Of a stretch of 64,000 nucleotides of DNA, positions 1 to 64,000 are shown piece by piece. Position 1 is the stretch's first letter; each line of letters starts with the position of its first letter. Both the position numbers and the translations under genes were made by a program. Source of the stretch: Pseudanabaena sp. FACHB-2040 (GTDB lineage Bacteria > Cyanobacteriota > Cyanobacteriia > Phormidesmidales > Phormidesmidaceae); the NCBI RefSeq assembly GCF_014696715.1, contig NZ_JACJQO010000005.1, forward strand, positions 992,001-1,056,000, written 5' to 3'. Below the pieces are notes generated by a model. It made no database searches and had not been told where the DNA came from. It was given only the letters and a program-made list of their open reading frames with translations.

Positions 1-2
1 GA

Positions 3-176
3 TACATTTGGGCTAATGACCACCGCACCCAATTCTCAATTCGTTACCGCCGCTACCGAGTATGGGTCAATAAGGCGTGCTTATTGGTGAGGAAGTGCGA
101 TCGCACAAACAAGGCGCTGATCCCCGGTACGCTGCCGCGTTTGCTCGGGATCAGGCAGCAAGCAGGTAACTTTTAA
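3..176 (+). CDS. Possible 3' end of a truncated gene, unidentified
   Basis: A frame is open from the left edge for 57 codons to a TAA at 174-176. The peptide is basic and rich in Arg and Tyr, and I do not recognise a family. The stop lies inside a small dyad (161-167 with 176-182, 8-nt loop) with no T-run. It could be the tail of a gene cut by the window edge, or chance: a run this short carries little coding signal. Confidence 0.22.
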   Translation, partial: YIWANDHRTQFSIRYRRYRVWVNKACLLVRKCDRTNKALIPGTLPRLLGIRQQAGNF

Positions 177-238
177 CCTGCTCTTACTGAATTGCTTCAC
201 AAGCATCACAGAATATTTAAGGATAGAGGTAGGCAGAT

Positions 239-257
239 ATTAATACCCTGTATTAAT
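239..257. promoter_or_regulatory. Perfect palindrome upstream of transketolase
   Basis: The arms ATTAATAC (239-246) and GTATTAAT (250-257) are perfect complements around a 3-nt spacer. The site lies about 80 nt upstream of the transketolase ATG, in a 160-nt stretch with no other gene. It has the size and symmetry of a dimeric repressor or activator site. The protein that would bind it is unknown. Confidence 0.45.
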
Positions 258-336
258 GAGCTGGGCCGTTTTCCTGGCAAAATCGTTTGCCCCTATATTT
301 TTACCTTCTGTAGCCAGCCGATAGGACACCGACACC

Positions 337-2238
337 ATGACGAGTTTTCCCATTGATCTGGGCGCATACCAGCGGATCTCCCTCGATGCGTCAAACCCCA
401 CCCTCACCGACGAGCAGCGGAATGCTCTCAAGGCCAACATTCAGCTCTGCCGCGATGCGATCGTGTTCTTCACAGCAACGGGAGCAGCCAGAGGCGTTGG
501 CGGTCATACCGGCGGCCCCTACGACACTGTGCCCGAAGTGGTGATTTTAGATGCGCTGTTCCGGGGCAAGCCTGATGCCTACGTGCCCATCTACTTTGAT
601 GAGGCAGGACACCGCGTTGGCACCCAGTACCTAATGGCAGCCTTAGCTGGAGATATCCCCGCCGAACAGCTCATGCACTACCGGGAAGCCCACCACGATC
701 TCCCCGGACACCCCGAACTCGGCCTCACCCCCGGTGTGAAGTTTAGTTCTGGGCGGCTGGGCCACATGTGGCCCTACGTCAACGGCGTCGCCCTGGCAAA
801 CCCCGGCAAAACTGCCTTCTGCCTTGGCTCCGATGGTGCTCAGCAGGAAGGCAACGATGCCGAAGCAGCCCGTCTAGCGGTGGCTCAGCACATCAACGTC
901 AAACTGCTGATCGACGATAACGATGTCACCATTGCCGGTCACCCGTCGGAGTACCTGGGCGGTTTCAACGTTCGCAAAACCCTGGAAGGCCACGGTCTGA
1001 AGGTGCTAGAGGGCGACGGCGAAGATGTCGATGGCCTCTATACTCGCATTTGCGAAGCGATCAACACCCCTGGCCCCGTTGCCGTGATCAACAAGCGCCC
1101 CATGTGCCCCGGCATTGAAGGGCTAGAAGGCTCTAACCACGGTCACGATGTGATTTCGGTGAAGGGTGCGATTCAGTACCTAGAATCCAAGGGCTTGACT
1201 GAAGCGGTAGAAATTCTCAAGGGCATTTCCGGACGCAAGAATGATTACACCTTCCTGGGTGCTAGCGACAAGCAAGGCTCTAACCGCAACGTCTTTGGTG
1301 AAGCGGTGGTCGAAGTCCTCGGCACCATGAGCGAAGAAGACCGCAAGAACAACGTTCTGGTGGTCGATAGCGACCTGGAGGGCTCCTGCGGCCTTACCCA
1401 GATCCGCAAGGCTCACCCCGAAGTCTTCATCAGCGGCGGCATCATGGAGCGGGGCAACATTTCGGCAGCGGCAGGCTTTGGCATGGCCGAAGGCAAGCAG
1501 GGCATCTTTGCCACCTTCAGCGCTTTCCTAGAGATGTGTATCTCTGAAATCACGATGGCGCGGCTTAACAGATCCAACCTGCTGTGCCACTTCTCCCACG
1601 CCGGGATTGACGACATGGCCGACAACACCTGCCACTTCGGCATGAACAACATGTTCGCCGACAACGGGCTGGATGACGGCTATGAAACTCGCCTGTACTT
1701 CCCTGCCGATGCCAACCAAATGCGGGCCTGCGTGAAAGCTGTCTTCCACAACCCCGGTCTGCGGTTTATCTTCTCTACCCGCTCCAAGGTGCCCATTCTG
1801 CTGAACTCAGAGGGCGGTGAGCTGTTTGGCGGTGACTACACCTTCACCCCAGGCAAAGATGAAGTTCTGCGCGAAGGATCAGCAGGCTACATCGTGACCT
1901 ATGGTGACTCGGTCTATCGCGCCTTGGATGCGGTAGAGCGGTTAAAGCAGGAAGGCCTTGATGTCGGCCTGATCAACAAGGCCACTCTCAACGTTGTAGA
2001 CGAAGAGATGATGGCCAAGATTGGCAAGGCTCCCTTTGTGCTGGTGACCGAAGCCTTTAACCGTCGCACCGGATTGGGCAGCCGCTTTGGTACCTGGCTG
2101 CTAGAGCGGGGCTACACACCCAAGTATGCTCACATGGGCACTCACCACGAGGGCAGCGGCGGACTGTGGGAGCAGTACGAACACCAAAACATCGGTTCCC
2201 CAGGCATTATGGCCAAGGTGAAAGAGTTGGTGGGTTAA
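337..2238 (+). CDS. Transketolase
   Basis: A thiamine-diphosphate enzyme of 633 residues that should transfer two-carbon ketol units between sugar phosphates in the Calvin cycle and pentose phosphate pathway. The N-terminal half holds the TPP/metal motif, starting GSDGAQQEGND and ending DDND about 30 residues later. The C-terminal half has the pyrimidine-binding and transketolase C domains, with a TYGDSVYRALDA segment. It is somewhat shorter than the usual cyanobacterial enzyme of about 670 residues, so it may be a second, paralogous transketolase rather than the main Calvin-cycle one. The ATG follows an AGGA-type ribosome site. It stands alone, with a strong terminator 160 nt downstream. Confidence 0.85.
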   Translation: MTSFPIDLGAYQRISLDASNPTLTDEQRNALKANIQLCRDAIVFFTATGAARGVGGHTGGPYDTVPEVVILDALFRGKPDAYVPIYFDEAGHRVGTQYLMAALAGDIPAEQLMHYREAHHDLPGHPELGLTPGVKFSSGRLGHMWPYVNGVALANPGKTAFCLGSDGAQQEGNDAEAARLAVAQHINVKLLIDDNDVTIAGHPSEYLGGFNVRKTLEGHGLKVLEGDGEDVDGLYTRICEAINTPGPVAVINKRPMCPGIEGLEGSNHGHDVISVKGAIQYLESKGLTEAVEILKGISGRKNDYTFLGASDKQGSNRNVFGEAVVEVLGTMSEEDRKNNVLVVDSDLEGSCGLTQIRKAHPEVFISGGIMERGNISAAAGFGMAEGKQGIFATFSAFLEMCISEITMARLNRSNLLCHFSHAGIDDMADNTCHFGMNNMFADNGLDDGYETRLYFPADANQMRACVKAVFHNPGLRFIFSTRSKVPILLNSEGGELFGGDYTFTPGKDEVLREGSAGYIVTYGDSVYRALDAVERLKQEGLDVGLINKATLNVVDEEMMAKIGKAPFVLVTEAFNRRTGLGSRFGTWLLERGYTPKYAHMGTHHEGSGGLWEQYEHQNIGSPGIMAKVKELVG

Positions 2239-2254
2239 TTAAGATGCTCGTGAA

Positions 2255-2351
2255 GGATCCCCCAGTTACTCGAATCGCTAGTTTCTCGATGCCCCCCTAT
2301 AGCCCTTACGGGCATGCGCCAAAGGCGTAGGAAAAGGGGGCAGGGGGATCC
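2255..2351. repeat. Nested inverted-repeat element downstream of transketolase
   Basis: Outer arms GGATCCCCC (2255-2263) and GGGGGATCC (2343-2351) enclose a C-run and G-run pair (about 2292-2296 with 2336-2340). Inside these are two short hairpins, GCCC-ttac-GGGC (2302-2313) and CGCC-aaa-GGCG (2317-2327). A further pair, ACTCGAA and TTCGAGT (2268-2274, 2362-2368), overlaps the edges. The layout looks like a REP/MITE-type dispersed palindromic repeat or a folded RNA. Copies elsewhere in the genome were not checked. Confidence 0.4.
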
Positions 2352-2401
2352 AAGCTCGGCCTTCGAGTATTTCGAACCCCAATTCAACGCATTTCTGCGA
2401 A

Positions 2402-2430
2402 CGGGAGCATCCTGAATGCTCTCGTTTTTT
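2402..2430 (+). terminator. Rho-independent terminator after transketolase
   Basis: A 9-bp stem (2402-2410 with 2416-2424, one G-U pair) closes a 5-nt loop and is followed directly by six T residues. It ends the rightward transketolase transcript and sits about 100 nt before the next gene. Confidence 0.8.
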
Positions 2431-2527
2431 ATTTCAACGACTTGTGTTGAGAGATACAGAGCAATCCTGCAAAGTATATTCAACTGGAAGTACTTGCGAT
2501 CGCTGTCCTTCCTCCCCGAGGGCTTGA

Positions 2528-3748
2528 GTGGCTGAACTGGTTCATCCGTTGCTAGATTCCACTCGCCTTTTATTTGACCTGCAGCAAGTGGGTCAGATTG
2601 CGCAGGCCATTTCGGGGTGTCTGGATGCGGGTGCGATCGCAACCCAAGTCACCAATGCCCTAGTAGACCAGTTCGACTGCGTTTTTGCCCGCATCTGGCT
2701 AGTTGAGCCAGACCAGCAGACCCTACGGCTAGTCGCCTCCTCCGGGCTCTACACCCACACCGACGGCTCCTTTGCCCGGGTGCCGATGGGAGCCTATAAA
2801 GTTGGCAAGATTGCTCAAAACCGAGTGCCCTTTCTCAGCAACCAGCTGCCCGAAGAGTCTTGGGTAAAGGACCGGGACTGGGCTATTGCCAACAACATTC
2901 AGGGCTTTGCTGGCTATCCCCTAGCCGTGAAAGACCGAGTCATTGGGGTGCTGGCTACCTTCAGCCATTACCCCCTAGCTCCAGAATTTCTAGAGGTGCT
3001 GCAGGTGCTATGCATGACCACCACCATTGCCCTCGATGCCGCACTGCAGGCGCAGCGATCGCTGCAGGTTCTACAAAACAGCCGTCCTGTCGGGTCTGCC
3101 GCAGCCCTACCCCTATCTGATCAGCTAGCAGCTGTCCTCACCTCAACTCGGCTCATGCTCATGGGCACAGAGCAATCTCTATCCCCCTGCGTCGTCCACG
3201 TCTTTTTAAGAGCGGCAGAGGTCTTAAACCAGCTTGGCTGTAACTACTGCCGCCTCACCTATGGCGACCAAAGCGCGAACCTGGAGGCTTTAATAGCCCT
3301 AACGGTAAGCGGACTGCCTACAGACACCGCTCAAACAGCACCTGCCCTCACACCACCCCAGTTTCTCGAACTGCAGTGGATGGCTACTTGTCTAGGAGGC
3401 ACCCTAGAACTTCAGGTAGGTACCCAGCGGCGAGCACTCCAGTGCTTGCTCCAACTTCCTTACGTCAACCCGTTCCCCCAGGCCATCCCCCTCACCCCCG
3501 TACAGACAACTGCCGACCCCCTTCAGGCTGCTCCACCAGAGATTGAAGACAGCAGCCAGCGGCTATCGGAGCGGGAGCGAGAGATCATTAAGCTCCTGGC
3601 TCAGGGGATGCGCGATCGCGATATTGCCCGCGAACTCCACATCAGCGAAAGCACAGTCAAGTTCCACATCAACAACAGTGCTGCCAAGCTGAGCGCCAAA
3701 AATCGCTACCAGACCGTCTATCAGGCAGCGATTCGCGGCTGGGTTTAG
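2528..3748 (+). CDS. GAF-domain LuxR-family transcriptional regulator
   Basis: A 406-residue soluble regulator starting at GTG. Residues about 10-165 form a GAF sensor domain. A linker region follows, and residues about 342-406 form a LuxR/NarL helix-turn-helix with the pattern LSEREREIIKLLAQG, then HISESTVKFHI. There is no receiver domain, so the signal is probably a small ligand or partner bound by the GAF domain. The 3' end overlaps the convergent flavin monooxygenase gene by 4 bp. That makes it a neighbour, and possibly a regulator, of the Nit1C-type cluster. This link is inferred from position only. Confidence 0.8.
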   Translation: MAELVHPLLDSTRLLFDLQQVGQIAQAISGCLDAGAIATQVTNALVDQFDCVFARIWLVEPDQQTLRLVASSGLYTHTDGSFARVPMGAYKVGKIAQNRVPFLSNQLPEESWVKDRDWAIANNIQGFAGYPLAVKDRVIGVLATFSHYPLAPEFLEVLQVLCMTTTIALDAALQAQRSLQVLQNSRPVGSAAALPLSDQLAAVLTSTRLMLMGTEQSLSPCVVHVFLRAAEVLNQLGCNYCRLTYGDQSANLEALIALTVSGLPTDTAQTAPALTPPQFLELQWMATCLGGTLELQVGTQRRALQCLLQLPYVNPFPQAIPLTPVQTTADPLQAAPPEIEDSSQRLSEREREIIKLLAQGMRDRDIARELHISESTVKFHINNSAAKLSAKNRYQTVYQAAIRGWV

Positions 3749-5043
3749 GAGCCAATCACCACTTCGCGGAGCAGCGCTACCTCATCGAGGGTGTGCGTTC
3801 GCGGGGCTGCTTTGGATCGCTGACGCGAAACAATATAGTCGGCCAAGTAGCGCGCATCACGAGCAATGCCGGAGAAGCGGCCCGACCCCCAGGTGTAGAG
3901 CCAGGGCAAACCCAGGAAGTACAGCCCTTTAACCGGGGTAACGCCCCGATCATGGCCGGGATAGCCCTTGCCGTCAAACACCGGAATTTCTACCCAACGG
4001 AAATTAGTTTCGTAGCCAATACTCCAGATCACAGTCTTAATATTGGCCACCTGATAGTCAAGGGATAAGACTTCTTCTTCGGGTTCCCACACCGGACGAT
4101 AGGGTGGATCGGTTGGCGCATCGATCTGATTCTTGTCGATAAAGGCATCAATCGTTTTCTTGATGCTTTCGGCGACAGCATCAGCCTGGTCTAAGTTTTG
4201 CTTGAGATTGCCGCAAAACTCCAGCCCGTTATCCTGAATCTCCTTCAGCCTGCCGTACAGCTTCATCCCCTCTAGGGCAAACTGACGCAGATCAATTTCC
4301 CGCCCACCCCCGCGCCCTGTGACATAGTGATTGGTGCGGTGCCGCAGAGTCTCCTTCTGGGGGTGCTCATCAATGGGCAGGTCATAATAGCCCATTTGAT
4401 CAAGCCAATCGACCACATCTTTACCCCGATATCGTCTGGGGGAACGGGGGGCACCCCCGACACACAAATGCACCTGCCGACCCGCTAAATGGAGATCTTC
4501 AGCAATTTGGCAACCCGACTGCCCAGTCCCCACCACTAAAACGGCTCCCTCCGGCAGCAATGCTGGATTGCGGTATTCCGAGGAGTGAAGCTGCACCAGC
4601 TCATCCGGCAACCGCTCTGCTATGCGCGGAATTTTCGGCAGGTGGTATCCGCCCGTAGCTACAACGACCTGATCGGCTGTGAAATCTCCAATAGAGGTTG
4701 TGACCTCAAAGATCCCTAGCCCGTTTTGGCCTACCCGCATGACCTCAACGCCCTCTTTAAGCAGCGGCTCAAAGGAAGCTGCGTAAGCCTCGATGTAGCC
4801 AACAATCTCATCTCGCTGCATAAACCCATTGGGGTCGTCTCCTTGGTAAGCAAAGCCTGGCAGCATACATTGCCAGTTCGGAGTTACCAGACAGAAGGTG
4901 TCCCATCGTTTAGAACGCCAGGAATGCCCAATCTTCTCCTTCTCAAATACCAGATGGGCAATGCCCCTTTCTTTGAGGCAATAGCTTATAGACAGGCCCG
5001 CCTGTCCTCCACCAATGACGAGAACAGGATAGTGTTTTTCCAT
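3745..5043 (-). CDS. MSMEG_0569-family flavin-dependent monooxygenase (Nit1C cluster)
   Basis: A 432-residue class B-like flavoprotein oxidoreductase. Residues 11-16 (GGGQAG) are the FAD Rossmann motif, residues 129-132 are the ATGG strand seen in FMO-like enzymes, and residues 172-177 (GTGQSG) are the NAD(P)H motif. The family is a standing partner of the nitrilase/radical-SAM cluster encoded divergently to the right; its substrate is not established. Upstream on its own strand lies a perfect NtcA box (5112-5125), spaced 23 nt from a TAAGTT -10 (5083-5088). It should therefore be induced when nitrogen is scarce. No strong Shine-Dalgarno is visible before the ATG. Confidence 0.88.
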   Translation of the reverse strand: MEKHYPVLVIGGGQAGLSISYCLKERGIAHLVFEKEKIGHSWRSKRWDTFCLVTPNWQCMLPGFAYQGDDPNGFMQRDEIVGYIEAYAASFEPLLKEGVEVMRVGQNGLGIFEVTTSIGDFTADQVVVATGGYHLPKIPRIAERLPDELVQLHSSEYRNPALLPEGAVLVVGTGQSGCQIAEDLHLAGRQVHLCVGGAPRSPRRYRGKDVVDWLDQMGYYDLPIDEHPQKETLRHRTNHYVTGRGGGREIDLRQFALEGMKLYGRLKEIQDNGLEFCGNLKQNLDQADAVAESIKKTIDAFIDKNQIDAPTDPPYRPVWEPEEEVLSLDYQVANIKTVIWSIGYETNFRWVEIPVFDGKGYPGHDRGVTPVKGLYFLGLPWLYTWGSGRFSGIARDARYLADYIVSRQRSKAAPRTHTLDEVALLREVVIGS

Positions 5044-5082
5044 AGCGTAGCTATTTGGAGACTTTACGGCTTTGATAACAGC

Positions 5083-5125
5083 AACTTAGACGGTTAAAAA
5101 CAGTAGTTCCTGTAACGCTAGCTAC
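5083..5125 (-). promoter_or_regulatory. NtcA-activated promoter for the flavin monooxygenase
   Basis: The box GTA-N8-TAC at 5112-5125 matches the NtcA consensus exactly. On the minus strand it is followed after 23 nt (5089-5111) by TAAGTT (plus-strand 5083-5088), which fits the TAN3T -10 of class II NtcA promoters (N22-23 spacing). The predicted transcript would start about 35 nt before the monooxygenase ATG. Confidence 0.75.
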
Positions 5126-5177
5126 ACTTCTCAAAGGTTTAGCAATACCAACAGGGAACAAACAAAAGTGTAGCTAG
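5118..5177. repeat. 12-bp inverted repeat in the divergent promoter
   Basis: The arms CTAGCTACACTT (5118-5129) and AAGTGTAGCTAG (5166-5177) are exact complements, separated by 36 nt. The left arm overlaps the right half of the NtcA box. The pair could be a second regulator's operator on helically spaced sites, or a structure in a transcript. Confidence 0.55.
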
Positions 5178-5298
5178 GAGAAGTAGGGACAATAGCCTTG
5201 ATTGACCTATCACTTTAAACAGGTTTCCGAAATTTTTCGCCTATTTCCTCAGCCTGTAAGGGGCTACCCCTATCGATTGAGGCAGACCTTATTCTTTT

Positions 5299-5340
5299 GT
5301 TACGGCTGATACAGGTGAGGTTTTTTAACCCGCTTAAGGT
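5299..5340 (+). promoter_or_regulatory. Probable NtcA promoter for the Nit1C row
   Basis: GTT-N8-TAC at 5299-5312 has one mismatch to GTAN8TAC. A TAAGGT -10 (5335-5340) follows after exactly 22 nt, the class II NtcA geometry. The next gene starts at 5400, giving a leader of about 50 nt. This box is weaker than the one facing left. Confidence 0.6.
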
Positions 5341-5399
5341 GCTGGGTAATCAACGCCACAACAGCGCTTGTCGCGACAACAATTTGAGGAATTCAGTTC

Positions 5400-5882
5400 A
5401 TGCCTGAAGTAACAATGCCTGCTCACAAATCCGGCGACTTTTTCGTGGATTACGAAGAAAAAGTCTTTCCTGATGTCAAAGCAGATCCTGGTGAAAAGGC
5501 TCTAGTAACATTCCACACGGTTGCCTTTGAAGGGTCAATTGGTCTAGTCAACCTGCTTCAAGCAACTCGCCTCATTCGTAAGGGGTTTGAGACCTCCGTT
5601 CTGCTGTATGGTCCTGGGGTCACCCTCGGCGTTCAGCGCGGTTTCCCGAAGCTGGGAGACGAAGCATTTCCAGGCCACCAAAACATGAACAATCAGCTTA
5701 TGAAGATCATGGAAGAGGGCGGCAAGGTTTATGCCTGTCGTTTTGCTCTGCAAGCTCTTTATGGTCACGGCGAGCCCTCTTTGATGCCCGGCATCCGGCC
5801 AATTAGTCCCTTGGATGTCTTGGATTTAGTGTTGATTCACCGCAAGGAAAACGCATTTATTCTCGATACCTGGACACTGTAA
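5400..5882 (+). CDS. MSMEG_0572/Sll0783-family nitrogen-starvation response protein
   Basis: A 160-residue soluble protein of the family named for Synechocystis Sll0783 and mycobacterial MSMEG_0572, the first gene of this conserved cluster. The family is known to rise under nitrogen starvation, and loss of Sll0783 lowers polyhydroxybutyrate accumulation. No catalytic mechanism is known. A DsrE/peroxiredoxin-like fold is suggested by the [12 protein letters not shown] segment, but I cannot confirm this. A GAGGA ribosome site precedes the ATG. The NtcA-type promoter just upstream fits the family's behaviour. A weak hairpin with T-run (5961-5988) separates it from the nitrilase. Confidence 0.85.
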
Positions 5883-5960
5883 TATAATCAGCTACGGATG
5901 AGGGGATTTCTTCTAAAATGAGTCGGCTGTGTGTTGTCTGTTTACTCCTTTCATCCGCTC

Positions 5961-5988
5961 ATAGGCTCTTTGCTTCAGGCCTATTTTT
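5961..5988 (+). terminator. Possible attenuating hairpin between MSMEG_0572 and nitrilase genes
   Basis: ATAGGC (5961-5966) pairs with GCCTAT (5979-5984) over a 12-nt loop, and a short T-run follows. The stem is only 6 bp, so termination would be partial. It may make the first gene more abundant than the rest. A TATAAT at 5883-5888 could serve as an internal -10, but no matching -35 is clear. Confidence 0.35.
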
Positions 5989-6068
5989 GTAGAGTTTCGC
6001 TGCTTGAGTAAGCAGTTCGCAGCAGGGCTTATTCAACCTCTGGATGTCTGCTTTTAACTAATTTTAGC

Positions 6069-7112
6069 TTGCTTTTTCCTGTCGAATTCTGGTTCGTTGC
6101 CGTGGATGATTCCCGCATTGTTCGAGCAGCGGCTGTGCAGATATCGCCTGTCCTGCACAGCCGAGAAGGAACAGTTGAAAAAGTGCTGGATGCGATCGCA
6201 ACTGCCGCCGCCCAAGGGGCTCAGCTCATCGTCTTCCCCGAGACCTTTGTGCCCTACTACCCGTACTTTTCCTTTGTGCTGCCCCCAGTCCTAATGGGCA
6301 AGGAGCACATGAAGCTGTACGAGGAGGCAGTAGAAGTGCCAGGCCCCGTTGTAGAAGCCGTCAGCAGCGCTGCTCGCACTCATGGCGTAGTTGTCGTCCT
6401 CGGCGTGAACGAACGCGACCAAGGCTCTATCTACAACGCCCAACTCATCTTCGATGCCGACGGCACTCTACTGCTGAAGCGGCGCAAAATCACCCCGACT
6501 TACCACGAGCGTATGGTCTGGGGTCAAGGCGACGGGGCCGGTCTAACCGTCAGCCATACCGCCATCGGTCGCATTGGAGCCCTAGCCTGCTGGGAGCACT
6601 ACAACCCACTGGCCCGCTACAGCCTGATGGCCCAGCACGAGCAAATCCACTGCGCCCAGTTCCCAGGCTCAATGGTCGGCCCCATCTTTTCCGAGCAGAC
6701 CGAAGTCACCCTGCGCCACCACGCCCTAGAGTCTGGTTGCTTTGTGGTCAACGCTACCGGCTGGCTCACCCCCGAACAAAAAGCCCAAATCACTCCCGAC
6801 CCCAAGCTCCAAGTCGTGCTCTCAGGCGGCTGCTACACCGCCATCATCAGCCCCGAAGGCGTGCATCTCTGTGAGCCAATTCGAGAGGGCGAGGGGATTG
6901 CGATCGCAGATCTCGACTTCAGCCTGATTACCAAACGCAAGCGCATGATGGACTCAGTCGGTCACTACGCCCGCCCCGACCTGCTCCAGCTTCAGCTCAA
7001 CGGCACCCCCTACAGCAGCTTTTCAGCCCCCGCGATGGCCCCTGTCAGCCCTATTCCTTCGCTTGTGCACGAAGACCCTAGCCCCGATGGGGTTCTGTCC
7101 CCCACACCGTAG
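6069..7112 (+). CDS. Nit6803-type nitrilase (Nit1C cluster)
   Basis: A carbon-nitrogen hydrolase that should convert nitriles to the acid and ammonia. In this numbering Glu58 (FPETF), Lys140 (RRKIT), Glu147 (TYHER) and Cys174 (ACWEHYNP) line up with the catalytic Glu53, Lys135, Glu142 and Cys169 of the Synechocystis enzyme, a constant offset of five. The long open frame begins at TTG 6069. GTG at 6102 is an alternative start closer to the conserved region, and neither has a clear ribosome site. The C-terminal 30 residues are Pro/Ser-rich and variable. In the Nit1C cluster of a pseudomonad the nitrilase is needed for growth on cyanide as nitrogen source; the substrate here is unknown. Confidence 0.92.
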
Positions 7113-7144
7113 TGGGAGAGAAAGGCGCGTCTTCCCCTCCCACT
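7111..7144 (+). other. Intercistronic hairpin overlapping the nitrilase stop
   Basis: AGTGGGAG (7111-7118) is exactly complementary to CTCCCACT (7137-7144) and begins within the nitrilase TAG. There is no T-run, so it looks more like an RNA stability or processing element between the nitrilase and radical SAM genes than a terminator. Confidence 0.45.
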
Positions 7145-7184
7145 CATTCACTCCCTGCCCATCCACCCCCTAACCTTTCCACTT

Positions 7185-8273
7185 ATGAACGCCCAAGAGG
7201 TTATCACCGAACTCCAGTCCAAAGGCCTCAAGCTACTTGACCGAAACCAGGGCGCATCCGGCCGCAGAGGGGGAGCTGGCCCTTCCGATCACAAAGCTAT
7301 CCAGGTGGGCGAAACCACTGTCATGGTGCCCGTCTTTACTGATACGGCAGCAGACTCTCCCTACACGGTGCAGCTTCAAGAAACTGGAGAACTGCCCATC
7401 CTGACCCGAGAGGGCACAGTGATTGGCCCGATCGCCTTTCCCAAGCAGCCCCAGTTCTACGGCCTCCAGACTGCAGACGGCATTCCCTACTGGAAGATTG
7501 CGCTGCTGCACAGCCACAACGTGCTCGCTACCACGGTTTTGCAGACCTGCATTCGCTACGACAATCGCCGCACTGCCTGTCAGTTTTGTGCGATCGAGCA
7601 ATCCCTAGCAGCAGGCCGCACCATTGCCCAGAAGACACCAGAGCAGCTGGCAGAGGTAGCAGAGGCCGCCGTTCGTTTAGATGGCGTCGAAAATCTGGTG
7701 ATGACTACCGGCACACCTAATACCACCGACCGGGGAGCCGCCTATCTAACCGACTGTGCCCGAGCCGTCAAAGCCCGCGTCAACCTACCGATTCAGGCTC
7801 AGTGTGAGCCGCCTAACGACTTCATCTGGTTCGAGCGGCTGCAGGCAGCCGGGGTCGATAGTCTGGGTATGCACCTGGAGGTAGTCGATGCGGCGGTGCG
7901 CGATCGCATCATGCCCGGCAAAGCCCGCGTCCCCGTTAGCTACTATTTCCAAGCCTTTGAGGCTGCCGTCAAAGTCTTCGGCTGGGGCCAAGTCAGCACC
8001 TACCTGTTGGCCGGCCTCGGCGACAGCCTGGAAACCCTGGTCGAAACCAGTGATCGCCTCATCCAAATCGGCGTCTACCCCTTCGTCGTGCCCTTTGTCC
8101 CCATTGGCGGCACCCCCCTAGCAGCCCACCAGCCCCCCTCCAGCGAATTCATGTTCACCCTATACCAGCAAGTCGGTGCTCTGCTCAAAAAAGCCGGTAT
8201 GTCCTCCGATGATATCAACGCTGGATGCGCCAAATGTGGAGCCTGCTCCGCCCTTAAAGCCTTCGAGAAATAA
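7185..8273 (+). CDS. MSMEG_0568-family radical SAM protein
   Basis: A 362-residue radical SAM enzyme of the nitrilase-associated family. The cluster-binding cysteines appear as Cys122, Cys132 and Cys135 (C-x9-C-x2-C, ending ACQFC), a spacing unlike the textbook CxxxCxxC. A second triad, Cys348, Cys351 and Cys354 near the C-terminus (GCAKCGAC), could hold an auxiliary iron-sulfur cluster. The reaction is not known. The ATG is preceded by a pyrimidine-rich, purine-poor leader without a Shine-Dalgarno. It follows the nitrilase by 72 nt and is very likely co-transcribed with it. Confidence 0.87.
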   Translation: MNAQEVITELQSKGLKLLDRNQGASGRRGGAGPSDHKAIQVGETTVMVPVFTDTAADSPYTVQLQETGELPILTREGTVIGPIAFPKQPQFYGLQTADGIPYWKIALLHSHNVLATTVLQTCIRYDNRRTACQFCAIEQSLAAGRTIAQKTPEQLAEVAEAAVRLDGVENLVMTTGTPNTTDRGAAYLTDCARAVKARVNLPIQAQCEPPNDFIWFERLQAAGVDSLGMHLEVVDAAVRDRIMPGKARVPVSYYFQAFEAAVKVFGWGQVSTYLLAGLGDSLETLVETSDRLIQIGVYPFVVPFVPIGGTPLAAHQPPSSEFMFTLYQQVGALLKKAGMSSDDINAGCAKCGACSALKAFEK

Positions 8274-8307
8274 CGGTCTGGCCCTCAAAAACGCTTGGTT
8301 AGGAGCA

Positions 8308-8393
8308 CAAGGGTTTGCACCTGATCTCCGCAAGATTCAACCCCATTCTCCTTGTCAGAACAAGCCTTTGCACGAGGCGCAAGCCCTTGCACC
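8308..8393 (+). repeat. Three 14-nt direct repeats before the acetyltransferase gene
   Basis: Near-identical 14-mers of form CAAG-SS-YTTGCAC-S occur at 8308-8321, 8361-8374 and 8380-8393. The last contains a dyad GCAAG-cc-CTTGC. They lie in the only sizeable gap (8274-8474) of the row. From about 8400 the gap continues as C-rich low-complexity sequence up to the next ATG. Confidence 0.45.
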
Positions 8394-8474
8394 CCAACGA
8401 AAAACCTTTCCTACCTTCCCACCCACTGATCCACCCCTTATCCATCCACTTTCTACCCGCTCACCCATCCACCC

Positions 8475-8987
8475 ATGACCACCCGCACCTATCGCTTCCA
8501 ACTCGCCCACACCGACGCCGACATTACCAGCTACTTTGAGCTGCGGCGGCAGATCTTCTGCGAGGAGCAGGGCCTTTTCAATCAGCACGACCGCGACAAC
8601 CTTGATACCCTTGCCTACCCCATCGTGGCGATTGTCGAAGAACCCGGCCAGCCGGATCAGATCGTAGGCGTGGTTCGGATCTACGAGGAACGACCTCGCC
8701 TGTGGTATGGCGGGCGACTGGGCGTGCATCCCGACTTTCGCCGCGTGGGCCGCATCGGCAAAGGATTGATTCAAAAAGCTGTGACAACGGCAAATACTTG
8801 GGGATGCGATCGCTTTCTAGCCACGGTTCAGCTACAAAACGTTCGCTTCTTTCAGCGGCTCCACTGGGAATCGCTCCAGGAGATCGATATCTGCGGCCTG
8901 CCCCACCACCTGATGGAGGCTGATTTGGCCCACTACCCAGCCAATGGCGAAATTCGCCCCCAGCTACCTGTCCCCTCCGTTGCCTAG
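8475..8987 (+). CDS. MSMEG_0567/Sll0786-family GNAT N-acetyltransferase
   Basis: A 170-residue GNAT-fold acyltransferase of the nitrogen-starvation cluster. The core GRLGVHPDFRRVGRIGKGL segment (about residues 79-97) resembles the acetyl-CoA pyrophosphate loop, although the usual Q/R-x-x-G-x-G/A is loose. The acceptor substrate is unknown. Its 3' end overlaps the AIR-synthase-like gene by 44 bp, which suggests translational coupling. In some bacteria these two functions are encoded as one longer protein. The ATG is abutted by CCCATCCACCC, the same 11-mer that lies upstream of the radical SAM gene, instead of a Shine-Dalgarno. Confidence 0.83.
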   Translation: MTTRTYRFQLAHTDADITSYFELRRQIFCEEQGLFNQHDRDNLDTLAYPIVAIVEEPGQPDQIVGVVRIYEERPRLWYGGRLGVHPDFRRVGRIGKGLIQKAVTTANTWGCDRFLATVQLQNVRFFQRLHWESLQEIDICGLPHHLMEADLAHYPANGEIRPQLPVPSVA

Positions 8988-9960
8988 GGATACCCGCTTG
9001 AACCTGACCGATCTCATTGCCCAACTCCAGCAGTCTGTCGGTATCCTTGGCAAGCGCGACATCCAAACTGCCGCCAAAGCCTTGGTAGATCAGCACGCTT
9101 CCGCCCCAGCTATTCGGCCAGGCGACGACTGTGCTGCTATTGCCGACGCCGATGGCTTCCTCCTACTAGCCGCTGAAGGTATGCTGCCCCGGTTTGTAGC
9201 CGAAGAGCCCTGGTTCGCTGGCTGGTGCGGGGTGATGGTCAACGTGTCTGATGTCTATGCGATGGGGGGTACTCCCATTGCCGTGGTAGATGCGCTGTGG
9301 AGCCAAACTCCGGAAGCGAGCAAACCCGTCTGGGAAGGTCTGCAGGCAGCCGCTAGCGCCTACGGCGTGCCCATTGTTGGCGGCCACAGCAACTGCGCTA
9401 GCCCTCACGAAGGGCTGGCTGTCGCCATTTTGGGCCGAGCCCAGCACTTGATTACCAGTTTCGATGCCCAGCCGGGAGATACCTTAATGGTGGTCGTTGA
9501 CCTGAGGGGCAGTTTCTTTCGCCACTACCCTTTTTGGAATGCGGCGACTGAGGCCGATCCGGCTCGGCTACGGGGCGATCTGGCGCTGCTGCCGGAGCTG
9601 GCTCAGGAAGAACTGTGTCGGGCGGGCAAAGACATTAGTATGGGCGGCATTGCAGGCACCCTGCTGATGCTGATGGAAACTTCGGGCTGTGGGGCAGTGC
9701 TGGATCTAGATCTGCTGCCCAAACCCGCAGGGGTTGACCTGGAGCGGTGGTTGACCTGTTTCCCTAGCTTTGGTTTTTTGCTGGCAGTACCGTCAGAGCA
9801 GGTCGAGGCCGTTAGAGCCAAGCTGGTGCAGCGCGATTTAGCCTGCGAAGCCGTAGGCGTGGTGATGGAGGGTCACGATGTTTGGCTCAAGCTAGGAGAC
9901 GACACTGCTTTGCTTTGGGACATGGCAAAGTCGCCTCTAACTGGATTTGGGCCTGCCTAA
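8944..9960 (+). CDS. Sll0787-family AIR synthase-like protein
   Basis: A 338-residue protein of the PurM/ThiL/SelD ATP-binding superfamily. GDDCAAI (from Gly60) is the family's metal/nucleotide loop, and GKDISMGGIAGT matches the C-terminal PurM-like motif. Relatives activate carbonyl or carboxyl oxygens by phosphorylation. The substrate is unknown. The ATG at 8944 lies inside the acetyltransferase gene. The first conserved residues begin only about 20 codons later, so a later non-ATG start near 8998 is possible. Confidence 0.83.
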   Translation: MAKFAPSYLSPPLPRDTRLNLTDLIAQLQQSVGILGKRDIQTAAKALVDQHASAPAIRPGDDCAAIADADGFLLLAAEGMLPRFVAEEPWFAGWCGVMVNVSDVYAMGGTPIAVVDALWSQTPEASKPVWEGLQAAASAYGVPIVGGHSNCASPHEGLAVAILGRAQHLITSFDAQPGDTLMVVVDLRGSFFRHYPFWNAATEADPARLRGDLALLPELAQEELCRAGKDISMGGIAGTLLMLMETSGCGAVLDLDLLPKPAGVDLERWLTCFPSFGFLLAVPSEQVEAVRAKLVQRDLACEAVGVVMEGHDVWLKLGDDTALLWDMAKSPLTGFGPA

Positions 9961-9976
9961 TCTATGCCTTTGACCT

Positions 9977-11143
9977 ATGAGTGATTCTCTACGCATTGCG
10001 CTGCTAACCTACTCCACCCAGCCCAGGGGCAGTGTAGTTCACACGTTGGAGCTAGCACGGGCGCTGAAAAAGCTAGGTCATCAGCCCAGCGTGTTTGCTC
10101 TAGACAAGGACGGGCAGGGGTTTGGGCAGGCTCTACCGTTTGAGACCTATAGTGTTCCAGCAGGCCCCTCTGATAGTGGGGTAGATGGACTGATTCGGCA
10201 GCGGATTGAGGAATTTGTCAGTTATTTTAAGCAGCACAGCTCAAGCTATGACATCTTCCATGCCCAGGACTGTATTGGGGCCAATGCCCTGGCAGTGCTG
10301 CGGCAGCAGGGGCGCATTCCTCATTTCGCGAGAACGGTGCACCATGTAGAGGCGTTTGAAAGCCCCTACCTACGGGATTGTCAGGATCGTTCGATTCGGC
10401 TGCCAGATCAATGCTTGTGTGTCAGCCAATTCTGGCGGGAGGCGCTATGGACAGACTATGGCCTTCGGGCAGAGCGCGTTTTTAATGGGGTCGATACCGA
10501 TCGCTTTAGCGCTGCACCTAACGGCACAGAAGCGGATCTAGCAGTTGCCTTGGGGATAGCCGGTGGGCCTATCTACCTGACTGTCGGAGGTATCGAGCCC
10601 CGAAAAAATTCGATTCGGCTGCTGCAGGCTTTCGCGCAGGTCTTGGTCCAATCTCCCCAGGCTAAATTGGTGATTGCGGGGGGAGCAACCCTATTCGACT
10701 ATCAGCCTTACCGTCAGACATTCTTAGAGACTGCTGCCGAGCTAGGAATTCAGCCAGGACAGTCTTTATGCTTGCCGGGGGTGATCGCTGAGCAGGATTT
10801 GCCTACGCTGTACCGGCTTGCAGATGCTTTTGTTTTTCCTTCGACAAAAGAGGGCTGGGGGCTGGTGGTGCTGGAGGCGATCGCAACTCACCTTCCTGTC
10901 ATCACCTCAAACCAAGCCCCTTTTACAGAGTTTCTGACTGAGGATCAGGCCCTGCTGGTCAATCCTGAGTCTGTAGATGCGATCGCAACCGCCATGCTGC
11001 AGGTGACTCAGCCCAAGGTGCGTCAGCGACTGATTGCCAATACCCGGGGAGTTTGCGATCGCTTTACCTGGATCCGTTCTGCTCAGCATCACATCACTGC
11101 TTACCGCTCACTGCTGCTTACAAGAGACTACAGCCATGCCTGA
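9977..11143 (+). CDS. MSMEG_0565-family GT4 glycosyltransferase
   Basis: A 388-residue GT-B glycosyltransferase of family 4. The N-terminal acceptor domain includes a RGSVVHTLELARAL segment. The C-terminal donor domain has GGIEPRKN and the EGWGLVVLE (E-x7-E) motif that holds the nucleotide sugar. It is a constant member of the nitrilase cluster, implying that the unknown product is glycosylated. It begins 16 nt after the AIR-synthase-like gene, and the next gene starts within its last codons. Confidence 0.86.
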   Translation: MSDSLRIALLTYSTQPRGSVVHTLELARALKKLGHQPSVFALDKDGQGFGQALPFETYSVPAGPSDSGVDGLIRQRIEEFVSYFKQHSSSYDIFHAQDCIGANALAVLRQQGRIPHFARTVHHVEAFESPYLRDCQDRSIRLPDQCLCVSQFWREALWTDYGLRAERVFNGVDTDRFSAAPNGTEADLAVALGIAGGPIYLTVGGIEPRKNSIRLLQAFAQVLVQSPQAKLVIAGGATLFDYQPYRQTFLETAAELGIQPGQSLCLPGVIAEQDLPTLYRLADAFVFPSTKEGWGLVVLEAIATHLPVITSNQAPFTEFLTEDQALLVNPESVDAIATAMLQVTQPKVRQRLIANTRGVCDRFTWIRSAQHHITAYRSLLLTRDYSHA

Positions 11144-11432
11144 AATTCGCTTTCGCATTGAATGGCCTGATGGAGCCCAAGAGCTTTGCTATTCCCCCTC
11201 CCTGGTGGTCAAAGACTACTTCGCACCCCAGCAGAGCTATGACCTGCACGACTTTTTGCAGCGCTCGACAGAGGCCCTACAGATTGCCAGCGACCGAGTG
11301 CAGGCCAAGTACGGAATGCCTTGCAACCTAGCTCTGGGGCAGATCCAAAAGATTCAGGCAACGGCTAAACGGTATCAGAACGTTCCAGAGGCCAAAGTTA
11401 AGTTGCTAGGCTTTCTCGAGGCAGCGGTTTGA
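11136..11432 (+). CDS. MSMEG_0570-family nitrogen-starvation protein
   Basis: A 98-residue soluble protein of the family that closes this cluster; its function is unknown. The chosen ATG at 11136 begins at MPEIRF, the conserved N-terminus, and overlaps the glycosyltransferase stop by 8 bp. An in-frame upstream extension to 11034 would only add unconserved residues. No terminator is obvious in the 60 nt that follow. Confidence 0.83.
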   Translation: MPEIRFRIEWPDGAQELCYSPSLVVKDYFAPQQSYDLHDFLQRSTEALQIASDRVQAKYGMPCNLALGQIQKIQATAKRYQNVPEAKVKLLGFLEAAV

Positions 11433-11493
11433 AGTGGCACAATATAGGCTATTCAAAATCGTCAAACCGGTCTCTTAGACTGCTTGAGTTCCT

Positions 11494-12261
11494 ATGGACT
11501 TTGCCAGTGATGATGAGCTGCAGGCATTTTTAACGCAGTGGCTAGAAGAACACGGCCATAACGTCTATCGGGAGGTTGCCTGTCCCGACGGCGGAACCAT
11601 CGACATCCTGACTCAGAAATATGCGATTGAGTGCAAACGCGATTGGTCTCAAGCAGACTTGTCTGCCGCTGCCGAACAGCTGCGGGCCTACGGGCAGCAT
11701 TTTCCTGAGCAGCAGCCTGTCATTGCCGGACTTGCCTCTGCGCCTGCAGACACCGACTTTGATGCTGCCACCGATCGCCTCAAGACATCAGGGGTTGAAA
11801 TCTGGTTTATTGACCAGATGGAGGCCTTCACCCACTATTACCGGGAGCTAGAAGCGCGCTCTAAAAACCCTACGCCCCGCCGCCGGTTCAAATTGCCGCC
11901 GCTTATAGCCGGGGTAGCAGTTGCCCTGGGGATCGCCGCAATTTTGGCCGGGAGTTTTGCGATCGCATATCACATTCTAGAAGACACCGAAACCCGCCTA
12001 ACCATTACCGCAGAAGACAAAGAGCAGTGGGATGCCTTTCACAGAGCCGCTGAGGTCTGGGACATTAATACTGCCCAAAATAGCCTAACGCCACTGGCTC
12101 AAAGCAAAAATCGCTGTGTTCGGGCCTTTGCGACCCGTCAGCAAGACAGCCTTAATGCCAATGCCGCCGAAGGATTTCGAGAGCTAAACGACATCAAGCG
12201 CAGCCTCAATGACCAGGAAAACTGTAAATTAGAGGTCACTCCTTTCTCTTTTTCGCCATAA
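11494..12261 (+). CDS. Membrane-anchored PD-(D/E)XK (restriction endonuclease-like) protein
   Basis: A 255-residue protein in three parts. Residues 1-115 look like a PD-(D/E)XK nuclease fold: Asp37 (GTIDIL) then Glu46 and Lys48 (IECK), with a possible QLRAYGQ helix near residues 62-68. Residues about 135-159 form one hydrophobic transmembrane segment after a run of Arg. The remaining 95 residues, outside the membrane if the N-terminus is cytoplasmic, are helical and unrecognised. Nuclease activity is a prediction from the motif. The target could be DNA at the membrane, or the fold may be used for binding only. Confidence 0.65.
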   Translation: MDFASDDELQAFLTQWLEEHGHNVYREVACPDGGTIDILTQKYAIECKRDWSQADLSAAAEQLRAYGQHFPEQQPVIAGLASAPADTDFDAATDRLKTSGVEIWFIDQMEAFTHYYRELEARSKNPTPRRRFKLPPLIAGVAVALGIAAILAGSFAIAYHILEDTETRLTITAEDKEQWDAFHRAAEVWDINTAQNSLTPLAQSKNRCVRAFATRQQDSLNANAAEGFRELNDIKRSLNDQENCKLEVTPFSFSP

Positions 12262-12353
12262 CTCCCCCTGATACAGAGGCCGCTTGAAGAGAAATTGCCT
12301 ACGCTAGCAGGGAGAAAGCGCTCGATAAAAAGCATCTAGGACTCAAAGAACCC

Positions 12354-14030
12354 ATGCCGGACCTGCTGAGAAATCTCTTCGCTTCGGGTTCCTTCATTCC
12401 CCACGGGCACTGCTATCTCTGGCAGCCGGGACTCGTCTGGCTTCACATTTTGTCAGATGCTCTGATTGGCCTCGCCTACTTTTCTATCCCTATTGCCCTC
12501 GTTTATGTGGTTAACAAGCGCCAGGAGGCCCCCTTTAGCGGGCTACTGCTGCTGTTTGGGGCCTTCATTACAGCCTGTGGAACGACCCACTTGATGGAGG
12601 TCTGGACCCTCTGGCACCCTACCTACTGGCTATCAGGCGTACTCAAAGCCATTACTGCGCTGATCTCGCTGTATGCCGCTTTTGAGCTGATCATGCTGCT
12701 GCCCCATGCGATCGCACTGCCTACCCTAGCCGCGACCAACGAGAAGCTAGAGGAGGAAGTCACCGAGCGCAGACTGGCAGAAACGGCCCAACAGCGCTAC
12801 GCCCAGCGCGTAGAGGGCATTAACGCCATTAGCGGGGCAATTCTGGCCCAGCAATCCTCTAGGGAAACGGCGGAGGTGGCCTTACTACACCTGCGACGAC
12901 TCGTGCCCTGCCACTGGGCAGCCGTCACCCTATTCGACTTTGCCCGAGGTCAGGCCAAAGTGGTAGCCGGAGATCTCGATGGCGAGCAGCTGTTCCCAGA
13001 GGGCAACTGCCTGCCTCTAGAATACTTTTCTACTCAAGCTATCCTGACGCCTGGCTCCGTATACTACGTTGAAGATATTGCCTCCCTGGAGCATCCCTCT
13101 TTGATGATGCAGCGCCTGCTGGCTTCAGGCATGTGCTGTTGTATGGTGGTGCCTCTGTTTATTGAAGATAAGCTGATTGGCGAACTCAAGTTTGCCAATA
13201 CCCACATCCCTGCTTTTACTTCAGAACATGAAGAAATCGCCATCGAAGTTGCAGCCCTGCTAGCGCTGGCGATTCAAAAAGCGCAGATGCTGGAGCAGAC
13301 CCAGAGCGACCGTGAGCGCTTACACACCCTTTCTGCCCAACTCATAGACGCCCAGGAGACCGAGCGCCGCCACATTGCCCGCGAGCTGCATGACGAGATC
13401 GGTCAGGCGCTCACCATCGTAAAAATCAATCTCCAGTCGCTCAAGCGAGCCGCCCAGACAGAGGCAAGTCCGTCCAACCCCTCCCCAACGGCTCAAACCG
13501 CAGTTCAAGATAGCCTCGATATTGTGGAAGTTGCTTTGCAGCAGGTACGCGATCTCTCACTCAATCTACGGCCTTCGCTCCTAGATGATTTAGGGTTAAC
13601 TGCCGCTCTACGCTGGTATGTTGATCGCTACTCCCAACGCACCGGTATTCCAGCCGCCTTCTCTGCCACTTCACCCCCACCTCAGCTCCCACCAAACCTG
13701 GCAACCGCCTGCTTTCGCATTGTTCAAGAAGCGCTAACAAACGTTGCTCGCCATGCCCATGCCCATCAAGTCACGATTGAGCTGCAGCCACTAGAGAAGG
13801 AACTGCACCTGCTGATTCAAGATGACGGCGTTGGCTTTGATGCCCATGCTGCCCACAAGCGGGCAATGCAGGGGGGCAGCCTAGGTCTGCTGGGCATGGA
13901 GGAGCGGGCTCTGCTGGTAGGCGGCCATCTCACGATTCACTCCAAACCCACGGCTGGCACCCAGATCCACGTTCACATCCCGATCACCGATCAATCGCTG
14001 ATCCCTGCCCCCGCAGAAAAGGGGGGTTGA
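12354..14030 (+). CDS. Ethylene-receptor-type sensor histidine kinase
   Basis: A 558-residue kinase. Residues about 25-120 contain three membrane helices matching the copper/ethylene-binding domain of plant ETR1. Asp35, Tyr42, Ile45, Pro46, Cys75 and His79 correspond to ETR1 Asp25, Tyr32, Ile35, Pro36, Cys65 and His69 at a constant offset of ten, with AYFSIP and CGTTH retained. A coiled linker, a GAF domain (about 150-312), a HisKA_3 helix with phospho-acceptor His346 (ELHDE) and an HATPase domain with DDGVGFD follow. It should sense ethylene or a similar small hydrophobic ligand through Cu(I). The next gene, a NarL-type regulator, starts at its stop codon and is the likely phosphorylation partner. 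Confidence 0.87.
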   Translation: MPDLLRNLFASGSFIPHGHCYLWQPGLVWLHILSDALIGLAYFSIPIALVYVVNKRQEAPFSGLLLLFGAFITACGTTHLMEVWTLWHPTYWLSGVLKAITALISLYAAFELIMLLPHAIALPTLAATNEKLEEEVTERRLAETAQQRYAQRVEGINAISGAILAQQSSRETAEVALLHLRRLVPCHWAAVTLFDFARGQAKVVAGDLDGEQLFPEGNCLPLEYFSTQAILTPGSVYYVEDIASLEHPSLMMQRLLASGMCCCMVVPLFIEDKLIGELKFANTHIPAFTSEHEEIAIEVAALLALAIQKAQMLEQTQSDRERLHTLSAQLIDAQETERRHIARELHDEIGQALTIVKINLQSLKRAAQTEASPSNPSPTAQTAVQDSLDIVEVALQQVRDLSLNLRPSLLDDLGLTAALRWYVDRYSQRTGIPAAFSATSPPPQLPPNLATACFRIVQEALTNVARHAHAHQVTIELQPLEKELHLLIQDDGVGFDAHAAHKRAMQGGSLGLLGMEERALLVGGHLTIHSKPTAGTQIHVHIPITDQSLIPAPAEKGG

Positions 14031-14683
14031 TGCAGCCGATTCGGGTGTTACTTGCCGACAACCACACGCTGATTCGAGCCGGGTTGCGATCGCTATTAGA
14101 GTCAATGGAAGCCGTTGAAGTTGTGGCTGAAGCTAGCGACGGTCGAGCCGCCATTCACCTAGTTAAAGCCCACCAGCCCGACGTGGTACTGATGGATGTT
14201 GCAATGCCGGAGATGAACGGTTTAGAAGCAACCGCGCGAATCGTCAAGGAGTTTCCCAACACCCACGTGATGATCCTCTCCATGCATGCCAATGAAGAGT
14301 ATGTCATGCAGGCCCTACAGGCAGGCGCAATGGGCTACGTGCTCAAAGATGCAGGCGTGGCTGAACTAGAGCTAGCCCTCAAATCTATTTCTAAAGGCGA
14401 GGCATACCTCAGTCCGGCAGTTTCTAAACACGTGATTGCAGATTATGTGCGGCGCACTGGGGGCGAGTCGAGTACCCCCAGCCATCTCACGCCCCGTCAG
14501 CGCGAGATCCTGCAACTCTTAGTCGAAGGGCACTCGGCAAAAGAAATCGCTGCTCGGCTCGTCATCAGCATCAAGACGGTCGAAACGCACCGTTCTCAAA
14601 TTATGGAGCGGCTAGATATTCACGATGTTGCCGGTCTAGTGCGCTACGCCATTCGCACCGGGCTAGTCACAGCAGACGAGTAG
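14030..14683 (+). CDS. NarL/LuxR-family response regulator
   Basis: A 217-residue regulator with an N-terminal receiver (phospho-acceptor Asp56 in VLMDVAMPEMNG) and a C-terminal LuxR-type helix-turn-helix (LTPRQREILQLLVEG, then SIKTVETH). The ATG at 14030 shares one base with the kinase stop (TGATG), and a TTG three bases upstream is also in frame. Tight coupling to a HisKA_3 kinase is the standard NarL pairing. Its targets are unknown; palindromes at 14724-14760 just downstream are candidates. Confidence 0.87.
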   Translation: MQPIRVLLADNHTLIRAGLRSLLESMEAVEVVAEASDGRAAIHLVKAHQPDVVLMDVAMPEMNGLEATARIVKEFPNTHVMILSMHANEEYVMQALQAGAMGYVLKDAGVAELELALKSISKGEAYLSPAVSKHVIADYVRRTGGESSTPSHLTPRQREILQLLVEGHSAKEIAARLVISIKTVETHRSQIMERLDIHDVAGLVRYAIRTGLVTADE

Positions 14684-14723
14684 CCGCTGCGCTTGGGCCA
14701 ATACCTCGGGGTTTTCTGAGAGA

Positions 14724-14760
14724 GATCTCAGGGTTTCCCTGATATCGCTCTCAAGACCCT
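14724..14760. promoter_or_regulatory. Paired dyads between two response-regulator genes
   Basis: GAT-c-TCAGGG-ttt-CCCTGA-t-ATC (14724-14746) is a near-perfect 23-bp palindrome. About 10 nt later comes a second, ACCCT-c-AGGGT. With no T-run after either, they read as operator sites or an RNA hairpin ahead of the stand-alone receiver gene rather than a terminator. Confidence 0.42.
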
Positions 14761-14884
14761 CAGGGTAAATTTGAAATTAAGCAACCCCCCCGTAACTTCA
14801 GGTTTCCAGCCAAACGCTACCACGCTTGAACTGGCTGACTCAGGGAGAGAGCTTACAGGACGTAATTGTTGTGGAAACAAGCCC

Positions 14885-15253
14885 ATGCCGCCCCTGCGTA
14901 TTCTGCTAGTAGACGACAGCCTGCCATTTCTAGAGTCGGCCACTCGCTTTTTGGCGACAGAAACCTATCTTGAGATCGTCGGGCGGGCACTCTCTGGTAA
15001 GGAGGCCCTAACGCAGGTTTCACAACTGCGCCCTGATCTAGTGCTGATGGATCTGGCCATGCCAGAGATGAACGGTTTGGAAGCAACTCGCCAAATCAAA
15101 CTGCAAACAGACGCACCCTACATCATCGTTCTGACCTTGAACGACAACAACGAATACCGAATTGCGGCTGAGGCCGTAGGAGCAGACGGTTTCGTTCCCA
15201 AACTGGATTTTAGCGATGCGCTACTCCCGCTGATCTCCAGCCTGATTAAGTGA
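14885..15253 (+). CDS. Single-domain response regulator (receiver only)
   Basis: A 122-residue CheY-like receiver. Asp10 and Asp11 (LLVDDS) form the metal site, Asp56 (VLMDLAMPEMNG) is the phospho-acceptor, Thr in LTLN is the switch residue, and Lys in FVPK is the conserved lysine. There is no output domain, so it should act by protein contact or as a phosphate relay or sink between the flanking kinases. The ATG at 14885 begins immediately before the first beta strand; an upstream in-frame start would add 38 unconserved residues. The receiver resembles the preceding NarL-type one (both have the string PEMNGLEATR), suggesting local duplication. Confidence 0.82.
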   Translation: MPPLRILLVDDSLPFLESATRFLATETYLEIVGRALSGKEALTQVSQLRPDLVLMDLAMPEMNGLEATRQIKLQTDAPYIIVLTLNDNNEYRIAAEAVGADGFVPKLDFSDALLPLISSLIK

Positions 15254-15309
15254 CCCAGGTAAGGGCAGCGCCGCCCACCTAACCTTTTCGCGGATACCCA
15301 TTTTTGATC

Positions 15310-17745
15310 ATGCCAACTTCCGACTACCCGCAAACTTCCGACACATCGTTAGCGGTAGCTACACCTGCCAGCAGCAGTGCTTTCTCAGGGCGCAGCCGCG
15401 AAGAGATTACAGAAGAAATTGCAGCCACCTTTGGCTTTGTGCCGCCCTTTTTTGAGCCTGCCGAGTCTCCGCAGGTTCTAGAAAACCTGTGGCAGCAAAC
15501 GCTTTCTGCCTATGTCCACAATCCGCTGCCCGCCTTATTTAAGGAAAAGCTGTCGGCGTATCTGTCGCGCTTCTGCGATGTGCCCTACTGCATGGTCTGC
15601 CACAGCTGTTCACTGCGGCCGCTAGGTTTAAAGGCACGACAGGTATTAGAGCTACTAGATGCGCCCCCACCAGTAGAGACTGACGTTGAGAAATATCTAG
15701 CCGTTCTAGCGGCTCAGCCAGTGCCGCTGCAGCCTTGGGCAGAAGCAAACTCGGCGCTAGAAGAGAGCCTGCTGTACTGTGCCATTTTTATTGGTATTGA
15801 ACATGCTCAAGCTGACTTCTGTCGGCAGGAACTACGACGTATCTTAGGGGCAGCAACGTATCAGCATCTGGTTTCCTTCATTGCCTACACCAAGATGTGC
15901 CATGCCTGGATTGAGGCCCATCCTGAAGTTACCTACGAAGTAGACCAACGGGCCCTAGAAAATCTAGGAGCGCTGCTGAAAGAGGAGCCTGACCTAGAAA
16001 TTTTCTTCCGCGACTACCGTGAGAAAGTCAAGTACGAAAACCAGAGCCGCGCGGCTCAGATCCTAGAGTTGGCAGAGCGCAAGCGCCGGGAGGAGGCACT
16101 GCGGCAGCAGATGGAGCGAGAACGGTTGGTCGCTGAAATGGCTCAGCGCATTCGTCGTTCGCTGAATCTAGAAGACATTCTGCACACAGCCGTTTCTGAG
16201 GTGCGGCAGTTGCTGCAGGCAGACCGGGTGTTTATCTACCGCTTTGAGCCCGACTGGAGTGGCGTGGTTGCAGTAGAAGCCGTTGTTCCCGGCTGCTTGT
16301 CGATTCAATCCGCTCGAATTACAGAATCTTTCTTCATGTCAGCAGCGGGACGTGAACTCTACAAGCAGGGGCAGATTCATGCTGTCCCCGATACTCAATC
16401 GGCAAATATCACTCAGTGTCACTTTGATTTCCTGACTCGACTGCAAATCAGAGCAAATCTGGTCGTTCCCATTGTTCAAGGCGAAAAATTATGGGGGCTA
16501 CTGGTTGTTAATACTTGTTTTGAGCCACGCGAATGGCAACCCTTGGAGCTGACCCTGATCAAGCATCTGGCCACTCAGCTTGCGATCGCAATCCAACAAT
16601 CTGAGCTGTACCAAAAACTTCAGGTAGAGCTCGAGGAACGGCAGCGCTCAGAGGAAAAAAATCGCCAGCAGGCAGCCCTGCTCGACATCACCAGCGACGC
16701 TATTTTTGTGCTCAATCTCGACAGCCAAATCCTGTTTTGGAACAAGGGCGCTGCCACCTTATATGGCTGGCAGGCAGACGAAGCCCGAACCCAAATGATT
16801 GATCAGCTGCTGCACCCCAACAGGCCCTATCTCAAAACGTTAGCCACGCTAGCTGAAAAAGGTAGCTGGCAGGGCGAGCTTCAGCACACCAGCAAAGATG
16901 GCAGAACCATTGTCGTAGACAGCCGCTGGACTCTGATGCAGCCAGAGGGGCAGCCCCACTCGATTCTGGTAGTCAATACCGACATCACCCAAAAGAAAAA
17001 GCTAGAGCAGCAAGCTCTCCATGCCCAACGCCTGGAAATTTTGGGCACCCTTGCCACCGGCATTGCCCACGACTTAAACAACGTCTTCACGCCGATTCTC
17101 GGCATTGCCCAGCTGCTCCAGCTCAAGCTGCTAGACGCCGATAAGTCTACCCAGGAACTGCTTCAGCTGCAGGAGTCTAATGTTAGGCGGGGGGCAGCTT
17201 TGGTCAAGCGAGTGCTCTCTTTTGCTCACAAAGCCGATAGCAAGCCCACTGTGCTTCAGGTAGAGCCGCTCATTCTAGAGCTGGTTCAAACTGCCCGAGA
17301 AACTTTTCCTAAGTCAATCGAGATCCAGACGGAGATCGAGCCCTACCTATGGCCTATCTTTGCTGATGTTACCGAGCTCCATCAGGTGCTGCTAAACCTT
17401 TGTGTCAATGCCCGTGATGCCATGCCTCGCGGCACCCTCACAATCGCGGCTGAGAACGTGGTGATCGATGAAGCCGATACCCCCAATCCAGATGCTCAGA
17501 TTGGCCCTTATGTTGCCATCACCGTATCGGATACAGGAACCGGCATTGCTCCCGACGTACTTGAGCGCATCTTTGAGCCGTTCTTTACCACCAAAGAACT
17601 GGATCGAGGCACAGGGCTTGGGCTTTCTACCGTAATGGGCATTGTCAAGAACCAGGGCGGGTTCATTGATGTTCACAGCCAAGTTGGCCAAGGCACTCAG
17701 TTCAAAGTATATTTGCCCATGCACATCGAGCGCTACGGACTTTAA
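15310..17745 (+). CDS. AhpD-like/cyanobacteriochrome-like GAF/PAS histidine kinase
   Basis: An 811-residue soluble kinase with an unusual order. Residues about 20-205 resemble the AhpD/carboxymuconolactone decarboxylase fold, with a Cys-x2-Cys pair at Cys94 and Cys97 (CMVCHSC). After a coiled coil, a GAF domain (about 280-430) closely follows cyanobacteriochrome GAFs, including a Cys370-His371 pair at the bilin-attachment position and the LWGLLVVN strand. A PAS domain (about 455-560) precedes HisKA (His587, GIAHDLNN) and an HATPase domain with DTGTGI and GTGLGLS. It could combine thiol/peroxide and light or redox sensing. No receiver is attached. The ATG at 15310 is preferred over TTG at 15304. 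Confidence 0.8.
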   Translation: MPTSDYPQTSDTSLAVATPASSSAFSGRSREEITEEIAATFGFVPPFFEPAESPQVLENLWQQTLSAYVHNPLPALFKEKLSAYLSRFCDVPYCMVCHSCSLRPLGLKARQVLELLDAPPPVETDVEKYLAVLAAQPVPLQPWAEANSALEESLLYCAIFIGIEHAQADFCRQELRRILGAATYQHLVSFIAYTKMCHAWIEAHPEVTYEVDQRALENLGALLKEEPDLEIFFRDYREKVKYENQSRAAQILELAERKRREEALRQQMERERLVAEMAQRIRRSLNLEDILHTAVSEVRQLLQADRVFIYRFEPDWSGVVAVEAVVPGCLSIQSARITESFFMSAAGRELYKQGQIHAVPDTQSANITQCHFDFLTRLQIRANLVVPIVQGEKLWGLLVVNTCFEPREWQPLELTLIKHLATQLAIAIQQSELYQKLQVELEERQRSEEKNRQQAALLDITSDAIFVLNLDSQILFWNKGAATLYGWQADEARTQMIDQLLHPNRPYLKTLATLAEKGSWQGELQHTSKDGRTIVVDSRWTLMQPEGQPHSILVVNTDITQKKKLEQQALHAQRLEILGTLATGIAHDLNNVFTPILGIAQLLQLKLLDADKSTQELLQLQESNVRRGAALVKRVLSFAHKADSKPTVLQVEPLILELVQTARETFPKSIEIQTEIEPYLWPIFADVTELHQVLLNLCVNARDAMPRGTLTIAAENVVIDEADTPNPDAQIGPYVAITVSDTGTGIAPDVLERIFEPFFTTKELDRGTGLGLSTVMGIVKNQGGFIDVHSQVGQGTQFKVYLPMHIERYGL

Positions 17746-17785
17746 GAATTCTTGACTGAATTTCGCTGGCCTGAAGGAAAATGCC

Positions 17786-18370
17786 ATGAAATTGCTGATC
17801 TACTATGTGGCTTGCAGTGTTGATGGCTTCATTGCCCATCAAGACGGCTCCTTTGATGGCTTTCTTCAGGCCGGAGATCACATCACCGATTTAGCCGCAG
17901 TCTTTCCTGAAACCATTCCGGCCCATTTTCGGGAAGCCTTGGGCGTGAGAGGAGAAAATCAGCATTTTGATACGGTGCTGATGGGGCGCAAGACCTACGA
18001 AGTGGGGGTACAGGTAGGCATTACCAGCCCCTACCCCCATCTCAAGCAGTATCTGTTTTCCCGCAGCCTCAAGGAAAGCCCCGATGCTGAAGTTGAGCTT
18101 GTCTCACAGGATGCTATCGCTCGAGTCAAACAGCTGAAGCAGGAGACCGGCAAGGGGATTTGGCTCTGTGGTGGGGCCAGTCTAGCGGCCACGCTATTTG
18201 CCGAGGACTTGATTGACGAGCTGATCCTTAAAGTCAACCCGTTTCTAATGGGATCTGGCATTCCCCTGTTTTCTAAGACGATACAGCAGAGTGCGCTGGA
18301 GCTGTGCGATCGCAAAATCTACAGCACCGGCGTTTTACGGCTACACTACCGGGTCAACCCCCAGTTTTAA
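17786..18370 (+). CDS. Dihydrofolate reductase-family (RibD C-terminal) protein
   Basis: A 194-residue protein of the DHFR/RibD-C superfamily. The N-terminus starts with a strand followed by SVDGFIA, a central VLMGRKTYE holds the NADPH-site Gly-Arg-Lys, and GKGIWLCGGASLAA matches the glycine-rich second loop. These stand-alone proteins are probably NADPH-dependent reductases, but substrates are rarely known; it is not a confident FolA. It is convergent with the aminopeptidase gene, with 9 nt between the stops. Confidence 0.8.
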   Translation: MKLLIYYVACSVDGFIAHQDGSFDGFLQAGDHITDLAAVFPETIPAHFREALGVRGENQHFDTVLMGRKTYEVGVQVGITSPYPHLKQYLFSRSLKESPDAEVELVSQDAIARVKQLKQETGKGIWLCGGASLAATLFAEDLIDELILKVNPFLMGSGIPLFSKTIQQSALELCDRKIYSTGVLRLHYRVNPQF

Positions 18371-18379
18371 CAGCAAACC

Positions 18380-19756
18380 TTAGCCACAGACCAAAGACTC
18401 CACAGCCTCAGCCGTATTGGGCAAACCCACCGTCAACACCTCACAACCCTCTGCCGTAATCAGCACATCGTCTTCAATGCGAATGCCGCGCACATCGGCA
18501 AACTGCGACAGCCGCTCCCAGTTCACCGAGTCCCGGTAGCGCTCCCGCCGAACCGGGTCTTGCAAAATACCTGGCACCTGATAAAACCCAGGCTCAATCG
18601 TGATCGCCATGCCTGCCTGCAAAGGCCGATCTAGCCTCAAAAAGGCAAGGCCAAAGCGATCACTGCGGCTGCGGCCCGATGCATACCCGGCCAGATCGCC
18701 TAAATCTTCCATATCGTGCACGTCTAGCCCCAGCAGATGGCCGACGCCGTGGGGAAAAAACAGTGCGTGGGCATCTTGCTCCACCAGCGTCTCTGGCTGC
18801 CCTTGAAGGATACCTAAATCGACCAGACCCTCGGCTAGAACCTGGCAAGCCAGCAGGTGCACATCGCGGTACTCCACCCCCGGTCGTGCTTTGGCAATAC
18901 AGGCATCGTGGGCAGCCAGCACCAGATCGTAGAGATCGCGCTGGGTGGGAGAAAACTTGCCCGAAACCGGCCAGGTGCGGGTGATGTCCGAGGCCCAGCC
19001 AGAAGCGGCCTCTGCCCCGACATCGGCCAGCAGCAGATCTCCCGACCCTAAGCGGTGATGGTAGTGCTCGTTGTGCAGCACCTCCCCATGAATTGTGACA
19101 ATGCTGTTGTAGGCGCAGGTCATACCGTGGGCCATGATTACCTGCTCCATAGCGGCCCGCACTTCAGCTTCTGTAGCTGCCTGACGAGTTGCCGCCATAC
19201 CCGCCCGATGCGCCTTGACCGATACGGCTGCCGCCTGCCGGATCTCGGCAACAGCCCTAGCATCGTGGCATAGCCGCACCTGCACAATCGCCTCTGCCAA
19301 CCGTTGGTCCTGGTTCTGTGCCTGGGCTATGCCCACAGAACGCCCCAGCAGAGCCTGCTGTATCGATCGCGTTGCCGCATCGAGCACTGGCAGGGTTGCC
19401 GCCTCTGCCACCCACTGGGCTAGCTCAGCTAGAGGGTAGGCAGCATCAGCCCCTATCTGCTGCGCCAGTTCCTGCCGCGTGGGCGAAGGGCCATGCCACA
19501 GTGCCTCCGCTGGCGTAGCCTCATCCATAAACAGTGTCAGCTGGCCCCGCTCTAGTCGGATCGCCGCATTTGCTAACGGCACCCCGGCAAAGTAGAGGAA
19601 GTGGCTGCTGCTGCGAAAAGGGTGAGTATTTGCCGGGAAGTTACGCGACTGAGGCTGCCCCGACCACAGGACAACCGGAAAATCAACGTGCTGGGCCAGA
19701 CGTTCGCGGCGCTGGCGCAAGGCGTGGATGAGGGAGGGAGTGGCAGTGATCAGCAT
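18380..19756 (-). CDS. M24-family Xaa-Pro aminopeptidase
   Basis: A 458-residue metallopeptidase that removes an N-terminal residue preceding proline. The N-terminal aminopeptidase P domain covers about residues 1-140. The catalytic pita-bread domain carries the five metal ligands: Asp in LLADVGAE, Asp in ASDITRTW, His in HGVGHLLG, Glu in ITIEPGF and Glu in IRIEDDV. It is a complete family member of normal length. A strong antisense coding bias in its GC-rich sequence gives several long but spurious frames on the other strand. Confidence 0.9.
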   Translation of the reverse strand: MLITATPSLIHALRQRRERLAQHVDFPVVLWSGQPQSRNFPANTHPFRSSSHFLYFAGVPLANAAIRLERGQLTLFMDEATPAEALWHGPSPTRQELAQQIGADAAYPLAELAQWVAEAATLPVLDAATRSIQQALLGRSVGIAQAQNQDQRLAEAIVQVRLCHDARAVAEIRQAAAVSVKAHRAGMAATRQAATEAEVRAAMEQVIMAHGMTCAYNSIVTIHGEVLHNEHYHHRLGSGDLLLADVGAEAASGWASDITRTWPVSGKFSPTQRDLYDLVLAAHDACIAKARPGVEYRDVHLLACQVLAEGLVDLGILQGQPETLVEQDAHALFFPHGVGHLLGLDVHDMEDLGDLAGYASGRSRSDRFGLAFLRLDRPLQAGMAITIEPGFYQVPGILQDPVRRERYRDSVNWERLSQFADVRGIRIEDDVLITAEGCEVLTVGLPNTAEAVESLVCG

Positions 19757-19839
19757 AAGGCAAGAAAAAGGGAAGCCAGGAATGAAGATGACACGCAGCA
19801 GCCTTTGACTATCGGACTATCGCAAGCCCTTGCCCCTTG

Positions 19840-19883
19840 TTCCCAGGCAGAGCCTGGGAATACCCGCTAGAGGCTCTGCCTCT
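19840..19883. repeat. Tandem palindromes (cyanobacterial dispersed repeat type)
   Basis: TTCCCAGGC-aga-GCCTGGGAA (19840-19860) is a perfect 9-bp stem with a 3-nt loop. Nine bases on, AGAGGC-tct-GCCTCT (19869-19883) forms a second. The first strongly resembles the TTCCCAGGC-type palindromes scattered through many cyanobacterial genomes. It sits in the 193-nt gap between the aminopeptidase and hydrolase genes. Confidence 0.65.
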
Positions 19884-19949
19884 CCAATGCCAGGAACAGA
19901 ATTCAGGCCCTGCTTAAGCAGCCCAGAGGATTTGCCAACAGTCTCTCTG

Positions 19950-20882
19950 CTATAGCTTATTATCACTCTGGCCAGCTGTCTGCGGCTCTACCGGGCTCAG
20001 GCGCTCTAGCCAGTGACCTGTCGCCCGCACAAACTCAGCCGTCGACTCATAGGGCATGACATTGCGTCCGACAATCAGTTCGCCCTCAGCCTTGGGCAAA
20101 TGCCTCAGGTAAGCATCCAACCGTTGCTGGGCAGGCGTGTCTCGGCTGGCCCGGTCAATGCCCGAGGCCGCTTCGCCAAACAGCACCAACGTTGGCTGCT
20201 GAATCTGCTCAATGGCCTGGGTATAGTCCTTGCGCCAAAAACCGGCGAGAAAGGCAAACACGGCGTAGCGGCTGGCAGGGTCTGCAGCTCCTTGATTCAA
20301 AGTCCCCAGCCATTCCTGGTCCACATCGGCGGCCTCGGCAAACAGCTGCCGTTGCGAAAAAGACTCGATAAAGGCTTCTCGACGGGCATAGCGGTAAAAG
20401 GCTCGGCCCAAGGGACTATCAAACAGCAGGTTCCATAGCAGCTTTTGCAGCAAGGGCGACATTTCCTGAGAAACTAGCTGCCAGCCAGGCGGGCCAGACA
20501 GCACCAGCCCCCGCACCCAATGCCCCTCCAGCCGCTGCACCAGCCGAATCGCCACAGAGAACAAGGCTCCCTGCACCACGAGCACCACCGGTCGCTGAAT
20601 TACTTTTTCAATCAGGTGCTGCAGCTGAGCTGCCCAATCATCGGGAGTATAGGCGACCTGAGGCATATCGCTCTCGCCACAGCCCAATAGGTCTGGGTTG
20701 TAAATGGCCTGCGGATAGCCCTGCACAGACCACTCCCGACAAAATCGATCCCAAAAATGCCGGGATAGCCCCACCCCAATAGGATGGATCAACAGCAGGG
20801 CAGGCTGCGCCGTCGTTTGGGGCCCGTGCACCTCATAGGCGCAGCGATAGCCGTTCCATTCGTAGAACTGGGTTTGAGACAT
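19950..20882 (-). CDS. Alpha/beta-fold hydrolase
   Basis: A protein of 310 residues. Residues near 30-45 carry the oxyanion-hole strand LLIHPIGVGLS. The usual Gly-x-Ser-x-Gly nucleophile elbow appears as VVQGALFS, with Gly-Ala in place of the expected Ser; such variants occur in cyanobacterial and plastid relatives and may be non-hydrolytic. LVLFGEAASGID matches the strand carrying the acid residue. A late His (near RATGHWLE) completes a possible triad. The ATG at 20882 is chosen; a TTG 15 nt upstream is in frame. The substrate is unknown. Confidence 0.75.
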   Translation of the reverse strand: MSQTQFYEWNGYRCAYEVHGPQTTAQPALLLIHPIGVGLSRHFWDRFCREWSVQGYPQAIYNPDLLGCGESDMPQVAYTPDDWAAQLQHLIEKVIQRPVVLVVQGALFSVAIRLVQRLEGHWVRGLVLSGPPGWQLVSQEMSPLLQKLLWNLLFDSPLGRAFYRYARREAFIESFSQRQLFAEAADVDQEWLGTLNQGAADPASRYAVFAFLAGFWRKDYTQAIEQIQQPTLVLFGEAASGIDRASRDTPAQQRLDAYLRHLPKAEGELIVGRNVMPYESTAEFVRATGHWLERLSPVEPQTAGQSDNKL

Positions 20883-21021
20883 GGTTTGGAGCACCAAAGC
20901 CAGATTGGGTTAACAAGAACTGTGTTTATGCTGACACAGCGGGTGAGAACTTCCTTCTTCCACAGGCGTAACCCTTCTTAGAATAAGTAAAGGAACTTTA
21001 GACTTTCTTTAGCAGTTCGTT

Positions 21022-21513
21022 ATGCCCCTGGCTGAACAGTCCCAACCTCAGGTCAATCTCTCGGTCGATTCTCCTGCCTGGAAAATCAAGCTCCTGTATG
21101 ACGGGCAATGCCCGCTGTGCGTGCGAGAGGTAAATTTTTTGCAGAAACACGATGCCGGACGAGGGCTAGTTGCCTTTGTCGATATCGCCGACGATACTTA
21201 CCGTCCCGAAGATCATGGCGGCGTTGACTTTGAAACAGCAATGGGCCGAATTCACGCAGTGCTGGCAGATGGCACCGTAATCAAAAACGTGGAGGTCTTT
21301 CGCCAGGTCTACACCGTGCTGGGCATGGGTTGGGTGTATGCCGCTACTGGCTGGCCTCTGGTTGGCCCTCTAGTAGACCGGCTTTATGAGCTTTGGGCCG
21401 ACTGGCGGCTGGCGCTAACCAGACGACCCGATCTAAAGACGTTAATAGCCGAGCGGGAACGGCGTTTAGCCAAAAATACTAAAGGGCAGTGCCGGTTGGA
21501 TCAACCGTCCTAA
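21022..21513 (+). CDS. DCC-family (DUF393) thiol-disulfide oxidoreductase-like protein
   Basis: A 163-residue protein with the defining N-terminal motif YDGQCPLCVREV, whose Asp-Gly-x-Cys-Pro-x-Cys gives the DCC family its name. The two cysteines form a thioredoxin-like redox pair. A hydrophobic central region (about residues 90-120) could associate with membranes. The physiological partner is unknown. It is divergent from the alpha/beta hydrolase, with a 139-nt shared promoter region. Confidence 0.82.
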   Translation: MPLAEQSQPQVNLSVDSPAWKIKLLYDGQCPLCVREVNFLQKHDAGRGLVAFVDIADDTYRPEDHGGVDFETAMGRIHAVLADGTVIKNVEVFRQVYTVLGMGWVYAATGWPLVGPLVDRLYELWADWRLALTRRPDLKTLIAERERRLAKNTKGQCRLDQPS

Positions 21514-21674
21514 GATGGATCCGAAGGGATTAAAAAAAAGTTAAAGTAGCGAGCAATGCTCATCTTTTGAGCATCTCAAGATAGATCTGAAATGTGGGTA
21601 GACATAAAGCCTAAAGTAGTTTTTATGTACTATTCTAAGAGAACATCATCTACTGCCTTTTGGGGGTGCTGACT

Positions 21675-21926
21675 ATGCCTTCGATGACGATTCGGCCCGG
21701 TTCGCATATTCGCCTCAAAGGGCAGTCTCAGTATGTGCCAGATTTTCTGGTTGTCCGGTGTGAGGGAGACCAGTGTTGGGTGCGGCAGCAAACCTGGAAC
21801 CTTGATGCTCAGCTCCAGATTGGGGTGACTCAGATTGCTATTCCTGACGTGGATCCGGCCATCATGGCGCAGGCAAGGGGCAAGATAGTTTCTCTCAATG
21901 AGTATCGAATGCGTCGGAAGGGATAA
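21675..21926 (+). CDS. Small conserved hypothetical protein
   Basis: An 83-residue protein. Residues about 5-55 look like a small beta barrel (IRPGSHIRLKG, then VVRCEGDQCWVRQQTW), as in short SH3/KOW-like modules, and a basic tail ends in RMRRKG. I do not recognise the family. A GGGGG ribosome site lies 7-12 nt before the chosen ATG. The 160 nt upstream are AT-rich, with A-runs typical of a promoter. Confidence 0.6.
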   Translation: MPSMTIRPGSHIRLKGQSQYVPDFLVVRCEGDQCWVRQQTWNLDAQLQIGVTQIAIPDVDPAIMAQARGKIVSLNEYRMRRKG

Positions 21927-22026
21927 GCATTTCTAGGGATGATTGGGGATAATTAGTAACAATTAGACATAGAGTTGTTTGAGTGTGCTCTACCTCTAGT
22001 CCGATTCCCCATTGTGGACACTTGCC

Positions 22027-22245
22027 ATGAGTCTACTTGCCCAACTGCTGCAATTCCTTCGTTTTTTGGAAAGTTTGCTGGAATTTTTGGAGTTTTTAAC
22101 GACTCCAATTGGGTTGGTAGCGCTAGCTGGGCTAATTGTTTACTGCCCCCTTTGCGTTCTGGGCTTAGACGCTCCCACCGCGATGACTGTTGCGGGTTCT
22201 GTGGCCTTGACGCTAAGCTGCATTCTCATCAGACCTGAGTTTTAA
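22027..22245 (+). CDS. Small membrane protein, unknown
   Basis: A 72-residue hydrophobic protein with two predicted membrane helices: residues about 8-30, Leu/Phe-rich, and about 32-70. I do not recognise it. Its stop is 3 nt before the ChaN-like gene, so the two are probably co-transcribed and translationally coupled, hinting at a shared role at the membrane. A TTG five codons upstream is in frame. Confidence 0.55.
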   Translation: MSLLAQLLQFLRFLESLLEFLEFLTTPIGLVALAGLIVYCPLCVLGLDAPTAMTVAGSVALTLSCILIRPEF

Positions 22246-22248
22246 CTC

Positions 22249-23178
22249 ATGCAGCAATCCTTGCGGCGATTTGTTCGCCTGGCAGGCTGGCTAATGCTGG
22301 GCTGCCTCTGCCTTTGGATCATCAATCTGGCTCAGGTACAGCCTGCTGCTGGCCTAGCTTCTGCCTCTACCCAACCTGGTCAAGCTAGTCTGTCTCAGCC
22401 AAGCATTTTAGAAGCACTGGCTCGAGCCGAAGTGGTTTACCTGGGCGAAACTCACAGCAGCCCAGCAGATCATGCGGCTCAGCTAGAGATTATCCAGGCG
22501 TTGGTGCAGGAGAAAGTTAGAGTTGCGATCGCACTCGAAATGTTTCAGCGCCCCTACCAGCCCATCCTCGATGCCTACCTAGCTAGCGAGATTGATGAAG
22601 CTGCTCTGGTGGAAAAGACCGAATATGAGCAGCGCTGGGGCTTCCCCTGGGAGTACTACGCACCAATTCTGCGGTTTGCCAAAGCCCAGCAGATGCCTGT
22701 CCTCGCCCTTAATACCCCTACCGAAATCACCCGCAAAGTAGCTCAGGCTGGGTTAGACAGCCTCAGTGAAGAGGATTTTCGCTACATTCCTCCCGTCACT
22801 GAGATTCATACTGATAATGCTGCCTACCGGGCTTACATTGAGGATATTTTTACCCAAGCCCACGCAGGTCACGGTTCGGCCCTGTCCTTCGACAACTTCT
22901 TTGCTGCCCAAGTGCTGTGGGATGAGACGATGGCTGAGGGCATTGCCGACTTCCGGCAGGCTCACCCTGACTACTCAGTAGTCGTTCTCGCTGGGCAGGG
23001 GCACGTCATCTATGGCTACGGTATTCCCGATCGGGTAGCCCGCAGGCTGGGAGACGATCTGCAGCAAGCTATTGTCATTCTCAATCCCGATGCGGCGCTG
23101 CAGGCTGAGTTTGAAAATGGAGTGGCTGACTACTTCTGGTTTACTGAAGACAGCGCCCTAACTTCGCCGTCATTCTAA
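22249..23178 (+). CDS. ChaN-family (heme-binding uptake, Tiki-like) protein
   Basis: A 309-residue protein with an N-terminal export signal (hydrophobic residues about 11-28). The ChaN domain follows: VVYLGETHSSPADH near residues 60-75 supplies the Glu-x-His signature, ALEMFQRP the second motif, and VVLAGQGHVIYGYGIP a late Gly-x-Gly-His. ChaN bound to heme is known from Campylobacter. The fold resembles erythromycin esterase/Tiki hydrolases, so a metal-dependent activity is also possible. It should act at the periplasmic face. Confidence 0.8.
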   Translation: MQQSLRRFVRLAGWLMLGCLCLWIINLAQVQPAAGLASASTQPGQASLSQPSILEALARAEVVYLGETHSSPADHAAQLEIIQALVQEKVRVAIALEMFQRPYQPILDAYLASEIDEAALVEKTEYEQRWGFPWEYYAPILRFAKAQQMPVLALNTPTEITRKVAQAGLDSLSEEDFRYIPPVTEIHTDNAAYRAYIEDIFTQAHAGHGSALSFDNFFAAQVLWDETMAEGIADFRQAHPDYSVVVLAGQGHVIYGYGIPDRVARRLGDDLQQAIVILNPDAALQAEFENGVADYFWFTEDSALTSPSF

Positions 23179-23203
23179 AAGCCCTGAGATTTCCCCTTCC
23201 CCT

Positions 23204-24490
23204 ATGATTCCTGCTGCCGAAGCCGAAGCGCTTATTCTCAGTCAAGTTGTTCCCCTGTTTTCCCACCACGATGCTGAGGTTATCAACCTAGAGCAGGCGA
23301 CCGGAAGAATTCTCGCCACCGAAGTCATCAGCCACCTCGACTTCCCCCACTGGGACAACTCGGCCATGGATGGCTATGCCGTTCGCTACGAAGACGTGCA
23401 GGCAGCTTCGGCAACCAACCCTGTCACGCTCACCCTTAGCGAAGAGATTCCTGCCGGTAAGCCGCCCCAGCGCCTCCTCCAGCCAGGAGAAGCAGCCCGC
23501 ATCTTGACCGGATCGATGATGCCGGAGGGGGCCGACACGGTGATTATGCAGGAAGTCACCGAGCGCACAGAAACTCAGGTCAGCGTTCTAGAAGCCCCTG
23601 AGCCACAGCAGTTTGTGCGACACCGGGCCAGCTACTACCAGGCCGGCAATCCCCTGCTATCTCCGGGTCTGCGGCTAAATGCACCTGAGGTTGCGGTTCT
23701 GGCAGCGGCTCAGTGCGTTCAGGTATCCGTTTTTCGGCGTCCCCGAGTCGCTATTCTCTCGACCGGCAGCGAGCTGGTAACGCCTGATCAGCCGCTCCAA
23801 CCCGGCCAAATTGTTGATTCTAACCAGTACGCTTTAGCAGCACTAGCGCAGCAGGCTGGAGCAGAGGCCCGCTGTTTAGGCATTGTCCCCGATGACCCAG
23901 CAGCGCTCAAAGTTGCTATCGCCAACGCTTTGACCCAGGCTGATATAGTGCTCTCCTCGGGGGGTGTCTCTGTAGGTGACTACGACTATGTTGACCAGAT
24001 TTTGACTGACTTGGGCGCAACCCTACACTTTCGGGCCGTGGCCGTACAGCCAGGGAAGCCCCTAACCTTTGCGACCTTCACTGCCCAAGACAGACTCGGC
24101 AACTCAGCCTCTAGCCGCTCGCCTCTATACTTTGGGCTGCCGGGAAATCCTGTGTCGGCCCTAGTCAGCTTTTGGCGCTTTGTAGAGCCTGCTCTGCGCA
24201 AGCTTTCGGGGCTGCCCCACTCCTGGGCTCCCACCTTTGTTACCGCCACCACTCGCCAAGACCTGAGATCTGGCGGCAAGCGAGAAACCTATGTATGGGG
24301 TCAGCTACAGCAGACAGCAGCAGGCTATGAATTTATGCTGGCAGGAGGCACCCGCAATTCGGGCAATCTGATTAACCTGGCTGGCACCAATGCTTTGGCA
24401 GTTGTGCCCATCGGCCAAAATAGCGTGGCTGCAGGCAGTTCTGTTCAGGTCATGCTGGTGGGTCAGCCCATTCTAAACTCGGGGCAGTAG
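23204..24490 (+). CDS. moeA: Molybdopterin molybdotransferase MoeA
   Basis: A 428-residue enzyme that inserts molybdate into adenylated molybdopterin to form the molybdenum cofactor. FPHWDNSAMDGYAVR near residue 50 is the family signature, ARILTGSMMPEGADTVIMQE the second, and SSGGVSVGDYDYV carries the substrate-binding loop. LPGNPVSALVSF and the C-terminal domain IV are complete. Nitrate reductase is an obvious cofactor user in cyanobacteria. It starts 25 nt after the ChaN-like gene. Confidence 0.92.
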   Translation: MIPAAEAEALILSQVVPLFSHHDAEVINLEQATGRILATEVISHLDFPHWDNSAMDGYAVRYEDVQAASATNPVTLTLSEEIPAGKPPQRLLQPGEAARILTGSMMPEGADTVIMQEVTERTETQVSVLEAPEPQQFVRHRASYYQAGNPLLSPGLRLNAPEVAVLAAAQCVQVSVFRRPRVAILSTGSELVTPDQPLQPGQIVDSNQYALAALAQQAGAEARCLGIVPDDPAALKVAIANALTQADIVLSSGGVSVGDYDYVDQILTDLGATLHFRAVAVQPGKPLTFATFTAQDRLGNSASSRSPLYFGLPGNPVSALVSFWRFVEPALRKLSGLPHSWAPTFVTATTRQDLRSGGKRETYVWGQLQQTAAGYEFMLAGGTRNSGNLINLAGTNALAVVPIGQNSVAAGSSVQVMLVGQPILNSGQ

Positions 24491-24525
24491 TAAAGCTGCT
24501 CTGATTAACTCGCGTTTTCAGGAAT

Positions 24526-24569
24526 GCCAAAAGCTTTTTCTTTGTAAAAAATAAAGGCAGCTTTTTGGC
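24526..24569. other. Long-armed hairpin between moeA and transaldolase
   Basis: GCCAAAAGCT (24526-24535) pairs with AGCTTTTTGGC (24559-24569), with one bulged T. The loop is AT-rich and contains a run of A. There is no T-run after the right arm, so termination is doubtful. It could be the moeA transcript end or a leader structure for the transaldolase gene. Confidence 0.4.
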
Positions 24570-24679
24570 CTGCAAATGCTCCCAACAGGCTGCGCTGCTT
24601 TAATCTGCAGTTAATCCTCGGCTCAGGCCCCCTGATTACAATGGGGGCTAGTTTCAGCCCTCATAACCAGGAGAGAGAC

Positions 24680-25852
24680 ATGGCACGGAGTTTGTTGGAA
24701 CAGCTTCGAGAGATGACCATCGTCGTTGCCGATACGGGCGATATTCAAGCTATTGAAAAGTTCACCCCGCGCGACGCCACGACGAACCCTTCCCTAATTG
24801 CAGCTGCGGCTCAAATGCCCCAGTATCAGGAAATCGTCGATGAAACTTTGCTAAAAGCTAAGAGCGATGCCGGTTCTGGAGCGTCGGACAAAGAAATTGC
24901 CAACCTGGCCTTTAAGCGACTGGCCGTAGCTTTTGGCCTGAAGATTCTCGAAATTATTCCAGGCCGGGTTTCTACCGAAGTCGATGCTCGTTTGTCCTAT
25001 GACACTGAAGCCACTCTCGCCATTGCCCGTGACCTGATCGCTCAATATGAAGCAGCAGGGGTAAGTCGCGATCGCATCCTCATCAAGATTGCCTCCACTT
25101 GGGAAGGCATCAAAGCTGCCGAAGTTCTCGAAAAAGAGGGCATTCACTGCAACCTCACCTTGCTATTTGGCCTGCACCAAGCTATTGCTTGCGCCGAAGC
25201 AGGCATCACGCTGATTTCGCCCTTTGTGGGCCGCATTCTTGACTGGCATGTCAAAGAAACCGGCAGAGACTACGCGCCCCAAGAAGATCCGGGCGTCATC
25301 TCCGTCACCACTGTCTATAACTACTACAAAAAGTTTGGCTACCAAACCGAAGTTATGGGCGCTAGCTTCCGCAACCTCGGCGAAATTTGCGAACTGGCCG
25401 GGTGTGACCTGCTAACTATCTCCCCCAAACTGCTCGACCAGCTCAACAGCACCGAAGCCGAGCTAATTCGTAAACTTGATCCTGAAAAAGCCGCCAGCAT
25501 GGATATCGAGCGCATCCCCATGGATGAAGCCAGCTTCCGCCAGATGCACGCTGAAGACCGCATGGCCTCCGAAAAACTCGATGAAGGCATCAAAGGCTTT
25601 AGCAAAGCCTTAGAAACCCTGGAGCAGTTCCTCGCCGAACGGCTAACTCAACGGCTAGAAGGCGAAAAGAAGGTCAACCACGCTGCCGATGACTTGTTCC
25701 AAGCCTATGACCTCGATGGCGACGGCTTTATCACTCGCGAGGAGTGGCTCGGCACCGATGCTGTCTTCGATGCCCTCGATATCGACCACGACGGCAAACT
25801 CACCCCGGCTGAGATCGGCTCCGGCCTAGGATCAGCATTTCAGGTCGTCTAA
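24680..25852 (+). CDS. tal: Transaldolase with C-terminal EF hands
   Basis: A 390-residue enzyme of the pentose phosphate pathway. ATNPSL near residue 35, the Schiff-base lysine in [12 protein letters not shown] and [11 protein letters not shown] identify a TalB-type barrel of about 320 residues. The last 50 residues add a pair of EF hands: the first loop runs [12 protein letters not shown], the second [12 protein letters not shown], each with the oxygen-rich positions filled. The fusion is known from cyanobacterial transaldolases, and calcium control is inferred. AGGAGAG precedes the chosen ATG; an upstream in-frame start would add 13 unconserved residues. Confidence 0.92.
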
Positions 25853-26082
25853 AGGCAGGGCATTTGAATAGAGACACAGGGAGGAGAAGACGCGGGGAAA
25901 GGGAGAGATTTGTAAAACCAATACCTTCTACCTGAACTGCTTATAGCCAACTCCTCCTCATCTCGCCCCTTGTTAGTCCAGTGTTACGGGATAATGACAA
26001 GGGGGCATTGAGCATGCTGAGATTGGACTAGGGGTTCTCCAGCAGTAGCCGCCCGCTTCTGATAGTCCTCTGCTGGTTCCTC

Positions 26083-27420
26083 ATGGCTTATTACATTGCA
26101 CCTCGGTTTCTCGACAAGCTGGCTGTCCATATCACCAAGAATTTTCTGGATTTGCCGGGGGTGCGGATGCCGCTCATTCTCGGGGTCCACGGGCGCAAGG
26201 GCGAGGGCAAAACCTTCCAGTGTGAGCTGGTGTATGAGCGCATGGGCATAGAGGCCGTCCACATTTCAGGCGGCGAGCTAGAAAGCCCCGATGCGGGTGA
26301 CCCGGCCCGGCTGATTCGCTTGCGCTACCGAGAGGCGGCTGAGCTGGTGCGGGTACGCGGAGTGATGACTGTGCTAATGATTAATGACCTCGATGCGGGG
26401 GCGGGCCGCTTCGATGCCATGACCCAGTACACGGTCAACACGCAGCTGGTCAACAACACGCTGATGAACATCGCCGACACCCCCACAAACGTGCAATTGC
26501 CCGGCAGCTACGATGAAACGCCGATTCGCCGGGTGCCGATTATTGTTACCGGCAACGACTTCTCGACCCTCTATGAACCGCTAATTCGAGAAGGGCGGAT
26601 GGAGAAGTTTTACTGGGAGCCCGACCGGGATGACCGGGTGGGTATCGTCAGCGGCATTTTTGAGCCCGACAACCTCAGCAAAAGAGATATCGAAACCCTA
26701 GTCGATACCTTCCCAACCCAGGCGATTGACTTTTATGGGGCAATGCGATCGCAAATCTACGACGAGCAAATCCGCAGTTTCATCTACGAAGTCGGTCTAG
26801 ACAACGTCTCTCGCCGCGTCGTTAACTCCACCAATCCGCCCACCTTCCGCAAACCCGACTTTAGCGTGCCCCACCTGATCGAAGTCGGCCATCGCATTGT
26901 CCGCGAACAGCAGCGAGTCCAGACCATGCGCCTAGGCGACCAGTACAACCGAGCCCTGCGGGAAAAATCGGGTCGAGATGCCCCCTCACCAACAGACCAG
27001 GCGGCTCTTCCCCAAGATCCTTTCTACCGGGCTTATCAGGGACCAGGAAATGGCCATCAGCAGCCCCCTTCCCCTGCAATGGCCTCAGGCGCAACAGCCT
27101 CAGCTCCAGCTTGCCCCATAGACAGCCCCCCTACCTCAACCAACGGCGCAACTAACGGCAAGCTCAAGCCCGAAACCATAGACCAGATGAAGCAGCTCCT
27201 CAACCAGGGCTACCGCGTTGGTATAGAACACGTTGATCAGCGCCGCTTCCGCACCAACGCTTGGCAAACCTGCGCCTCCATTCAAACCAAAGACATCGGT
27301 GAAGCAACTGCCGCCCTAGAGAAATGCCTGGGCAGCTTTCCCAATGAGTACGTGCGGATCATTGGTGTCGATTCCAAGTCGAAGCAGCGGATTTTGGAGC
27401 AGATTATTCAAAGGCCATAG
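26083..27420 (+). CDS. rca: RuBisCO activase with small-subunit-like C-terminal domain
   Basis: A 445-residue AAA+ protein. Walker A is GRKGEGKT (37-44) and LMINDLDAGAGR is Walker B. The N-terminal 290 residues match cyanobacterial RuBisCO activase. A disordered Pro/Ser/Gln-rich linker (about 310-360) leads to an 80-residue domain, VGIEHVDQRRFRTNAWQTC and onward, of the RuBisCO small-subunit-like type also found in CcmM. That tail should recruit the protein into carboxysomal RuBisCO condensates, while the AAA+ ring removes inhibitory sugar phosphates. No RuBisCO genes lie nearby. Confidence 0.92.
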   Translation: MAYYIAPRFLDKLAVHITKNFLDLPGVRMPLILGVHGRKGEGKTFQCELVYERMGIEAVHISGGELESPDAGDPARLIRLRYREAAELVRVRGVMTVLMINDLDAGAGRFDAMTQYTVNTQLVNNTLMNIADTPTNVQLPGSYDETPIRRVPIIVTGNDFSTLYEPLIREGRMEKFYWEPDRDDRVGIVSGIFEPDNLSKRDIETLVDTFPTQAIDFYGAMRSQIYDEQIRSFIYEVGLDNVSRRVVNSTNPPTFRKPDFSVPHLIEVGHRIVREQQRVQTMRLGDQYNRALREKSGRDAPSPTDQAALPQDPFYRAYQGPGNGHQQPPSPAMASGATASAPACPIDSPPTSTNGATNGKLKPETIDQMKQLLNQGYRVGIEHVDQRRFRTNAWQTCASIQTKDIGEATAALEKCLGSFPNEYVRIIGVDSKSKQRILEQIIQRP

Positions 27421-27423
27421 AAA

Positions 27424-27470
27424 GCGGGGAGTAGGGAGTGAGGGAGCAGGTAAGCAAGGGAGCAGGGGCT
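27424..27470. repeat. Purine-rich low-complexity stretch
   Basis: Between the activase stop and the DinB-like gene lies a GGGAG(T/C)A-like G/A-rich run, a kind of intergenic low-complexity sequence common in filamentous cyanobacteria. No gene or terminator is seen in it. Confidence 0.4.
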
Positions 27471-27524
27471 AAACGTTTTTCCCTAAACCTTCAAAAGCTA
27501 CAGCTGTCTCCTCCGCCCCCTTAC

Positions 27525-28028
27525 TCACCACGGCGCATCCGGCAACCACGGAATGTCGGTAGCGCCATAGTCATAACCGAGCTGGCTCAGCAGTGTGGTC
27601 AGCTGTCCCCGATGATGGGTCTGGTGGTTGAACAGGTGGGTTACCAGTACCCAGGTTGGCAGCACTCGGGTTTTGCCGTCCACGTTGCTGGTGTACTCAA
27701 AAGGTTGGGCCAACCACTCCTCTGAGAGCGCAGCTGCCCAGCTCAAGATCTCCTGATCCATTGCTTCCCGTTGAGAGCGCAAATCATCAAAATCTTCGTA
27801 GAGGTCTTGCCCCATCTGCTTGAGCGAGGGGAGCTTTCTCTGAAATCGCTCCATCCAGGCGCGATCGCCGTAGAGCAAGTGATTCAAGGTGCCGTGAATT
27901 GACCCAAAAAAGGCTCCCCGATCTTGCTTGCGGGGCTCATCGGGGATGCTTGCGCACACCTTGTACAGCCGCTCATTCATCCACTGGTTATAGGTTGCCA
28001 AGGCATAGCAGTAATCAGGCGTAATCAT
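27525..28028 (-). CDS. DinB/YfiT-family metal-binding protein
   Basis: A 167-residue four-helix protein. His in GTLNHLLYGD and the pair in HLFNHQTHHRGQ supply the three metal-binding histidines of the DinB/YfiT superfamily. Members include thiol-dependent transferases and hydrolases; this one's activity is unknown. It lies downstream of ureB on the same strand but 213 nt away, occupying the place where ureC would be expected in a standard urease operon. Confidence 0.82.
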   Translation of the reverse strand: MITPDYCYALATYNQWMNERLYKVCASIPDEPRKQDRGAFFGSIHGTLNHLLYGDRAWMERFQRKLPSLKQMGQDLYEDFDDLRSQREAMDQEILSWAAALSEEWLAQPFEYTSNVDGKTRVLPTWVLVTHLFNHQTHHRGQLTTLLSQLGYDYGATDIPWLPDAPW

Positions 28029-28241
28029 ATGGGGTGCAGGCTTCGAGGCATTGTAGGGCGGGCATTGTCCACCAAAATTTGGGGTTAATCTCTAGCTCCC
28101 GTCACCTCTATCTTCACAAAAGACTCAACCCAAAACTATCAATATCTTCTTCCATATTTATCGGCTTGCCCGATGGCTTTAAAGGCAAAGTATTGCAGAG
28201 GATCCCTTGCCAGTTGCGATGCTGCCCGCAATGCTTTGCCC

Positions 28242-28547
28242 CTAGAGTGCACCATTAATCCTGGCGTTAAACCCATAGACCTGGCGTTCCCCGACTAAGG
28301 GCACCAACGTCACCTCGCGCTCATCTCCCGGTTCAAAACGCACTGCCGTGCCCGCCGGAATATCTAGCCGCATGCCTCGCGCTTGGTCACGGTCAAAGCT
28401 CAGGGCATCATTCACCTCAAAAAAGTGAAAGTGGGAACCGATTTGAATCGGTCGGTCGCCCGTATTGGCAACGGCCAAGGTCACCGTCGGCCTACCGGCA
28501 TTCAGCTCGATTGTACCCTCTGCGGGTATCAGCTCTCCTGGAATCAT
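28242..28547 (-). CDS. ureB: Urease subunit beta
   Basis: A 101-residue urease beta subunit starting [11 protein letters not shown] and carrying the conserved [10 protein letters not shown] and YGFNARING segments. It assembles with UreA and UreC into the nickel urease. Its ATG overlaps the stop of the S41 protease gene by 4 bp, so it is translationally coupled to the protease rather than to ureA. No ureC follows; the next 210 nt hold nothing recognisable. Confidence 0.93.
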
Positions 28548-29608
28548 GACCTTACTCCTAGCTGGCTAATTAAATCCTGTCGCTGCTGGTTGAGTTCCCG
28601 CTCGGCAGTCTGAAGCGCTTCCTCTAGCTCCCGTCGGAAGGCAGGTTCTTGAACCCCTTCTAGAAGCTGGGTCAGCACAATCAGATGGGCTGTCTTGGGA
28701 GCCAGTTCTGCAGGCACCTTCACATCGGGAATTACCCCGGTTCCGTTCCAGTTGGTGCCCGTAATAGGATTAATGGCCCGCCCATTGGGAATGAAGACCC
28801 AGAAGTGGTCGTGAAGCCGATGGCCCGACCCCGGATGGGCACCGCCCCGGCTTGTTTCACCTACAATCGTTGCTCGCTGATGGGTTTGTAGGTTATAGGC
28901 AAATTCTTCTGCTGCCGAAAATGTTGTCTGCCCGATCAGCACAAAAACCGGCTTGTCGAGATAGCGCTGACCGGGCACGTAGGGCAGGGTCCACCACTGG
29001 TGAGTCGAGTCCGTCGTTCGCCAGTAGAGATCGTTCAGGTGTAGAGACGGGTAGGCCGGAAACAAATAGCTGCACAGGAGCGCTACCATGCCTGGGGAGC
29101 CACCTCGGTTATGGCGCAAATCGATAATTAGAGCGCTGGTATGGGCCAAAAAGGCCATTGCTGCGGCTGCCGTTTCTCCCGCAAACTCTGGCGGCTCAAA
29201 GCCAAACAGCTCCAGATAGCCGACGTTGCCGCGCCACCGCTCAACCCGGTTGAAGTCAAAGTTACGCAGGCTGCTCAAGTGCTGCTGACGGGCGATTTCG
29301 GCGGGCGTCGGCTCTGCTGCTGGTTCTAGGTGGGGCAGGGGGTCGGGGCTAAAGTAGAGCCGCAGCTGGGGGTCTTGGCTGAGGGTCTGCAGTTGAGCGG
29401 TTACGGTGTCAGCCAGCTGCATCCCGCCAGTAACGTCTCCATAGCCGCCGTTGGCCAGCCGCTGCTGGATATCCTGCCGGATTTGCTCAGCTACCTCTGG
29501 GAAAACATAGCTGTCTAGCTGGTCTAGCAACCCAGTCAGTACGGCCTGTCGCACTGCCGGGTCGAGGGGAAAATCTTCTGGAGAGGAGTCGGCAGCAGGT
29601 TGAGACAT
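28544..29608 (-). CDS. S41-family (IRBP/tail-specific type) peptidase inside the urease genes
   Basis: A 354-residue protein. The N-terminal 120 residues resemble the helical domain of IRBP-like and tricorn-like S41 proteins. The catalytic core has [22 protein letters not shown] and the Ser nucleophile in [11 protein letters not shown], with a plausible Lys/Glu environment downstream ([11 protein letters not shown]). No signal peptide is evident from the chosen ATG at 29608, which lies 7 nt after the ureA stop; a longer in-frame start inside ureA (29656) exists. The gene is sandwiched between ureA and ureB and overlaps ureB by 4 bp. Any role in urease maturation or turnover is inference. Confidence 0.82.
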
Positions 29609-29615
29609 TGGGCCT

Positions 29616-29918
29616 CTAGCGGATCGGATTGTGGACAGTGACCAGTTTAGTCCCATCCGGGAACGTTGCTTCTACCTGAACCTCGTGGATCATCTCTGCT
29701 ACCCCGTCCATTACCTCATCTCGCGCCAGCAGGGTGGTGCCATAGGCCATCAACTCTGCCACGGTCTGACCATCGCGCGCCCCTTCTAAAATAGCGGCAG
29801 AAATATAGGCAACTGATTCTGGATGGTTGAGCTTGAGGCCCCGGTTTTTGCGCCGTTCTGCCAAAAGCGCTGCCGTAAAGATGAGGAGCTTATCTTTTTC
29901 TTGGGGTGTCAGCTGCAT
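29616..29918 (-). CDS. ureA: Urease subunit gamma
   Basis: A 100-residue urease gamma subunit, complete from [11 protein letters not shown] to VTVHNPIR, with ARRDKNRG-like ([15 protein letters not shown]) and [11 protein letters not shown] segments. It combines with UreB and UreC. It is separated from ureD by 195 nt containing a HIP1 site and no clear terminator, and is followed 7 nt later by the S41 protease gene. Confidence 0.94.
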
Positions 29919-30113
29919 AGGGGTGGTTAAGTAAAAATGGGTCGGGCAGAGCCTGCGCCACGGGGAGAAAACAGACCGATATCAGGCCAGGAAAACCTGA
30001 CTAGAAGGCTAGTCCCAATATCAAGGACAGTTTAGAGGATTTCTGCTGGAATTTCCTATGCGATCGCAACCTCCCCCTCTACCGCTCCCGAAAGGTCAAT
30101 TCCGCGTTTCCCC

Positions 30114-30974
30114 TCAAACCCCCCATATCCGAGAAACACAAGCCGGTCGCCCTAAATAAACAGGCCGCAAACAGCTCCAAAGCGCCACAAACCACTGCCG
30201 CGCCATCTGACTTGAAGGGCCTCGGTAGCGACAGAGCAGCCCCTGCTGTAGCCGCGTTATCCCCACCTCTGCCGGGGCATTCGGTCGCTTCAAAGCCCGC
30301 AGCTTTTCCAGGTCGTCAGAAGTTGGGGTATAGCCCACTAGCACCAAAGAAGCCAATACGGGATGCCCAGCCAATCCATGCAGGTTAGTTAGCGTTTCAC
30401 TACCACCTGCCAGAAACTGCCGGTCTAGCCATAGCGGTCGGCCCGCCTGCCAGATCTCTAAATGGGATCGCCAATGGCCCTGTTGAAAGGTTTCGCCCCG
30501 AGCGCTGCGGCCAAAGCGGGTGATGTCCCACCCCAGCCAAATGCTTCCTGCTGTCAGATCAACTCGGGTCTGCTGATAAAAGTGGGCTCCGTTAAACACA
30601 ATGGTTTCCTGGGGCAGCCATTCCAAACAAGTGTTTTCTGATAGGGCAAGCTGCGTGACTTGCTGGGCCGTTTGGCCCTGGCTACGGTAAATCTTATTGG
30701 CCGCCGCTGAAGTAACTAGGGCGCGGCTGGTTGGGGCTAGATCGGCTTCAATGTGAATGCGATCGCTACCCACCATGCCCCCTGCCGTATGCACCAGCAC
30801 ACTGTGACAGACCGAGTCGCCTTCTGGGTAGAGGGGCTTTTGCAGCTTCAAAGGAGCCTGAGCATAGTTCTGAGCCAGCACAGTCTTACCTTGATCATGG
30901 GCATAGACCAGCCGAGCTGAGCCACGCCAAAATTGGGCAGAGTCGGAGGGTAGGGTTGCAGGGTTGGAGGCCAT
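30114..30974 (-). CDS. ureD: Urease accessory protein UreD
   Basis: A 286-residue UreD, the scaffold that with UreF and UreG delivers nickel to apo-urease. Conserved features include HTAGGMVGSDR (about residues 67-77), AANKIYRS and LEWLPQETIVFNGA. It begins 5 nt after the stop of the Asp/Asn hydroxylase-like gene, so the two are probably co-transcribed. Confidence 0.92.
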   Translation of the reverse strand: MASNPATLPSDSAQFWRGSARLVYAHDQGKTVLAQNYAQAPLKLQKPLYPEGDSVCHSVLVHTAGGMVGSDRIHIEADLAPTSRALVTSAAANKIYRSQGQTAQQVTQLALSENTCLEWLPQETIVFNGAHFYQQTRVDLTAGSIWLGWDITRFGRSARGETFQQGHWRSHLEIWQAGRPLWLDRQFLAGGSETLTNLHGLAGHPVLASLVLVGYTPTSDDLEKLRALKRPNAPAEVGITRLQQGLLCRYRGPSSQMARQWFVALWSCLRPVYLGRPACVSRIWGV

Positions 30975-30979
30975 AGCGA

Positions 30980-31498
30980 CTAAGCAGCTTTGCCTGCCGC
31001 TTGATACCAGGCCGGAGCCTTAAAGTCTAACAGCAGCACGGTACGATGACGCTCATCTAAATTCCAGGCTTCGTGCTCTGAGGTATCGTCAAACACAAGG
31101 CACTTGCCGTTTTCCCAGCGGCGAATCTCTGGCCCCACCCGCAAGCCACAGCGAGGTGGCACATCAATGCCCATGTGGCAGCGCAACACCCCCACCGGCT
31201 TACCGGAGTGGGGCACAATGTGGGCTCCCGGTGCAAGTCGCGAAAAGCCTGCGGTAACCAAGCCCGGAATGGCTCTCACCAGACTGGCTGTGCGGGGGCA
31301 AAGGTCACAGTTAAGGTCGATTTTGACACCCAAAAAATATAGGCCCACAATGTCCCAGCCGGTTCGCTTATCGAGCAAGTATCGCTCTGGGTAGGGTACA
31401 AACACCTCGGGCGGCAGGGCCTCTAGTTCTGCTTTGATGGCGGACCCGTGCTGCTCTAAAGCTGGCACAAACTCAAACTGGCTGGCATCGCAATACAT
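30980..31498 (-). CDS. Aspartyl/asparaginyl beta-hydroxylase-family dioxygenase
   Basis: A 172-residue protein of the Asp/Asn hydroxylase family, 2-oxoglutarate and Fe(II) dependent. The metal His and downstream loop are in IVPHSGKPVG, CHMGIDVP forms a core strand, the second His lies in SEHEAWN, and HRTVLLLDF carries the 2-oxoglutarate-side residues. Family members hydroxylate protein or free amino-acid side chains. It is packed against ureD, so a urease-linked role is possible but unproved. Confidence 0.83.
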   Translation of the reverse strand: MYCDASQFEFVPALEQHGSAIKAELEALPPEVFVPYPERYLLDKRTGWDIVGLYFLGVKIDLNCDLCPRTASLVRAIPGLVTAGFSRLAPGAHIVPHSGKPVGVLRCHMGIDVPPRCGLRVGPEIRRWENGKCLVFDDTSEHEAWNLDERHRTVLLLDFKAPAWYQAAGKAA

Positions 31499-31506
31499 AG
31501 GTCCCC

Positions 31507-31746
31507 CTAGTCGAGGCCGTCTTTGGGCAGAAAAGGTTTCCAGAGAATCAGCCCAACTATAAAGCGGCAGCGGTTGCGCCAGCCCCGAATGCGAGTCGAT
31601 ACCCGCCAGATAAAACGAACATATTCTAGCCCTTGCCCCAGGTCTTGAAGGAGGGTCGAGCGGGTAGACGAGAGGCGAGGCGGTGGACCTTCTAGGGGAG
31701 CAGAGTCAGACAGTTGAGGCGGAAGGGTTGGGGGGGAGGGTTCCAT
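31507..31746 (-). CDS. Small hypothetical protein upstream of the hydroxylase
   Basis: A 79-residue open frame, 8 nt before the hydroxylase start. The first 30 residues are Pro/Ser-rich. The rest is basic and amphipathic (YVRFIWRVSTRIRGWRNR) and ends KPFLPKDGLD. I do not recognise the family. The tight spacing and lack of another gene here favour a real, co-transcribed gene. Confidence 0.45.
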   Translation of the reverse strand: MEPSPPTLPPQLSDSAPLEGPPPRLSSTRSTLLQDLGQGLEYVRFIWRVSTRIRGWRNRCRFIVGLILWKPFLPKDGLD

Positions 31747-31783
31747 AGAGTTGGGAGAAAAGTTTTCGGCTAGAAAGGGCGGA

Positions 31784-32410
31784 CTATGGCTGAAAATAGC
31801 GCTCTGGCAGCGGGGCAGGGCTAAATCCGGCTAGGGACCGAAGATTCTGGCAGCGGATTAGATCGATGGCATTGAGGCCGCTGCGCCCCTCAATGCTGGG
31901 CACGGTTTCGATTACCGTCAGCAGGGCTTGGGCAGCCTCGGCAGCAGTGTAGCCCCGCCGCTGGGCCACCTCAACCGCTCTCTCGTCAGCGGCAGTTTCC
32001 ACTCGCACTCCTCGGCTGGTGCGCCAAAGCTGAACGCCTGCCAGGGTAGCTAGTCCGGCTGCGGTCAAAACTCCCACAGCATCGCCCTGCGACAGTTCAA
32101 ACAGTGTACCGACGATTCCGGTCGCTGCCAAACCCTGGTACCAGCTGGGCCTGAGCAGGTTAACGGCAGTGACCCAACAGATGGTTCTTAGAAACAGCAA
32201 ATCCCGCTGAGGCTCGGTCAACTGCTGCCAAAGTGCCAGATTGAGGGTAACCGGATGAGTTTGGTTCCAGGGTCGAGGGACATCCGCCGAGATCAGGCCA
32301 GGCTGGCTTTCGCTGAGCATCAGCCGGGTCTTCATGCGACCGGAGGCGGGCATTAGATCTCGCAGCCGGTTGATTTCAGCATTTGGGTCAATCACGTTCC
32401 CACTGAACAA
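31784..32410 (-). CDS. DUF3318-family protein
   Basis: A 208-residue protein resembling the cyanobacterial DUF3318 family, starting with INRLRDLMPASGRMKTRL. The middle has a hydrophobic region (about 105-135) that may be membrane associated. The C-terminal part contains ADERAVEVAQRRGYTAAEAAQALL, split here by residues typical of M48-like metallopeptidase relatives but without an HExxH. Function is unknown. Confidence 0.65.
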   Translation of the reverse strand: MFSGNVIDPNAEINRLRDLMPASGRMKTRLMLSESQPGLISADVPRPWNQTHPVTLNLALWQQLTEPQRDLLFLRTICWVTAVNLLRPSWYQGLAATGIVGTLFELSQGDAVGVLTAAGLATLAGVQLWRTSRGVRVETAADERAVEVAQRRGYTAAEAAQALLTVIETVPSIEGRSGLNAIDLIRCQNLRSLAGFSPAPLPERYFQP

Positions 32411-32503
32411 AAACCACTCCCTAGACTATCAGGCATTGACTTTGTTCTGACCCGTCCTTCGAATATTCTGCTATTTCTGACTCAGTACAGCCTAAGCAGA
32501 ACT

Positions 32504-33121
32504 TTAAAGTGCTTTGAGAGTAGGGGCGAGGGATGCGATCGCATCTCCTACCTGAGCCGCGCCAGCGTCTGTCGCTGCCACCGTCAGCAGAAAAACGTTT
32601 TCCCCCTGCTGTTTAGCCAGAATAGTACCCGTGACCGGCGCAGGTGGCGCACTGCCCTGGCTCAGTCGGCCTCTCCAGCCAATCTGCAGACCGCCGCCAT
32701 TAACCGCTTGAAAGCCCGTCGTCTGAAACCCTTCGCCTGAGCCAAAGGCTTCTTCGGCAGCCCGCACCAGAGCCACATCCGGCAACGGATCGGCTGAGCC
32801 TGGAGCTAGTGGCACCACCACCACGGTATAGGCTAGACTGCCATCCGGCCGCTGAAACAGTGGACTACCCCCCGCCGAACTGACGGTCATGGTTTCCAGT
32901 AGACCAATTTCAAAGCGAGCCTGGGGGTCAGTAAAGGTGCCCCCTAACGGCAGCGGGGCTGCCGGGGCTGCCGGAGTCGGTGTAGGAGTCTGAGCTGATA
33001 GCTGCGCCTGAGCCGCTGGCATCCCCCATCGCTGGAAAAGGTTGGCCCCATTACTCAGCACCAGCGCGGCTAGCAGTGCCACCATCGCCAGTGCAGCCCA
33101 CCCGGTCTGACGGATTTTCAT
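32504..33121 (-). CDS. Exported protein of unknown function
   Basis: A 205-residue protein with a signal-like N-terminus (hydrophobic residues about 8-24, possible cleavage after PAAQA near 38). A Thr/Pro/Ala-rich linker leads to a compact 150-residue domain with strands such as YTVVVVPLAPG and GGGLQIGWRG. The fold might be PsbP-like, but I cannot show this. The 3' gene order suggests an independent unit. Confidence 0.6.
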   Translation of the reverse strand: MKIRQTGWAALAMVALLAALVLSNGANLFQRWGMPAAQAQLSAQTPTPTPAAPAAPLPLGGTFTDPQARFEIGLLETMTVSSAGGSPLFQRPDGSLAYTVVVVPLAPGSADPLPDVALVRAAEEAFGSGEGFQTTGFQAVNGGGLQIGWRGRLSQGSAPPAPVTGTILAKQQGENVFLLTVAATDAGAAQVGDAIASLAPTLKAL

Positions 33122-33207
33122 GTCCTACCCCTGTCAGCTGAAATCTTGCCCTAGCATAGCGGCAGATAGACCCTCTGCGCTGAAAAGCAGACGGTTTTTA
33201 ACGCGCC

Positions 33208-34419
33208 CTAGCCCGCACAGTAGGCTTCTACACAGCGAACAAACATTTCTACCCCCATCGGCAGCACCGTCTCATCAAAGTCAAAACGGGGGTGATGGTG
33301 AGGATAGTCGAGCTGTTTCGCCGCATTGGCCGACCCCAGGAAGAAATAGCAGCCCGGTACCCGCTGTAGGAAAAAGGCCATGTCTTCTCCACCCATGGTC
33401 TGGCACTCAGGCACAACGCCGGCAGGAGTCTCCACTACCGACAGCGCTACCGATCGCACCAGCTCGGTAATGGCCGCATCGTTGACAACAGGTGGATAGA
33501 GCGCCTGGTATTCAAGCTCATAGGTCGCTCCGTGGCTCTGGCAAATACCGGCCACAATTTGCTCAATGCGCTGGCTAAAAAACCCATCGTAGCCCCGGTC
33601 GAAGTAGCGCACTGTACCAGCGATTTCAGCGCTGTCGGCAATGACGTTGCGAGCCGAACCAGCATGGAATTGACCGATAGTAACCACAGCCGATTTTAGC
33701 GGATCGACACTGCGGGAAACGATGGTTTGCAGTGCATTCACCACCTGAGACCCCACTACAATCGAGTCTACCGTCTGGTGCGGAATTGCGCCATGACCCC
33801 CCTTGCCCTGAATGCGGCAGCGAAACAGCTCGGTCGCCGCCATTAGCGCTCCAGTGCGCACGCCGATGGTGCCTAGAGGCAGGTTATTCCACAGGTGCAG
33901 ACCGATGATTGCATCCACATTGGGGTTGCTCAGTGCCCCTGCTTCAATCATGGGCTTGGCTCCCCCTGGCCCCTCTTCAGCAGGCTGGAAGATGAATTTC
34001 ACGGTGCCGGCAAAGTCTGGATATCGGGAAAGGTAATGGGCCGTTCCCAGTGCGATCGCAACATGCCCATCGTGGCCACAGGCGTGCATAACACCGTCGT
34101 GCTGCGAGCGGTAAGGCACCTCATTGAGCTCCTGAATCGGCAGCGCATCCATATCAGCCCGGATTCCGAGAACCGGCCCTGGACGATGACCACTCACTAT
34201 TGCGACAATTCCCGTACCCGCCACGCCATGCTGATGAGGAATGCCCCATTGCGTTAACTTTTGACGGATGAAGTCAGCCGTTTGATGTTCACGAAAACCC
34301 AGTTCGGGCTGCTGATGAAGCCGTCGCCGCCAGTCAATCAACTGAGGCTGCAGGCTAGCAATGGTCAAACGAATACTGTCTGACTGAAGAGAGGTAGATT
34401 GAGGAACCGCTGAAACCAT
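33208..34419 (-). CDS. M20-family amidohydrolase (N-acyl-amino-acid/hippurate hydrolase type)
   Basis: A zinc/manganese peptidase-fold hydrolase of about 403 residues. RRLHQQPELGFREHQT, GIRADMDALPIQE, MHACGHDGHVAIALG and FQPAEEGPGGA supply the metal-binding Asp, Cys, His and Glu residues. GGEDMAFFL is the C-terminal motif. Relatives cleave N-acyl or N-aromatic amino acids and, in plants, IAA conjugates. The ATG at 34419 is chosen; an in-frame start 69 nt upstream would add Cys-rich unconserved residues. The 366 nt beyond it toward bioD hold no convincing gene. Confidence 0.88.
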   Translation of the reverse strand: MVSAVPQSTSLQSDSIRLTIASLQPQLIDWRRRLHQQPELGFREHQTADFIRQKLTQWGIPHQHGVAGTGIVAIVSGHRPGPVLGIRADMDALPIQELNEVPYRSQHDGVMHACGHDGHVAIALGTAHYLSRYPDFAGTVKFIFQPAEEGPGGAKPMIEAGALSNPNVDAIIGLHLWNNLPLGTIGVRTGALMAATELFRCRIQGKGGHGAIPHQTVDSIVVGSQVVNALQTIVSRSVDPLKSAVVTIGQFHAGSARNVIADSAEIAGTVRYFDRGYDGFFSQRIEQIVAGICQSHGATYELEYQALYPPVVNDAAITELVRSVALSVVETPAGVVPECQTMGGEDMAFFLQRVPGCYFFLGSANAAKQLDYPHHHPRFDFDETVLPMGVEMFVRCVEAYCAG

Positions 34420-34855
34420 GACACAAAATTCAATACTGAAAGAAGTTTTCTTAATACAGACGCAATTGGGGGGATCGATTTGAGGCAACTGACAACAGTG
34501 TGCAATAGTCTTTCGACAGACGCTGCTAGATTGCCCCTAGAGCATCAGACTTAAGCACAGGGATTAGATTTGTAAAATTGTTATGAACTCCCTGCTACCT
34601 CTCTTACACCGCTTAACCGGCTGCTATCCGCACACTTTTCAAATAAGTTGCTAAATCTAAACAAAGTACCTACACCGGGAGACCCAAAACCAGATCCGTG
34701 AAAAGCCTGAAGAGGAAGACGGGATCGATGGTTGTGCAAAGCCCAGCCGTTGATCTATGGTATCGCTCGTTAGCGGGCCACTGCACTATACCTATGGTTG
34801 AATTGTCCGGGCTGCGGCTTGATACAGGCGAGCTAAGGCTTGGGGCTCGGGCCCT

Positions 34856-35548
34856 TTACAGCAGCAAGCCCAAGGCTTCAAGCTGAAGCGATGAGCCGAC
34901 AGCTGAAAGCTTCTCCAGGTCTTCTGGATCGTCTAAGTAGGGCAGCGTTCCCAAAATAGGAACCTGGGTAAGCCGCGTGATTAGCTCGGCAGGAGCCCAT
35001 TGGGCAACGTCTTCTGGCGATCGGGGCTGACAGCAGTTGAGCACAATGCCGCGCAAGTTAACCTGGCATTGTCGAGCCAAAGCAACGTTGGCAACCGCCT
35101 GTGCGATCGCACCTAGCTGCACCGGCACCACCAGCACCACCGGCAGATGCCAGGCCGCCGCCAAATCGGCCACCGCCAATTCCTCGGTTACAGGCGAGCC
35201 TAGGCCGCCTAGCGACTCTACCAGCACCCAATCCCGCTCCTGGCACAGCCGTTCTAAAGTTTGCCAGACTGCTGTGAGATCGAGCGATCGCCCCTCTAGA
35301 GCCGCTGCCAAAGGAGGTGCCAGAGGGGCTGAAAAATATTGGGGAGTAATCGCCTCCAAGGGCTGATCAGGCAAAAACAGCCGCTGATACAGTTCCCGGT
35401 CTCCTACCCCTGCCTGCACTGGCTTTAACAAACCCAGAGAGCGAGAGGATAGAAACTTCTGCCAGTAGGCAGCTAGAGCACTAGTCAGCACAGTTTTACC
35501 GACCTCTGTATCGGTACCTGCAATCATCAGGGCATTGAGAGCAGCCAT
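34856..35548 (-). CDS. bioD: Dethiobiotin synthetase
   Basis: A 230-residue ATP-dependent carboxylase of biotin synthesis. The P-loop is GTDTEVGKT (11-19). LLKPVQAG supplies the substrate-binding lysine, VLVESLGGLGSPVTEE the second conserved loop, and GIVLNCCQPR the nucleotide-specificity region. It starts 3 nt after the protein kinase stop, an unusual pairing that probably puts both in one transcript. No other bio gene is near. Confidence 0.9.
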   Translation of the reverse strand: MAALNALMIAGTDTEVGKTVLTSALAAYWQKFLSSRSLGLLKPVQAGVGDRELYQRLFLPDQPLEAITPQYFSAPLAPPLAAALEGRSLDLTAVWQTLERLCQERDWVLVESLGGLGSPVTEELAVADLAAAWHLPVVLVVPVQLGAIAQAVANVALARQCQVNLRGIVLNCCQPRSPEDVAQWAPAELITRLTQVPILGTLPYLDDPEDLEKLSAVGSSLQLEALGLLL

Positions 35549-35551
35549 AGG

Positions 35552-37468
35552 CTAGTTTGCTACCTCAATTCTCAGGGTGAAATTAGCCTGGCTCGCCGAC
35601 TGCACATCGATTAAAAAGTCTCCGCCGACCGGCAACTGGCCCTCCCAAGCCAACACACCTGAGGCCCCTGGCACCGGTTCCCCTCCCGGAAACCGCACAT
35701 CTAACCGCACCGGGCCACTGACGTTAGGAGCTTCTGCACTCAAAACCTGGCCCTGCTGAGCGTTGACGACATAGCGGCGGATCCGGCCTGGTCCTACCGA
35801 CCCCGATACCTGAGTGCTGGTGGCTCCGCCCGGAATTTGTACTCGCTGCTCTAAAACCTCAGGTTCGGGTTCGGGCGTGGGTTCGGGCGTAGGTTCGGGT
35901 GTAGGTTCAGGCGTGGGTTCGGGTTCGGGCGTTTCCGGTGCAGCAGGTTCTTCTAGCGTGACATTTAGCGCATAGTTGCTTTGAGAAAGCCCCTGTACCG
36001 GGCTTAAGCGGATCACATGCTGGCCTGTAAACGGCAGTTCTCCCTGCCAGCCCAGCACCCGCTGAGCCTGATCATCAACCGGCTCACCGTTAGGGGCTAG
36101 AACCGTCAACAGCACCCCTTCACCTTCCATGTTGGCACTTAGCCGCTGCCCCTGAGTACCTTGAAACTGGTAGTTTACCGTCTCATTGGCCCGTAGGCTG
36201 CCCCGCACAGTGCGCTCCTCGCCCAGATTCAGAGACAGCTGCTGGCTGTACTCTACAGGCTGGGTGGTAGGTGTCGCCGTTGGAGATGGCGTTGTTGGAG
36301 TTGTCGGCCGTGGGGTTGGATTTAACGTAATTTCGGGTGTTGGTGACGTGACTACTGCAGGTTCTCGATTGAGCAGTCTGACTACAGTCCAGCCCGCAAG
36401 GCCAGCCACCAAGGCCAGGGCTAGGCCAATCACAGCGACGGCCCAGGGGTTTTCCCAGACAGAAGGTTCTTCTACCGTTCGCGTCACCGGACCTGTTCGA
36501 GGCACTGGAGTCGTCACCGAACGGGTCGGCTGATAGGCGCGGCCCACCGCCACCGTCTTCATGGCAGAGGGGTTGGCCGGCACCGCTGCCGCCGCGGCTG
36601 GCGGCGGCGCAACAGTCGCTGTCGATTGACCTGCTACCCCCAGAGCCTGAGCCATCTCACTGACCGACTGATAGCGATCGCCGGGCCGGTAGCTCAGGGC
36701 TTTATTCAGCACTTGGGCCAATCCTAAACTGGCATTGGGGCAGAACCGCTGCCAGTGCCAGGTCAGGTTGACATCGTCAAAGATGTCTTGGGGTTCGCGC
36801 CCAGTCAGCAGCACAACTGCCGTCACCGCCAGGGAATACAGGTCGCTGCTGGGGTAAGCCCGACCCGACTGCATTTGCTCACTGGGGGCATAGCCTAGCT
36901 TGCCAACGGTCGTCGCTTGCTGAGTCAGGGTGTCTCGCTGCAGCCGAGTGACGACCTCTTTAACCACCCCAAAGTCAATCAGCACAGGCAGGCCGTCAGC
37001 CTGACGACGAATGATGTTGTCTGGGCTAATGTCGCGGTGAATAATGCCTTTAGCGTGAATATGAGCCAGCACCGGCAGTATCTGCTGCAGAAACTGTCTG
37101 ACTTCGGCCTCATTGAAGCTCATGCCCTGCCCTAGCCGCTGGTTGAGCAGATCTCGGTAGTTTGTCCCCTCAACATAGTCCTGCACCAGAAACAGCCGCT
37201 GGTCTTCTTCAAAGGTGGCCCGAAACTGGGGAATTTGCGGGTGCTGGATTTGATAGAGAATGGTTGCTTCTCTCTGAAACAGCTCCGTGGCCTTACCTGA
37301 AAAGTGATCGGAGCCCTGCAAAGGCACAAATTCTTTGAGAGCACAGCGTTCGTTGAACCGTCCTAGGTCTTCAGCCAGATAGGTTCGGCCAAAGCCGCCC
37401 TGCCCCAATATTTGGAGCACACGGTATCGACTTTGCAGCACAGTGCCAGCAAGAATGGGTGGTTGCAT
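35552..37468 (-). CDS. Membrane Ser/Thr protein kinase with extracytoplasmic PPC-like domains
   Basis: A 638-residue Hanks-type kinase. Residues 15-285 hold GQGGFG (22-27), Lys45 (ALKEF), HRDISPDNI and DFGVV. A Pro/Thr-rich linker precedes one membrane helix (about 340-362). The outer part has two related beta domains of about 110 residues, each with a W-x-G-x-LP-x-G-type centre (VLGWQGELPFTG, VLAWEGQLPVGG), resembling bacterial pre-peptidase C domains. A PEPT repeat stalk joins the two. It should sense something outside the membrane and phosphorylate cytosolic targets. bioD follows 3 nt after the stop. Confidence 0.88.
   Translation of the reverse strand: MQPPILAGTVLQSRYRVLQILGQGGFGRTYLAEDLGRFNERCALKEFVPLQGSDHFSGKATELFQREATILYQIQHPQIPQFRATFEEDQRLFLVQDYVEGTNYRDLLNQRLGQGMSFNEAEVRQFLQQILPVLAHIHAKGIIHRDISPDNIIRRQADGLPVLIDFGVVKEVVTRLQRDTLTQQATTVGKLGYAPSEQMQSGRAYPSSDLYSLAVTAVVLLTGREPQDIFDDVNLTWHWQRFCPNASLGLAQVLNKALSYRPGDRYQSVSEMAQALGVAGQSTATVAPPPAAAAAVPANPSAMKTVAVGRAYQPTRSVTTPVPRTGPVTRTVEEPSVWENPWAVAVIGLALALVAGLAGWTVVRLLNREPAVVTSPTPEITLNPTPRPTTPTTPSPTATPTTQPVEYSQQLSLNLGEERTVRGSLRANETVNYQFQGTQGQRLSANMEGEGVLLTVLAPNGEPVDDQAQRVLGWQGELPFTGQHVIRLSPVQGLSQSNYALNVTLEEPAAPETPEPEPTPEPTPEPTPEPTPEPEPEVLEQRVQIPGGATSTQVSGSVGPGRIRRYVVNAQQGQVLSAEAPNVSGPVRLDVRFPGGEPVPGASGVLAWEGQLPVGGDFLIDVQSASQANFTLRIEVAN
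35861..35931. repeat. Tandem repeat encoding a Pro-Glu-Pro-Thr stalk
   Basis: A GGTTCGGGCGT(G/A)-type unit of about 12 bp recurs five or more times with small variations. In the kinase frame it encodes a PTPEPTPEP stalk between the two outer domains. Such arrays change length readily by slippage. Confidence 0.8.
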
Positions 37469-37563
37469 GGTAAGGGGACTTACAGCGCAGGTATTAGAGA
37501 ATGAGAGTCTACAACAGGAGCTTCCTGAAATACGGACCGGAATACGGAATTTAAGGACAGCTT

Positions 37564-37592
37564 ATAGACTATAGCCTCAGTAGTCTATTTTA
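37564..37592. other. Perfect hairpin in the kinase/GTPase divergent region
   Basis: ATAGACTA (37564-37571) and TAGTCTAT (37581-37588) are exact complements around 9 nt, followed by TTTTAG. It lies in the 385-nt gap (37469-37853) between divergent genes. It may be an operator or a short terminator. Nothing else in the gap is recognisable apart from a doubled AATACGGA. Confidence 0.4.
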
Positions 37593-37853
37593 GATTCTCG
37601 GTTCCATTCTCAAGTCTATCTCCGTGGGATCTCAACAATGGCCACAGCAAGGCGGCTAGTCCCAAGCTTCTCCAAAGAATAAATAAAAGGGGAAATTAAC
37701 CCTCAATAGGGTGTAAACCCCACTGGGAAGGAGGGCAGCCACCTCTGTAAAATAGAAGCAGCGAATAGAAATAGAAAGAACTGAGGCATCTGGCATCCTG
37801 CCGGTGCTCCTAGCAGATTCACCTCACACTCCCAGGACAATAGTAGGGTAACC

Positions 37854-39326
37854 ATGCTCGCAAAACGGCCTATTCTGATTGGCGGCCTCGGTCTGTCGGC
37901 CACACTCTGGTTGCTAGATACAGTCCAGTTCCACATTTTTGACTCTTCCACGTTGTTAAGTGCGATCGCACTGGGTTCTGGTATCTGGTGGTGGCGACGT
38001 CAAAGCAAGTCGCCCCAGCTAGGAGAGCCCAAGCTTACTGTTGCCGATCGCCCTGCCGTTGAGCGAGCTGTGGCCCAGCTGTTGACCCTAAGAGCAACCT
38101 TGGCGACAGCGGTTGAAACAACCCTCAGCCCCAGCGCTCAGGAATCTTGGCAGGCAGTGCTAGCCGCCTTTGAGCAGCAGGTTGCCGACCTTAAGACGGG
38201 GCTAGAGCGACAGACGCTTCAGATTGGCCTGGTAGGTGAGCCTCGCAGCGGCAAGAGCACTCTGCTGAGCCATCTGCAGACAGGCACCCTTACGGCTGAA
38301 CTGAGTGCGGTCAGCCTCAACTTTCAAGAATTTCCTCTGCCCGCAGATTCGGCTACTGTCCCCGATGAACTGACCCACCAGGATGCCGTTTTCTTTCTTA
38401 CTGCTGGAGACTTAACCGATTCTGCCTACAGCTTCTTAAAGCAGCGACTGCTGTCTGGGCAGCGGCTAATGCTGGTCTTCAACAAGCAAGACCAATACCT
38501 GCCTGCAGACCGGGAGAGTATTTTGCAGCAGCTGCGGCAGCGGGTGGCAAGCTTACCTCTAGCAGCGACGGTGGTTGCGATCGCAGCTGCTCCCCGCCCC
38601 ATTAAAGTGCGCCGCCACCAAGAAGACGGGCAGTTCAAAGAATGGCTGGAACCGGTATCTGCCGACCTCACAGCCCTCACCCCCGCCCTGGGCCAAGCGG
38701 CAGCTGACCGGGCAGCCCTGGTCTATGCCACCACCCTACGCCAGAGCGAGACCCTGCGCCGAGAAATGCAAACTGCCCTTAACCAGGTGCACCGAGAGCA
38801 GGCCCTGCCCCTGGTAGAACAGCTTCAGTGGATCGCCGGAGCAGCGGCCTTTGCCAGCCCTGTGCCCAGTTTGGATCTGCTGGCAGCTGTTGCCATCAAC
38901 GGGCAGCTGATTATGGATCTGGGACGGGTCTACGGCTTCCAGTTCTCGTTGGAAGAGGCTAAAACTGCGGCGGCTACCCTGGCCAGCCTAACGGTCAAGC
39001 TAGGGCTGGTAGAGCTCTCTACCCAGGCCCTGACTACTGTCCTTAAGAGCCATGCAGCTACCTACGTTGCGGGGGGTGTAGTGCAAGGGCTGAGCGCCGC
39101 CTATCTCACTCGCCTAGCCGGGCTCAGCCTCATCGAGCATTTTGAGGCCGCCGCCCTAGCCGGACAGACCGCTCCAACGCTCTCCTTAGAAGGCTTTGGT
39201 CAACGTCTGCAGGCGCTATTCCAGCAAAATAGCCAGGGGGCGCTGCTGCTGCGCCTGGTGCAGCAGGGCCTAGAGCGCCTGCGGCCCGCGCCTGCTACTC
39301 AGCCCGCCCTACCCGCTCAGGTCTGA
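37854..39326 (+). CDS. DUF697-type membrane GTPase, degenerate (first of tandem pair)
   Basis: A 490-residue protein. A membrane helix lies at about residues 6-22. The P-loop is GEPRSGKS (128-135) and the base-specificity motif is NKQD in place of NKxD with an acidic/basic x. The expected DxxG switch is absent: the segment where it should be reads FQEFPLPADS. The C-terminal half is the hydrophobic, helix-rich DUF697 region, with likely membrane-associated helices near 325-370 and 395-440. It sits 12 nt before a paralogue with all G motifs, so the two probably act as a pair, with this one possibly non-hydrolysing. Confidence 0.8.
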   Translation: MLAKRPILIGGLGLSATLWLLDTVQFHIFDSSTLLSAIALGSGIWWWRRQSKSPQLGEPKLTVADRPAVERAVAQLLTLRATLATAVETTLSPSAQESWQAVLAAFEQQVADLKTGLERQTLQIGLVGEPRSGKSTLLSHLQTGTLTAELSAVSLNFQEFPLPADSATVPDELTHQDAVFFLTAGDLTDSAYSFLKQRLLSGQRLMLVFNKQDQYLPADRESILQQLRQRVASLPLAATVVAIAAAPRPIKVRRHQEDGQFKEWLEPVSADLTALTPALGQAAADRAALVYATTLRQSETLRREMQTALNQVHREQALPLVEQLQWIAGAAAFASPVPSLDLLAAVAINGQLIMDLGRVYGFQFSLEEAKTAAATLASLTVKLGLVELSTQALTTVLKSHAATYVAGGVVQGLSAAYLTRLAGLSLIEHFEAAALAGQTAPTLSLEGFGQRLQALFQQNSQGALLLRLVQQGLERLRPAPATQPALPAQV

Positions 39327-39338
39327 GCCCACCCCGAA

Positions 39339-40808
39339 ATGTCTCCCGCCTCTCCTGCGACCGATCCCTCTGCCTCACCTCCCTCTTTCCTAGCCCAGAC
39401 ACGGCAAACGCTGCAGCAAACCCTGCAGCGTTACACTGCGCTCCGTCCGTCTGTCTCGCCCGCTGGTAAAAACACCGCTCCCGAGACAGACGGGCCAGCA
39501 TTGCAGTCTCGGCTGGAACAGCTAGAGAGCCTCAATGCTCGGCTGACCTCCCACACCTTGAGAGTGGCCGTGTTTGGTCTGGTGAGCCGAGGCAAGTCTG
39601 CCGTTATCAACGCCCTCATGGGAAAGCCGGTGCTAGAGACCGGCCCCCTTCATGGCGTGACCCGATGGCCGCGTTCAGTTTACTGGCAGCCTGCAGCGCC
39701 TCAGGAGAACGTGGCAGACCCCTGGCAGATTGAGTTTATTGATACCCCCGGCCTCGATGAAATTGAGGGAGCCGGGCGGGCTGAAATGGCCCAGATTGTG
39801 GCTCAGCAGGCTGATTTAATCTTGTTTGTGGTCGCGGGCGACATCACTCACACCGAATATACGGCCCTGCAGCAGCTCCAGGCCGCCCAAAAGCCGCTGC
39901 TGCTAATCTTCAACAAAATCGATCTCTACCCCGATGTCGATCAGGAAGCCATCTCTGCGAACCTTAGCCAGTTGCAGCAAGCGGCGGCTGAACAGGCTCC
40001 TGAGACAGCGCCCCTTTCCATTGACAAGGTGATCAGGACTGCTGCTAATCCGGCCCCGCTGCAGGTTCGAGTCGAATGGCCCGACGGGCAAACTCGTTAT
40101 GAGTGGGAGCAGCCCACCCCTGAGATTGAAGCTCTACAGACAGCATTGACAACGCTGCTATACCAAGATGGTGCTACCCTAGTGGCGCTAAATACCCTTA
40201 GAGAAGCCCGTCAGCTAGAGGCCCAGTTGGTCAACCAGGTAACCACGCTACATGAGGGAGCCGCAGACGATTTGATTTGGCGGTTTGCCCGCTATAAGGG
40301 TTTAGTTGTGGCGCTCAACCCAGTTGCCCTACTAGATTTGCTGGGCGGACTGACCTCAGATCTGGTAATGATTCGCTCCCTGGCCCGACTCTATGGGTTT
40401 CCTATTACCAACTACCAGGCCAGCCAGCTCTGGGGCACGATTTTGAAAAGCTCCGGGCTGCTGTTGCTGGGAGAACTGACCAGCGGTCTTTTGGGGGCAG
40501 GTAAGTCCCTATCAGCGCTGTTTAGCCTGGTCAGCAGTCCGGTTGGCCTGCCAGCTCTGGGCAGCGCTATGATCGTTCAAGCGGCGGCTTCGGGTTACGG
40601 CACCTATACAGTAGGGCAGGCAGCCAAACGCTATTTGGAGCAGGGCTGCACCTGGGGGCCTGAGGGCCTGAGCCGAGTCATGCAGACGGTGCTTGAGGAG
40701 GCCGAAACTTCTGACGTTTTGGCCCGACTGCGCCAGGATTTGCAGCGCAGCCTCAACCCGTTTGTTGCCCCAGACGATACTTCCAGTTCTGCGCCCAAAT
40801 CCCAGTAG
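39339..40808 (+). CDS. DUF697-type membrane GTPase (second of tandem pair)
   Basis: A 489-residue protein. G1 is GLVSRGKS (80-87), G3 is DTPG (135-138) and G4 is NKID. The G domain resembles Era/dynamin-like relatives. The C-terminal DUF697 half carries two or more hydrophobic segments (LVVALNPVALLDLLGG; the SGLLLLGELTSGLLGAG region). Relatives sit on cyanobacterial inner or thylakoid membranes; a membrane-remodelling or transport role is inference. It is clearly co-transcribed with the preceding gene. Confidence 0.84.
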   Translation: MSPASPATDPSASPPSFLAQTRQTLQQTLQRYTALRPSVSPAGKNTAPETDGPALQSRLEQLESLNARLTSHTLRVAVFGLVSRGKSAVINALMGKPVLETGPLHGVTRWPRSVYWQPAAPQENVADPWQIEFIDTPGLDEIEGAGRAEMAQIVAQQADLILFVVAGDITHTEYTALQQLQAAQKPLLLIFNKIDLYPDVDQEAISANLSQLQQAAAEQAPETAPLSIDKVIRTAANPAPLQVRVEWPDGQTRYEWEQPTPEIEALQTALTTLLYQDGATLVALNTLREARQLEAQLVNQVTTLHEGAADDLIWRFARYKGLVVALNPVALLDLLGGLTSDLVMIRSLARLYGFPITNYQASQLWGTILKSSGLLLLGELTSGLLGAGKSLSALFSLVSSPVGLPALGSAMIVQAAASGYGTYTVGQAAKRYLEQGCTWGPEGLSRVMQTVLEEAETSDVLARLRQDLQRSLNPFVAPDDTSSSAPKSQ

Positions 40809-40875
40809 CTATTTGTCAGTTTTTTCTACTCCAATTCAAAACTAGGAGCCATATTTAGGGTATTGGTTTTGAGCT

Positions 40876-40909
40876 GAGAATGTCTTCTGCGCGCGCAGAG
40901 GACATTCTC
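40876..40909. other. 34-bp near-perfect palindrome
   Basis: Two 17-nt arms starting GAGAATGTC and ending GACATTCTC abut with no loop around GCGCGC; the only irregularity is one T-G wobble. No T-run follows. It lies in the 248-nt gap (40809-41056) between the second GTPase and the large signalling protein. It could be a dimer-binding site, a cruciform or a long hairpin that stabilises an mRNA end. Confidence 0.55.
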
Positions 40910-41056
40910 CAGATTATGGGCACCTTTGTCGAGTGGCAGAATAAGACTTATGTCACCCATGCGATCGCATCTGGGTAAGCTAACTGCTGATTTACTCCGC
41001 TTAGATTCCCCTCAATCTGCCCGGTTCTCACCAGAGCTCTCAACCCCCAGGGTACG

Positions 41057-44000
41057 ATGACACTTTCCCCGGTTTCAGACGATACGGCACAGGTTCACCA
41101 ACTTCTGGAACCCGGTCTTCCCACGCTGCCGCCCGAAGCATCAATTCACTCAGCGGCTGCCTTAATGCAGGGCTTACCTCATAGCTGCGTTTGGGTAGTC
41201 AAAAGCCAGGCCTGCTTGGGTGTGCTGACTGAGCAGGAAATTTTTCAGGCGGTTGCTAGCGGGCAGGATCTGACCCAAACTCCGGTCAGCCAGTTCATGC
41301 TGGCCCACACCGAAACGGTAGCCGAAACCGAAGGCATCTTGCAGGCCCAACAAAAGCTCCAGCGCAGCCGCTTGCCCTATCTCCCAGTCGTCAATCAGCA
41401 CAGCGAGCTGATTGGGCTGGTCACTCGGCAGAGCCTGGATCGAGCAGCTCTAACCCTGCAGCTGCCCGAACACCGAGCCTTACCCAGACAGCCCTCAGCC
41501 CAGGCAGCCCTGCCCATTCCCAGGCGAGAAAGCTATCTGGCTACGCTGGTGTTGGTCCATCAGGAGCTAGTGGGTCTGCAGCAGCGCAACCGCCTGCGGA
41601 TCTTTAATCGGGTGCTGCAGCTGCTGGGGCTAGCCACCAACGTCTCTCGGGTCTACCTGTTTGAGAACCATGTCGATGCCCAGGGCAATCAGGTCAGCAG
41701 CAAGCGAGCTGAATGGTGCAACCAGGGCATCAAATCAGAGATTGACAATCCTGTTTTGCAGAACATCAGCTACCGCGACTTTGCGCCACGCTGGTACGAT
41801 TTGCTCTCTCAAGGAGAACCTGTGGTGGGCTCTGTCACTGATATGCCCCCCTCTGAACAAGAACTTCTTGAACCCCAAGGCATTCAGTCCATTCTGATTT
41901 TGCCGATCCGCACAGCCAAGTCGTCAATGGCGCTAACCTTTGGCCAGTTTTATGGCTTTATCGGTTTCGACGACTGCACCCAGACCCGCCAGTGGGACGT
42001 TGAAGAAATCAACCTGCTCAAGACGGTCGCTGCCAGCCTATCTCTGGCCTACGAGCACCAGCAGGTACAGCAGATTCTCAACCAGACACAGACCGTTTTC
42101 TCCAGCGTCTTTCAGTGCTGCCCTGACCCTATCTCTATTGCCACCTTTCCAGAGGGGCGCTATTTGGCACTCAATCCCAGTTTTGAAGTGCTGGCTGGAG
42201 GGGTGCCGCGATCGCAAATCCTGGGCCATACCCCGGTTGAATTAGGGCTCATTCCCAACCCGCGTCAGGTAGCGCGGCTGCTGCGCCTGCTGCGGCAAGG
42301 CGGCTCCCTCGAAAGCCAGGAAATGGACTACCGCCAAGGGGTTGAGGGGCCAATCCGCACCCTGCTGATTTCCTGCGAACTGATTGAGTTTGAAGGCAAG
42401 ACCTGCGTTTTGGCTATCTGTAAAGACATCACTGATCGCAAGCAAATGGAAAATGCTTTGCGTCAGAGCGAAGCTCGGTTTCGAGCGATCTTTGAACAGG
42501 CCGGTGTGGGCATCTGCATGGCTGACCTCTCAGGCGTGATGATCGAAGCTAATCCTGGGCTGTGCCAGCTATTGAACTACACTCAGGCAGAGCTGGCCCA
42601 AAAGAACTTTGTTGAGATTACCCATCCTGAGGATGTGGAGTCAGATCTGGCTTACCACCGGCGACTTCTGGCAGGCCAGATCCGGTCCTTTTCTATTGAA
42701 AAACGTTACCTGGACAGGGCAGGGCAGGTAATTTGGGTCAACCTGACCGTTTGTTTAGTGCGCGACAGCGAAGGCAATCCTCTTTTTAGCATTGGCGTTT
42801 CTCAAGATATCAGTGACCGCAAAGCCGCTGAACTGGCCCTGCGCCAAAGCCAAGAGCGTTATGCTCTAGCCACCCGCGAGAGCCGAGTTGGCGTCTGGGA
42901 CTGGGACTTGACCACCGACCAGATTTACATCAGCTCCAACCTCAAGGCCCTGCTGGGCTATCGCAATGAAGACGTTACTAATCAGATGGAGCGATGGAGA
43001 GAGCTGCTTTATGCCGAAGACCGGGCCAAAGTAAACGCCGCCCTGCAGGCCCACTTGGAGGGGCGTACGACCGAGGTCGCCCTTTCCCATCGAATGCTCC
43101 ATCGAGACGGCAGTATTCGCTGGATTTTGACGCGGGGCGTTGCTGTGCGCGACAGTGCAGGCAAGCCTGTGCGGATGGCGGGCACCGAGACTGACATTAC
43201 TGATCTCAAATACGCAGAAGATGCTTTAATGCAGTCCCATCGGCAGGTAGCTGACATTCTCGAAAGCATTACGGATGCCTTCGTTGCTCTAGACGAGTCT
43301 TGGCGGTTTACCTACATTAATCAGCGAGCCGAGCAGCTGCTGCATCAAAGTCGAGAGCAGCTGCTCAGTCGAGTGATTTGGCAAGAATTTCCTGAAATCG
43401 CTCAGCTTAGCTCCTTTACGCAATTTCATCGGGCCGTAGAGGAGCGCATCAGCCTCACGCTGGAAGAGTACTACCCCTCCTTTGATGCTTGGTATGAAGT
43501 CCGGATCTACCCGACTCCAGGGGGTTTGGCGGTTTATTTCCATGATATTAGCGATCGCAAGCGCGCCTACGAGCAGCTGCAGCAGCAGATTCGGCGAGAA
43601 CAGGCCCTCAATCGGGTACTCCAGGCCATTCGCCAGTCCCTTGATCTCGATACCATCTTTTCCACTGCTGCCGCCGAAATGTTTAGCCTGATGCAGATTG
43701 ATCAGGTTATGTTCTGTCGTTATCAGTCCGAGGCTGCCTGCTGGCAGGTCATTGCAGAGCACCAGCAAAGTCCCAACTTGCCCTCTGTATTGGGCCAGGT
43801 CATTCCCGATCAAGCCAATCCTTTATCAGATCGGCTGAAACAGCTCAAGGTCGTGCAGGTCAGCGATACTAATTTGCTAGAAGATACGGCCACCCAAGAG
43901 ATGGCTCAAAAGCTTCCAGGAACCTGGCTGCTGGTGCCCCTGCATGTTTTAGGCGATCGGCTTTGGGGCTGTATGGTGCTGCTGCGATCGCAGCAGCAAA

Positions 44001-45832
44001 GCCAGTGGCAAGATTCAGAGATAGAGCTACTCCAAATTGTGGCCAATCAGCTTGCGATCGCTATTCAGCAAGCCCACACACTGGAGCAGGCCCAGCGTGA
44101 GCTGGCCGAACGGCAGCGAGCCGAAGCCCGACTGAAGCAGGCCCAGAACATCTCCCATACCGGTAACTGGGAATGGGACCTGACCACCCACGAGATCACC
44201 TGGTCCGATGAGATGTTTCATATCTTTGGGCTTACCCCAGCAGATCAGGCTCCTGGGCAGAGCACCATCTGCGCTCGGGTCAATCCCGAAGACCGCGAAG
44301 CTTTGTACCAGATGGTCGAAGCCGCAATTCGTACTGGCGTGGCCTACAGCTTAGAGTTTCGCCTGCTCTACCCCGACAACACGTGTCGCCACGTCCATCT
44401 GCTAGGTCAAAGCCGCCAGAACGAAAATCATCAGGTAGTTCAGCTCTTTGGCACCCTGATGGATATTACCCAACGCAAGCAAATCGAAGCCCAGCTCGTC
44501 TACGAAGCCCTGCACGATTCTTTGACCGGAGCGCCCAACCGCAACTACTTCATGGAGCAGCTCAATCAGGCCATTAATCTGGTTGAACTCAACCCGGGCT
44601 ACGCCTTTGCTGTGCTCTTTATCGATCTCGATCGCTTCAAGGTGATTAACGACAGCCTGGGGCATCTAGTCGGCGACCAGCTGCTGATTGAATGCACCCA
44701 GCGGCTCCAGTTAATCATCCGCAGCGATGATCTGATTGCTCGGCTAGGGGGAGACGAGTTTGCCGTGCTGCTCAGCGCCATTGAAAACATTCAGGAAGCC
44801 CTACACGTTGCCGAACGGATTCACGAAGTGCTGCGTCAGCCCTTTGAGCTGGAGGGTAGGGAGATTTTTATCAGCGCTAGCGTCGGTGTTTCGTCAAACT
44901 TAACGGGTTCGCTGGCCGCCGTAGATTTCCTGCGAGATGCCGACACCGCCATGTACCGGGCTAAAGAGCTGGGCCGGGGCCGTTCGGCTCTGTTTGACCC
45001 CAGCATGTATGAACAGGTAAACCTCCAACTCACCTTAGAAAACGATCTACGTCGGGCCTTGGAGCGGGAGGAGCTAGAACTCTACTACCAGCCCATTTTT
45101 GACCTGCAGAGTCAGCAGCTAATTGGTTTTGAGGCGCTGATCCGTTGGCACCATCCCCAGTGGGGCTGCATTGGGCCCTCTATCTTCATTCCCCTAGCCG
45201 AAGAAACGGGGCTGATCCTGCCCATCGGCACCTGGACTATTCAAATGGCCAGCCAGCAGCTCAAGTGCTGGCATGATCAAATTCCCCAGGCCGCCGGGCT
45301 GGTGATGGGAGTCAACCTGTCGGTCAAACAGTTTGCCAGTGCCAACCTAATTCAAGATCTCGATGGCATTCTCACCAATACTGGGCTAGACAGCTCTCGC
45401 CTGCGCCTCGAGATCACCGAAAGCGCTCTGATCGATAACCCCGAAACCGCCGAAGCCATTCTAGGGGCGATCAAGGCGCGGGGCGTTCAGCTTTGCATTG
45501 ACGACTTTGGTACCGGCTACTCCTCTCTCAGCGTGGTGCATCGGTTTCCGGTACATATTCTCAAAATTGATCGCTCCTTCGTCAGCCGCATGGAAGAAGA
45601 TAGCCGGGGGGTGGCAATGGTGCAGGCAATTCTAGCGCTGGCTCAGAGCTTGGGCATGGTTGCGATCGCAGAAGGCGTCGAAACCGTCGATCAAATGAAC
45701 CTTCTGCAAACGCTCAACTGTCCCTATGCCCAAGGCTATTGGTTTGCCAAGCCGCTACCCGCAGCCGAAGCTGAAGCCCTCATTCTCAAAACCTGCAAGC
45801 ACGACGCTGACTCAAGGCCTCTTAGCCAATGA
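41057..45832 (+). CDS. Multi-sensor diguanylate cyclase/phosphodiesterase (CBS, GAF, PAS, GGDEF, EAL)
   Basis: A 1591-residue soluble signalling protein. In order: a CBS pair (about 10-135), GAF (about 170-340), four PAS/PAC units (about 345-855), a second GAF (about 865-1025) lacking the bilin Cys, a fifth PAS (about 1040-1155), GGDEF (about 1165-1325) and EAL (about 1340-1585). The GGDEF site is intact, with an RSDD inhibitory site five residues before it. The EAL part keeps EALIRW, LEITESALI, DDFGTGYSSLS, KIDRSFV and AEGVE. Both making and breaking c-di-GMP are therefore possible. c-di-GMP would fit control of the exopolysaccharide genes 7 kb away. Confidence 0.9.
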   Translation: MTLSPVSDDTAQVHQLLEPGLPTLPPEASIHSAAALMQGLPHSCVWVVKSQACLGVLTEQEIFQAVASGQDLTQTPVSQFMLAHTETVAETEGILQAQQKLQRSRLPYLPVVNQHSELIGLVTRQSLDRAALTLQLPEHRALPRQPSAQAALPIPRRESYLATLVLVHQELVGLQQRNRLRIFNRVLQLLGLATNVSRVYLFENHVDAQGNQVSSKRAEWCNQGIKSEIDNPVLQNISYRDFAPRWYDLLSQGEPVVGSVTDMPPSEQELLEPQGIQSILILPIRTAKSSMALTFGQFYGFIGFDDCTQTRQWDVEEINLLKTVAASLSLAYEHQQVQQILNQTQTVFSSVFQCCPDPISIATFPEGRYLALNPSFEVLAGGVPRSQILGHTPVELGLIPNPRQVARLLRLLRQGGSLESQEMDYRQGVEGPIRTLLISCELIEFEGKTCVLAICKDITDRKQMENALRQSEARFRAIFEQAGVGICMADLSGVMIEANPGLCQLLNYTQAELAQKNFVEITHPEDVESDLAYHRRLLAGQIRSFSIEKRYLDRAGQVIWVNLTVCLVRDSEGNPLFSIGVSQDISDRKAAELALRQSQERYALATRESRVGVWDWDLTTDQIYISSNLKALLGYRNEDVTNQMERWRELLYAEDRAKVNAALQAHLEGRTTEVALSHRMLHRDGSIRWILTRGVAVRDSAGKPVRMAGTETDITDLKYAEDALMQSHRQVADILESITDAFVALDESWRFTYINQRAEQLLHQSREQLLSRVIWQEFPEIAQLSSFTQFHRAVEERISLTLEEYYPSFDAWYEVRIYPTPGGLAVYFHDISDRKRAYEQLQQQIRREQALNRVLQAIRQSLDLDTIFSTAAAEMFSLMQIDQVMFCRYQSEAACWQVIAEHQQSPNLPSVLGQVIPDQANPLSDRLKQLKVVQVSDTNLLEDTATQEMAQKLPGTWLLVPLHVLGDRLWGCMVLLRSQQQSQWQDSEIELLQIVANQLAIAIQQAHTLEQAQRELAERQRAEARLKQAQNISHTGNWEWDLTTHEITWSDEMFHIFGLTPADQAPGQSTICARVNPEDREALYQMVEAAIRTGVAYSLEFRLLYPDNTCRHVHLLGQSRQNENHQVVQLFGTLMDITQRKQIEAQLVYEALHDSLTGAPNRNYFMEQLNQAINLVELNPGYAFAVLFIDLDRFKVINDSLGHLVGDQLLIECTQRLQLIIRSDDLIARLGGDEFAVLLSAIENIQEALHVAERIHEVLRQPFELEGREIFISASVGVSSNLTGSLAAVDFLRDADTAMYRAKELGRGRSALFDPSMYEQVNLQLTLENDLRRALEREELELYYQPIFDLQSQQLIGFEALIRWHHPQWGCIGPSIFIPLAEETGLILPIGTWTIQMASQQLKCWHDQIPQAAGLVMGVNLSVKQFASANLIQDLDGILTNTGLDSSRLRLEITESALIDNPETAEAILGAIKARGVQLCIDDFGTGYSSLSVVHRFPVHILKIDRSFVSRMEEDSRGVAMVQAILALAQSLGMVAIAEGVETVDQMNLLQTLNCPYAQGYWFAKPLPAAEAEALILKTCKHDADSRPLSQ

Positions 45833-45900
45833 TGGGTAGACTACAGACCCCCTGACCCAGCTTTCCTATACTGGAACCTTGTGGTCACGCCCCTTGCACC

Positions 45901-47325
45901 ATGCCTCCTCTGCTACACCGCACCAAAATTGTCGCCACCATTGGCCCTGCCAGCAGCTCCAAACCCGTTTTAGAGCAGATGCTGCAAAATGGCCTGAGCG
46001 TAGCCCGACTCAACTTTTCCCACGGCAGCTACGAAGACCATGCCAACACCGTCGCTCTGCTGCGGCAGGTAGCCAAAGCCCAAGACACCCCCATCACACT
46101 GCTTCAAGACCTGCAGGGGCCTAAAATTCGAGTAGGGCAGCTCCCCGATGGAGCCATCGACCTAATCGAAAATCAGCTTATCGACCTGGTGCCGCTAAGC
46201 GAGGCGACCCACAGTGCAGATGTGGGTATCGACTATCCTTACCTGGCCGAGGAGTGCCTGCCGGGGATGCAAGTGCTGCTAGATGATGGCTTGCTAGAGC
46301 TAGTCGTCGAGGCGGTCGAGCCGCCCAAAGTGCGCTGCCGGGTGATTCAGGGAGGCCTTTTGAAAAGCCGTAAAGGGGTTAACCTGCCTGATTTGAACCT
46401 GCGGCTGCCTTCTCTGACCGACAAGGATCAGCGCGACGTCGAATTCGGAATTTCCCAGGGCGTTGACATCATTTCCCTCAGCTTTGTCCGTCAGGCTGAA
46501 GATATTCTTGCCCTCAAGCACCTGCTGGCCCAGCACAACCGAACTGACATTGCCGTGCTAGCAAAGATTGAAAAGCCCCAGGCAATCGAAAATTTGGATG
46601 CAATTCTAACAGCCTGTGATGCCGTTATGGTCGCCAGAGGCGATCTCGGAGTCGAGATGCGGAGCGAAAAAGTGCCCATGCTGCAAAAGCACATCATCCG
46701 CCAGTGCAACCTGCGCAGCATTCCTGTAATCACCGCCACTCAAATGCTGGAGAGCATGATCTACCAGCCCCGACCAACGCGGGCCGAGGCTAGCGATGTC
46801 GCGAATGCCATTATTGACGGCACCGATGCCGTGATGCTGTCGGGCGAGTCTGCTGTAGGTCGCTACCCGGTTAAGGCCGTTCAGATGTTAGGACGCATTG
46901 CCATCGACGTCGAGCAGGATCTAGAGTTTGTCAACAATCCCCCTGCCCACAACGATGCTACCCATGCCCTGAGCGAAGCGCTTAACGTCATCGACAGGAT
47001 GCTTGAGCTATGCTGCATCGTCACGTTTACAGAGACCGGCTACTCCGCCATTATTGCCGCCGGAGAACGCCCTCGAGCGCCGGTAATTGCCTTTACCCCC
47101 AGCGAACGAGTCTACCACCGACTCAACTTGATCTGGGGCGTTCGGCCGATTCTAACAGAGCAGTCTGTCGATACTTTTGAAGCAATGGTGGCCCAAGCAG
47201 AAGAGTACCTGCTGGCCCGCAGCTGGGTTCAGTCAGGAGACAAAATGCTGCTGATGGGAGGCATTCCCGCAAGTCAGCCACAGGGCACTAACTTCCTCAA
47301 GATTCATACCGTCAGCGGAGTCTGA
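45901..47325 (+). CDS. pyk: Pyruvate kinase
   Basis: A 474-residue glycolytic enzyme making pyruvate and ATP from phosphoenolpyruvate. [10 protein letters not shown] at the start, [39 protein letters not shown] and [11 protein letters not shown] contain the substrate, Mg and K-site residues. The C-terminal regulatory domain is complete. It follows the large GGDEF/EAL gene by 68 nt. Confidence 0.94.
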
Positions 47326-47363
47326 GGCGATAGGCCAAGATTTGCCCTTTAGCCGTTATAGCT

Positions 47364-47939
47364 TTACTGAGACTGAAGAAAGGCTACCTCGACGATGAGA
47401 TCGTTATAGTCGTCAAGTTGAGGGACGTCCTCAAAGCGAATTTGAAAGAACAGACCGTTTTCGTGCCGAACACGGGTAACTTGCACACCCTCATCATTCC
47501 TCCAGCCCGATCCCTGACGATGGTCTCCATCGATGTAGTAGCTGTATCTACCGCGCTCAGAGTTGAGGGCATACCAGCCAGTGGGCGCGCTGGTGAGGAT
47601 TTCTTGTACTAGGGTAGACAGGGGAGGCAGGCTGTTATCTAGGCGAGGTCCAGCATTTTCTCTGTATATCCTGAGCCGCTGCCGAAACAAGGCTTCGCCC
47701 CCTGAGACGCGAAACCAGACTTGGTGAGAGGTTGCCTCACTGGTTGCCCAAATGGCGTAGGCAGATGCGCCGTCTTGCCTAATCGGCTCGTACTGCCGGA
47801 TAACTCTACCTAAAGACGGTGGAGCCCCTGTCAAGACCGCTTCTTGAGTCTGGGCATGGGTCAGGCTGCTGGTAAGAACAAGGGCCAGAGCGGCCAAAAA
47901 CGGAACTAGCCCCTTTAAGGGACCTCGCAGGGCTTTCAT
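47364..47939 (-). CDS. Exported protein of unknown function
   Basis: A 191-residue protein with a clear signal peptide (hydrophobic residues about 10-28, cleavage after THAQ). The mature part ends in LDDYNDLIVEVAF, a Asp-rich pattern like the calcium-binding-looking end of DUF4114 domains; the rest is unrecognised. It is convergent with pyruvate kinase. Confidence 0.62.
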   Translation of the reverse strand: MKALRGPLKGLVPFLAALALVLTSSLTHAQTQEAVLTGAPPSLGRVIRQYEPIRQDGASAYAIWATSEATSHQVWFRVSGGEALFRQRLRIYRENAGPRLDNSLPPLSTLVQEILTSAPTGWYALNSERGRYSYYIDGDHRQGSGWRNDEGVQVTRVRHENGLFFQIRFEDVPQLDDYNDLIVEVAFLQSQ

Positions 47940-48076
47940 TTTGATATCTTTTAGAGCTTTCTGCTAAAAGATACCCAAATTCCCTAAAAACAGTGCACTT
48001 TCTCACGAACCCTGCGCTTACTTACGCAGGGCAATTCTTTCAAAGGAGGCTTAAATCAGTTTGACCTAGCGGGCTA

Positions 48077-48451
48077 TTAAGCTGCTGCGTAAACCACCTC
48101 GACCGGAAAACCGGCAGCTTTCCAGGCTGCCACTCCGCCCCGCAGGATGGAGACATTTTTGTAGCCCGCACTTCTGAGGTGCTGCACAGCAACCGCCGCT
48201 TCTTCATCGGTGTCGGCATAAACATATAGATCGCGCTCAAGCTCTAGGCTAGCTATAGCCTGATCGACCAAAGAGTCGGCGGGCATTGAAATTGCGCCCA
48301 TCACATGGCTCTCATGGAAGCTGTCACGCACGCGAGTATCAATGATGGTAAGAGCCGGTTCGCCCCAGTCCAAACGATCTTTCAAATCATAAACTCGGGA
48401 CCGAGGCCGGATAGGAGACGGCTTGGGAATCAGGCCAAAAAGTCTGTGCAT
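48077..48451 (-). CDS. Rhodanese-like protein without catalytic cysteine
   Basis: A 124-residue rhodanese fold: LTIIDTRVRDSFHESHVMGAISMPA, split by normal loops, then LYVYADTDEEA where a rhodanese would have C-x4-R, and GYKNVSILRGGVAAW at the end. The active-site position is Asp/Thr rather than Cys, so it cannot form a persulfide; a binding or regulatory role is likely. It is divergent from mutL across 353 nt in which I see no other convincing gene. Confidence 0.82.
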   Translation of the reverse strand: MHRLFGLIPKPSPIRPRSRVYDLKDRLDWGEPALTIIDTRVRDSFHESHVMGAISMPADSLVDQAIASLELERDLYVYADTDEEAAVAVQHLRSAGYKNVSILRGGVAAWKAAGFPVEVVYAAA

Positions 48452-48804
48452 GGCGGTAAGGTTTGGGCGTGAGAGGCGCTATACCTGAACCGTAACAAAT
48501 ATCCTCTAGGTCTGCAAATTTTTGTTTAAAGAGCTGGACAAAAAGTACTTGCTCCCCATCTTCGTCGTTGATTTCTTTAGAAGATAAGCCCTGCTGTCGT
48601 CGGCATTCTACGAATGTCTACAGGGTGTGAGCTATCTATCAAAAGAGGGAGCGCGAAAGAGGAGCCCTCAAATCAGCCTTCCTCAACCAGTCAGTACAGA
48701 AGTATTGAGCTGAATGTTAGCCTGGTAGGCAAATCAACAATTCTTCCTTTGGCTTGCTGGTGTACTGATTTTTGTTCACTGGCCCAAGATTCTGATCAAC
48801 TTCC

Positions 48805-50541
48805 ATGTCTGGCATGACATCCCAAATTCAGTCCTTACCCATGGAGGTCATTTACCAGATTGCGGCTGGAGAAGTGATCGATTCTTTGGCGGCGGTGGTA
48901 CGAGAACTGGTGGAGAATGCGCTAGATGCTCAGGCTACTCGAATCACCCTGGCCCTCTGGCCAGACCAAGGACAGGTGAGGGTAGCCGATGACGGCCTGG
49001 GCATGGCGCTAGCAGATCTGCAGCGGGCCGCCACGCCGCATAGCACCAGCAAAATTCGCTCCCAGGCCGACCTCTGGCAGATCAAAAGCCTGGGATTTCG
49101 AGGGCAGGCACTCCATAGCCTCTGCCAGGTGGGAGTTCTAGAAATCTGCAGTCGCCCCCAACTCGATTCTCAGGCCTCGGGCTGGCGCGTGAGCTATTCC
49201 AGCCAGGGCGAACCGCTGCAGGTAAAGACGGTTGCGATCGCACCTGGCACCATTGTCACCGTCTCTGATTTATTTGCCGCTTGGCCTGCCCGGCAACAGG
49301 CCTTGCCCTCTATTTCCCAGCAGCTCAGGGCGGTACAGCTCTGCCTGCAGCAAATGGCGCTGTGTCACCCCCAGGTAACCTTTCAAGCTGAGCTGAGGGG
49401 CAACGCTTGGTTTGCGATCGCGCCTGCAGCAACTGCCCGCGAACGTTTGCCGCAGATCCTCAAAACTTTGGTTCTGGCTGACCTACGGGACTTGGATCGC
49501 TCGGTTGACGCTTTACCTGTTGCCGAAAGCCCTACGCCGGAGGTTCTCGATGCTGCTCCATCTCATCTCGGATCGCTATACCTTCTAGCAGGACTGCCCG
49601 ATCGCTGTCACAGGCAGCGGGCCGACTGGATCAAAATTGCGGTGAATGGGCGGCAGGTGCATTTGCCTGAGGTGGAGCAGGCCGTCATTCGGGCCTTCCG
49701 GTTCACCCTGCCGCGAGATCGCTATCCCATCTGCTTCATTCACCTCTATCCTCACCCCAATGCAGTTGACTGGAACCGGCATCCCGATAAATCAGCGATT
49801 TACCTACGCGCCCTTGATACCTGGAACCAAGCAGTTGCTCAGGCCATTACCGACCTGCTGCAGCTCAATCCTGAAAGCCTCTCTCAAACAGGTCAGCACC
49901 GTCGGGTGCAGCAGTTTCTCAAGGCGGCCGAGTCAGCAGGCCCGTACCCAGCCCCTTTATCTGAGGAGGCTGCAACAGCGCCCCCTGAAGCCAACCGATT
50001 GCCTTTGCTCAAAGCCGTTGCCCAGGTGCAAAATCGCTACATCCTGGCTGAACATCCTGGCGGTATTTGCCTAATTGAGCAGCATATTGCCCATGAACGC
50101 GTGCTGTACGAGCAGCTCGAACAAAAGTGGAGCCTGGTTCCTCTCAACTCCCCAATCATTCTGGAGCAGTTATCTCAGCCTCAGATCGAGAATCTGCAGC
50201 AGCTGCAGCTAGAGATTGCGCCCTTTGGTCCTCAGCTCTGGGCTATTCGCACTGTTCCTGCCCCCTTAGCCCAGCGGCAAGACTTAGCCAATGCCCTGCT
50301 AGAACTGAGTTTGAGCAACAGCTTTGATCAGGTATTAGTCGCGGTTGCCTGCCGTACCGCCATCCGCAACGGCACTCCACTTTCCCTAGAGACCCTGCAA
50401 ACTCTCCTGCAAAATTGGCAAAACACTCGCAATCCCTACACCTGCCCGCATGGACGTCCAATCTGCCTTGCACTCGAAGAAACTAGCTTGGCCCGCTTCT
50501 TCAAACGCCATTGGGTCATTGGCAAAAGCCATGGTATCTAG
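48805..50541 (+). CDS. mutL: DNA mismatch repair protein MutL
   Basis: A 578-residue MutL. The GHKL ATPase motifs are IAAGEVID, RELVENALDA, DDGLGM and STSKI. The GFRGEAL motif reads GFRGQAL, with Glu replaced by Gln. The C-terminal dimer/endonuclease domain keeps EQHIAHERVLYE (usual DQHAxxE-x4-E) and CPHGRP, so it belongs to the nicking class of MutL. MutS is not in the window. The ATG at 48805 is followed by a second in-frame ATG three codons on. Confidence 0.92.
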   Translation: MSGMTSQIQSLPMEVIYQIAAGEVIDSLAAVVRELVENALDAQATRITLALWPDQGQVRVADDGLGMALADLQRAATPHSTSKIRSQADLWQIKSLGFRGQALHSLCQVGVLEICSRPQLDSQASGWRVSYSSQGEPLQVKTVAIAPGTIVTVSDLFAAWPARQQALPSISQQLRAVQLCLQQMALCHPQVTFQAELRGNAWFAIAPAATARERLPQILKTLVLADLRDLDRSVDALPVAESPTPEVLDAAPSHLGSLYLLAGLPDRCHRQRADWIKIAVNGRQVHLPEVEQAVIRAFRFTLPRDRYPICFIHLYPHPNAVDWNRHPDKSAIYLRALDTWNQAVAQAITDLLQLNPESLSQTGQHRRVQQFLKAAESAGPYPAPLSEEAATAPPEANRLPLLKAVAQVQNRYILAEHPGGICLIEQHIAHERVLYEQLEQKWSLVPLNSPIILEQLSQPQIENLQQLQLEIAPFGPQLWAIRTVPAPLAQRQDLANALLELSLSNSFDQVLVAVACRTAIRNGTPLSLETLQTLLQNWQNTRNPYTCPHGRPICLALEETSLARFFKRHWVIGKSHGI

Positions 50542-50867
50542 CTCGACAGCCTCTTTACTGGCCCAGTTCTACGCTCCTGCCCAACAAATACCCTCGCGTT
50601 GTGGGAGGACGATCCCAAGTTCCACCCTGGCCTGTCCTAATAATTGCCCTACAATTTTGATTGCAGCAGTCGCACTACTCAGTCAAGCTGCACCATTTTT
50701 ACTGCAGGGTGAGTAAAATCCCCCCACTACCTGCCCTGTCTTTTCTCAAGTCCTGCCAGAATGTATTCCGGTACGCCAATGCGATCGCGATACATCGCTC
50801 AAATTAAGCTATAGCAGCGCTTCCCGTTTCGACTTTAGTCCTAGGCCACCCACCCAAGTGTCTTCTG

Positions 50868-52250
50868 ATGCAGATTCCAGGCTTTTTTCGACAAGGTCAG
50901 CAGTGGCTCATCAAAACTCCCGAGCGGGCACTCGATCAGGCTTACGAAGCTGCCCAGATGATTGACGCTCTTGAGAAAGAGTACTTTAGCGGTAATCCTA
51001 TCGCCCCCCAATACGGCAACTATGGAGAGAGTGCCCAAGCATACTTTCAGGGTGAGCTCAAGAAATACCTGAAACTGATTCGGTTTCGATTGGTGGAATT
51101 TAGAGCCAGCAGCTCAATAGTGCGAGTGTCAGGCCCTAGGATCACAGAAATTCAGATCCCCTCTCCCGATCAAGACAACCTCACCATCGATCTCATTGAC
51201 AAACCAGCTGTCTTCTTTCGTAAGCTGCGGTTCATTGACGATGTGCTGGCCCGCTACAAAACGCTCGAACCTCCTGCAGTAGAGCGCACCATTACCCTTT
51301 CCGAAGCAGAGAGCCAAACCCCTTTACGGCCCGTCAGTAACGTGAGCGCCTTACAGGCCGCCAACGGGCGCAACGGTAAACTGGCTCCGCCCAAGGCACC
51401 CTCAGAGGTAGCAGCAGGTCTAGAAGAAACACCCAATCGGGCTGATGCCCTTAGCGATCGCGCTAATGTCCTGCCTCGCTCTATCTTGCGCACCGTAGAC
51501 CGCATTCGCCAAGACCTAGATCCGCAAGCGGAGCAGCAGGTAGTCAAAAACTTTCGCAGTTCCAAGGCTAAGACCACTACTGCAGTCAAATTTGTCCTGC
51601 TGCTGATCATCGTGCCTTTACTCACTCAGCAGTTCACTAAAAATTTCGTGGTTGGACCGATTGTGGATACGGTTCGCGATCGCACCCACGCCGAAGTCTT
51701 TCTCAATCTCGAAATGGAGGAAGAAGCCCTACACGAGCTGCAGCAGTTCGAGGAACGCTTGCGTTTCGAAGTTCTAATTGGCAAAGCAGCTCCCATGCCC
51801 GAACGAGAGATTGAAGCAACCGTTCGAGAAAAAGCGACTGAAATCGAGGAAGACTACCGTCACCGCAGCGCCGATGCCGTTAAAAACCTCTTTGCCGACA
51901 TTGCAGCCGCCGGTGCGTTTGCTCTGCTGCTCATCTCCCGGAAGCAAGAAGTCAGCACCCTCAAAGGCTTTATGGACGAGATTGTCTATGGCCTTAGTGA
52001 CAGCGCCAAAGCCTTCATTATCATCTTATTCACCGACATGTTTGTCGGCTTTCACTCCCCCCACGGATGGGAAGTTCTGCTAGAGGGTTTATCGCGCCAT
52101 CTAGGGTTTGCCGCCAATCGAGAATTCATCTTCCTATTTATTGCGACTTTTCCCGTCATTCTCGATACGGTCTTTAAATACTGGATCTTCCGATATTTAA
52201 ACCGTATCTCTCCTTCCGCAGTCGCTACTTATCGCAACATGAACGAGTAA
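50868..52250 (+). CDS. pxcA: Proton extrusion protein PxcA (CemA family)
   Basis: A 460-residue inner-membrane protein of the CemA/PxcA family, needed for light-induced proton release in cyanobacteria. The long soluble N-terminus has FFRQGQQWLIKTPERAL and the YGNYGESAQAYF segment. Membrane helices lie at about 243-260 (VKFVLLLIIVPLLTQQF), 345-360, 380-400 and 425-445. The acidic helix region between the first and second is typical of the family. The 326 nt upstream hold HIP1-like GCGATCGCGAT and no gene. Confidence 0.92.
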   Translation: MQIPGFFRQGQQWLIKTPERALDQAYEAAQMIDALEKEYFSGNPIAPQYGNYGESAQAYFQGELKKYLKLIRFRLVEFRASSSIVRVSGPRITEIQIPSPDQDNLTIDLIDKPAVFFRKLRFIDDVLARYKTLEPPAVERTITLSEAESQTPLRPVSNVSALQAANGRNGKLAPPKAPSEVAAGLEETPNRADALSDRANVLPRSILRTVDRIRQDLDPQAEQQVVKNFRSSKAKTTTAVKFVLLLIIVPLLTQQFTKNFVVGPIVDTVRDRTHAEVFLNLEMEEEALHELQQFEERLRFEVLIGKAAPMPEREIEATVREKATEIEEDYRHRSADAVKNLFADIAAAGAFALLLISRKQEVSTLKGFMDEIVYGLSDSAKAFIIILFTDMFVGFHSPHGWEVLLEGLSRHLGFAANREFIFLFIATFPVILDTVFKYWIFRYLNRISPSAVATYRNMNE

Positions 52251-52287
52251 AGGCGTGGCCATAAGCCTCGCTCTATCTTCGTTCACG

Positions 52288-53238
52288 CTAGTTATTCTGC
52301 ATATTGTCCTGAGCATACTCCTGATAGTTTTTGCCTAGCAGTCCTGAAAAACTACCTAGACCGCGACAAATCAATAAAAAGGAGGACACAAGCCTATGTT
52401 TTCCCAAAAACACAGAAAATGGAATATAAAAAGAACCCATAACAATTAAAATTGTTGCTTTTACAATCCGCATAATCCGAACACTGATGGAAGGGTAGAG
52501 AATGCTCTCGCACAAGCTATGGGAAGCCCAGGTGCGATACCCTCTCTTCAAAATCCAATTGGCAGTAGCTCGGCTCTCTGGGATTGTCTCATAAACAACA
52601 GCAGAGTCTGCCCAAACTATCTTATAGCCAGCTTTATAAGCCCGCATAAAGAAATCAGTGTCCTCTCCCCCAGTTAAAGCAAACTTATGATCAAATGCTC
52701 GTTCCATCTCCTTAAACAACTTGGTGCTAACCAAAGTATTATTTGTAAATGCAACCTTCAAGCTTTGGCCTTCAGAAAACTTTCTCGCCTGGAAATATTT
52801 CCCACGCAACACCCAGTTTGGAACAGACGTGGTTTCGAATCGAGGCTCCACTGGGCCGGTAACAATATCAGCTCCATATCTTTTCTGAGCTAGTAAGAGT
52901 TCCTCAAGCCAGTTTGAGGCAGGCACTTCATCATCATCGATAAAAACGACAAAATCCGCAGATGGATGACTACTCTCAATAGCTTTATTACGAGCGTAAG
53001 TTACGCCCTGACGAGGTTCTTCAAAACACTTGAGAGTCCACTTGAAGCTAGATTCAAACTCTTGACAGATTGCTTTGGCTTTACCCTGAGCCTCATTGTC
53101 AACAATAACAACTTCAATATTAGAAACTTCAGTTTTATCTAGAATTAGCTGATTAAGACCTATGAGCAGGCTCTTCAAGCCCTCAGGCCGCTTATAGGTT
53201 GACACACATATAGAAACAAACAAAACCGGCCTCCCCAT
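52288..53238 (-). CDS. Family 2 glycosyltransferase
   Basis: A 316-residue GT-A enzyme. VSICVSTYKRPEGL opens the fold, VVIVDNEAQGKA and VVFIDDDEVP (Asp-x-Asp) bind the nucleotide sugar, and GGEDTDFFMRA gives the ED catalytic motif. A hydrophobic C-terminal stretch (about 250-280) suggests membrane attachment. It marks the left edge of the AT-richer polysaccharide locus. Confidence 0.86.
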   Translation of the reverse strand: MGRPVLFVSICVSTYKRPEGLKSLLIGLNQLILDKTEVSNIEVVIVDNEAQGKAKAICQEFESSFKWTLKCFEEPRQGVTYARNKAIESSHPSADFVVFIDDDEVPASNWLEELLLAQKRYGADIVTGPVEPRFETTSVPNWVLRGKYFQARKFSEGQSLKVAFTNNTLVSTKLFKEMERAFDHKFALTGGEDTDFFMRAYKAGYKIVWADSAVVYETIPESRATANWILKRGYRTWASHSLCESILYPSISVRIMRIVKATILIVMGSFYIPFSVFLGKHRLVSSFLLICRGLGSFSGLLGKNYQEYAQDNMQNN

Positions 53239-53377
53239 AAAATCATGTGTTTTGGAATGAGCCTAGCACTTCTTGTATTTTTGAAGTTTGCGTTAGAGCC
53301 TATTTGCTAGCTGGCAGTCTAGAGCCTTGAGCTGCACAGGAGGTGTCAACTCAACCAATCTAATTTTTAGGTACTAC

Positions 53378-54184
53378 TTAAATGTTAGAAAATCGACGTT
53401 TTACCTTTCTAAAAGCACTTACTAAGCTTGCAGGTATAGGTAATTTGTCAAGTCTAGATGGCGTAATATCACTGCGGGAACTGCGTTGCCCTCCTAAATT
53501 TGGGCAGGTAATTAAAGAGGTCACACCTGGAGTTTGATTCCTAAACAAATGGAGTACCGTATCGTAGTAAGCCCCATCGAGAACTAGGTGCCCTTCAGTG
53601 GTCGTGAACGGCTCTCTCTGGCGTCTCTCAAGAAAAGTTTCAAGAAACTGAATCAGTGGAGCAAGGCTTTCCCCTTTAACGCCATAGAAGTGAGAACCTG
53701 CTGGAGGTAGCGCACACTGCTTCAGAATAATAGGCTGATCCTCTGAGAGACCCTCCAAATCTTCACCATAATAGTCATCGTAGCTATATCCCTGATAGGG
53801 AAAGAATCCCAAATGAACAATAGACCAGTCTTGTTGAGACAGCAAATTAACTAAATAGGGTTCTGATTTTTTAAGATTTTTTGAAAAGGCAATGTCATCT
53901 TCAATTATTAGAACATTTGATAGCCCTTCTTGATTAGCTTGTTTGAGCACTGCCAAATGGCTTAGAAAGCATCCTAAGACCCCTATACTTGGAAATGCAA
54001 GGGAGTCTTCAGGACGAATAGCAGAGAAAATTTCTACCTTCCCCTTCTCTAAGGGCATATCAATAGAATCCAGTTCGTCAGCCACCTCAAGTCTGCGGTC
54101 TGCCCGTTCTGGAAGATTAATGATATAAGTTCTTTCGAAAAAGTCTTGAAGTCTATACGCTTTGCTGTTTACTGAAGTTATCAT
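53378..54184 (-). CDS. Family 25 glycosyltransferase (LPS type)
   Basis: A 268-residue protein with the GT25 start TYIINLPERADRR, then GCFLSHLAVLKQA and the acidic VLIIEDDIAF motif, and a late LVLDGAYYD. Relatives add galactose or glucose to LPS or protein acceptors. Codon use is AT-richer than in the left part of the window. Its ATG overlaps the stop of a short upstream frame. Confidence 0.84.
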   Translation of the reverse strand: MITSVNSKAYRLQDFFERTYIINLPERADRRLEVADELDSIDMPLEKGKVEIFSAIRPEDSLAFPSIGVLGCFLSHLAVLKQANQEGLSNVLIIEDDIAFSKNLKKSEPYLVNLLSQQDWSIVHLGFFPYQGYSYDDYYGEDLEGLSEDQPIILKQCALPPAGSHFYGVKGESLAPLIQFLETFLERRQREPFTTTEGHLVLDGAYYDTVLHLFRNQTPGVTSLITCPNLGGQRSSRSDITPSRLDKLPIPASLVSAFRKVKRRFSNI

Positions 54185-54378
54185 GGCTCACTCAAGACCA
54201 ATTCTTTGACAACACCAGATAGTTTTACATTAATAGGGCTTTTAATAAGCTGTTTTCTTAAAAATGCCTTCAAAAAAGCGTACTCATCAGGGAGGCATGA
54301 GGGTAAACCCTCCTCAGAGTATATTGTTACGCACAGATTCAATGCAAGTAGGGCAGGCAGCGACACAGCAAAATTCAT
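54181..54378 (-). CDS. Small open frame overlapping the GT25 start
   Basis: A 65-codon frame whose stop overlaps the GT25 start by 4 bp (ATGA), a coupling-like arrangement. The start of the peptide is hydrophobic (SLPALLALNLCV), and it has no family I can name. It may be a real small gene or the remnant of a truncated one. Confidence 0.3.
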   Translation of the reverse strand: MNFAVSLPALLALNLCVTIYSEEGLPSCLPDEYAFLKAFLRKQLIKSPINVKLSGVVKELVLSEP

Positions 54379-54631
54379 CTAGACTTAACACTTGCAAGTC
54401 AACACCTTAAAGGAAAAACATATTTACAATCATCGAGCCTAGGAGGCTTTTGTATAATTGTTCATGGTGCCACCAAACCTTGAGCAGGTATTTCTATATA
54501 AGTGAGGCTGTTCACGTCTGTGTAGGATCCATCAATAAGCAACTAGATCTTTACCTGCGAACAAATTCAACACTAAGTTGTAAATTCGTCCGGTCAGGTA
54601 TTAATTGATACCATGCAAGAGGTGTTTTTAA

Positions 54632-55903
54632 GTGAAGAAGATCGCGCTTGAAAAAGGAATACTTTTGTTCGAGAAAGTGTTCTTTTTTATATGTGTTATG
54701 CACTATTCAGCGGCTATAGTTCCCCTACTGATCACAGGAGGAGCTAGTGAGGGAGACAATATCCCAATGACCAGTTTCAATTGGACTCCCAGCTCTTCTT
54801 TATATCTGTTAACCTATATTATTGCTTTTCTACTGTTAACTTTTCGGTGGAAGAAAGTTCTTTCTTCCATGCGAGTAAGGGACTTTCTGTTGCCACTTCT
54901 CGTGCTTTTCGCGCCACTGACGACCCTGTGGTCACTTACTCCCGGCGAAACCTTTTCATCAGCAGTTGCCCTCATAGGCACAACCGTTCTCGGCTTCTAC
55001 TTTGCTAGTCGGTTCACTGTAAGGGAACAGCTTCGCCTCCTTGGTTGGTCCTTCGTTCTAATTCTTATTCTAAGCTTTTCATTTATCGTTCTCATGCCCC
55101 AATACGGGATTGAGCATGGAGTGCACGCAGGTGCCTTCCGAGGGGTATTCACTCACAAAAATACTTTTGGAAAGTTCCTAGTTCTCACCGTCATCTTATT
55201 TCTAACCCTTGTGCTGGTAGAAAAACCTAAAAACATAGCCGTTTTTAGGTTTGGTCTACTGATGAGCTTCATTTTTCTGCCACTATCGCGATCATCTAGT
55301 TCACTTCTGAACGCTTGCTTCTTGGCTGTTCTCGCATTTCTTCTGTATCGAATTTTACACTTCAAGGTTAAGGTTCTTATTCCTTCCGTTATTTTAATTA
55401 TTTTATCAATTTGGGCATTCTCTTTTATATCCCAGGGAATTGCTGAAACGTTTGCCGGTTTCTTCGGCAAAGACCTGACGCTCACTGGAAGAACTGAGAT
55501 TTGGGGAGCTGTTATCGAAAAGATTCAAGAACGTCCCCTACAGGGCTATGGATTTAGCTCATTCTGGGCTCAATCGCCGAGCAACATTTTGAGAACTTTT
55601 GGGTGGATGCCTCCGAATGCCCATAACGGCTTCCTAGATTTAGCCCTAGATCTAGGTGTTACTGGGCTTCTACTCTACTGCCTAATTTCTTTAAGGATTC
55701 TGGTTAAGTCTTTCTTCCTGTCTAGAAGGATCTATATTGACAGCGTTTCTTTCTGGCCGTTCATATTTTTTCTGTTCACACTTTTAACCAATTTGACTGA
55801 GAGCGGGTTATTTGGGCGTAATAGTATTTACCCTCTGCTCTTTATCAGTTTATACTTTTCGTTTTTCTACTTCCCCAAAGGTCCTGCTCTCACCTCCCAG
55901 TAG
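54632..55903 (+). CDS. O-antigen ligase/polymerase (Wzy/WaaL-like) membrane protein
   Basis: A 423-residue protein of ten or more hydrophobic helices, starting at GTG. The large outer loop and following helix carry GRTEIWGAVIEKIQERPLQG and NAHNGFLDLALDLGV, split by a normal linker; these are the signature regions of the O-antigen ligase/Wzy superfamily. It should polymerise or transfer the repeat unit exported by the flippase that follows. Confidence 0.85.
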   Translation: MKKIALEKGILLFEKVFFFICVMHYSAAIVPLLITGGASEGDNIPMTSFNWTPSSSLYLLTYIIAFLLLTFRWKKVLSSMRVRDFLLPLLVLFAPLTTLWSLTPGETFSSAVALIGTTVLGFYFASRFTVREQLRLLGWSFVLILILSFSFIVLMPQYGIEHGVHAGAFRGVFTHKNTFGKFLVLTVILFLTLVLVEKPKNIAVFRFGLLMSFIFLPLSRSSSSLLNACFLAVLAFLLYRILHFKVKVLIPSVILIILSIWAFSFISQGIAETFAGFFGKDLTLTGRTEIWGAVIEKIQERPLQGYGFSSFWAQSPSNILRTFGWMPPNAHNGFLDLALDLGVTGLLLYCLISLRILVKSFFLSRRIYIDSVSFWPFIFFLFTLLTNLTESGLFGRNSIYPLLFISLYFSFFYFPKGPALTSQ

Positions 55904-55975
55904 AGCGCTTTATCTCAGCATTTCCTAACCTCGGCTTCGAGGGATACTTTTTCAAGATGGAAGGTTGTAGAAACT

Positions 55976-57259
55976 TTGAACAAGATCAAGTCTATATTTC
56001 ATGAGCTACGCCAAAAATCTTTGGTTAGAGATAGCTTTTGGATGTTACTGTCGCAATGCTTTAGCATTGTTTTTCAGACATTCTATTTTGTTTTACTAGC
56101 AAGAACCCTGGGTGCTCAAGAATATGGAGCCTTTGTTGGAGCTCTTAGTCTCGCGAGCATTATTACTCCATTTTCAGGATGGGGTGGGCCGCACATAATA
56201 TTTAAGCATGTCTCAAAAGACAGAAATCTATTAAATGTCTACCTAGGAAATGCCCTTATCCTAATTGCCGCCTCGGCTCCTTTGCTGACTATTTTAGCTC
56301 TCTTATTTTCTCCAATTATATTTTCAGGCAAAGTACCTTTAATTGTCGTACTTTGCACCTTTGTAGCTGACTTAATTGGATTAAAGCTGATTGAGGCATC
56401 TACAGCATCATTGATGTCTACTGATTCAGCAAAGTATGCTGCTCTAATAGGGATTCTACTACACGGTTCTAAATTCAGCGCGGCTCTAATTTTCAGTTTT
56501 CTATTTTCGAACCATACCGTCACCACCTGGGCGCTCCTTTATTGCTCAGCTTCTTTGTTTGCCGCTCTAGTAGCCATCTCAGTAGTTATTAAGAGATTGG
56601 GCTTTCCGAAGTTTCGGGTTAATACCCTAAAGCCGGAGTTGCTAGAAGGATTCTACTTCTCAATTAGTGGCTTTTCAGACAGTATTAACGGCAGCTTAGA
56701 TCAGACAATGCTAGCCAGCATATCAACACTAAAGGCCGCAGGAATTTACAATGCTGCGGCGCGATTTATTGGTATGGCAATGGTTTTCATGATTTCTTTT
56801 GCAGGAGCTTCTTACTCCAAATTCTTTCAGCATGGTGCAGCTGGTATTAATGGAAGCTGGCGTTTTGCCAGAAAATTACTGCCGCTAGCCTTTGGCTATG
56901 GAATACTTATCTTTTTTGTGTTCATCTTTGCCGCGCCATTTATTCCTTATTTGCTAGGTGAAAGTTTTGAAGAGGCAGTTCCTATATTGCGCTGGTTTGC
57001 ACCTCTTATCTTAATGATCGCGCTGAGCTATTTAGCATCGGATTCATTGACTGGTGCAGGTTTCCAAGGGGTAAGAAGTAGCATCCAAGTATCATCTGCT
57101 CTACTCAACTTTTTTCTGAATTTATGGTTGATTCCTCGGTACTCGGTTTATGGAGCAGTATGGGCTACGTTGGCAACTGAGTTGGCTAAGTTAGTCGGTC
57201 TTTACACGACAGTGTTCATTCTAAACCGTCGACAGATAGCAAAAAGCAGTAGTCTTTAA
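55976..57259 (+). CDS. Wzx-type polysaccharide flippase
   Basis: A 427-residue protein with about 12 membrane helices in the MATE/MVF-like layout, starting at TTG (TTGAACAAG); LARTLGAQEYGAFVGAL near residue 43-59 is the typical first-loop signature. It should flip lipid-linked repeat units across the inner membrane for the adjacent polymerase. The locus lies on the same strand with 72 nt between genes. Confidence 0.85.
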   Translation: MNKIKSIFHELRQKSLVRDSFWMLLSQCFSIVFQTFYFVLLARTLGAQEYGAFVGALSLASIITPFSGWGGPHIIFKHVSKDRNLLNVYLGNALILIAASAPLLTILALLFSPIIFSGKVPLIVVLCTFVADLIGLKLIEASTASLMSTDSAKYAALIGILLHGSKFSAALIFSFLFSNHTVTTWALLYCSASLFAALVAISVVIKRLGFPKFRVNTLKPELLEGFYFSISGFSDSINGSLDQTMLASISTLKAAGIYNAAARFIGMAMVFMISFAGASYSKFFQHGAAGINGSWRFARKLLPLAFGYGILIFFVFIFAAPFIPYLLGESFEEAVPILRWFAPLILMIALSYLASDSLTGAGFQGVRSSIQVSSALLNFFLNLWLIPRYSVYGAVWATLATELAKLVGLYTTVFILNRRQIAKSSSL

Positions 57260-57377
57260 GATAGCCGAATTTGTGAAGCCAGGTAGACAAGTCTCTCTTA
57301 AATTCTATAATCTGAGAAAGTTTAGAGTACACAATGCAGTTTAACCAACGTTTGGGTAAGTTTGAAGGACTCTAAAT

Positions 57378-58703
57378 ATGGCTGAGAAAAAGTTAAAAGC
57401 TTTACTAATTGTTGAAAGTTGTAACCCGGATTGGGCGGCAGTCCATTCAGTTGGATATGGATTCTATTCTGGAATCAAAAACTTTGTAGATGTAACACTC
57501 ATTACTCACGAAAGAAATAAAGAAGCGCTGCAAAAGGCTTTCCCTGATGAAAATAACATTGTCTATGTTTCTGACAGCAATTTAACTAAGCGCTATCTCA
57601 AGTTTGTAGATGCCGTTACAAAGTTTGGCGAATTAACAATTTGGCCGCTTTATAACGCCCTGATATATCCAGCTTATGAGGAATTTAATAACACAGCCTT
57701 CAACTTGTTTGGTGATGCTGTTCTAAACGGGGAATTTGATATTGTTCATGCTATTACTCCGGTAATACCACGCTACCCAGTTAAGATAGTTGACGTTTGC
57801 CAAAAGACGCCATTCTTCATTGGTCCCTTAAACGGAGGGCTGCCATTTCCACCAGGCTTTCAGGAAATATCTAGGAAAGAGTTTTCCTTCTTCAACTTCT
57901 TACGGACTGTTGGTCGCTTAACGATTCCAGGTTATCGAAAAACTTACAAAAAAGCCGACAAAATTCTGTCCGGTTCGCTTTATACATTGAACTGGATTAA
58001 GGAGTATTTCTCTATTGAGGATGAGCGCATTGGGCTCATACATGAGAATGGAATTGACCCCTCATTTCTAAAGGGCCGTGCAAAGGCAGAAGAACAAAGG
58101 AACCCAGGGAAACAGCACCTAGAACTACTTTTTGTGGGTCGCCTTGTTCCTTATAAGGGAGCAGACATGCTCATTGAGGCAATAAACAACTTACAACCTA
58201 GTATGAGGGAAAGGGTTCGGCTGACTATTGTAGGAGATGGTATTGAGCGAGATTCCCTTGATCAAAAGATTCTCGCTTACAACCTACAGGACAAAGTCTC
58301 TATAACTGGGTGGATTCCGAAGCAAGAGACTTTGCAATACTACAGCAAGGCGGACGTATTTTGCTTTCCATCTATAAGAGAATTTGGTGGCGCTGTTGTT
58401 TTAGAAGCTATGGCTAATGGCTTGCCCTGTATTGTCATAGATTATGGCGGTATTGGAGAGTATGTCACAGAAGGAACTGGCTTCAAAATTCCTCCAGTTT
58501 CTAAAGAGTATGTAGTCGAACAGCTCAAACATCACATCGAATGTTTGGCTGAAGATGAAAAGCTGCGTGATCAAATCTCACAGCAAGCTATTCAGCGTGC
58601 TCAAGAATACACTTGGGAAAATAAAGCTAGGCAAGTTGTTACTCTTTATGAAGAAACTCTCGGCTTGAAAAAAGAGGTAGTTAATGGAGCCAAAAACTCT
58701 TAA
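57378..58703 (+). CDS. Family 4 glycosyltransferase
   Basis: A 441-residue GT-B enzyme. The donor half has LLFVGRLVPYKGADMLIEA, ITGWIPKQETLQYYSKADV and REFGGAVVLEAMANGLP with the E-x7-E pair. The acceptor half is large and includes FIGPLNGGLPFPPGF. A GAAGGA ribosome site precedes the ATG. Probable role: adding one sugar of the repeat unit. Confidence 0.86.
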   Translation: MAEKKLKALLIVESCNPDWAAVHSVGYGFYSGIKNFVDVTLITHERNKEALQKAFPDENNIVYVSDSNLTKRYLKFVDAVTKFGELTIWPLYNALIYPAYEEFNNTAFNLFGDAVLNGEFDIVHAITPVIPRYPVKIVDVCQKTPFFIGPLNGGLPFPPGFQEISRKEFSFFNFLRTVGRLTIPGYRKTYKKADKILSGSLYTLNWIKEYFSIEDERIGLIHENGIDPSFLKGRAKAEEQRNPGKQHLELLFVGRLVPYKGADMLIEAINNLQPSMRERVRLTIVGDGIERDSLDQKILAYNLQDKVSITGWIPKQETLQYYSKADVFCFPSIREFGGAVVLEAMANGLPCIVIDYGGIGEYVTEGTGFKIPPVSKEYVVEQLKHHIECLAEDEKLRDQISQQAIQRAQEYTWENKARQVVTLYEETLGLKKEVVNGAKNS

Positions 58704-58894
58704 CATCTTCAGCTCTGAAAATTCTTCTGATGTGGCAATAAGCCAAGTTATTCTTGGCAAACTAATTTTGGCACGTAGTCTTTAGTTTTGTATGGGCAAA
58801 CATTGGCATAAGCTGTTTGCTTTAAGTTGTGGCCACACTGCTTGTATTCGTAACTGTAGGCGGTTGCCCAGCCAAATTAATGCTACCTATAAAT

Positions 58895-60754
58895 ATGCTT
58901 CGCATACCCAAAATTCATAGAAGGTTTCTTCTATATTGCAGCGTATTTTTAATAACGCTGTTAGTTTCTTGTTTAAGCTCTTTCCAGTCATCAAACATAG
59001 CTGCGGTCGAACCTGATATCTTTGTAGATCAGTTTGGCTATCGGCCCCAGGATCATAAAGTTGCTGTCATTAAGCTGGAGGTAGAGGATGCTTCTCAGAC
59101 TCCAGAGGCTAGCCAAAGTTTTAACGTTCAAGATGTAAAAACGAGAAAAATAGTTTATTCGGGAAATGCGACTTTGTGGAATCAAGGCAAAGTCCATTCT
59201 CAATCAGGGGATATTACTGAGTGGTTTGATTTTTCGGCAGTGACTGAACCAGGCGAGTATATCATTGTCTCTCCACAAGGTAAAAGGTCCTTCCCATTTG
59301 AAATATCGGAGGACGTTTACCGTAAAGTACTTGTTGCTGCGACGCGCATGTACTTTTATCAGCGGAGCGGCTATGCTAAAAAACCTCCCTATGCAGATTC
59401 AAGATGGCAGGATGAAGCAGCATTTTTGGGACCTCGGCAGGACACTGAGGCTAGATATGTCAATGATAGGGAGAATGCTGCTTCAGCACGTGACATGCAG
59501 GGAGGATGGTTCGATGCTGGCGACACGAATAAATATGTAACTTTTGCAACCTCTCCTGTTCATCAGTTACTCCTTGCTTATTCTCAAAATCCTGCCGTTT
59601 GGACGGATGACTTTAACATTCCGGAATCCGGTAACAAGATTCCAGATCTTCTAGACGAGATTCTGGTCGAGTTGGATTGGTTGAAACGAATGCAGGATGA
59701 GGATGGTGGCGTATTTATTAAGCTAGGAACATTAGATTACAGTTCCAATGAGAGACCAAGCTTAGATCGTCGACCGAGGTTTTACGGGTCTAAATGCTCT
59801 TCTTCTACCATTGCTGCAGCAAGCATGTATGGCCATGCGGCATTAGTTCTTGAAGATTTTTCTGAACTGGCAGAATATGCGGATGATTTAAAGTTGCGGG
59901 CAGGTAAAGCTTGGAACTGGTTTAAGTCTCATCCTATCGAAGACAATTGCGACACTCAGGAAATTAAGTCTGGCGATGCGGATACCCCTGCTGGCGAACA
60001 GGTCGCTAACGCTGTTGTTGCAGCAGTTTATCTCTTTGCCCTTACGGGAGAAGAGCAGTATACAAGCTATATCCAGGAAAATCTCGACAGTACAATCCCC
60101 TTTTCGGAAGACGTTTGGGCACGGTATGCGGCTCACCAAGGAGACGCTTTATTGTTTTACACCCAATTGCCTAACGCTCAACCAGATTTGCGAGACCGTA
60201 TTCTTGAGCGGGCCAGATCGCTTGTTCGAACAAATGCTGGGGCTTATGGAGATTCGGGTCAATTAGATCCCTATCGGGCGTACATGCCTGATGACCAGTA
60301 CCACTGGGGTAGCAATGCTGTAAAAGCAAACTATGGGAACACAAACTACGATGTCACTCTTTATCGGCTTACTGATAATGATTTGAGAGCTTATGAGGCT
60401 CGGGCTCTTGATACACTGCACTATTTCCACGGAGTCAACCCTCTTGGACTGGTGTATTTGACAAACATGTATGAGTACGGAGCCGAGTATTCTGCAAACG
60501 AGATGTGGCATGAATGGTTTGGGCAGGGCATCTATAAAAATGCTTTGAGTTCTTCTGTAGGTCCTGCACCTGCCTATTTAACAGGCGGCCCCAACAAGCA
60601 CTACACGGGCTCAGCCCCTATCAAAGACAAACCTCCTATGAAGGTTTACTTAGATAGTAATGAATACGAATTCAGTATGTGGGAAATCACAGAGCCTAGT
60701 ATTGGATATCAAAGCGCTTATATTAAACTGTTGTCCAAGTTTCTGGAAAAGTAA
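58895..60754 (+). CDS. Family 9 glycoside hydrolase (cellulase-like) lipoprotein
   Basis: About 619 residues. The N-terminus is a lipoprotein signal: basic residues, a hydrophobic run and LVSC, with Cys at position 26 from the chosen ATG (58895; in-frame starts at 58880 and 58829 also exist). An Ig-like CelD_N domain (DQFGYRP onward) precedes the alpha-barrel. GGWFDAGDTNKYV carries the two catalytic Asp residues, and the late WEITEPSIGYQSAY region holds the expected acid Glu. It should cut beta-1,4-glucan or a similar glycan at the cell surface, either trimming the polymer made by this locus or releasing it. Confidence 0.83.
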   Translation: MLRIPKIHRRFLLYCSVFLITLLVSCLSSFQSSNIAAVEPDIFVDQFGYRPQDHKVAVIKLEVEDASQTPEASQSFNVQDVKTRKIVYSGNATLWNQGKVHSQSGDITEWFDFSAVTEPGEYIIVSPQGKRSFPFEISEDVYRKVLVAATRMYFYQRSGYAKKPPYADSRWQDEAAFLGPRQDTEARYVNDRENAASARDMQGGWFDAGDTNKYVTFATSPVHQLLLAYSQNPAVWTDDFNIPESGNKIPDLLDEILVELDWLKRMQDEDGGVFIKLGTLDYSSNERPSLDRRPRFYGSKCSSSTIAAASMYGHAALVLEDFSELAEYADDLKLRAGKAWNWFKSHPIEDNCDTQEIKSGDADTPAGEQVANAVVAAVYLFALTGEEQYTSYIQENLDSTIPFSEDVWARYAAHQGDALLFYTQLPNAQPDLRDRILERARSLVRTNAGAYGDSGQLDPYRAYMPDDQYHWGSNAVKANYGNTNYDVTLYRLTDNDLRAYEARALDTLHYFHGVNPLGLVYLTNMYEYGAEYSANEMWHEWFGQGIYKNALSSSVGPAPAYLTGGPNKHYTGSAPIKDKPPMKVYLDSNEYEFSMWEITEPSIGYQSAYIKLLSKFLEK

Positions 60755-60826
60755 GCTGTAGTCTGAGAGAGTTTTGCTTATAGGGTAAAGGCAAAGCAGC
60801 TTCCCTCAAGAATCACTGGAGCTGTG

Positions 60827-60847
60827 ACCACAGAAATATGTGGTTTT
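60827..60847 (+). terminator. Likely terminator after the GH9 gene
   Basis: ACCACA (60827-60832) pairs with TGTGGT (60839-60844) over 6 nt, and TTT follows. It lies 73 nt past the GH9 stop. The stem is short, so strength is uncertain. Confidence 0.45.
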
Positions 60848-61151
60848 ATCCGGATGCCTTCTATTCCCACAGTTTTCCCTTAGTCTAGATTCCTGAGCGC
60901 AAACTGAAGCAACTCAAGCAGGCTTATACGCCTCGAGAATAGCTGCAATTCAACAACGATCGGTGACGTTACTCTCCAGGCTACGCACATAATCTCTGGT
61001 GTTGCTCAAGTTGCTATAAAAAGATTTTGTGAAGAAATTAAGATTCTAACCAACGTTCCCCAAGTTAGCGAAACAACTAAAAATCTCCAAGGTTTGCATT
61101 GTCTGAAAGCCTTGAAAAAAGAGGATCGAGCCGTGTGATCGTTGGCTTGAT

Positions 61152-61367
61152 ATGTTTCGGCTTGTTAAGATTGCTACCTTTACTAGAAAATTGACTCGTG
61201 CTAAAGCTCCCTTGATACGAGGCCTTTGGGAATTAGTCCAAACAACTCATATAAAAAAAGAATTGTCAATCCGTGGAATATCCATAGAGAAAACCTATGA
61301 AGAAATTATGGCTCTAACGAGGTTTTATAGAAAAGAATTTAAAAATACAATAATGAAATCGACCTAA
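61152..61367 (+). CDS. Hypothetical small basic protein
   Basis: A 71-codon frame, helical and rich in Lys, Arg and Thr, with no family that I recognise. It is the only frame of note in a 920-nt stretch (60755-61680) between the GH9 and GT61 genes. The remaining sequence has the look of decayed or non-coding DNA. It may be a remnant of a lost gene rather than a working one. Confidence 0.28.
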   Translation: MFRLVKIATFTRKLTRAKAPLIRGLWELVQTTHIKKELSIRGISIEKTYEEIMALTRFYRKEFKNTIMKST

Positions 61368-61568
61368 AGGATTACTTTTAGAGCCTTTAGGCAATAATGG
61401 TGTTACTCCTGATGGAGTTTGGGTAAGCAATAGCAAGGCATGCTGTTGCTTATGCTCCTATAGCAATTCTTAATTTCCTAAAGTACAGGGTGACTTGTAC
61501 TTCAAGAGGCTAGGAAGCGCTGTAATGTGTCAGGAAAAATTCAAGCATTAATCTACAACTTATAGTGG

Positions 61569-61606
61569 GGCAGGTCTTTCAGATGCCATTTCCTGAAAGA
61601 CCTGCC
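61569..61606. other. 14-bp perfect hairpin before the GT61 gene
   Basis: GGCAGGTCTTTCAG (61569-61582) and CTGAAAGACCTGCC (61593-61606) are exact complements, with a 10-nt loop. Only a weak T-run (GTAGTTTTG) follows. Length and perfection suggest a transcript end, or the trace of a mobile repeat, in the otherwise gene-poor gap. Confidence 0.55.
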
Positions 61607-61680
61607 GTGAGTAGTTTTGCATAGCTTAGTGGTTCCTTTAAGCCTTCTTAAAAGGGTTATAACCCAAAGGATCATTGTTC

Positions 61681-62877
61681 ATGAAAAGAAAACAGTTATC
61701 GCGCTTGTTTCACCGGATAAAAATTACTTCTGGACAGCTTTCTTATCCTTTTTTTGATGCCCTGTATAGATTTCGAATGGGCTCTGCTTCAAGGCTGCGT
61801 CAAGTTCTCTTAAGTCCACAGGCATCACCTGACTGCAAAAGCTCACTCTTGCTTTATCCAACTCCTCTGTCAATTCGCGAGCCGGAATACTTTGCACCTG
61901 GCCCGATAGAAAAAGAGTATTTAAAGAAGTTTAGGGTTCCTAGACGGGGTGGAGAGAGAGTTACTTGCCCGGCAGGAGTTATATCTGCTAGGGATGTAAA
62001 TGTATCTCTGCCAGTAGGAATGCATCTGTGCAACGGCAGGGTGTTTGATGAAGCTCTTCTCGATCCAGTATTGCTGACTAACCCGAAGTATGTTCTTGAT
62101 CTGGAAAAAATATCCTTCAAAAAGAAGATAAGGATTACTGAGCCAGTCGTCTTTCTATCTATGCCCTGGCACCACAATCTTTATCACTGGCTCATCGAGA
62201 TCCTTCCTAGGCTGTTCTTATATGACCAATCCACAGACATTAACCATTTGCGGATTGTCATGCCCAGCTCGGTTCCAGGATTTATCAGAGATAGCCTTGC
62301 ATTAGCAGGATATCTCGACAAGATTCTGTTTTTAGATGACGGAGTTTATCAATTTGAGGAACTGCATCTTTTAAGTAGACTCTCTCCATCTAGTATGCCT
62401 TCGCCCATTGCAATTAAATGGCTTAATGAAAATCTAGCTGAACCAAAAAGTTCTCGGAAGAGACGAACTTATGTTTCACGCGCAGATGCAAAATATCGCT
62501 TTGTTACCAATGAATTAGAAGTTCAGGAACTGTTATCTGAATTTGGGTTTGAGACCGTTGTATTGAGCGAATATACGCTTGAAGAAAAAATCCAAATTTT
62601 CCGGGAATCCGAGATGGTGCTAGGCAGTTCAGGAGCAGGTTTTTCGGGAATTGCCTTTATGGAACCAGGATCACTGTTCCTAGAGTTCTTTTCAGAAGGG
62701 CACTATGCTGACTGTTTTTACAATATGGCCAACCTAAAGAACCTAAAATATGGATTTTTAGTAGGCAAGAAGGATGGTCTTGGATTCTCTGTAGATACAT
62801 CGCAACTGAGGATGGTTGTGGAGCAGGCTGTCAGGGATGGTCTTGTGAGTGAAGCTAGCCAAGAAGCGTCTCTTTAG
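61681..62877 (+). CDS. Family 61 (DUF563) glycosyltransferase
   Basis: About 398 residues. PWHHNLYHWLIEILPRL is the DUF563/GT61 signature. RRTYVSRADAKYR matches the middle block, and GSSGAGFSGIAFMEPGSLFLE the C-terminal block. The family adds xylose, GlcNAc or related sugars to polysaccharides in plants and bacteria. The ATG at 61681 is chosen over a TTG two codons earlier. Confidence 0.83.
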   Translation: MKRKQLSRLFHRIKITSGQLSYPFFDALYRFRMGSASRLRQVLLSPQASPDCKSSLLLYPTPLSIREPEYFAPGPIEKEYLKKFRVPRRGGERVTCPAGVISARDVNVSLPVGMHLCNGRVFDEALLDPVLLTNPKYVLDLEKISFKKKIRITEPVVFLSMPWHHNLYHWLIEILPRLFLYDQSTDINHLRIVMPSSVPGFIRDSLALAGYLDKILFLDDGVYQFEELHLLSRLSPSSMPSPIAIKWLNENLAEPKSSRKRRTYVSRADAKYRFVTNELEVQELLSEFGFETVVLSEYTLEEKIQIFRESEMVLGSSGAGFSGIAFMEPGSLFLEFFSEGHYADCFYNMANLKNLKYGFLVGKKDGLGFSVDTSQLRMVVEQAVRDGLVSEASQEASL

Positions 62878-63028
62878 GGCGCAGACAGAGGTTGACTGTT
62901 GATCTTTGATGTAGCTGTGAGCTGCAAGAAACTTCTATTTTGTCAAGCGTTGGGCTAATGGCTCTAGCCATGACGGCGTTACCTTATGAACTGCTGAAAA
63001 TCTGAGTGTCTTGCTAAGCTCAAACTTT

Positions 63029-63072
63029 ACTGGTGTGGGTATAGATGCGATCGCACCTACACCCACACCAGT
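63029..63072. other. 44-bp palindrome centred on a HIP1-like core
   Basis: Two 22-nt arms (63029-63050 and 63051-63072) beginning ACTGGTGTGGGT and ending ACCCACACCAGT meet at TGCGATCGCA. They match at 20 of 22 positions. On the minus-strand RNA both exceptions become G-U pairs, giving a continuous hairpin. It stands in the 441-nt gap (62878-63318) between two glycosyltransferase genes, which holds no other feature I can name. Confidence 0.55.
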
Positions 63073-63318
63073 TCCTTAACAGCCAGTAGACTGGACAAAC
63101 AGCTAGTAGCTCTGTAAAGCTAGGGTGTGCGCTAATCGTTTTCACGAGGAGCCAGGCTGAAGATTTCACTGAGAGTGAATTTTACAGAATCACCTATAAA
63201 GATGAAGAAGGTAAGAAGAAGGCTACAGGCAGCTTCAATTCCTGAATCGCCATAGATAGCATAATTTATAAGCCTTCCTAGTTCCAAAACCCCTAGTCCC
63301 AAAATAAGAACTAATCAA

Positions 63319-64000
63319 ATGGCAAACAATTGTCAGCCACGCGTTTTCATCGGGATGCCAGTTTACAATGGCGAGAAGCATATTCGTGAAACCATTGATT
63401 CGATCCTTAGTCAAACTTTTACAGATTTCCAGCTGCTAATTAGTGACAACGGATCGACTGATCAGACGGGTGAAATTTGCCGCGAGTATGCGGAACGCGA
63501 TGAGCGTGTGGTTTATTGCCGCCAGAAGGAGAATCTGGGAATGGCAGGCAATTTCAATTATGTTGTACAGCCAAATGGCGCTGATTACTTCAAGTGGGCA
63601 GCACACGACGATACTCTAGAACCAGATTATCTACTTAAATGTGTTGAACTGCTTGACAGCAATCCATCCTTAGCGATGGCTCACTGTCTTACTAACAGAA
63701 TCAGCGATGACAGTACTTGGCTAGAAATCTATAAGGATTTAGGCCTGAGTAGTTCTCGCGTTAGCGAACGCTTCTGGCGGGTTTTATGGACAGTTAATAT
63801 CTATGAGATTTACGGTGTCATTCGGTCTGAGGCGATTGAAAAGACCAGACCTGTTGGCACGTTCTTTGGTTCTGAGAGAAATCGCCTAGCCGAAGTTCTC
63901 CTACAGGGCGATATTGGTTACTTGAAAGAAGCTCTGTTTTCCCGGCGTGATCATGAGAGCTCTTTAACTGCTCTACACCTTGATTCTAAGGAGAATGACA
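63319..64000 (+). CDS. Family 2 glycosyltransferase, cut by window end
   Basis: An open frame from ATG 63319 running off the right edge (227 codons seen). FIGMPVYNGEKHIRETIDSI is the GT-A start. ISDNGSTDQTGEI and WAAHDDTLEPDYL (Asp-Asp) bind the donor. It is typical of exopolysaccharide loci and continues the AT-rich cluster. Confidence 0.85.
   Translation, partial: MANNCQPRVFIGMPVYNGEKHIRETIDSILSQTFTDFQLLISDNGSTDQTGEICREYAERDERVVYCRQKENLGMAGNFNYVVQPNGADYFKWAAHDDTLEPDYLLKCVELLDSNPSLAMAHCLTNRISDDSTWLEIYKDLGLSSSRVSERFWRVLWTVNIYEIYGVIRSEAIEKTRPVGTFFGSERNRLAEVLLQGDIGYLKEALFSRRDHESSLTALHLDSKEND

Follow-up and report, generated by a model that had tools for sequence, protein, structure and literature searches.

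Putative composite NtcA promoters and a candidate GAF-LuxR regulator at a cyanobacterial Nit1C cluster

The two arms of a Nit1C gene cluster are probably transcribed from composite promoters placed back to back, between which lies a further operator, D2, and joint control of both arms by NtcA and a GAF-LuxR protein is predicted. By comparing cyanobacterial sequences, we show the NtcA layouts on both sides, a dyad (D1) placed 13 nt from the NtcA box, the D2 dyad with its phasing, the specificity of these elements for the cluster and the co-occurrence of the GAF-LuxR gene with it. NtcA control of Nit1C would by itself be expected; the dyads and the candidate regulator appear to be the new part. 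In the openly licensed literature we found neither such dyads nor any LuxR-type regulator of Nit1C in cyanobacteria described, and the D1 and D2 sites have apparently not been described before.

A Nit1C cluster with two divergent arms

Nit1C-type genes probably serve in the recovery of nitrogen from cyanide and nitriles. In the window, by which we mean the whole 64,000-nucleotide stretch of DNA analysed, the following genes lie on either side of a 356-nt gap:

3745..5043, minus strand: flavin-dependent oxidoreductase, MSMEG_0569 family (TIGR04046, E 2e-204), the left arm
5400..5882, plus strand: nitrogen starvation response protein, MSMEG_0572/Sll0783 family (TIGR04044), opening the right arm
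6069..7112, plus strand: nitrilase, Nit6803/Sll0784 family (TIGR04048)
7185..8273, plus strand: radical SAM protein, MSMEG_0568 family (TIGR04043)
8475..8987, plus strand: GNAT N-acetyltransferase, MSMEG_0567/Sll0786 (TIGR04045)
8944..9960, plus strand: AIR synthase-like protein, Sll0787 family (TIGR04049)
9977..11143, plus strand: glycosyltransferase, MSMEG_0565 family (TIGR04047)
11136..11432, plus strand: MSMEG_0570 family protein (TIGR04042; open reading frame 11034-11432, with the match starting from residue 36)

The original prediction had recognized a Nit1C-type cluster here, and the family matches (TIGR models) on both arms bear this out: the 0572, nitrilase, radical SAM, GNAT, AIR synthase-like, 0570 and flavin genes all occur together, making it a true Nit1C cluster. 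Of the two arms it spoke of, the right one is the main operon; the left one consists of a single gene, the flavin oxidoreductase. A nitrogen response of the family is known from Synechocystis, where ammonium represses the sll0783-ssl1464 operon (PMC10094980).

Two further features of the neighbourhood are recorded here. The spacer between the 0572 and nitrilase genes (5883-6068) could form a long hairpin from GGAUGAGGGG and CUCCUUUCAUCC, with a fold no stronger than that of shuffled sequences (z -0.73). Upstream of the GAF-LuxR gene described below, positions 337-2238 encode a transketolase-like protein that scores well under the curated cut-offs of the transketolase models and is probably a divergent thiamine-diphosphate enzyme.

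Class II NtcA-type promoters facing both arms

Within the gap, two outward-facing NtcA layouts are present:

5125-5112, minus strand: left NtcA box GTAGCTAGCGTTAC, an exact GTAN8TAC, in the flavin gene promoter
5088-5083, minus strand: left -10 box TAAGTT, N23 from the left NtcA box
5299-5312, plus strand: right NtcA box GTTACGGCTGATAC, GTTN8TAC, one base off consensus, in the main operon promoter
5335-5340, plus strand: right -10 box TAAGGT, N22 from the right NtcA box

Inspection of the sequence confirmed both layouts, positions and spacings alike (N23 on the left, N22 on the right), as first proposed. Each joins a box of the class II form GTAN8TAC to a TAN3T -10 box at 22-23 nt, the right box carrying one deviation, GTT for GTA, at a place where most relatives have GTA. 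The general layout agrees with published canonical NtcA promoters (PMC3898017). The centres of the two NtcA boxes are 187 bp apart, and from each box a -10 lies 22-23 nt away in a single direction. The genome also carries an NtcA gene (TIGR03697, 387.9 bits, over the curated cut-off).

Two such layouts facing different arms had been judged unlikely to arise by chance, and shuffling supports that judgement: among 20,000 sequences made from the gap by dinucleotide shuffling, 2.1% carried the layout, more loosely defined, facing right, 2.2% facing left and 0.08% in both directions. The pattern GTWN8TAC-N22/23-TAN3T has three matches on the two strands of the 64-kb window, two of which are those in this gap, facing outwards. 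One NtcA layout alone is weak evidence, the strict pattern GTAN8TAC-N22-TAN3T being too unspecific on its own (18 matches genome-wide versus 11 for a reversed control pattern); the pair of layouts, together with their conservation in relatives, is decisive for reading them as putative NtcA promoters.

Other motifs were noted along the way. Across the window, GTAN8TAC occurs 11 times against 4.6 expected (0/100 shuffles reach 11), with several occurrences at 54-58 kb, and an NtcA-like layout on the minus strand at 54570-54611 (GTATCAATTAATAC, N22, TAGTGT) lies in a surface-polysaccharide-like gene region and may be chance. A perfect 12-bp inverted repeat within the gap (5118-5129/5166-5177) is absent from the nearest relative and from other gaps, and was therefore set aside. 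A search against Rfam gave only a sub-threshold snoRNA match, located on the minus strand within the GAF-LuxR gene and outside the gap, which we took as chance.

The comparison set comprised 82 distinct cyanobacterial loci and 15 others, mostly proteobacterial; counts throughout are of raw loci or genomes with kinship ignored, and many of the compared genomes are closely related. The left-facing layout is kept in 36/38 divergent gaps of cyanobacterial relatives (shuffle mean 0.3) and the right-facing layout in 60/82 cyanobacterial loci (shuffle mean 0.58), which is the conservation on which the original prediction had staked itself. None of the 15 other, mostly proteobacterial loci has the layout. 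When all spacings from 8 to 40 were counted, a signal was seen only at 22 and 23.

Flavin genes that lie elsewhere, or upstream in the same direction, mostly keep a layout of their own, near -70 to -190, which indicates that the boxes belong to each gene and not to the gap. Across relatives the distance between NtcA box centres ranges from 156 to 2597 bp. Where the flavin and 0572 genes are co-directional and less than about 200 nt apart, the second box is absent in several genomes, as expected for one operon. At the level of sequence, the case that class II NtcA-type promoters face both Nit1C arms is very strong, and to this extent the original prediction of a 'bidirectional NtcA promoter' stands; the variable spacing and the boxes kept by the flavin genes indicate that each arm has a class II promoter of its own, independent of the other, and that the two do not share a bidirectional one.

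Some loci depart from the common arrangement. In one group (L050, L057, L064, L065 and L072), the right promoter sits 460-523 nt upstream of 0572, leaving room for an extended leader or for a small gene that is unlisted. In six small genomes (L296-L301), the flavin and 0572 genes diverge from gaps just 190-260 nt long that contain neither a dyad nor anything convincing as an NtcA layout, and Nit1C control probably differs there.

A dyad at a fixed distance from the NtcA boxes

Between the NtcA boxes lie three dyads that the original prediction had missed, namely D2 and two copies of D1, one upstream of each NtcA box:

5139..5154, minus strand: D1-L CTGTTGGTATTGCTAA, lux-box-like, of the form CT-N12-AA where CT-N12-AG would be the full match, separated by exactly 13 nt from the left NtcA box downstream of it
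5270..5285, plus strand: D1-R CTATCGATTGAGGCAG, lux-box-like, separated by exactly 13 nt from the right NtcA box downstream of it

The lux and las-rhl boxes of quorum-sensing LuxR regulators are 20-bp dyads with a CT-N12-AG core. This LuxR-type operator form (16-20 bp, CT-N12-AG) is found in D1-R and D2, and D1-L is one base off it. The nearest relative has the exact form at D1-L (CTATTGCTATAACTAG), as do 32/38 left promoters, in which CT-N12-AG again stands at 13 nt.

Of 128 Nit1C promoters, 110 have CT-N12-AG upstream of the NtcA box at a distance of exactly 13 nt, and every other offset between 0 and 29 accounts for 7 or fewer. The D1 sites make up 110 distinct 20-mers and vary widely inside the dyad, save for the central TA and the inner half-site bases. 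At the classical NtcA targets of the same genome set, the dyad accompanies the layout in 0/24 urtA promoters and 1/27 glnA promoters. In an unbiased pattern search, 59 whole genomes yielded 54 matches to the full composite (dyad-13-NtcA-22-TAN3T), nearly all of them at Nit1C genes; the reversed control yielded 6. The window is missing from these matches because the strict pattern accepts neither its left promoter, with CT-N12-AA and a spacer of N23, nor the GTT of its right NtcA box. These comparisons show a coupling of D1 to the putative NtcA box at 13 nt that is specific to Nit1C. The NtcA layouts had been expected to explain the nitrogen-starvation behaviour of the family, and the conserved boxes speak for this, but in view of D1 at 13 nt and of D2 they would not be the whole account.

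Three loci (L324 in G136, L323 in G152 and L328 in G214) have an extra first operon gene, methylenetetrahydrofolate reductase-like from a reading of its translation by eye, a hint that the use of cyanide or nitriles is tied to one-carbon metabolism. In these genomes the composite promoter lies ~1 kb further upstream of 0572, before the extra gene, and its apparent lack there is due to this displacement.

A middle dyad phased to the promoters

The third dyad occupies the middle of the gap:

5205..5224, no strand assigned: D2 ACCTATCACTTTAAACAGGT, of the form CCTRN10YAGG, between the two arms

The form CCTRN10YAGG is found in 33/36 divergent gaps against 0.28 expected, and among the non-cyanobacterial loci only 1/15 has a D2-type dyad. 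A more specific form, CCTATCNCTTTNRAYAGG, has a single match in the whole genome, at this gap, and across 35 genomes 10/11 of its matches lie upstream of 0572. D2 (ACCTATC-N6-AACAGGT) resembles the lux box, ACCTGTA-N6-TACAGGT.

Most genomes place D2 at 92-95 nt from the right NtcA box, and in the window the distance is about 93 nt. To the flavin promoters it falls near 71, 82, 93, 105 and 115, that is, in steps of one helical turn. This phasing is significant both for the non-divergent flavin promoters (R=0.72 at period 10.5, p<0.001) and for all flavin promoters with each distance counted once (p=0.006). Since D2 is phased to both promoters, a single D2 common to both arms could serve divergent gaps.

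A GAF-LuxR protein as candidate reader of the dyads

Next to the left arm lies a gene for a putative DNA-binding protein:

2528-3748, plus strand: GAF-LuxR regulator gene (Pfam GAF_2 and GerE), convergent with the flavin gene

It overlaps the 3' end of the flavin gene convergently by four bases. Solved relatives of its GerE domain include NarL, GerE, RhlR and SdiA, and its orthologues share a near-invariant TVKFHxxN recognition helix. Given the lux/las-like form of the dyads, the GerE domain and the co-occurrence with Nit1C, this protein is the likely reader of D1 and D2.

Among 213 cyanobacterial genomes, 82 have both Nit1C and GAF-LuxR, 11 have Nit1C alone, 5 have GAF-LuxR alone and 115 have neither, so that 16 are discordant. 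GAF-LuxR is therefore present in 82/93 Nit1C genomes versus 5/120 others (Fisher 6e-40, kinship ignored), and in one of the five genomes with GAF-LuxR but no Nit1C the regulator contains an in-frame stop. In 32/82 genomes no more than 10 kb separates the GAF-LuxR gene from 0572, and its linkage to nit genes takes several arrangements, including a position beside a flavin gene that has left the cluster.

The dyads follow a similar distribution. D1 is present in 49/53 genomes with GAF-LuxR versus 5/12 without. Among the five genomes with D1 in which GAF-LuxR was not detected, the assemblies of four are incomplete or fragmented, which leaves G214, rated at 99% completeness and also devoid of a flavin gene, as the one real exception. 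G208 has no GAF-LuxR and has kept its NtcA boxes, with the 0572 dyad gone and the flavin dyad half lost; in its genus-mate G178, regulator and dyads are both present. The dyad is likewise absent in six small genomes that have Nit1C but no GAF-LuxR. The recognition-helix subtypes ESTVKFHxNN and ERTVKFHxxN seem to be paired with CCTA or CCTG in D2, a pairing confounded by clade. As for autoregulation, the region preceding the GAF-LuxR gene shows no dyad, either in the window or in relatives, apart from a single chance-like match in one of the latter; an NtcA-like layout stands at -71 of the gene in three relatives.

Proposed mechanism and alternatives

From upstream to downstream, each composite promoter would consist of D1 (CT-N12-AG), 13 nt, a class II NtcA box, 22-23 nt and a TAN3T -10. 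With the start at the class II position, NtcA would be centred at about -41.5 and D1 at about -69.5, 28 bp from centre to centre. Under nitrogen starvation, NtcA with 2-oxoglutarate would fill both boxes and recruit RNA polymerase for transcription of the flavin gene and the nitrilase operon, while GAF-LuxR dimers on D1 and D2 would impose a second, cluster-specific condition. We infer from the arrangement that the GAF-LuxR protein would bind the dyads and activate, and that its GAF domain would sense, most likely, a cyanide- or nitrile-related signal. A more far-reaching reading, which we put forward with considerable doubt, is that the cluster is gated by two inputs, nitrogen hunger as reported by NtcA and cyanide or a nitrile as sensed directly by the GAF-LuxR protein, with lux-box-like operators working outside quorum sensing and a middle operator common to two divergent promoters.

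The sign of regulation is unreadable from the sequence, and a repressor fits the dyads too, which makes repression a live rival, if an unlikely one: the GAF-LuxR protein might loop D2 to both D1 sites until cyanide or nitrile is present, with NtcA as the activator. Three helically phased dyads would suit cooperative binding or looping, and D1 does lie upstream of the activator box, but the constant 13 nt between D1 and the NtcA box fits a contact with NtcA or polymerase, and repressors more often overlap the promoter core. It is improbable, in our estimate, that NtcA is the sole activator at both arms and that the dyads serve an unrelated regulator encoded elsewhere, for example of the TetR or MarR type. 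That GAF-LuxR tracks Nit1C in 213 genomes and is linked to nit genes in several arrangements, that G208, with its degraded dyads, has no GAF-LuxR, and that the known dyads of the GerE family share this form all argue for the GAF-LuxR protein instead, even though the NtcA evidence holds without it and D1 is kept in five genomes in which it was not detected.

Palindromic boxes in one short gap might also suggest a single NtcA site in a truly bidirectional promoter driving both arms. We regard this as highly improbable: each box has a -10 on one side only, the box spacing runs from 156 to 2597 bp, and separated flavin genes mostly keep their own box. Chance matches combined with descent among close relatives are a concern where many of the compared genomes are related, and yet such an origin is hardly credible for spacings that peak only at 22-23 and 13, for 110 distinct 20-mer dyads, for the same layout at two non-homologous promoters, and beside negative urtA, glnA and proteobacterial controls.

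The reading we prefer, joint control by NtcA and GAF-LuxR from two composite promoters, names a candidate regulator, predicted sites and their geometry, so that the question is now testable. It would also provide a clear case in which a global nitrogen activator is tied, at a fixed distance, to a local regulator, an arrangement that has persisted through many gene rearrangements.

Comparison with known systems

The class II NtcA promoters of glnA, urtA and nirA have the same GTAN8TAC, N22-23 and TAN3T (PMC3898017). Compared with these, the Nit1C promoters add a dyad at 13 nt, which the urtA and glnA promoters of the same genomes are without. In nirA-type promoters, NtcA acts together with a co-activator, NtcB, which is of the LysR type. 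The proposed arrangement resembles this one in pairing the global NtcA with a pathway-specific second regulator upstream; it differs in that the candidate second regulator has GAF and GerE domains and is not of the LysR type, and in its even-length dyad of 16-20 bp. Unlike the quorum-sensing LuxR regulators, the candidate has a GAF sensor domain, matched no autoinducer domain, and has its predicted site adjoining an NtcA box.

In Synechocystis, Sll0782 is listed as a transcriptional regulator and is ammonium-repressed (log2FC -1.58), like the sll0783 operon (PMC10094980); it is described as an HTH protein of unknown function (PMC5318462). It is numbered beside sll0783 and is a possible orthologue of the GAF-LuxR protein. 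Nit1C is under nitrogen control in other bacteria as well. The Pseudomonas Nit1C regulator NitA is cluster-linked, belongs to the Fis family and is sigma54-dependent (PMC11049912), and in Mycobacterium smegmatis the global nitrogen regulator GlnR, of the OmpR type, binds upstream of msmeg_0572 (PMC4222082). Compared with these two systems, cyanobacteria appear to combine the cluster-linked and the global roles through NtcA plus GAF-LuxR.
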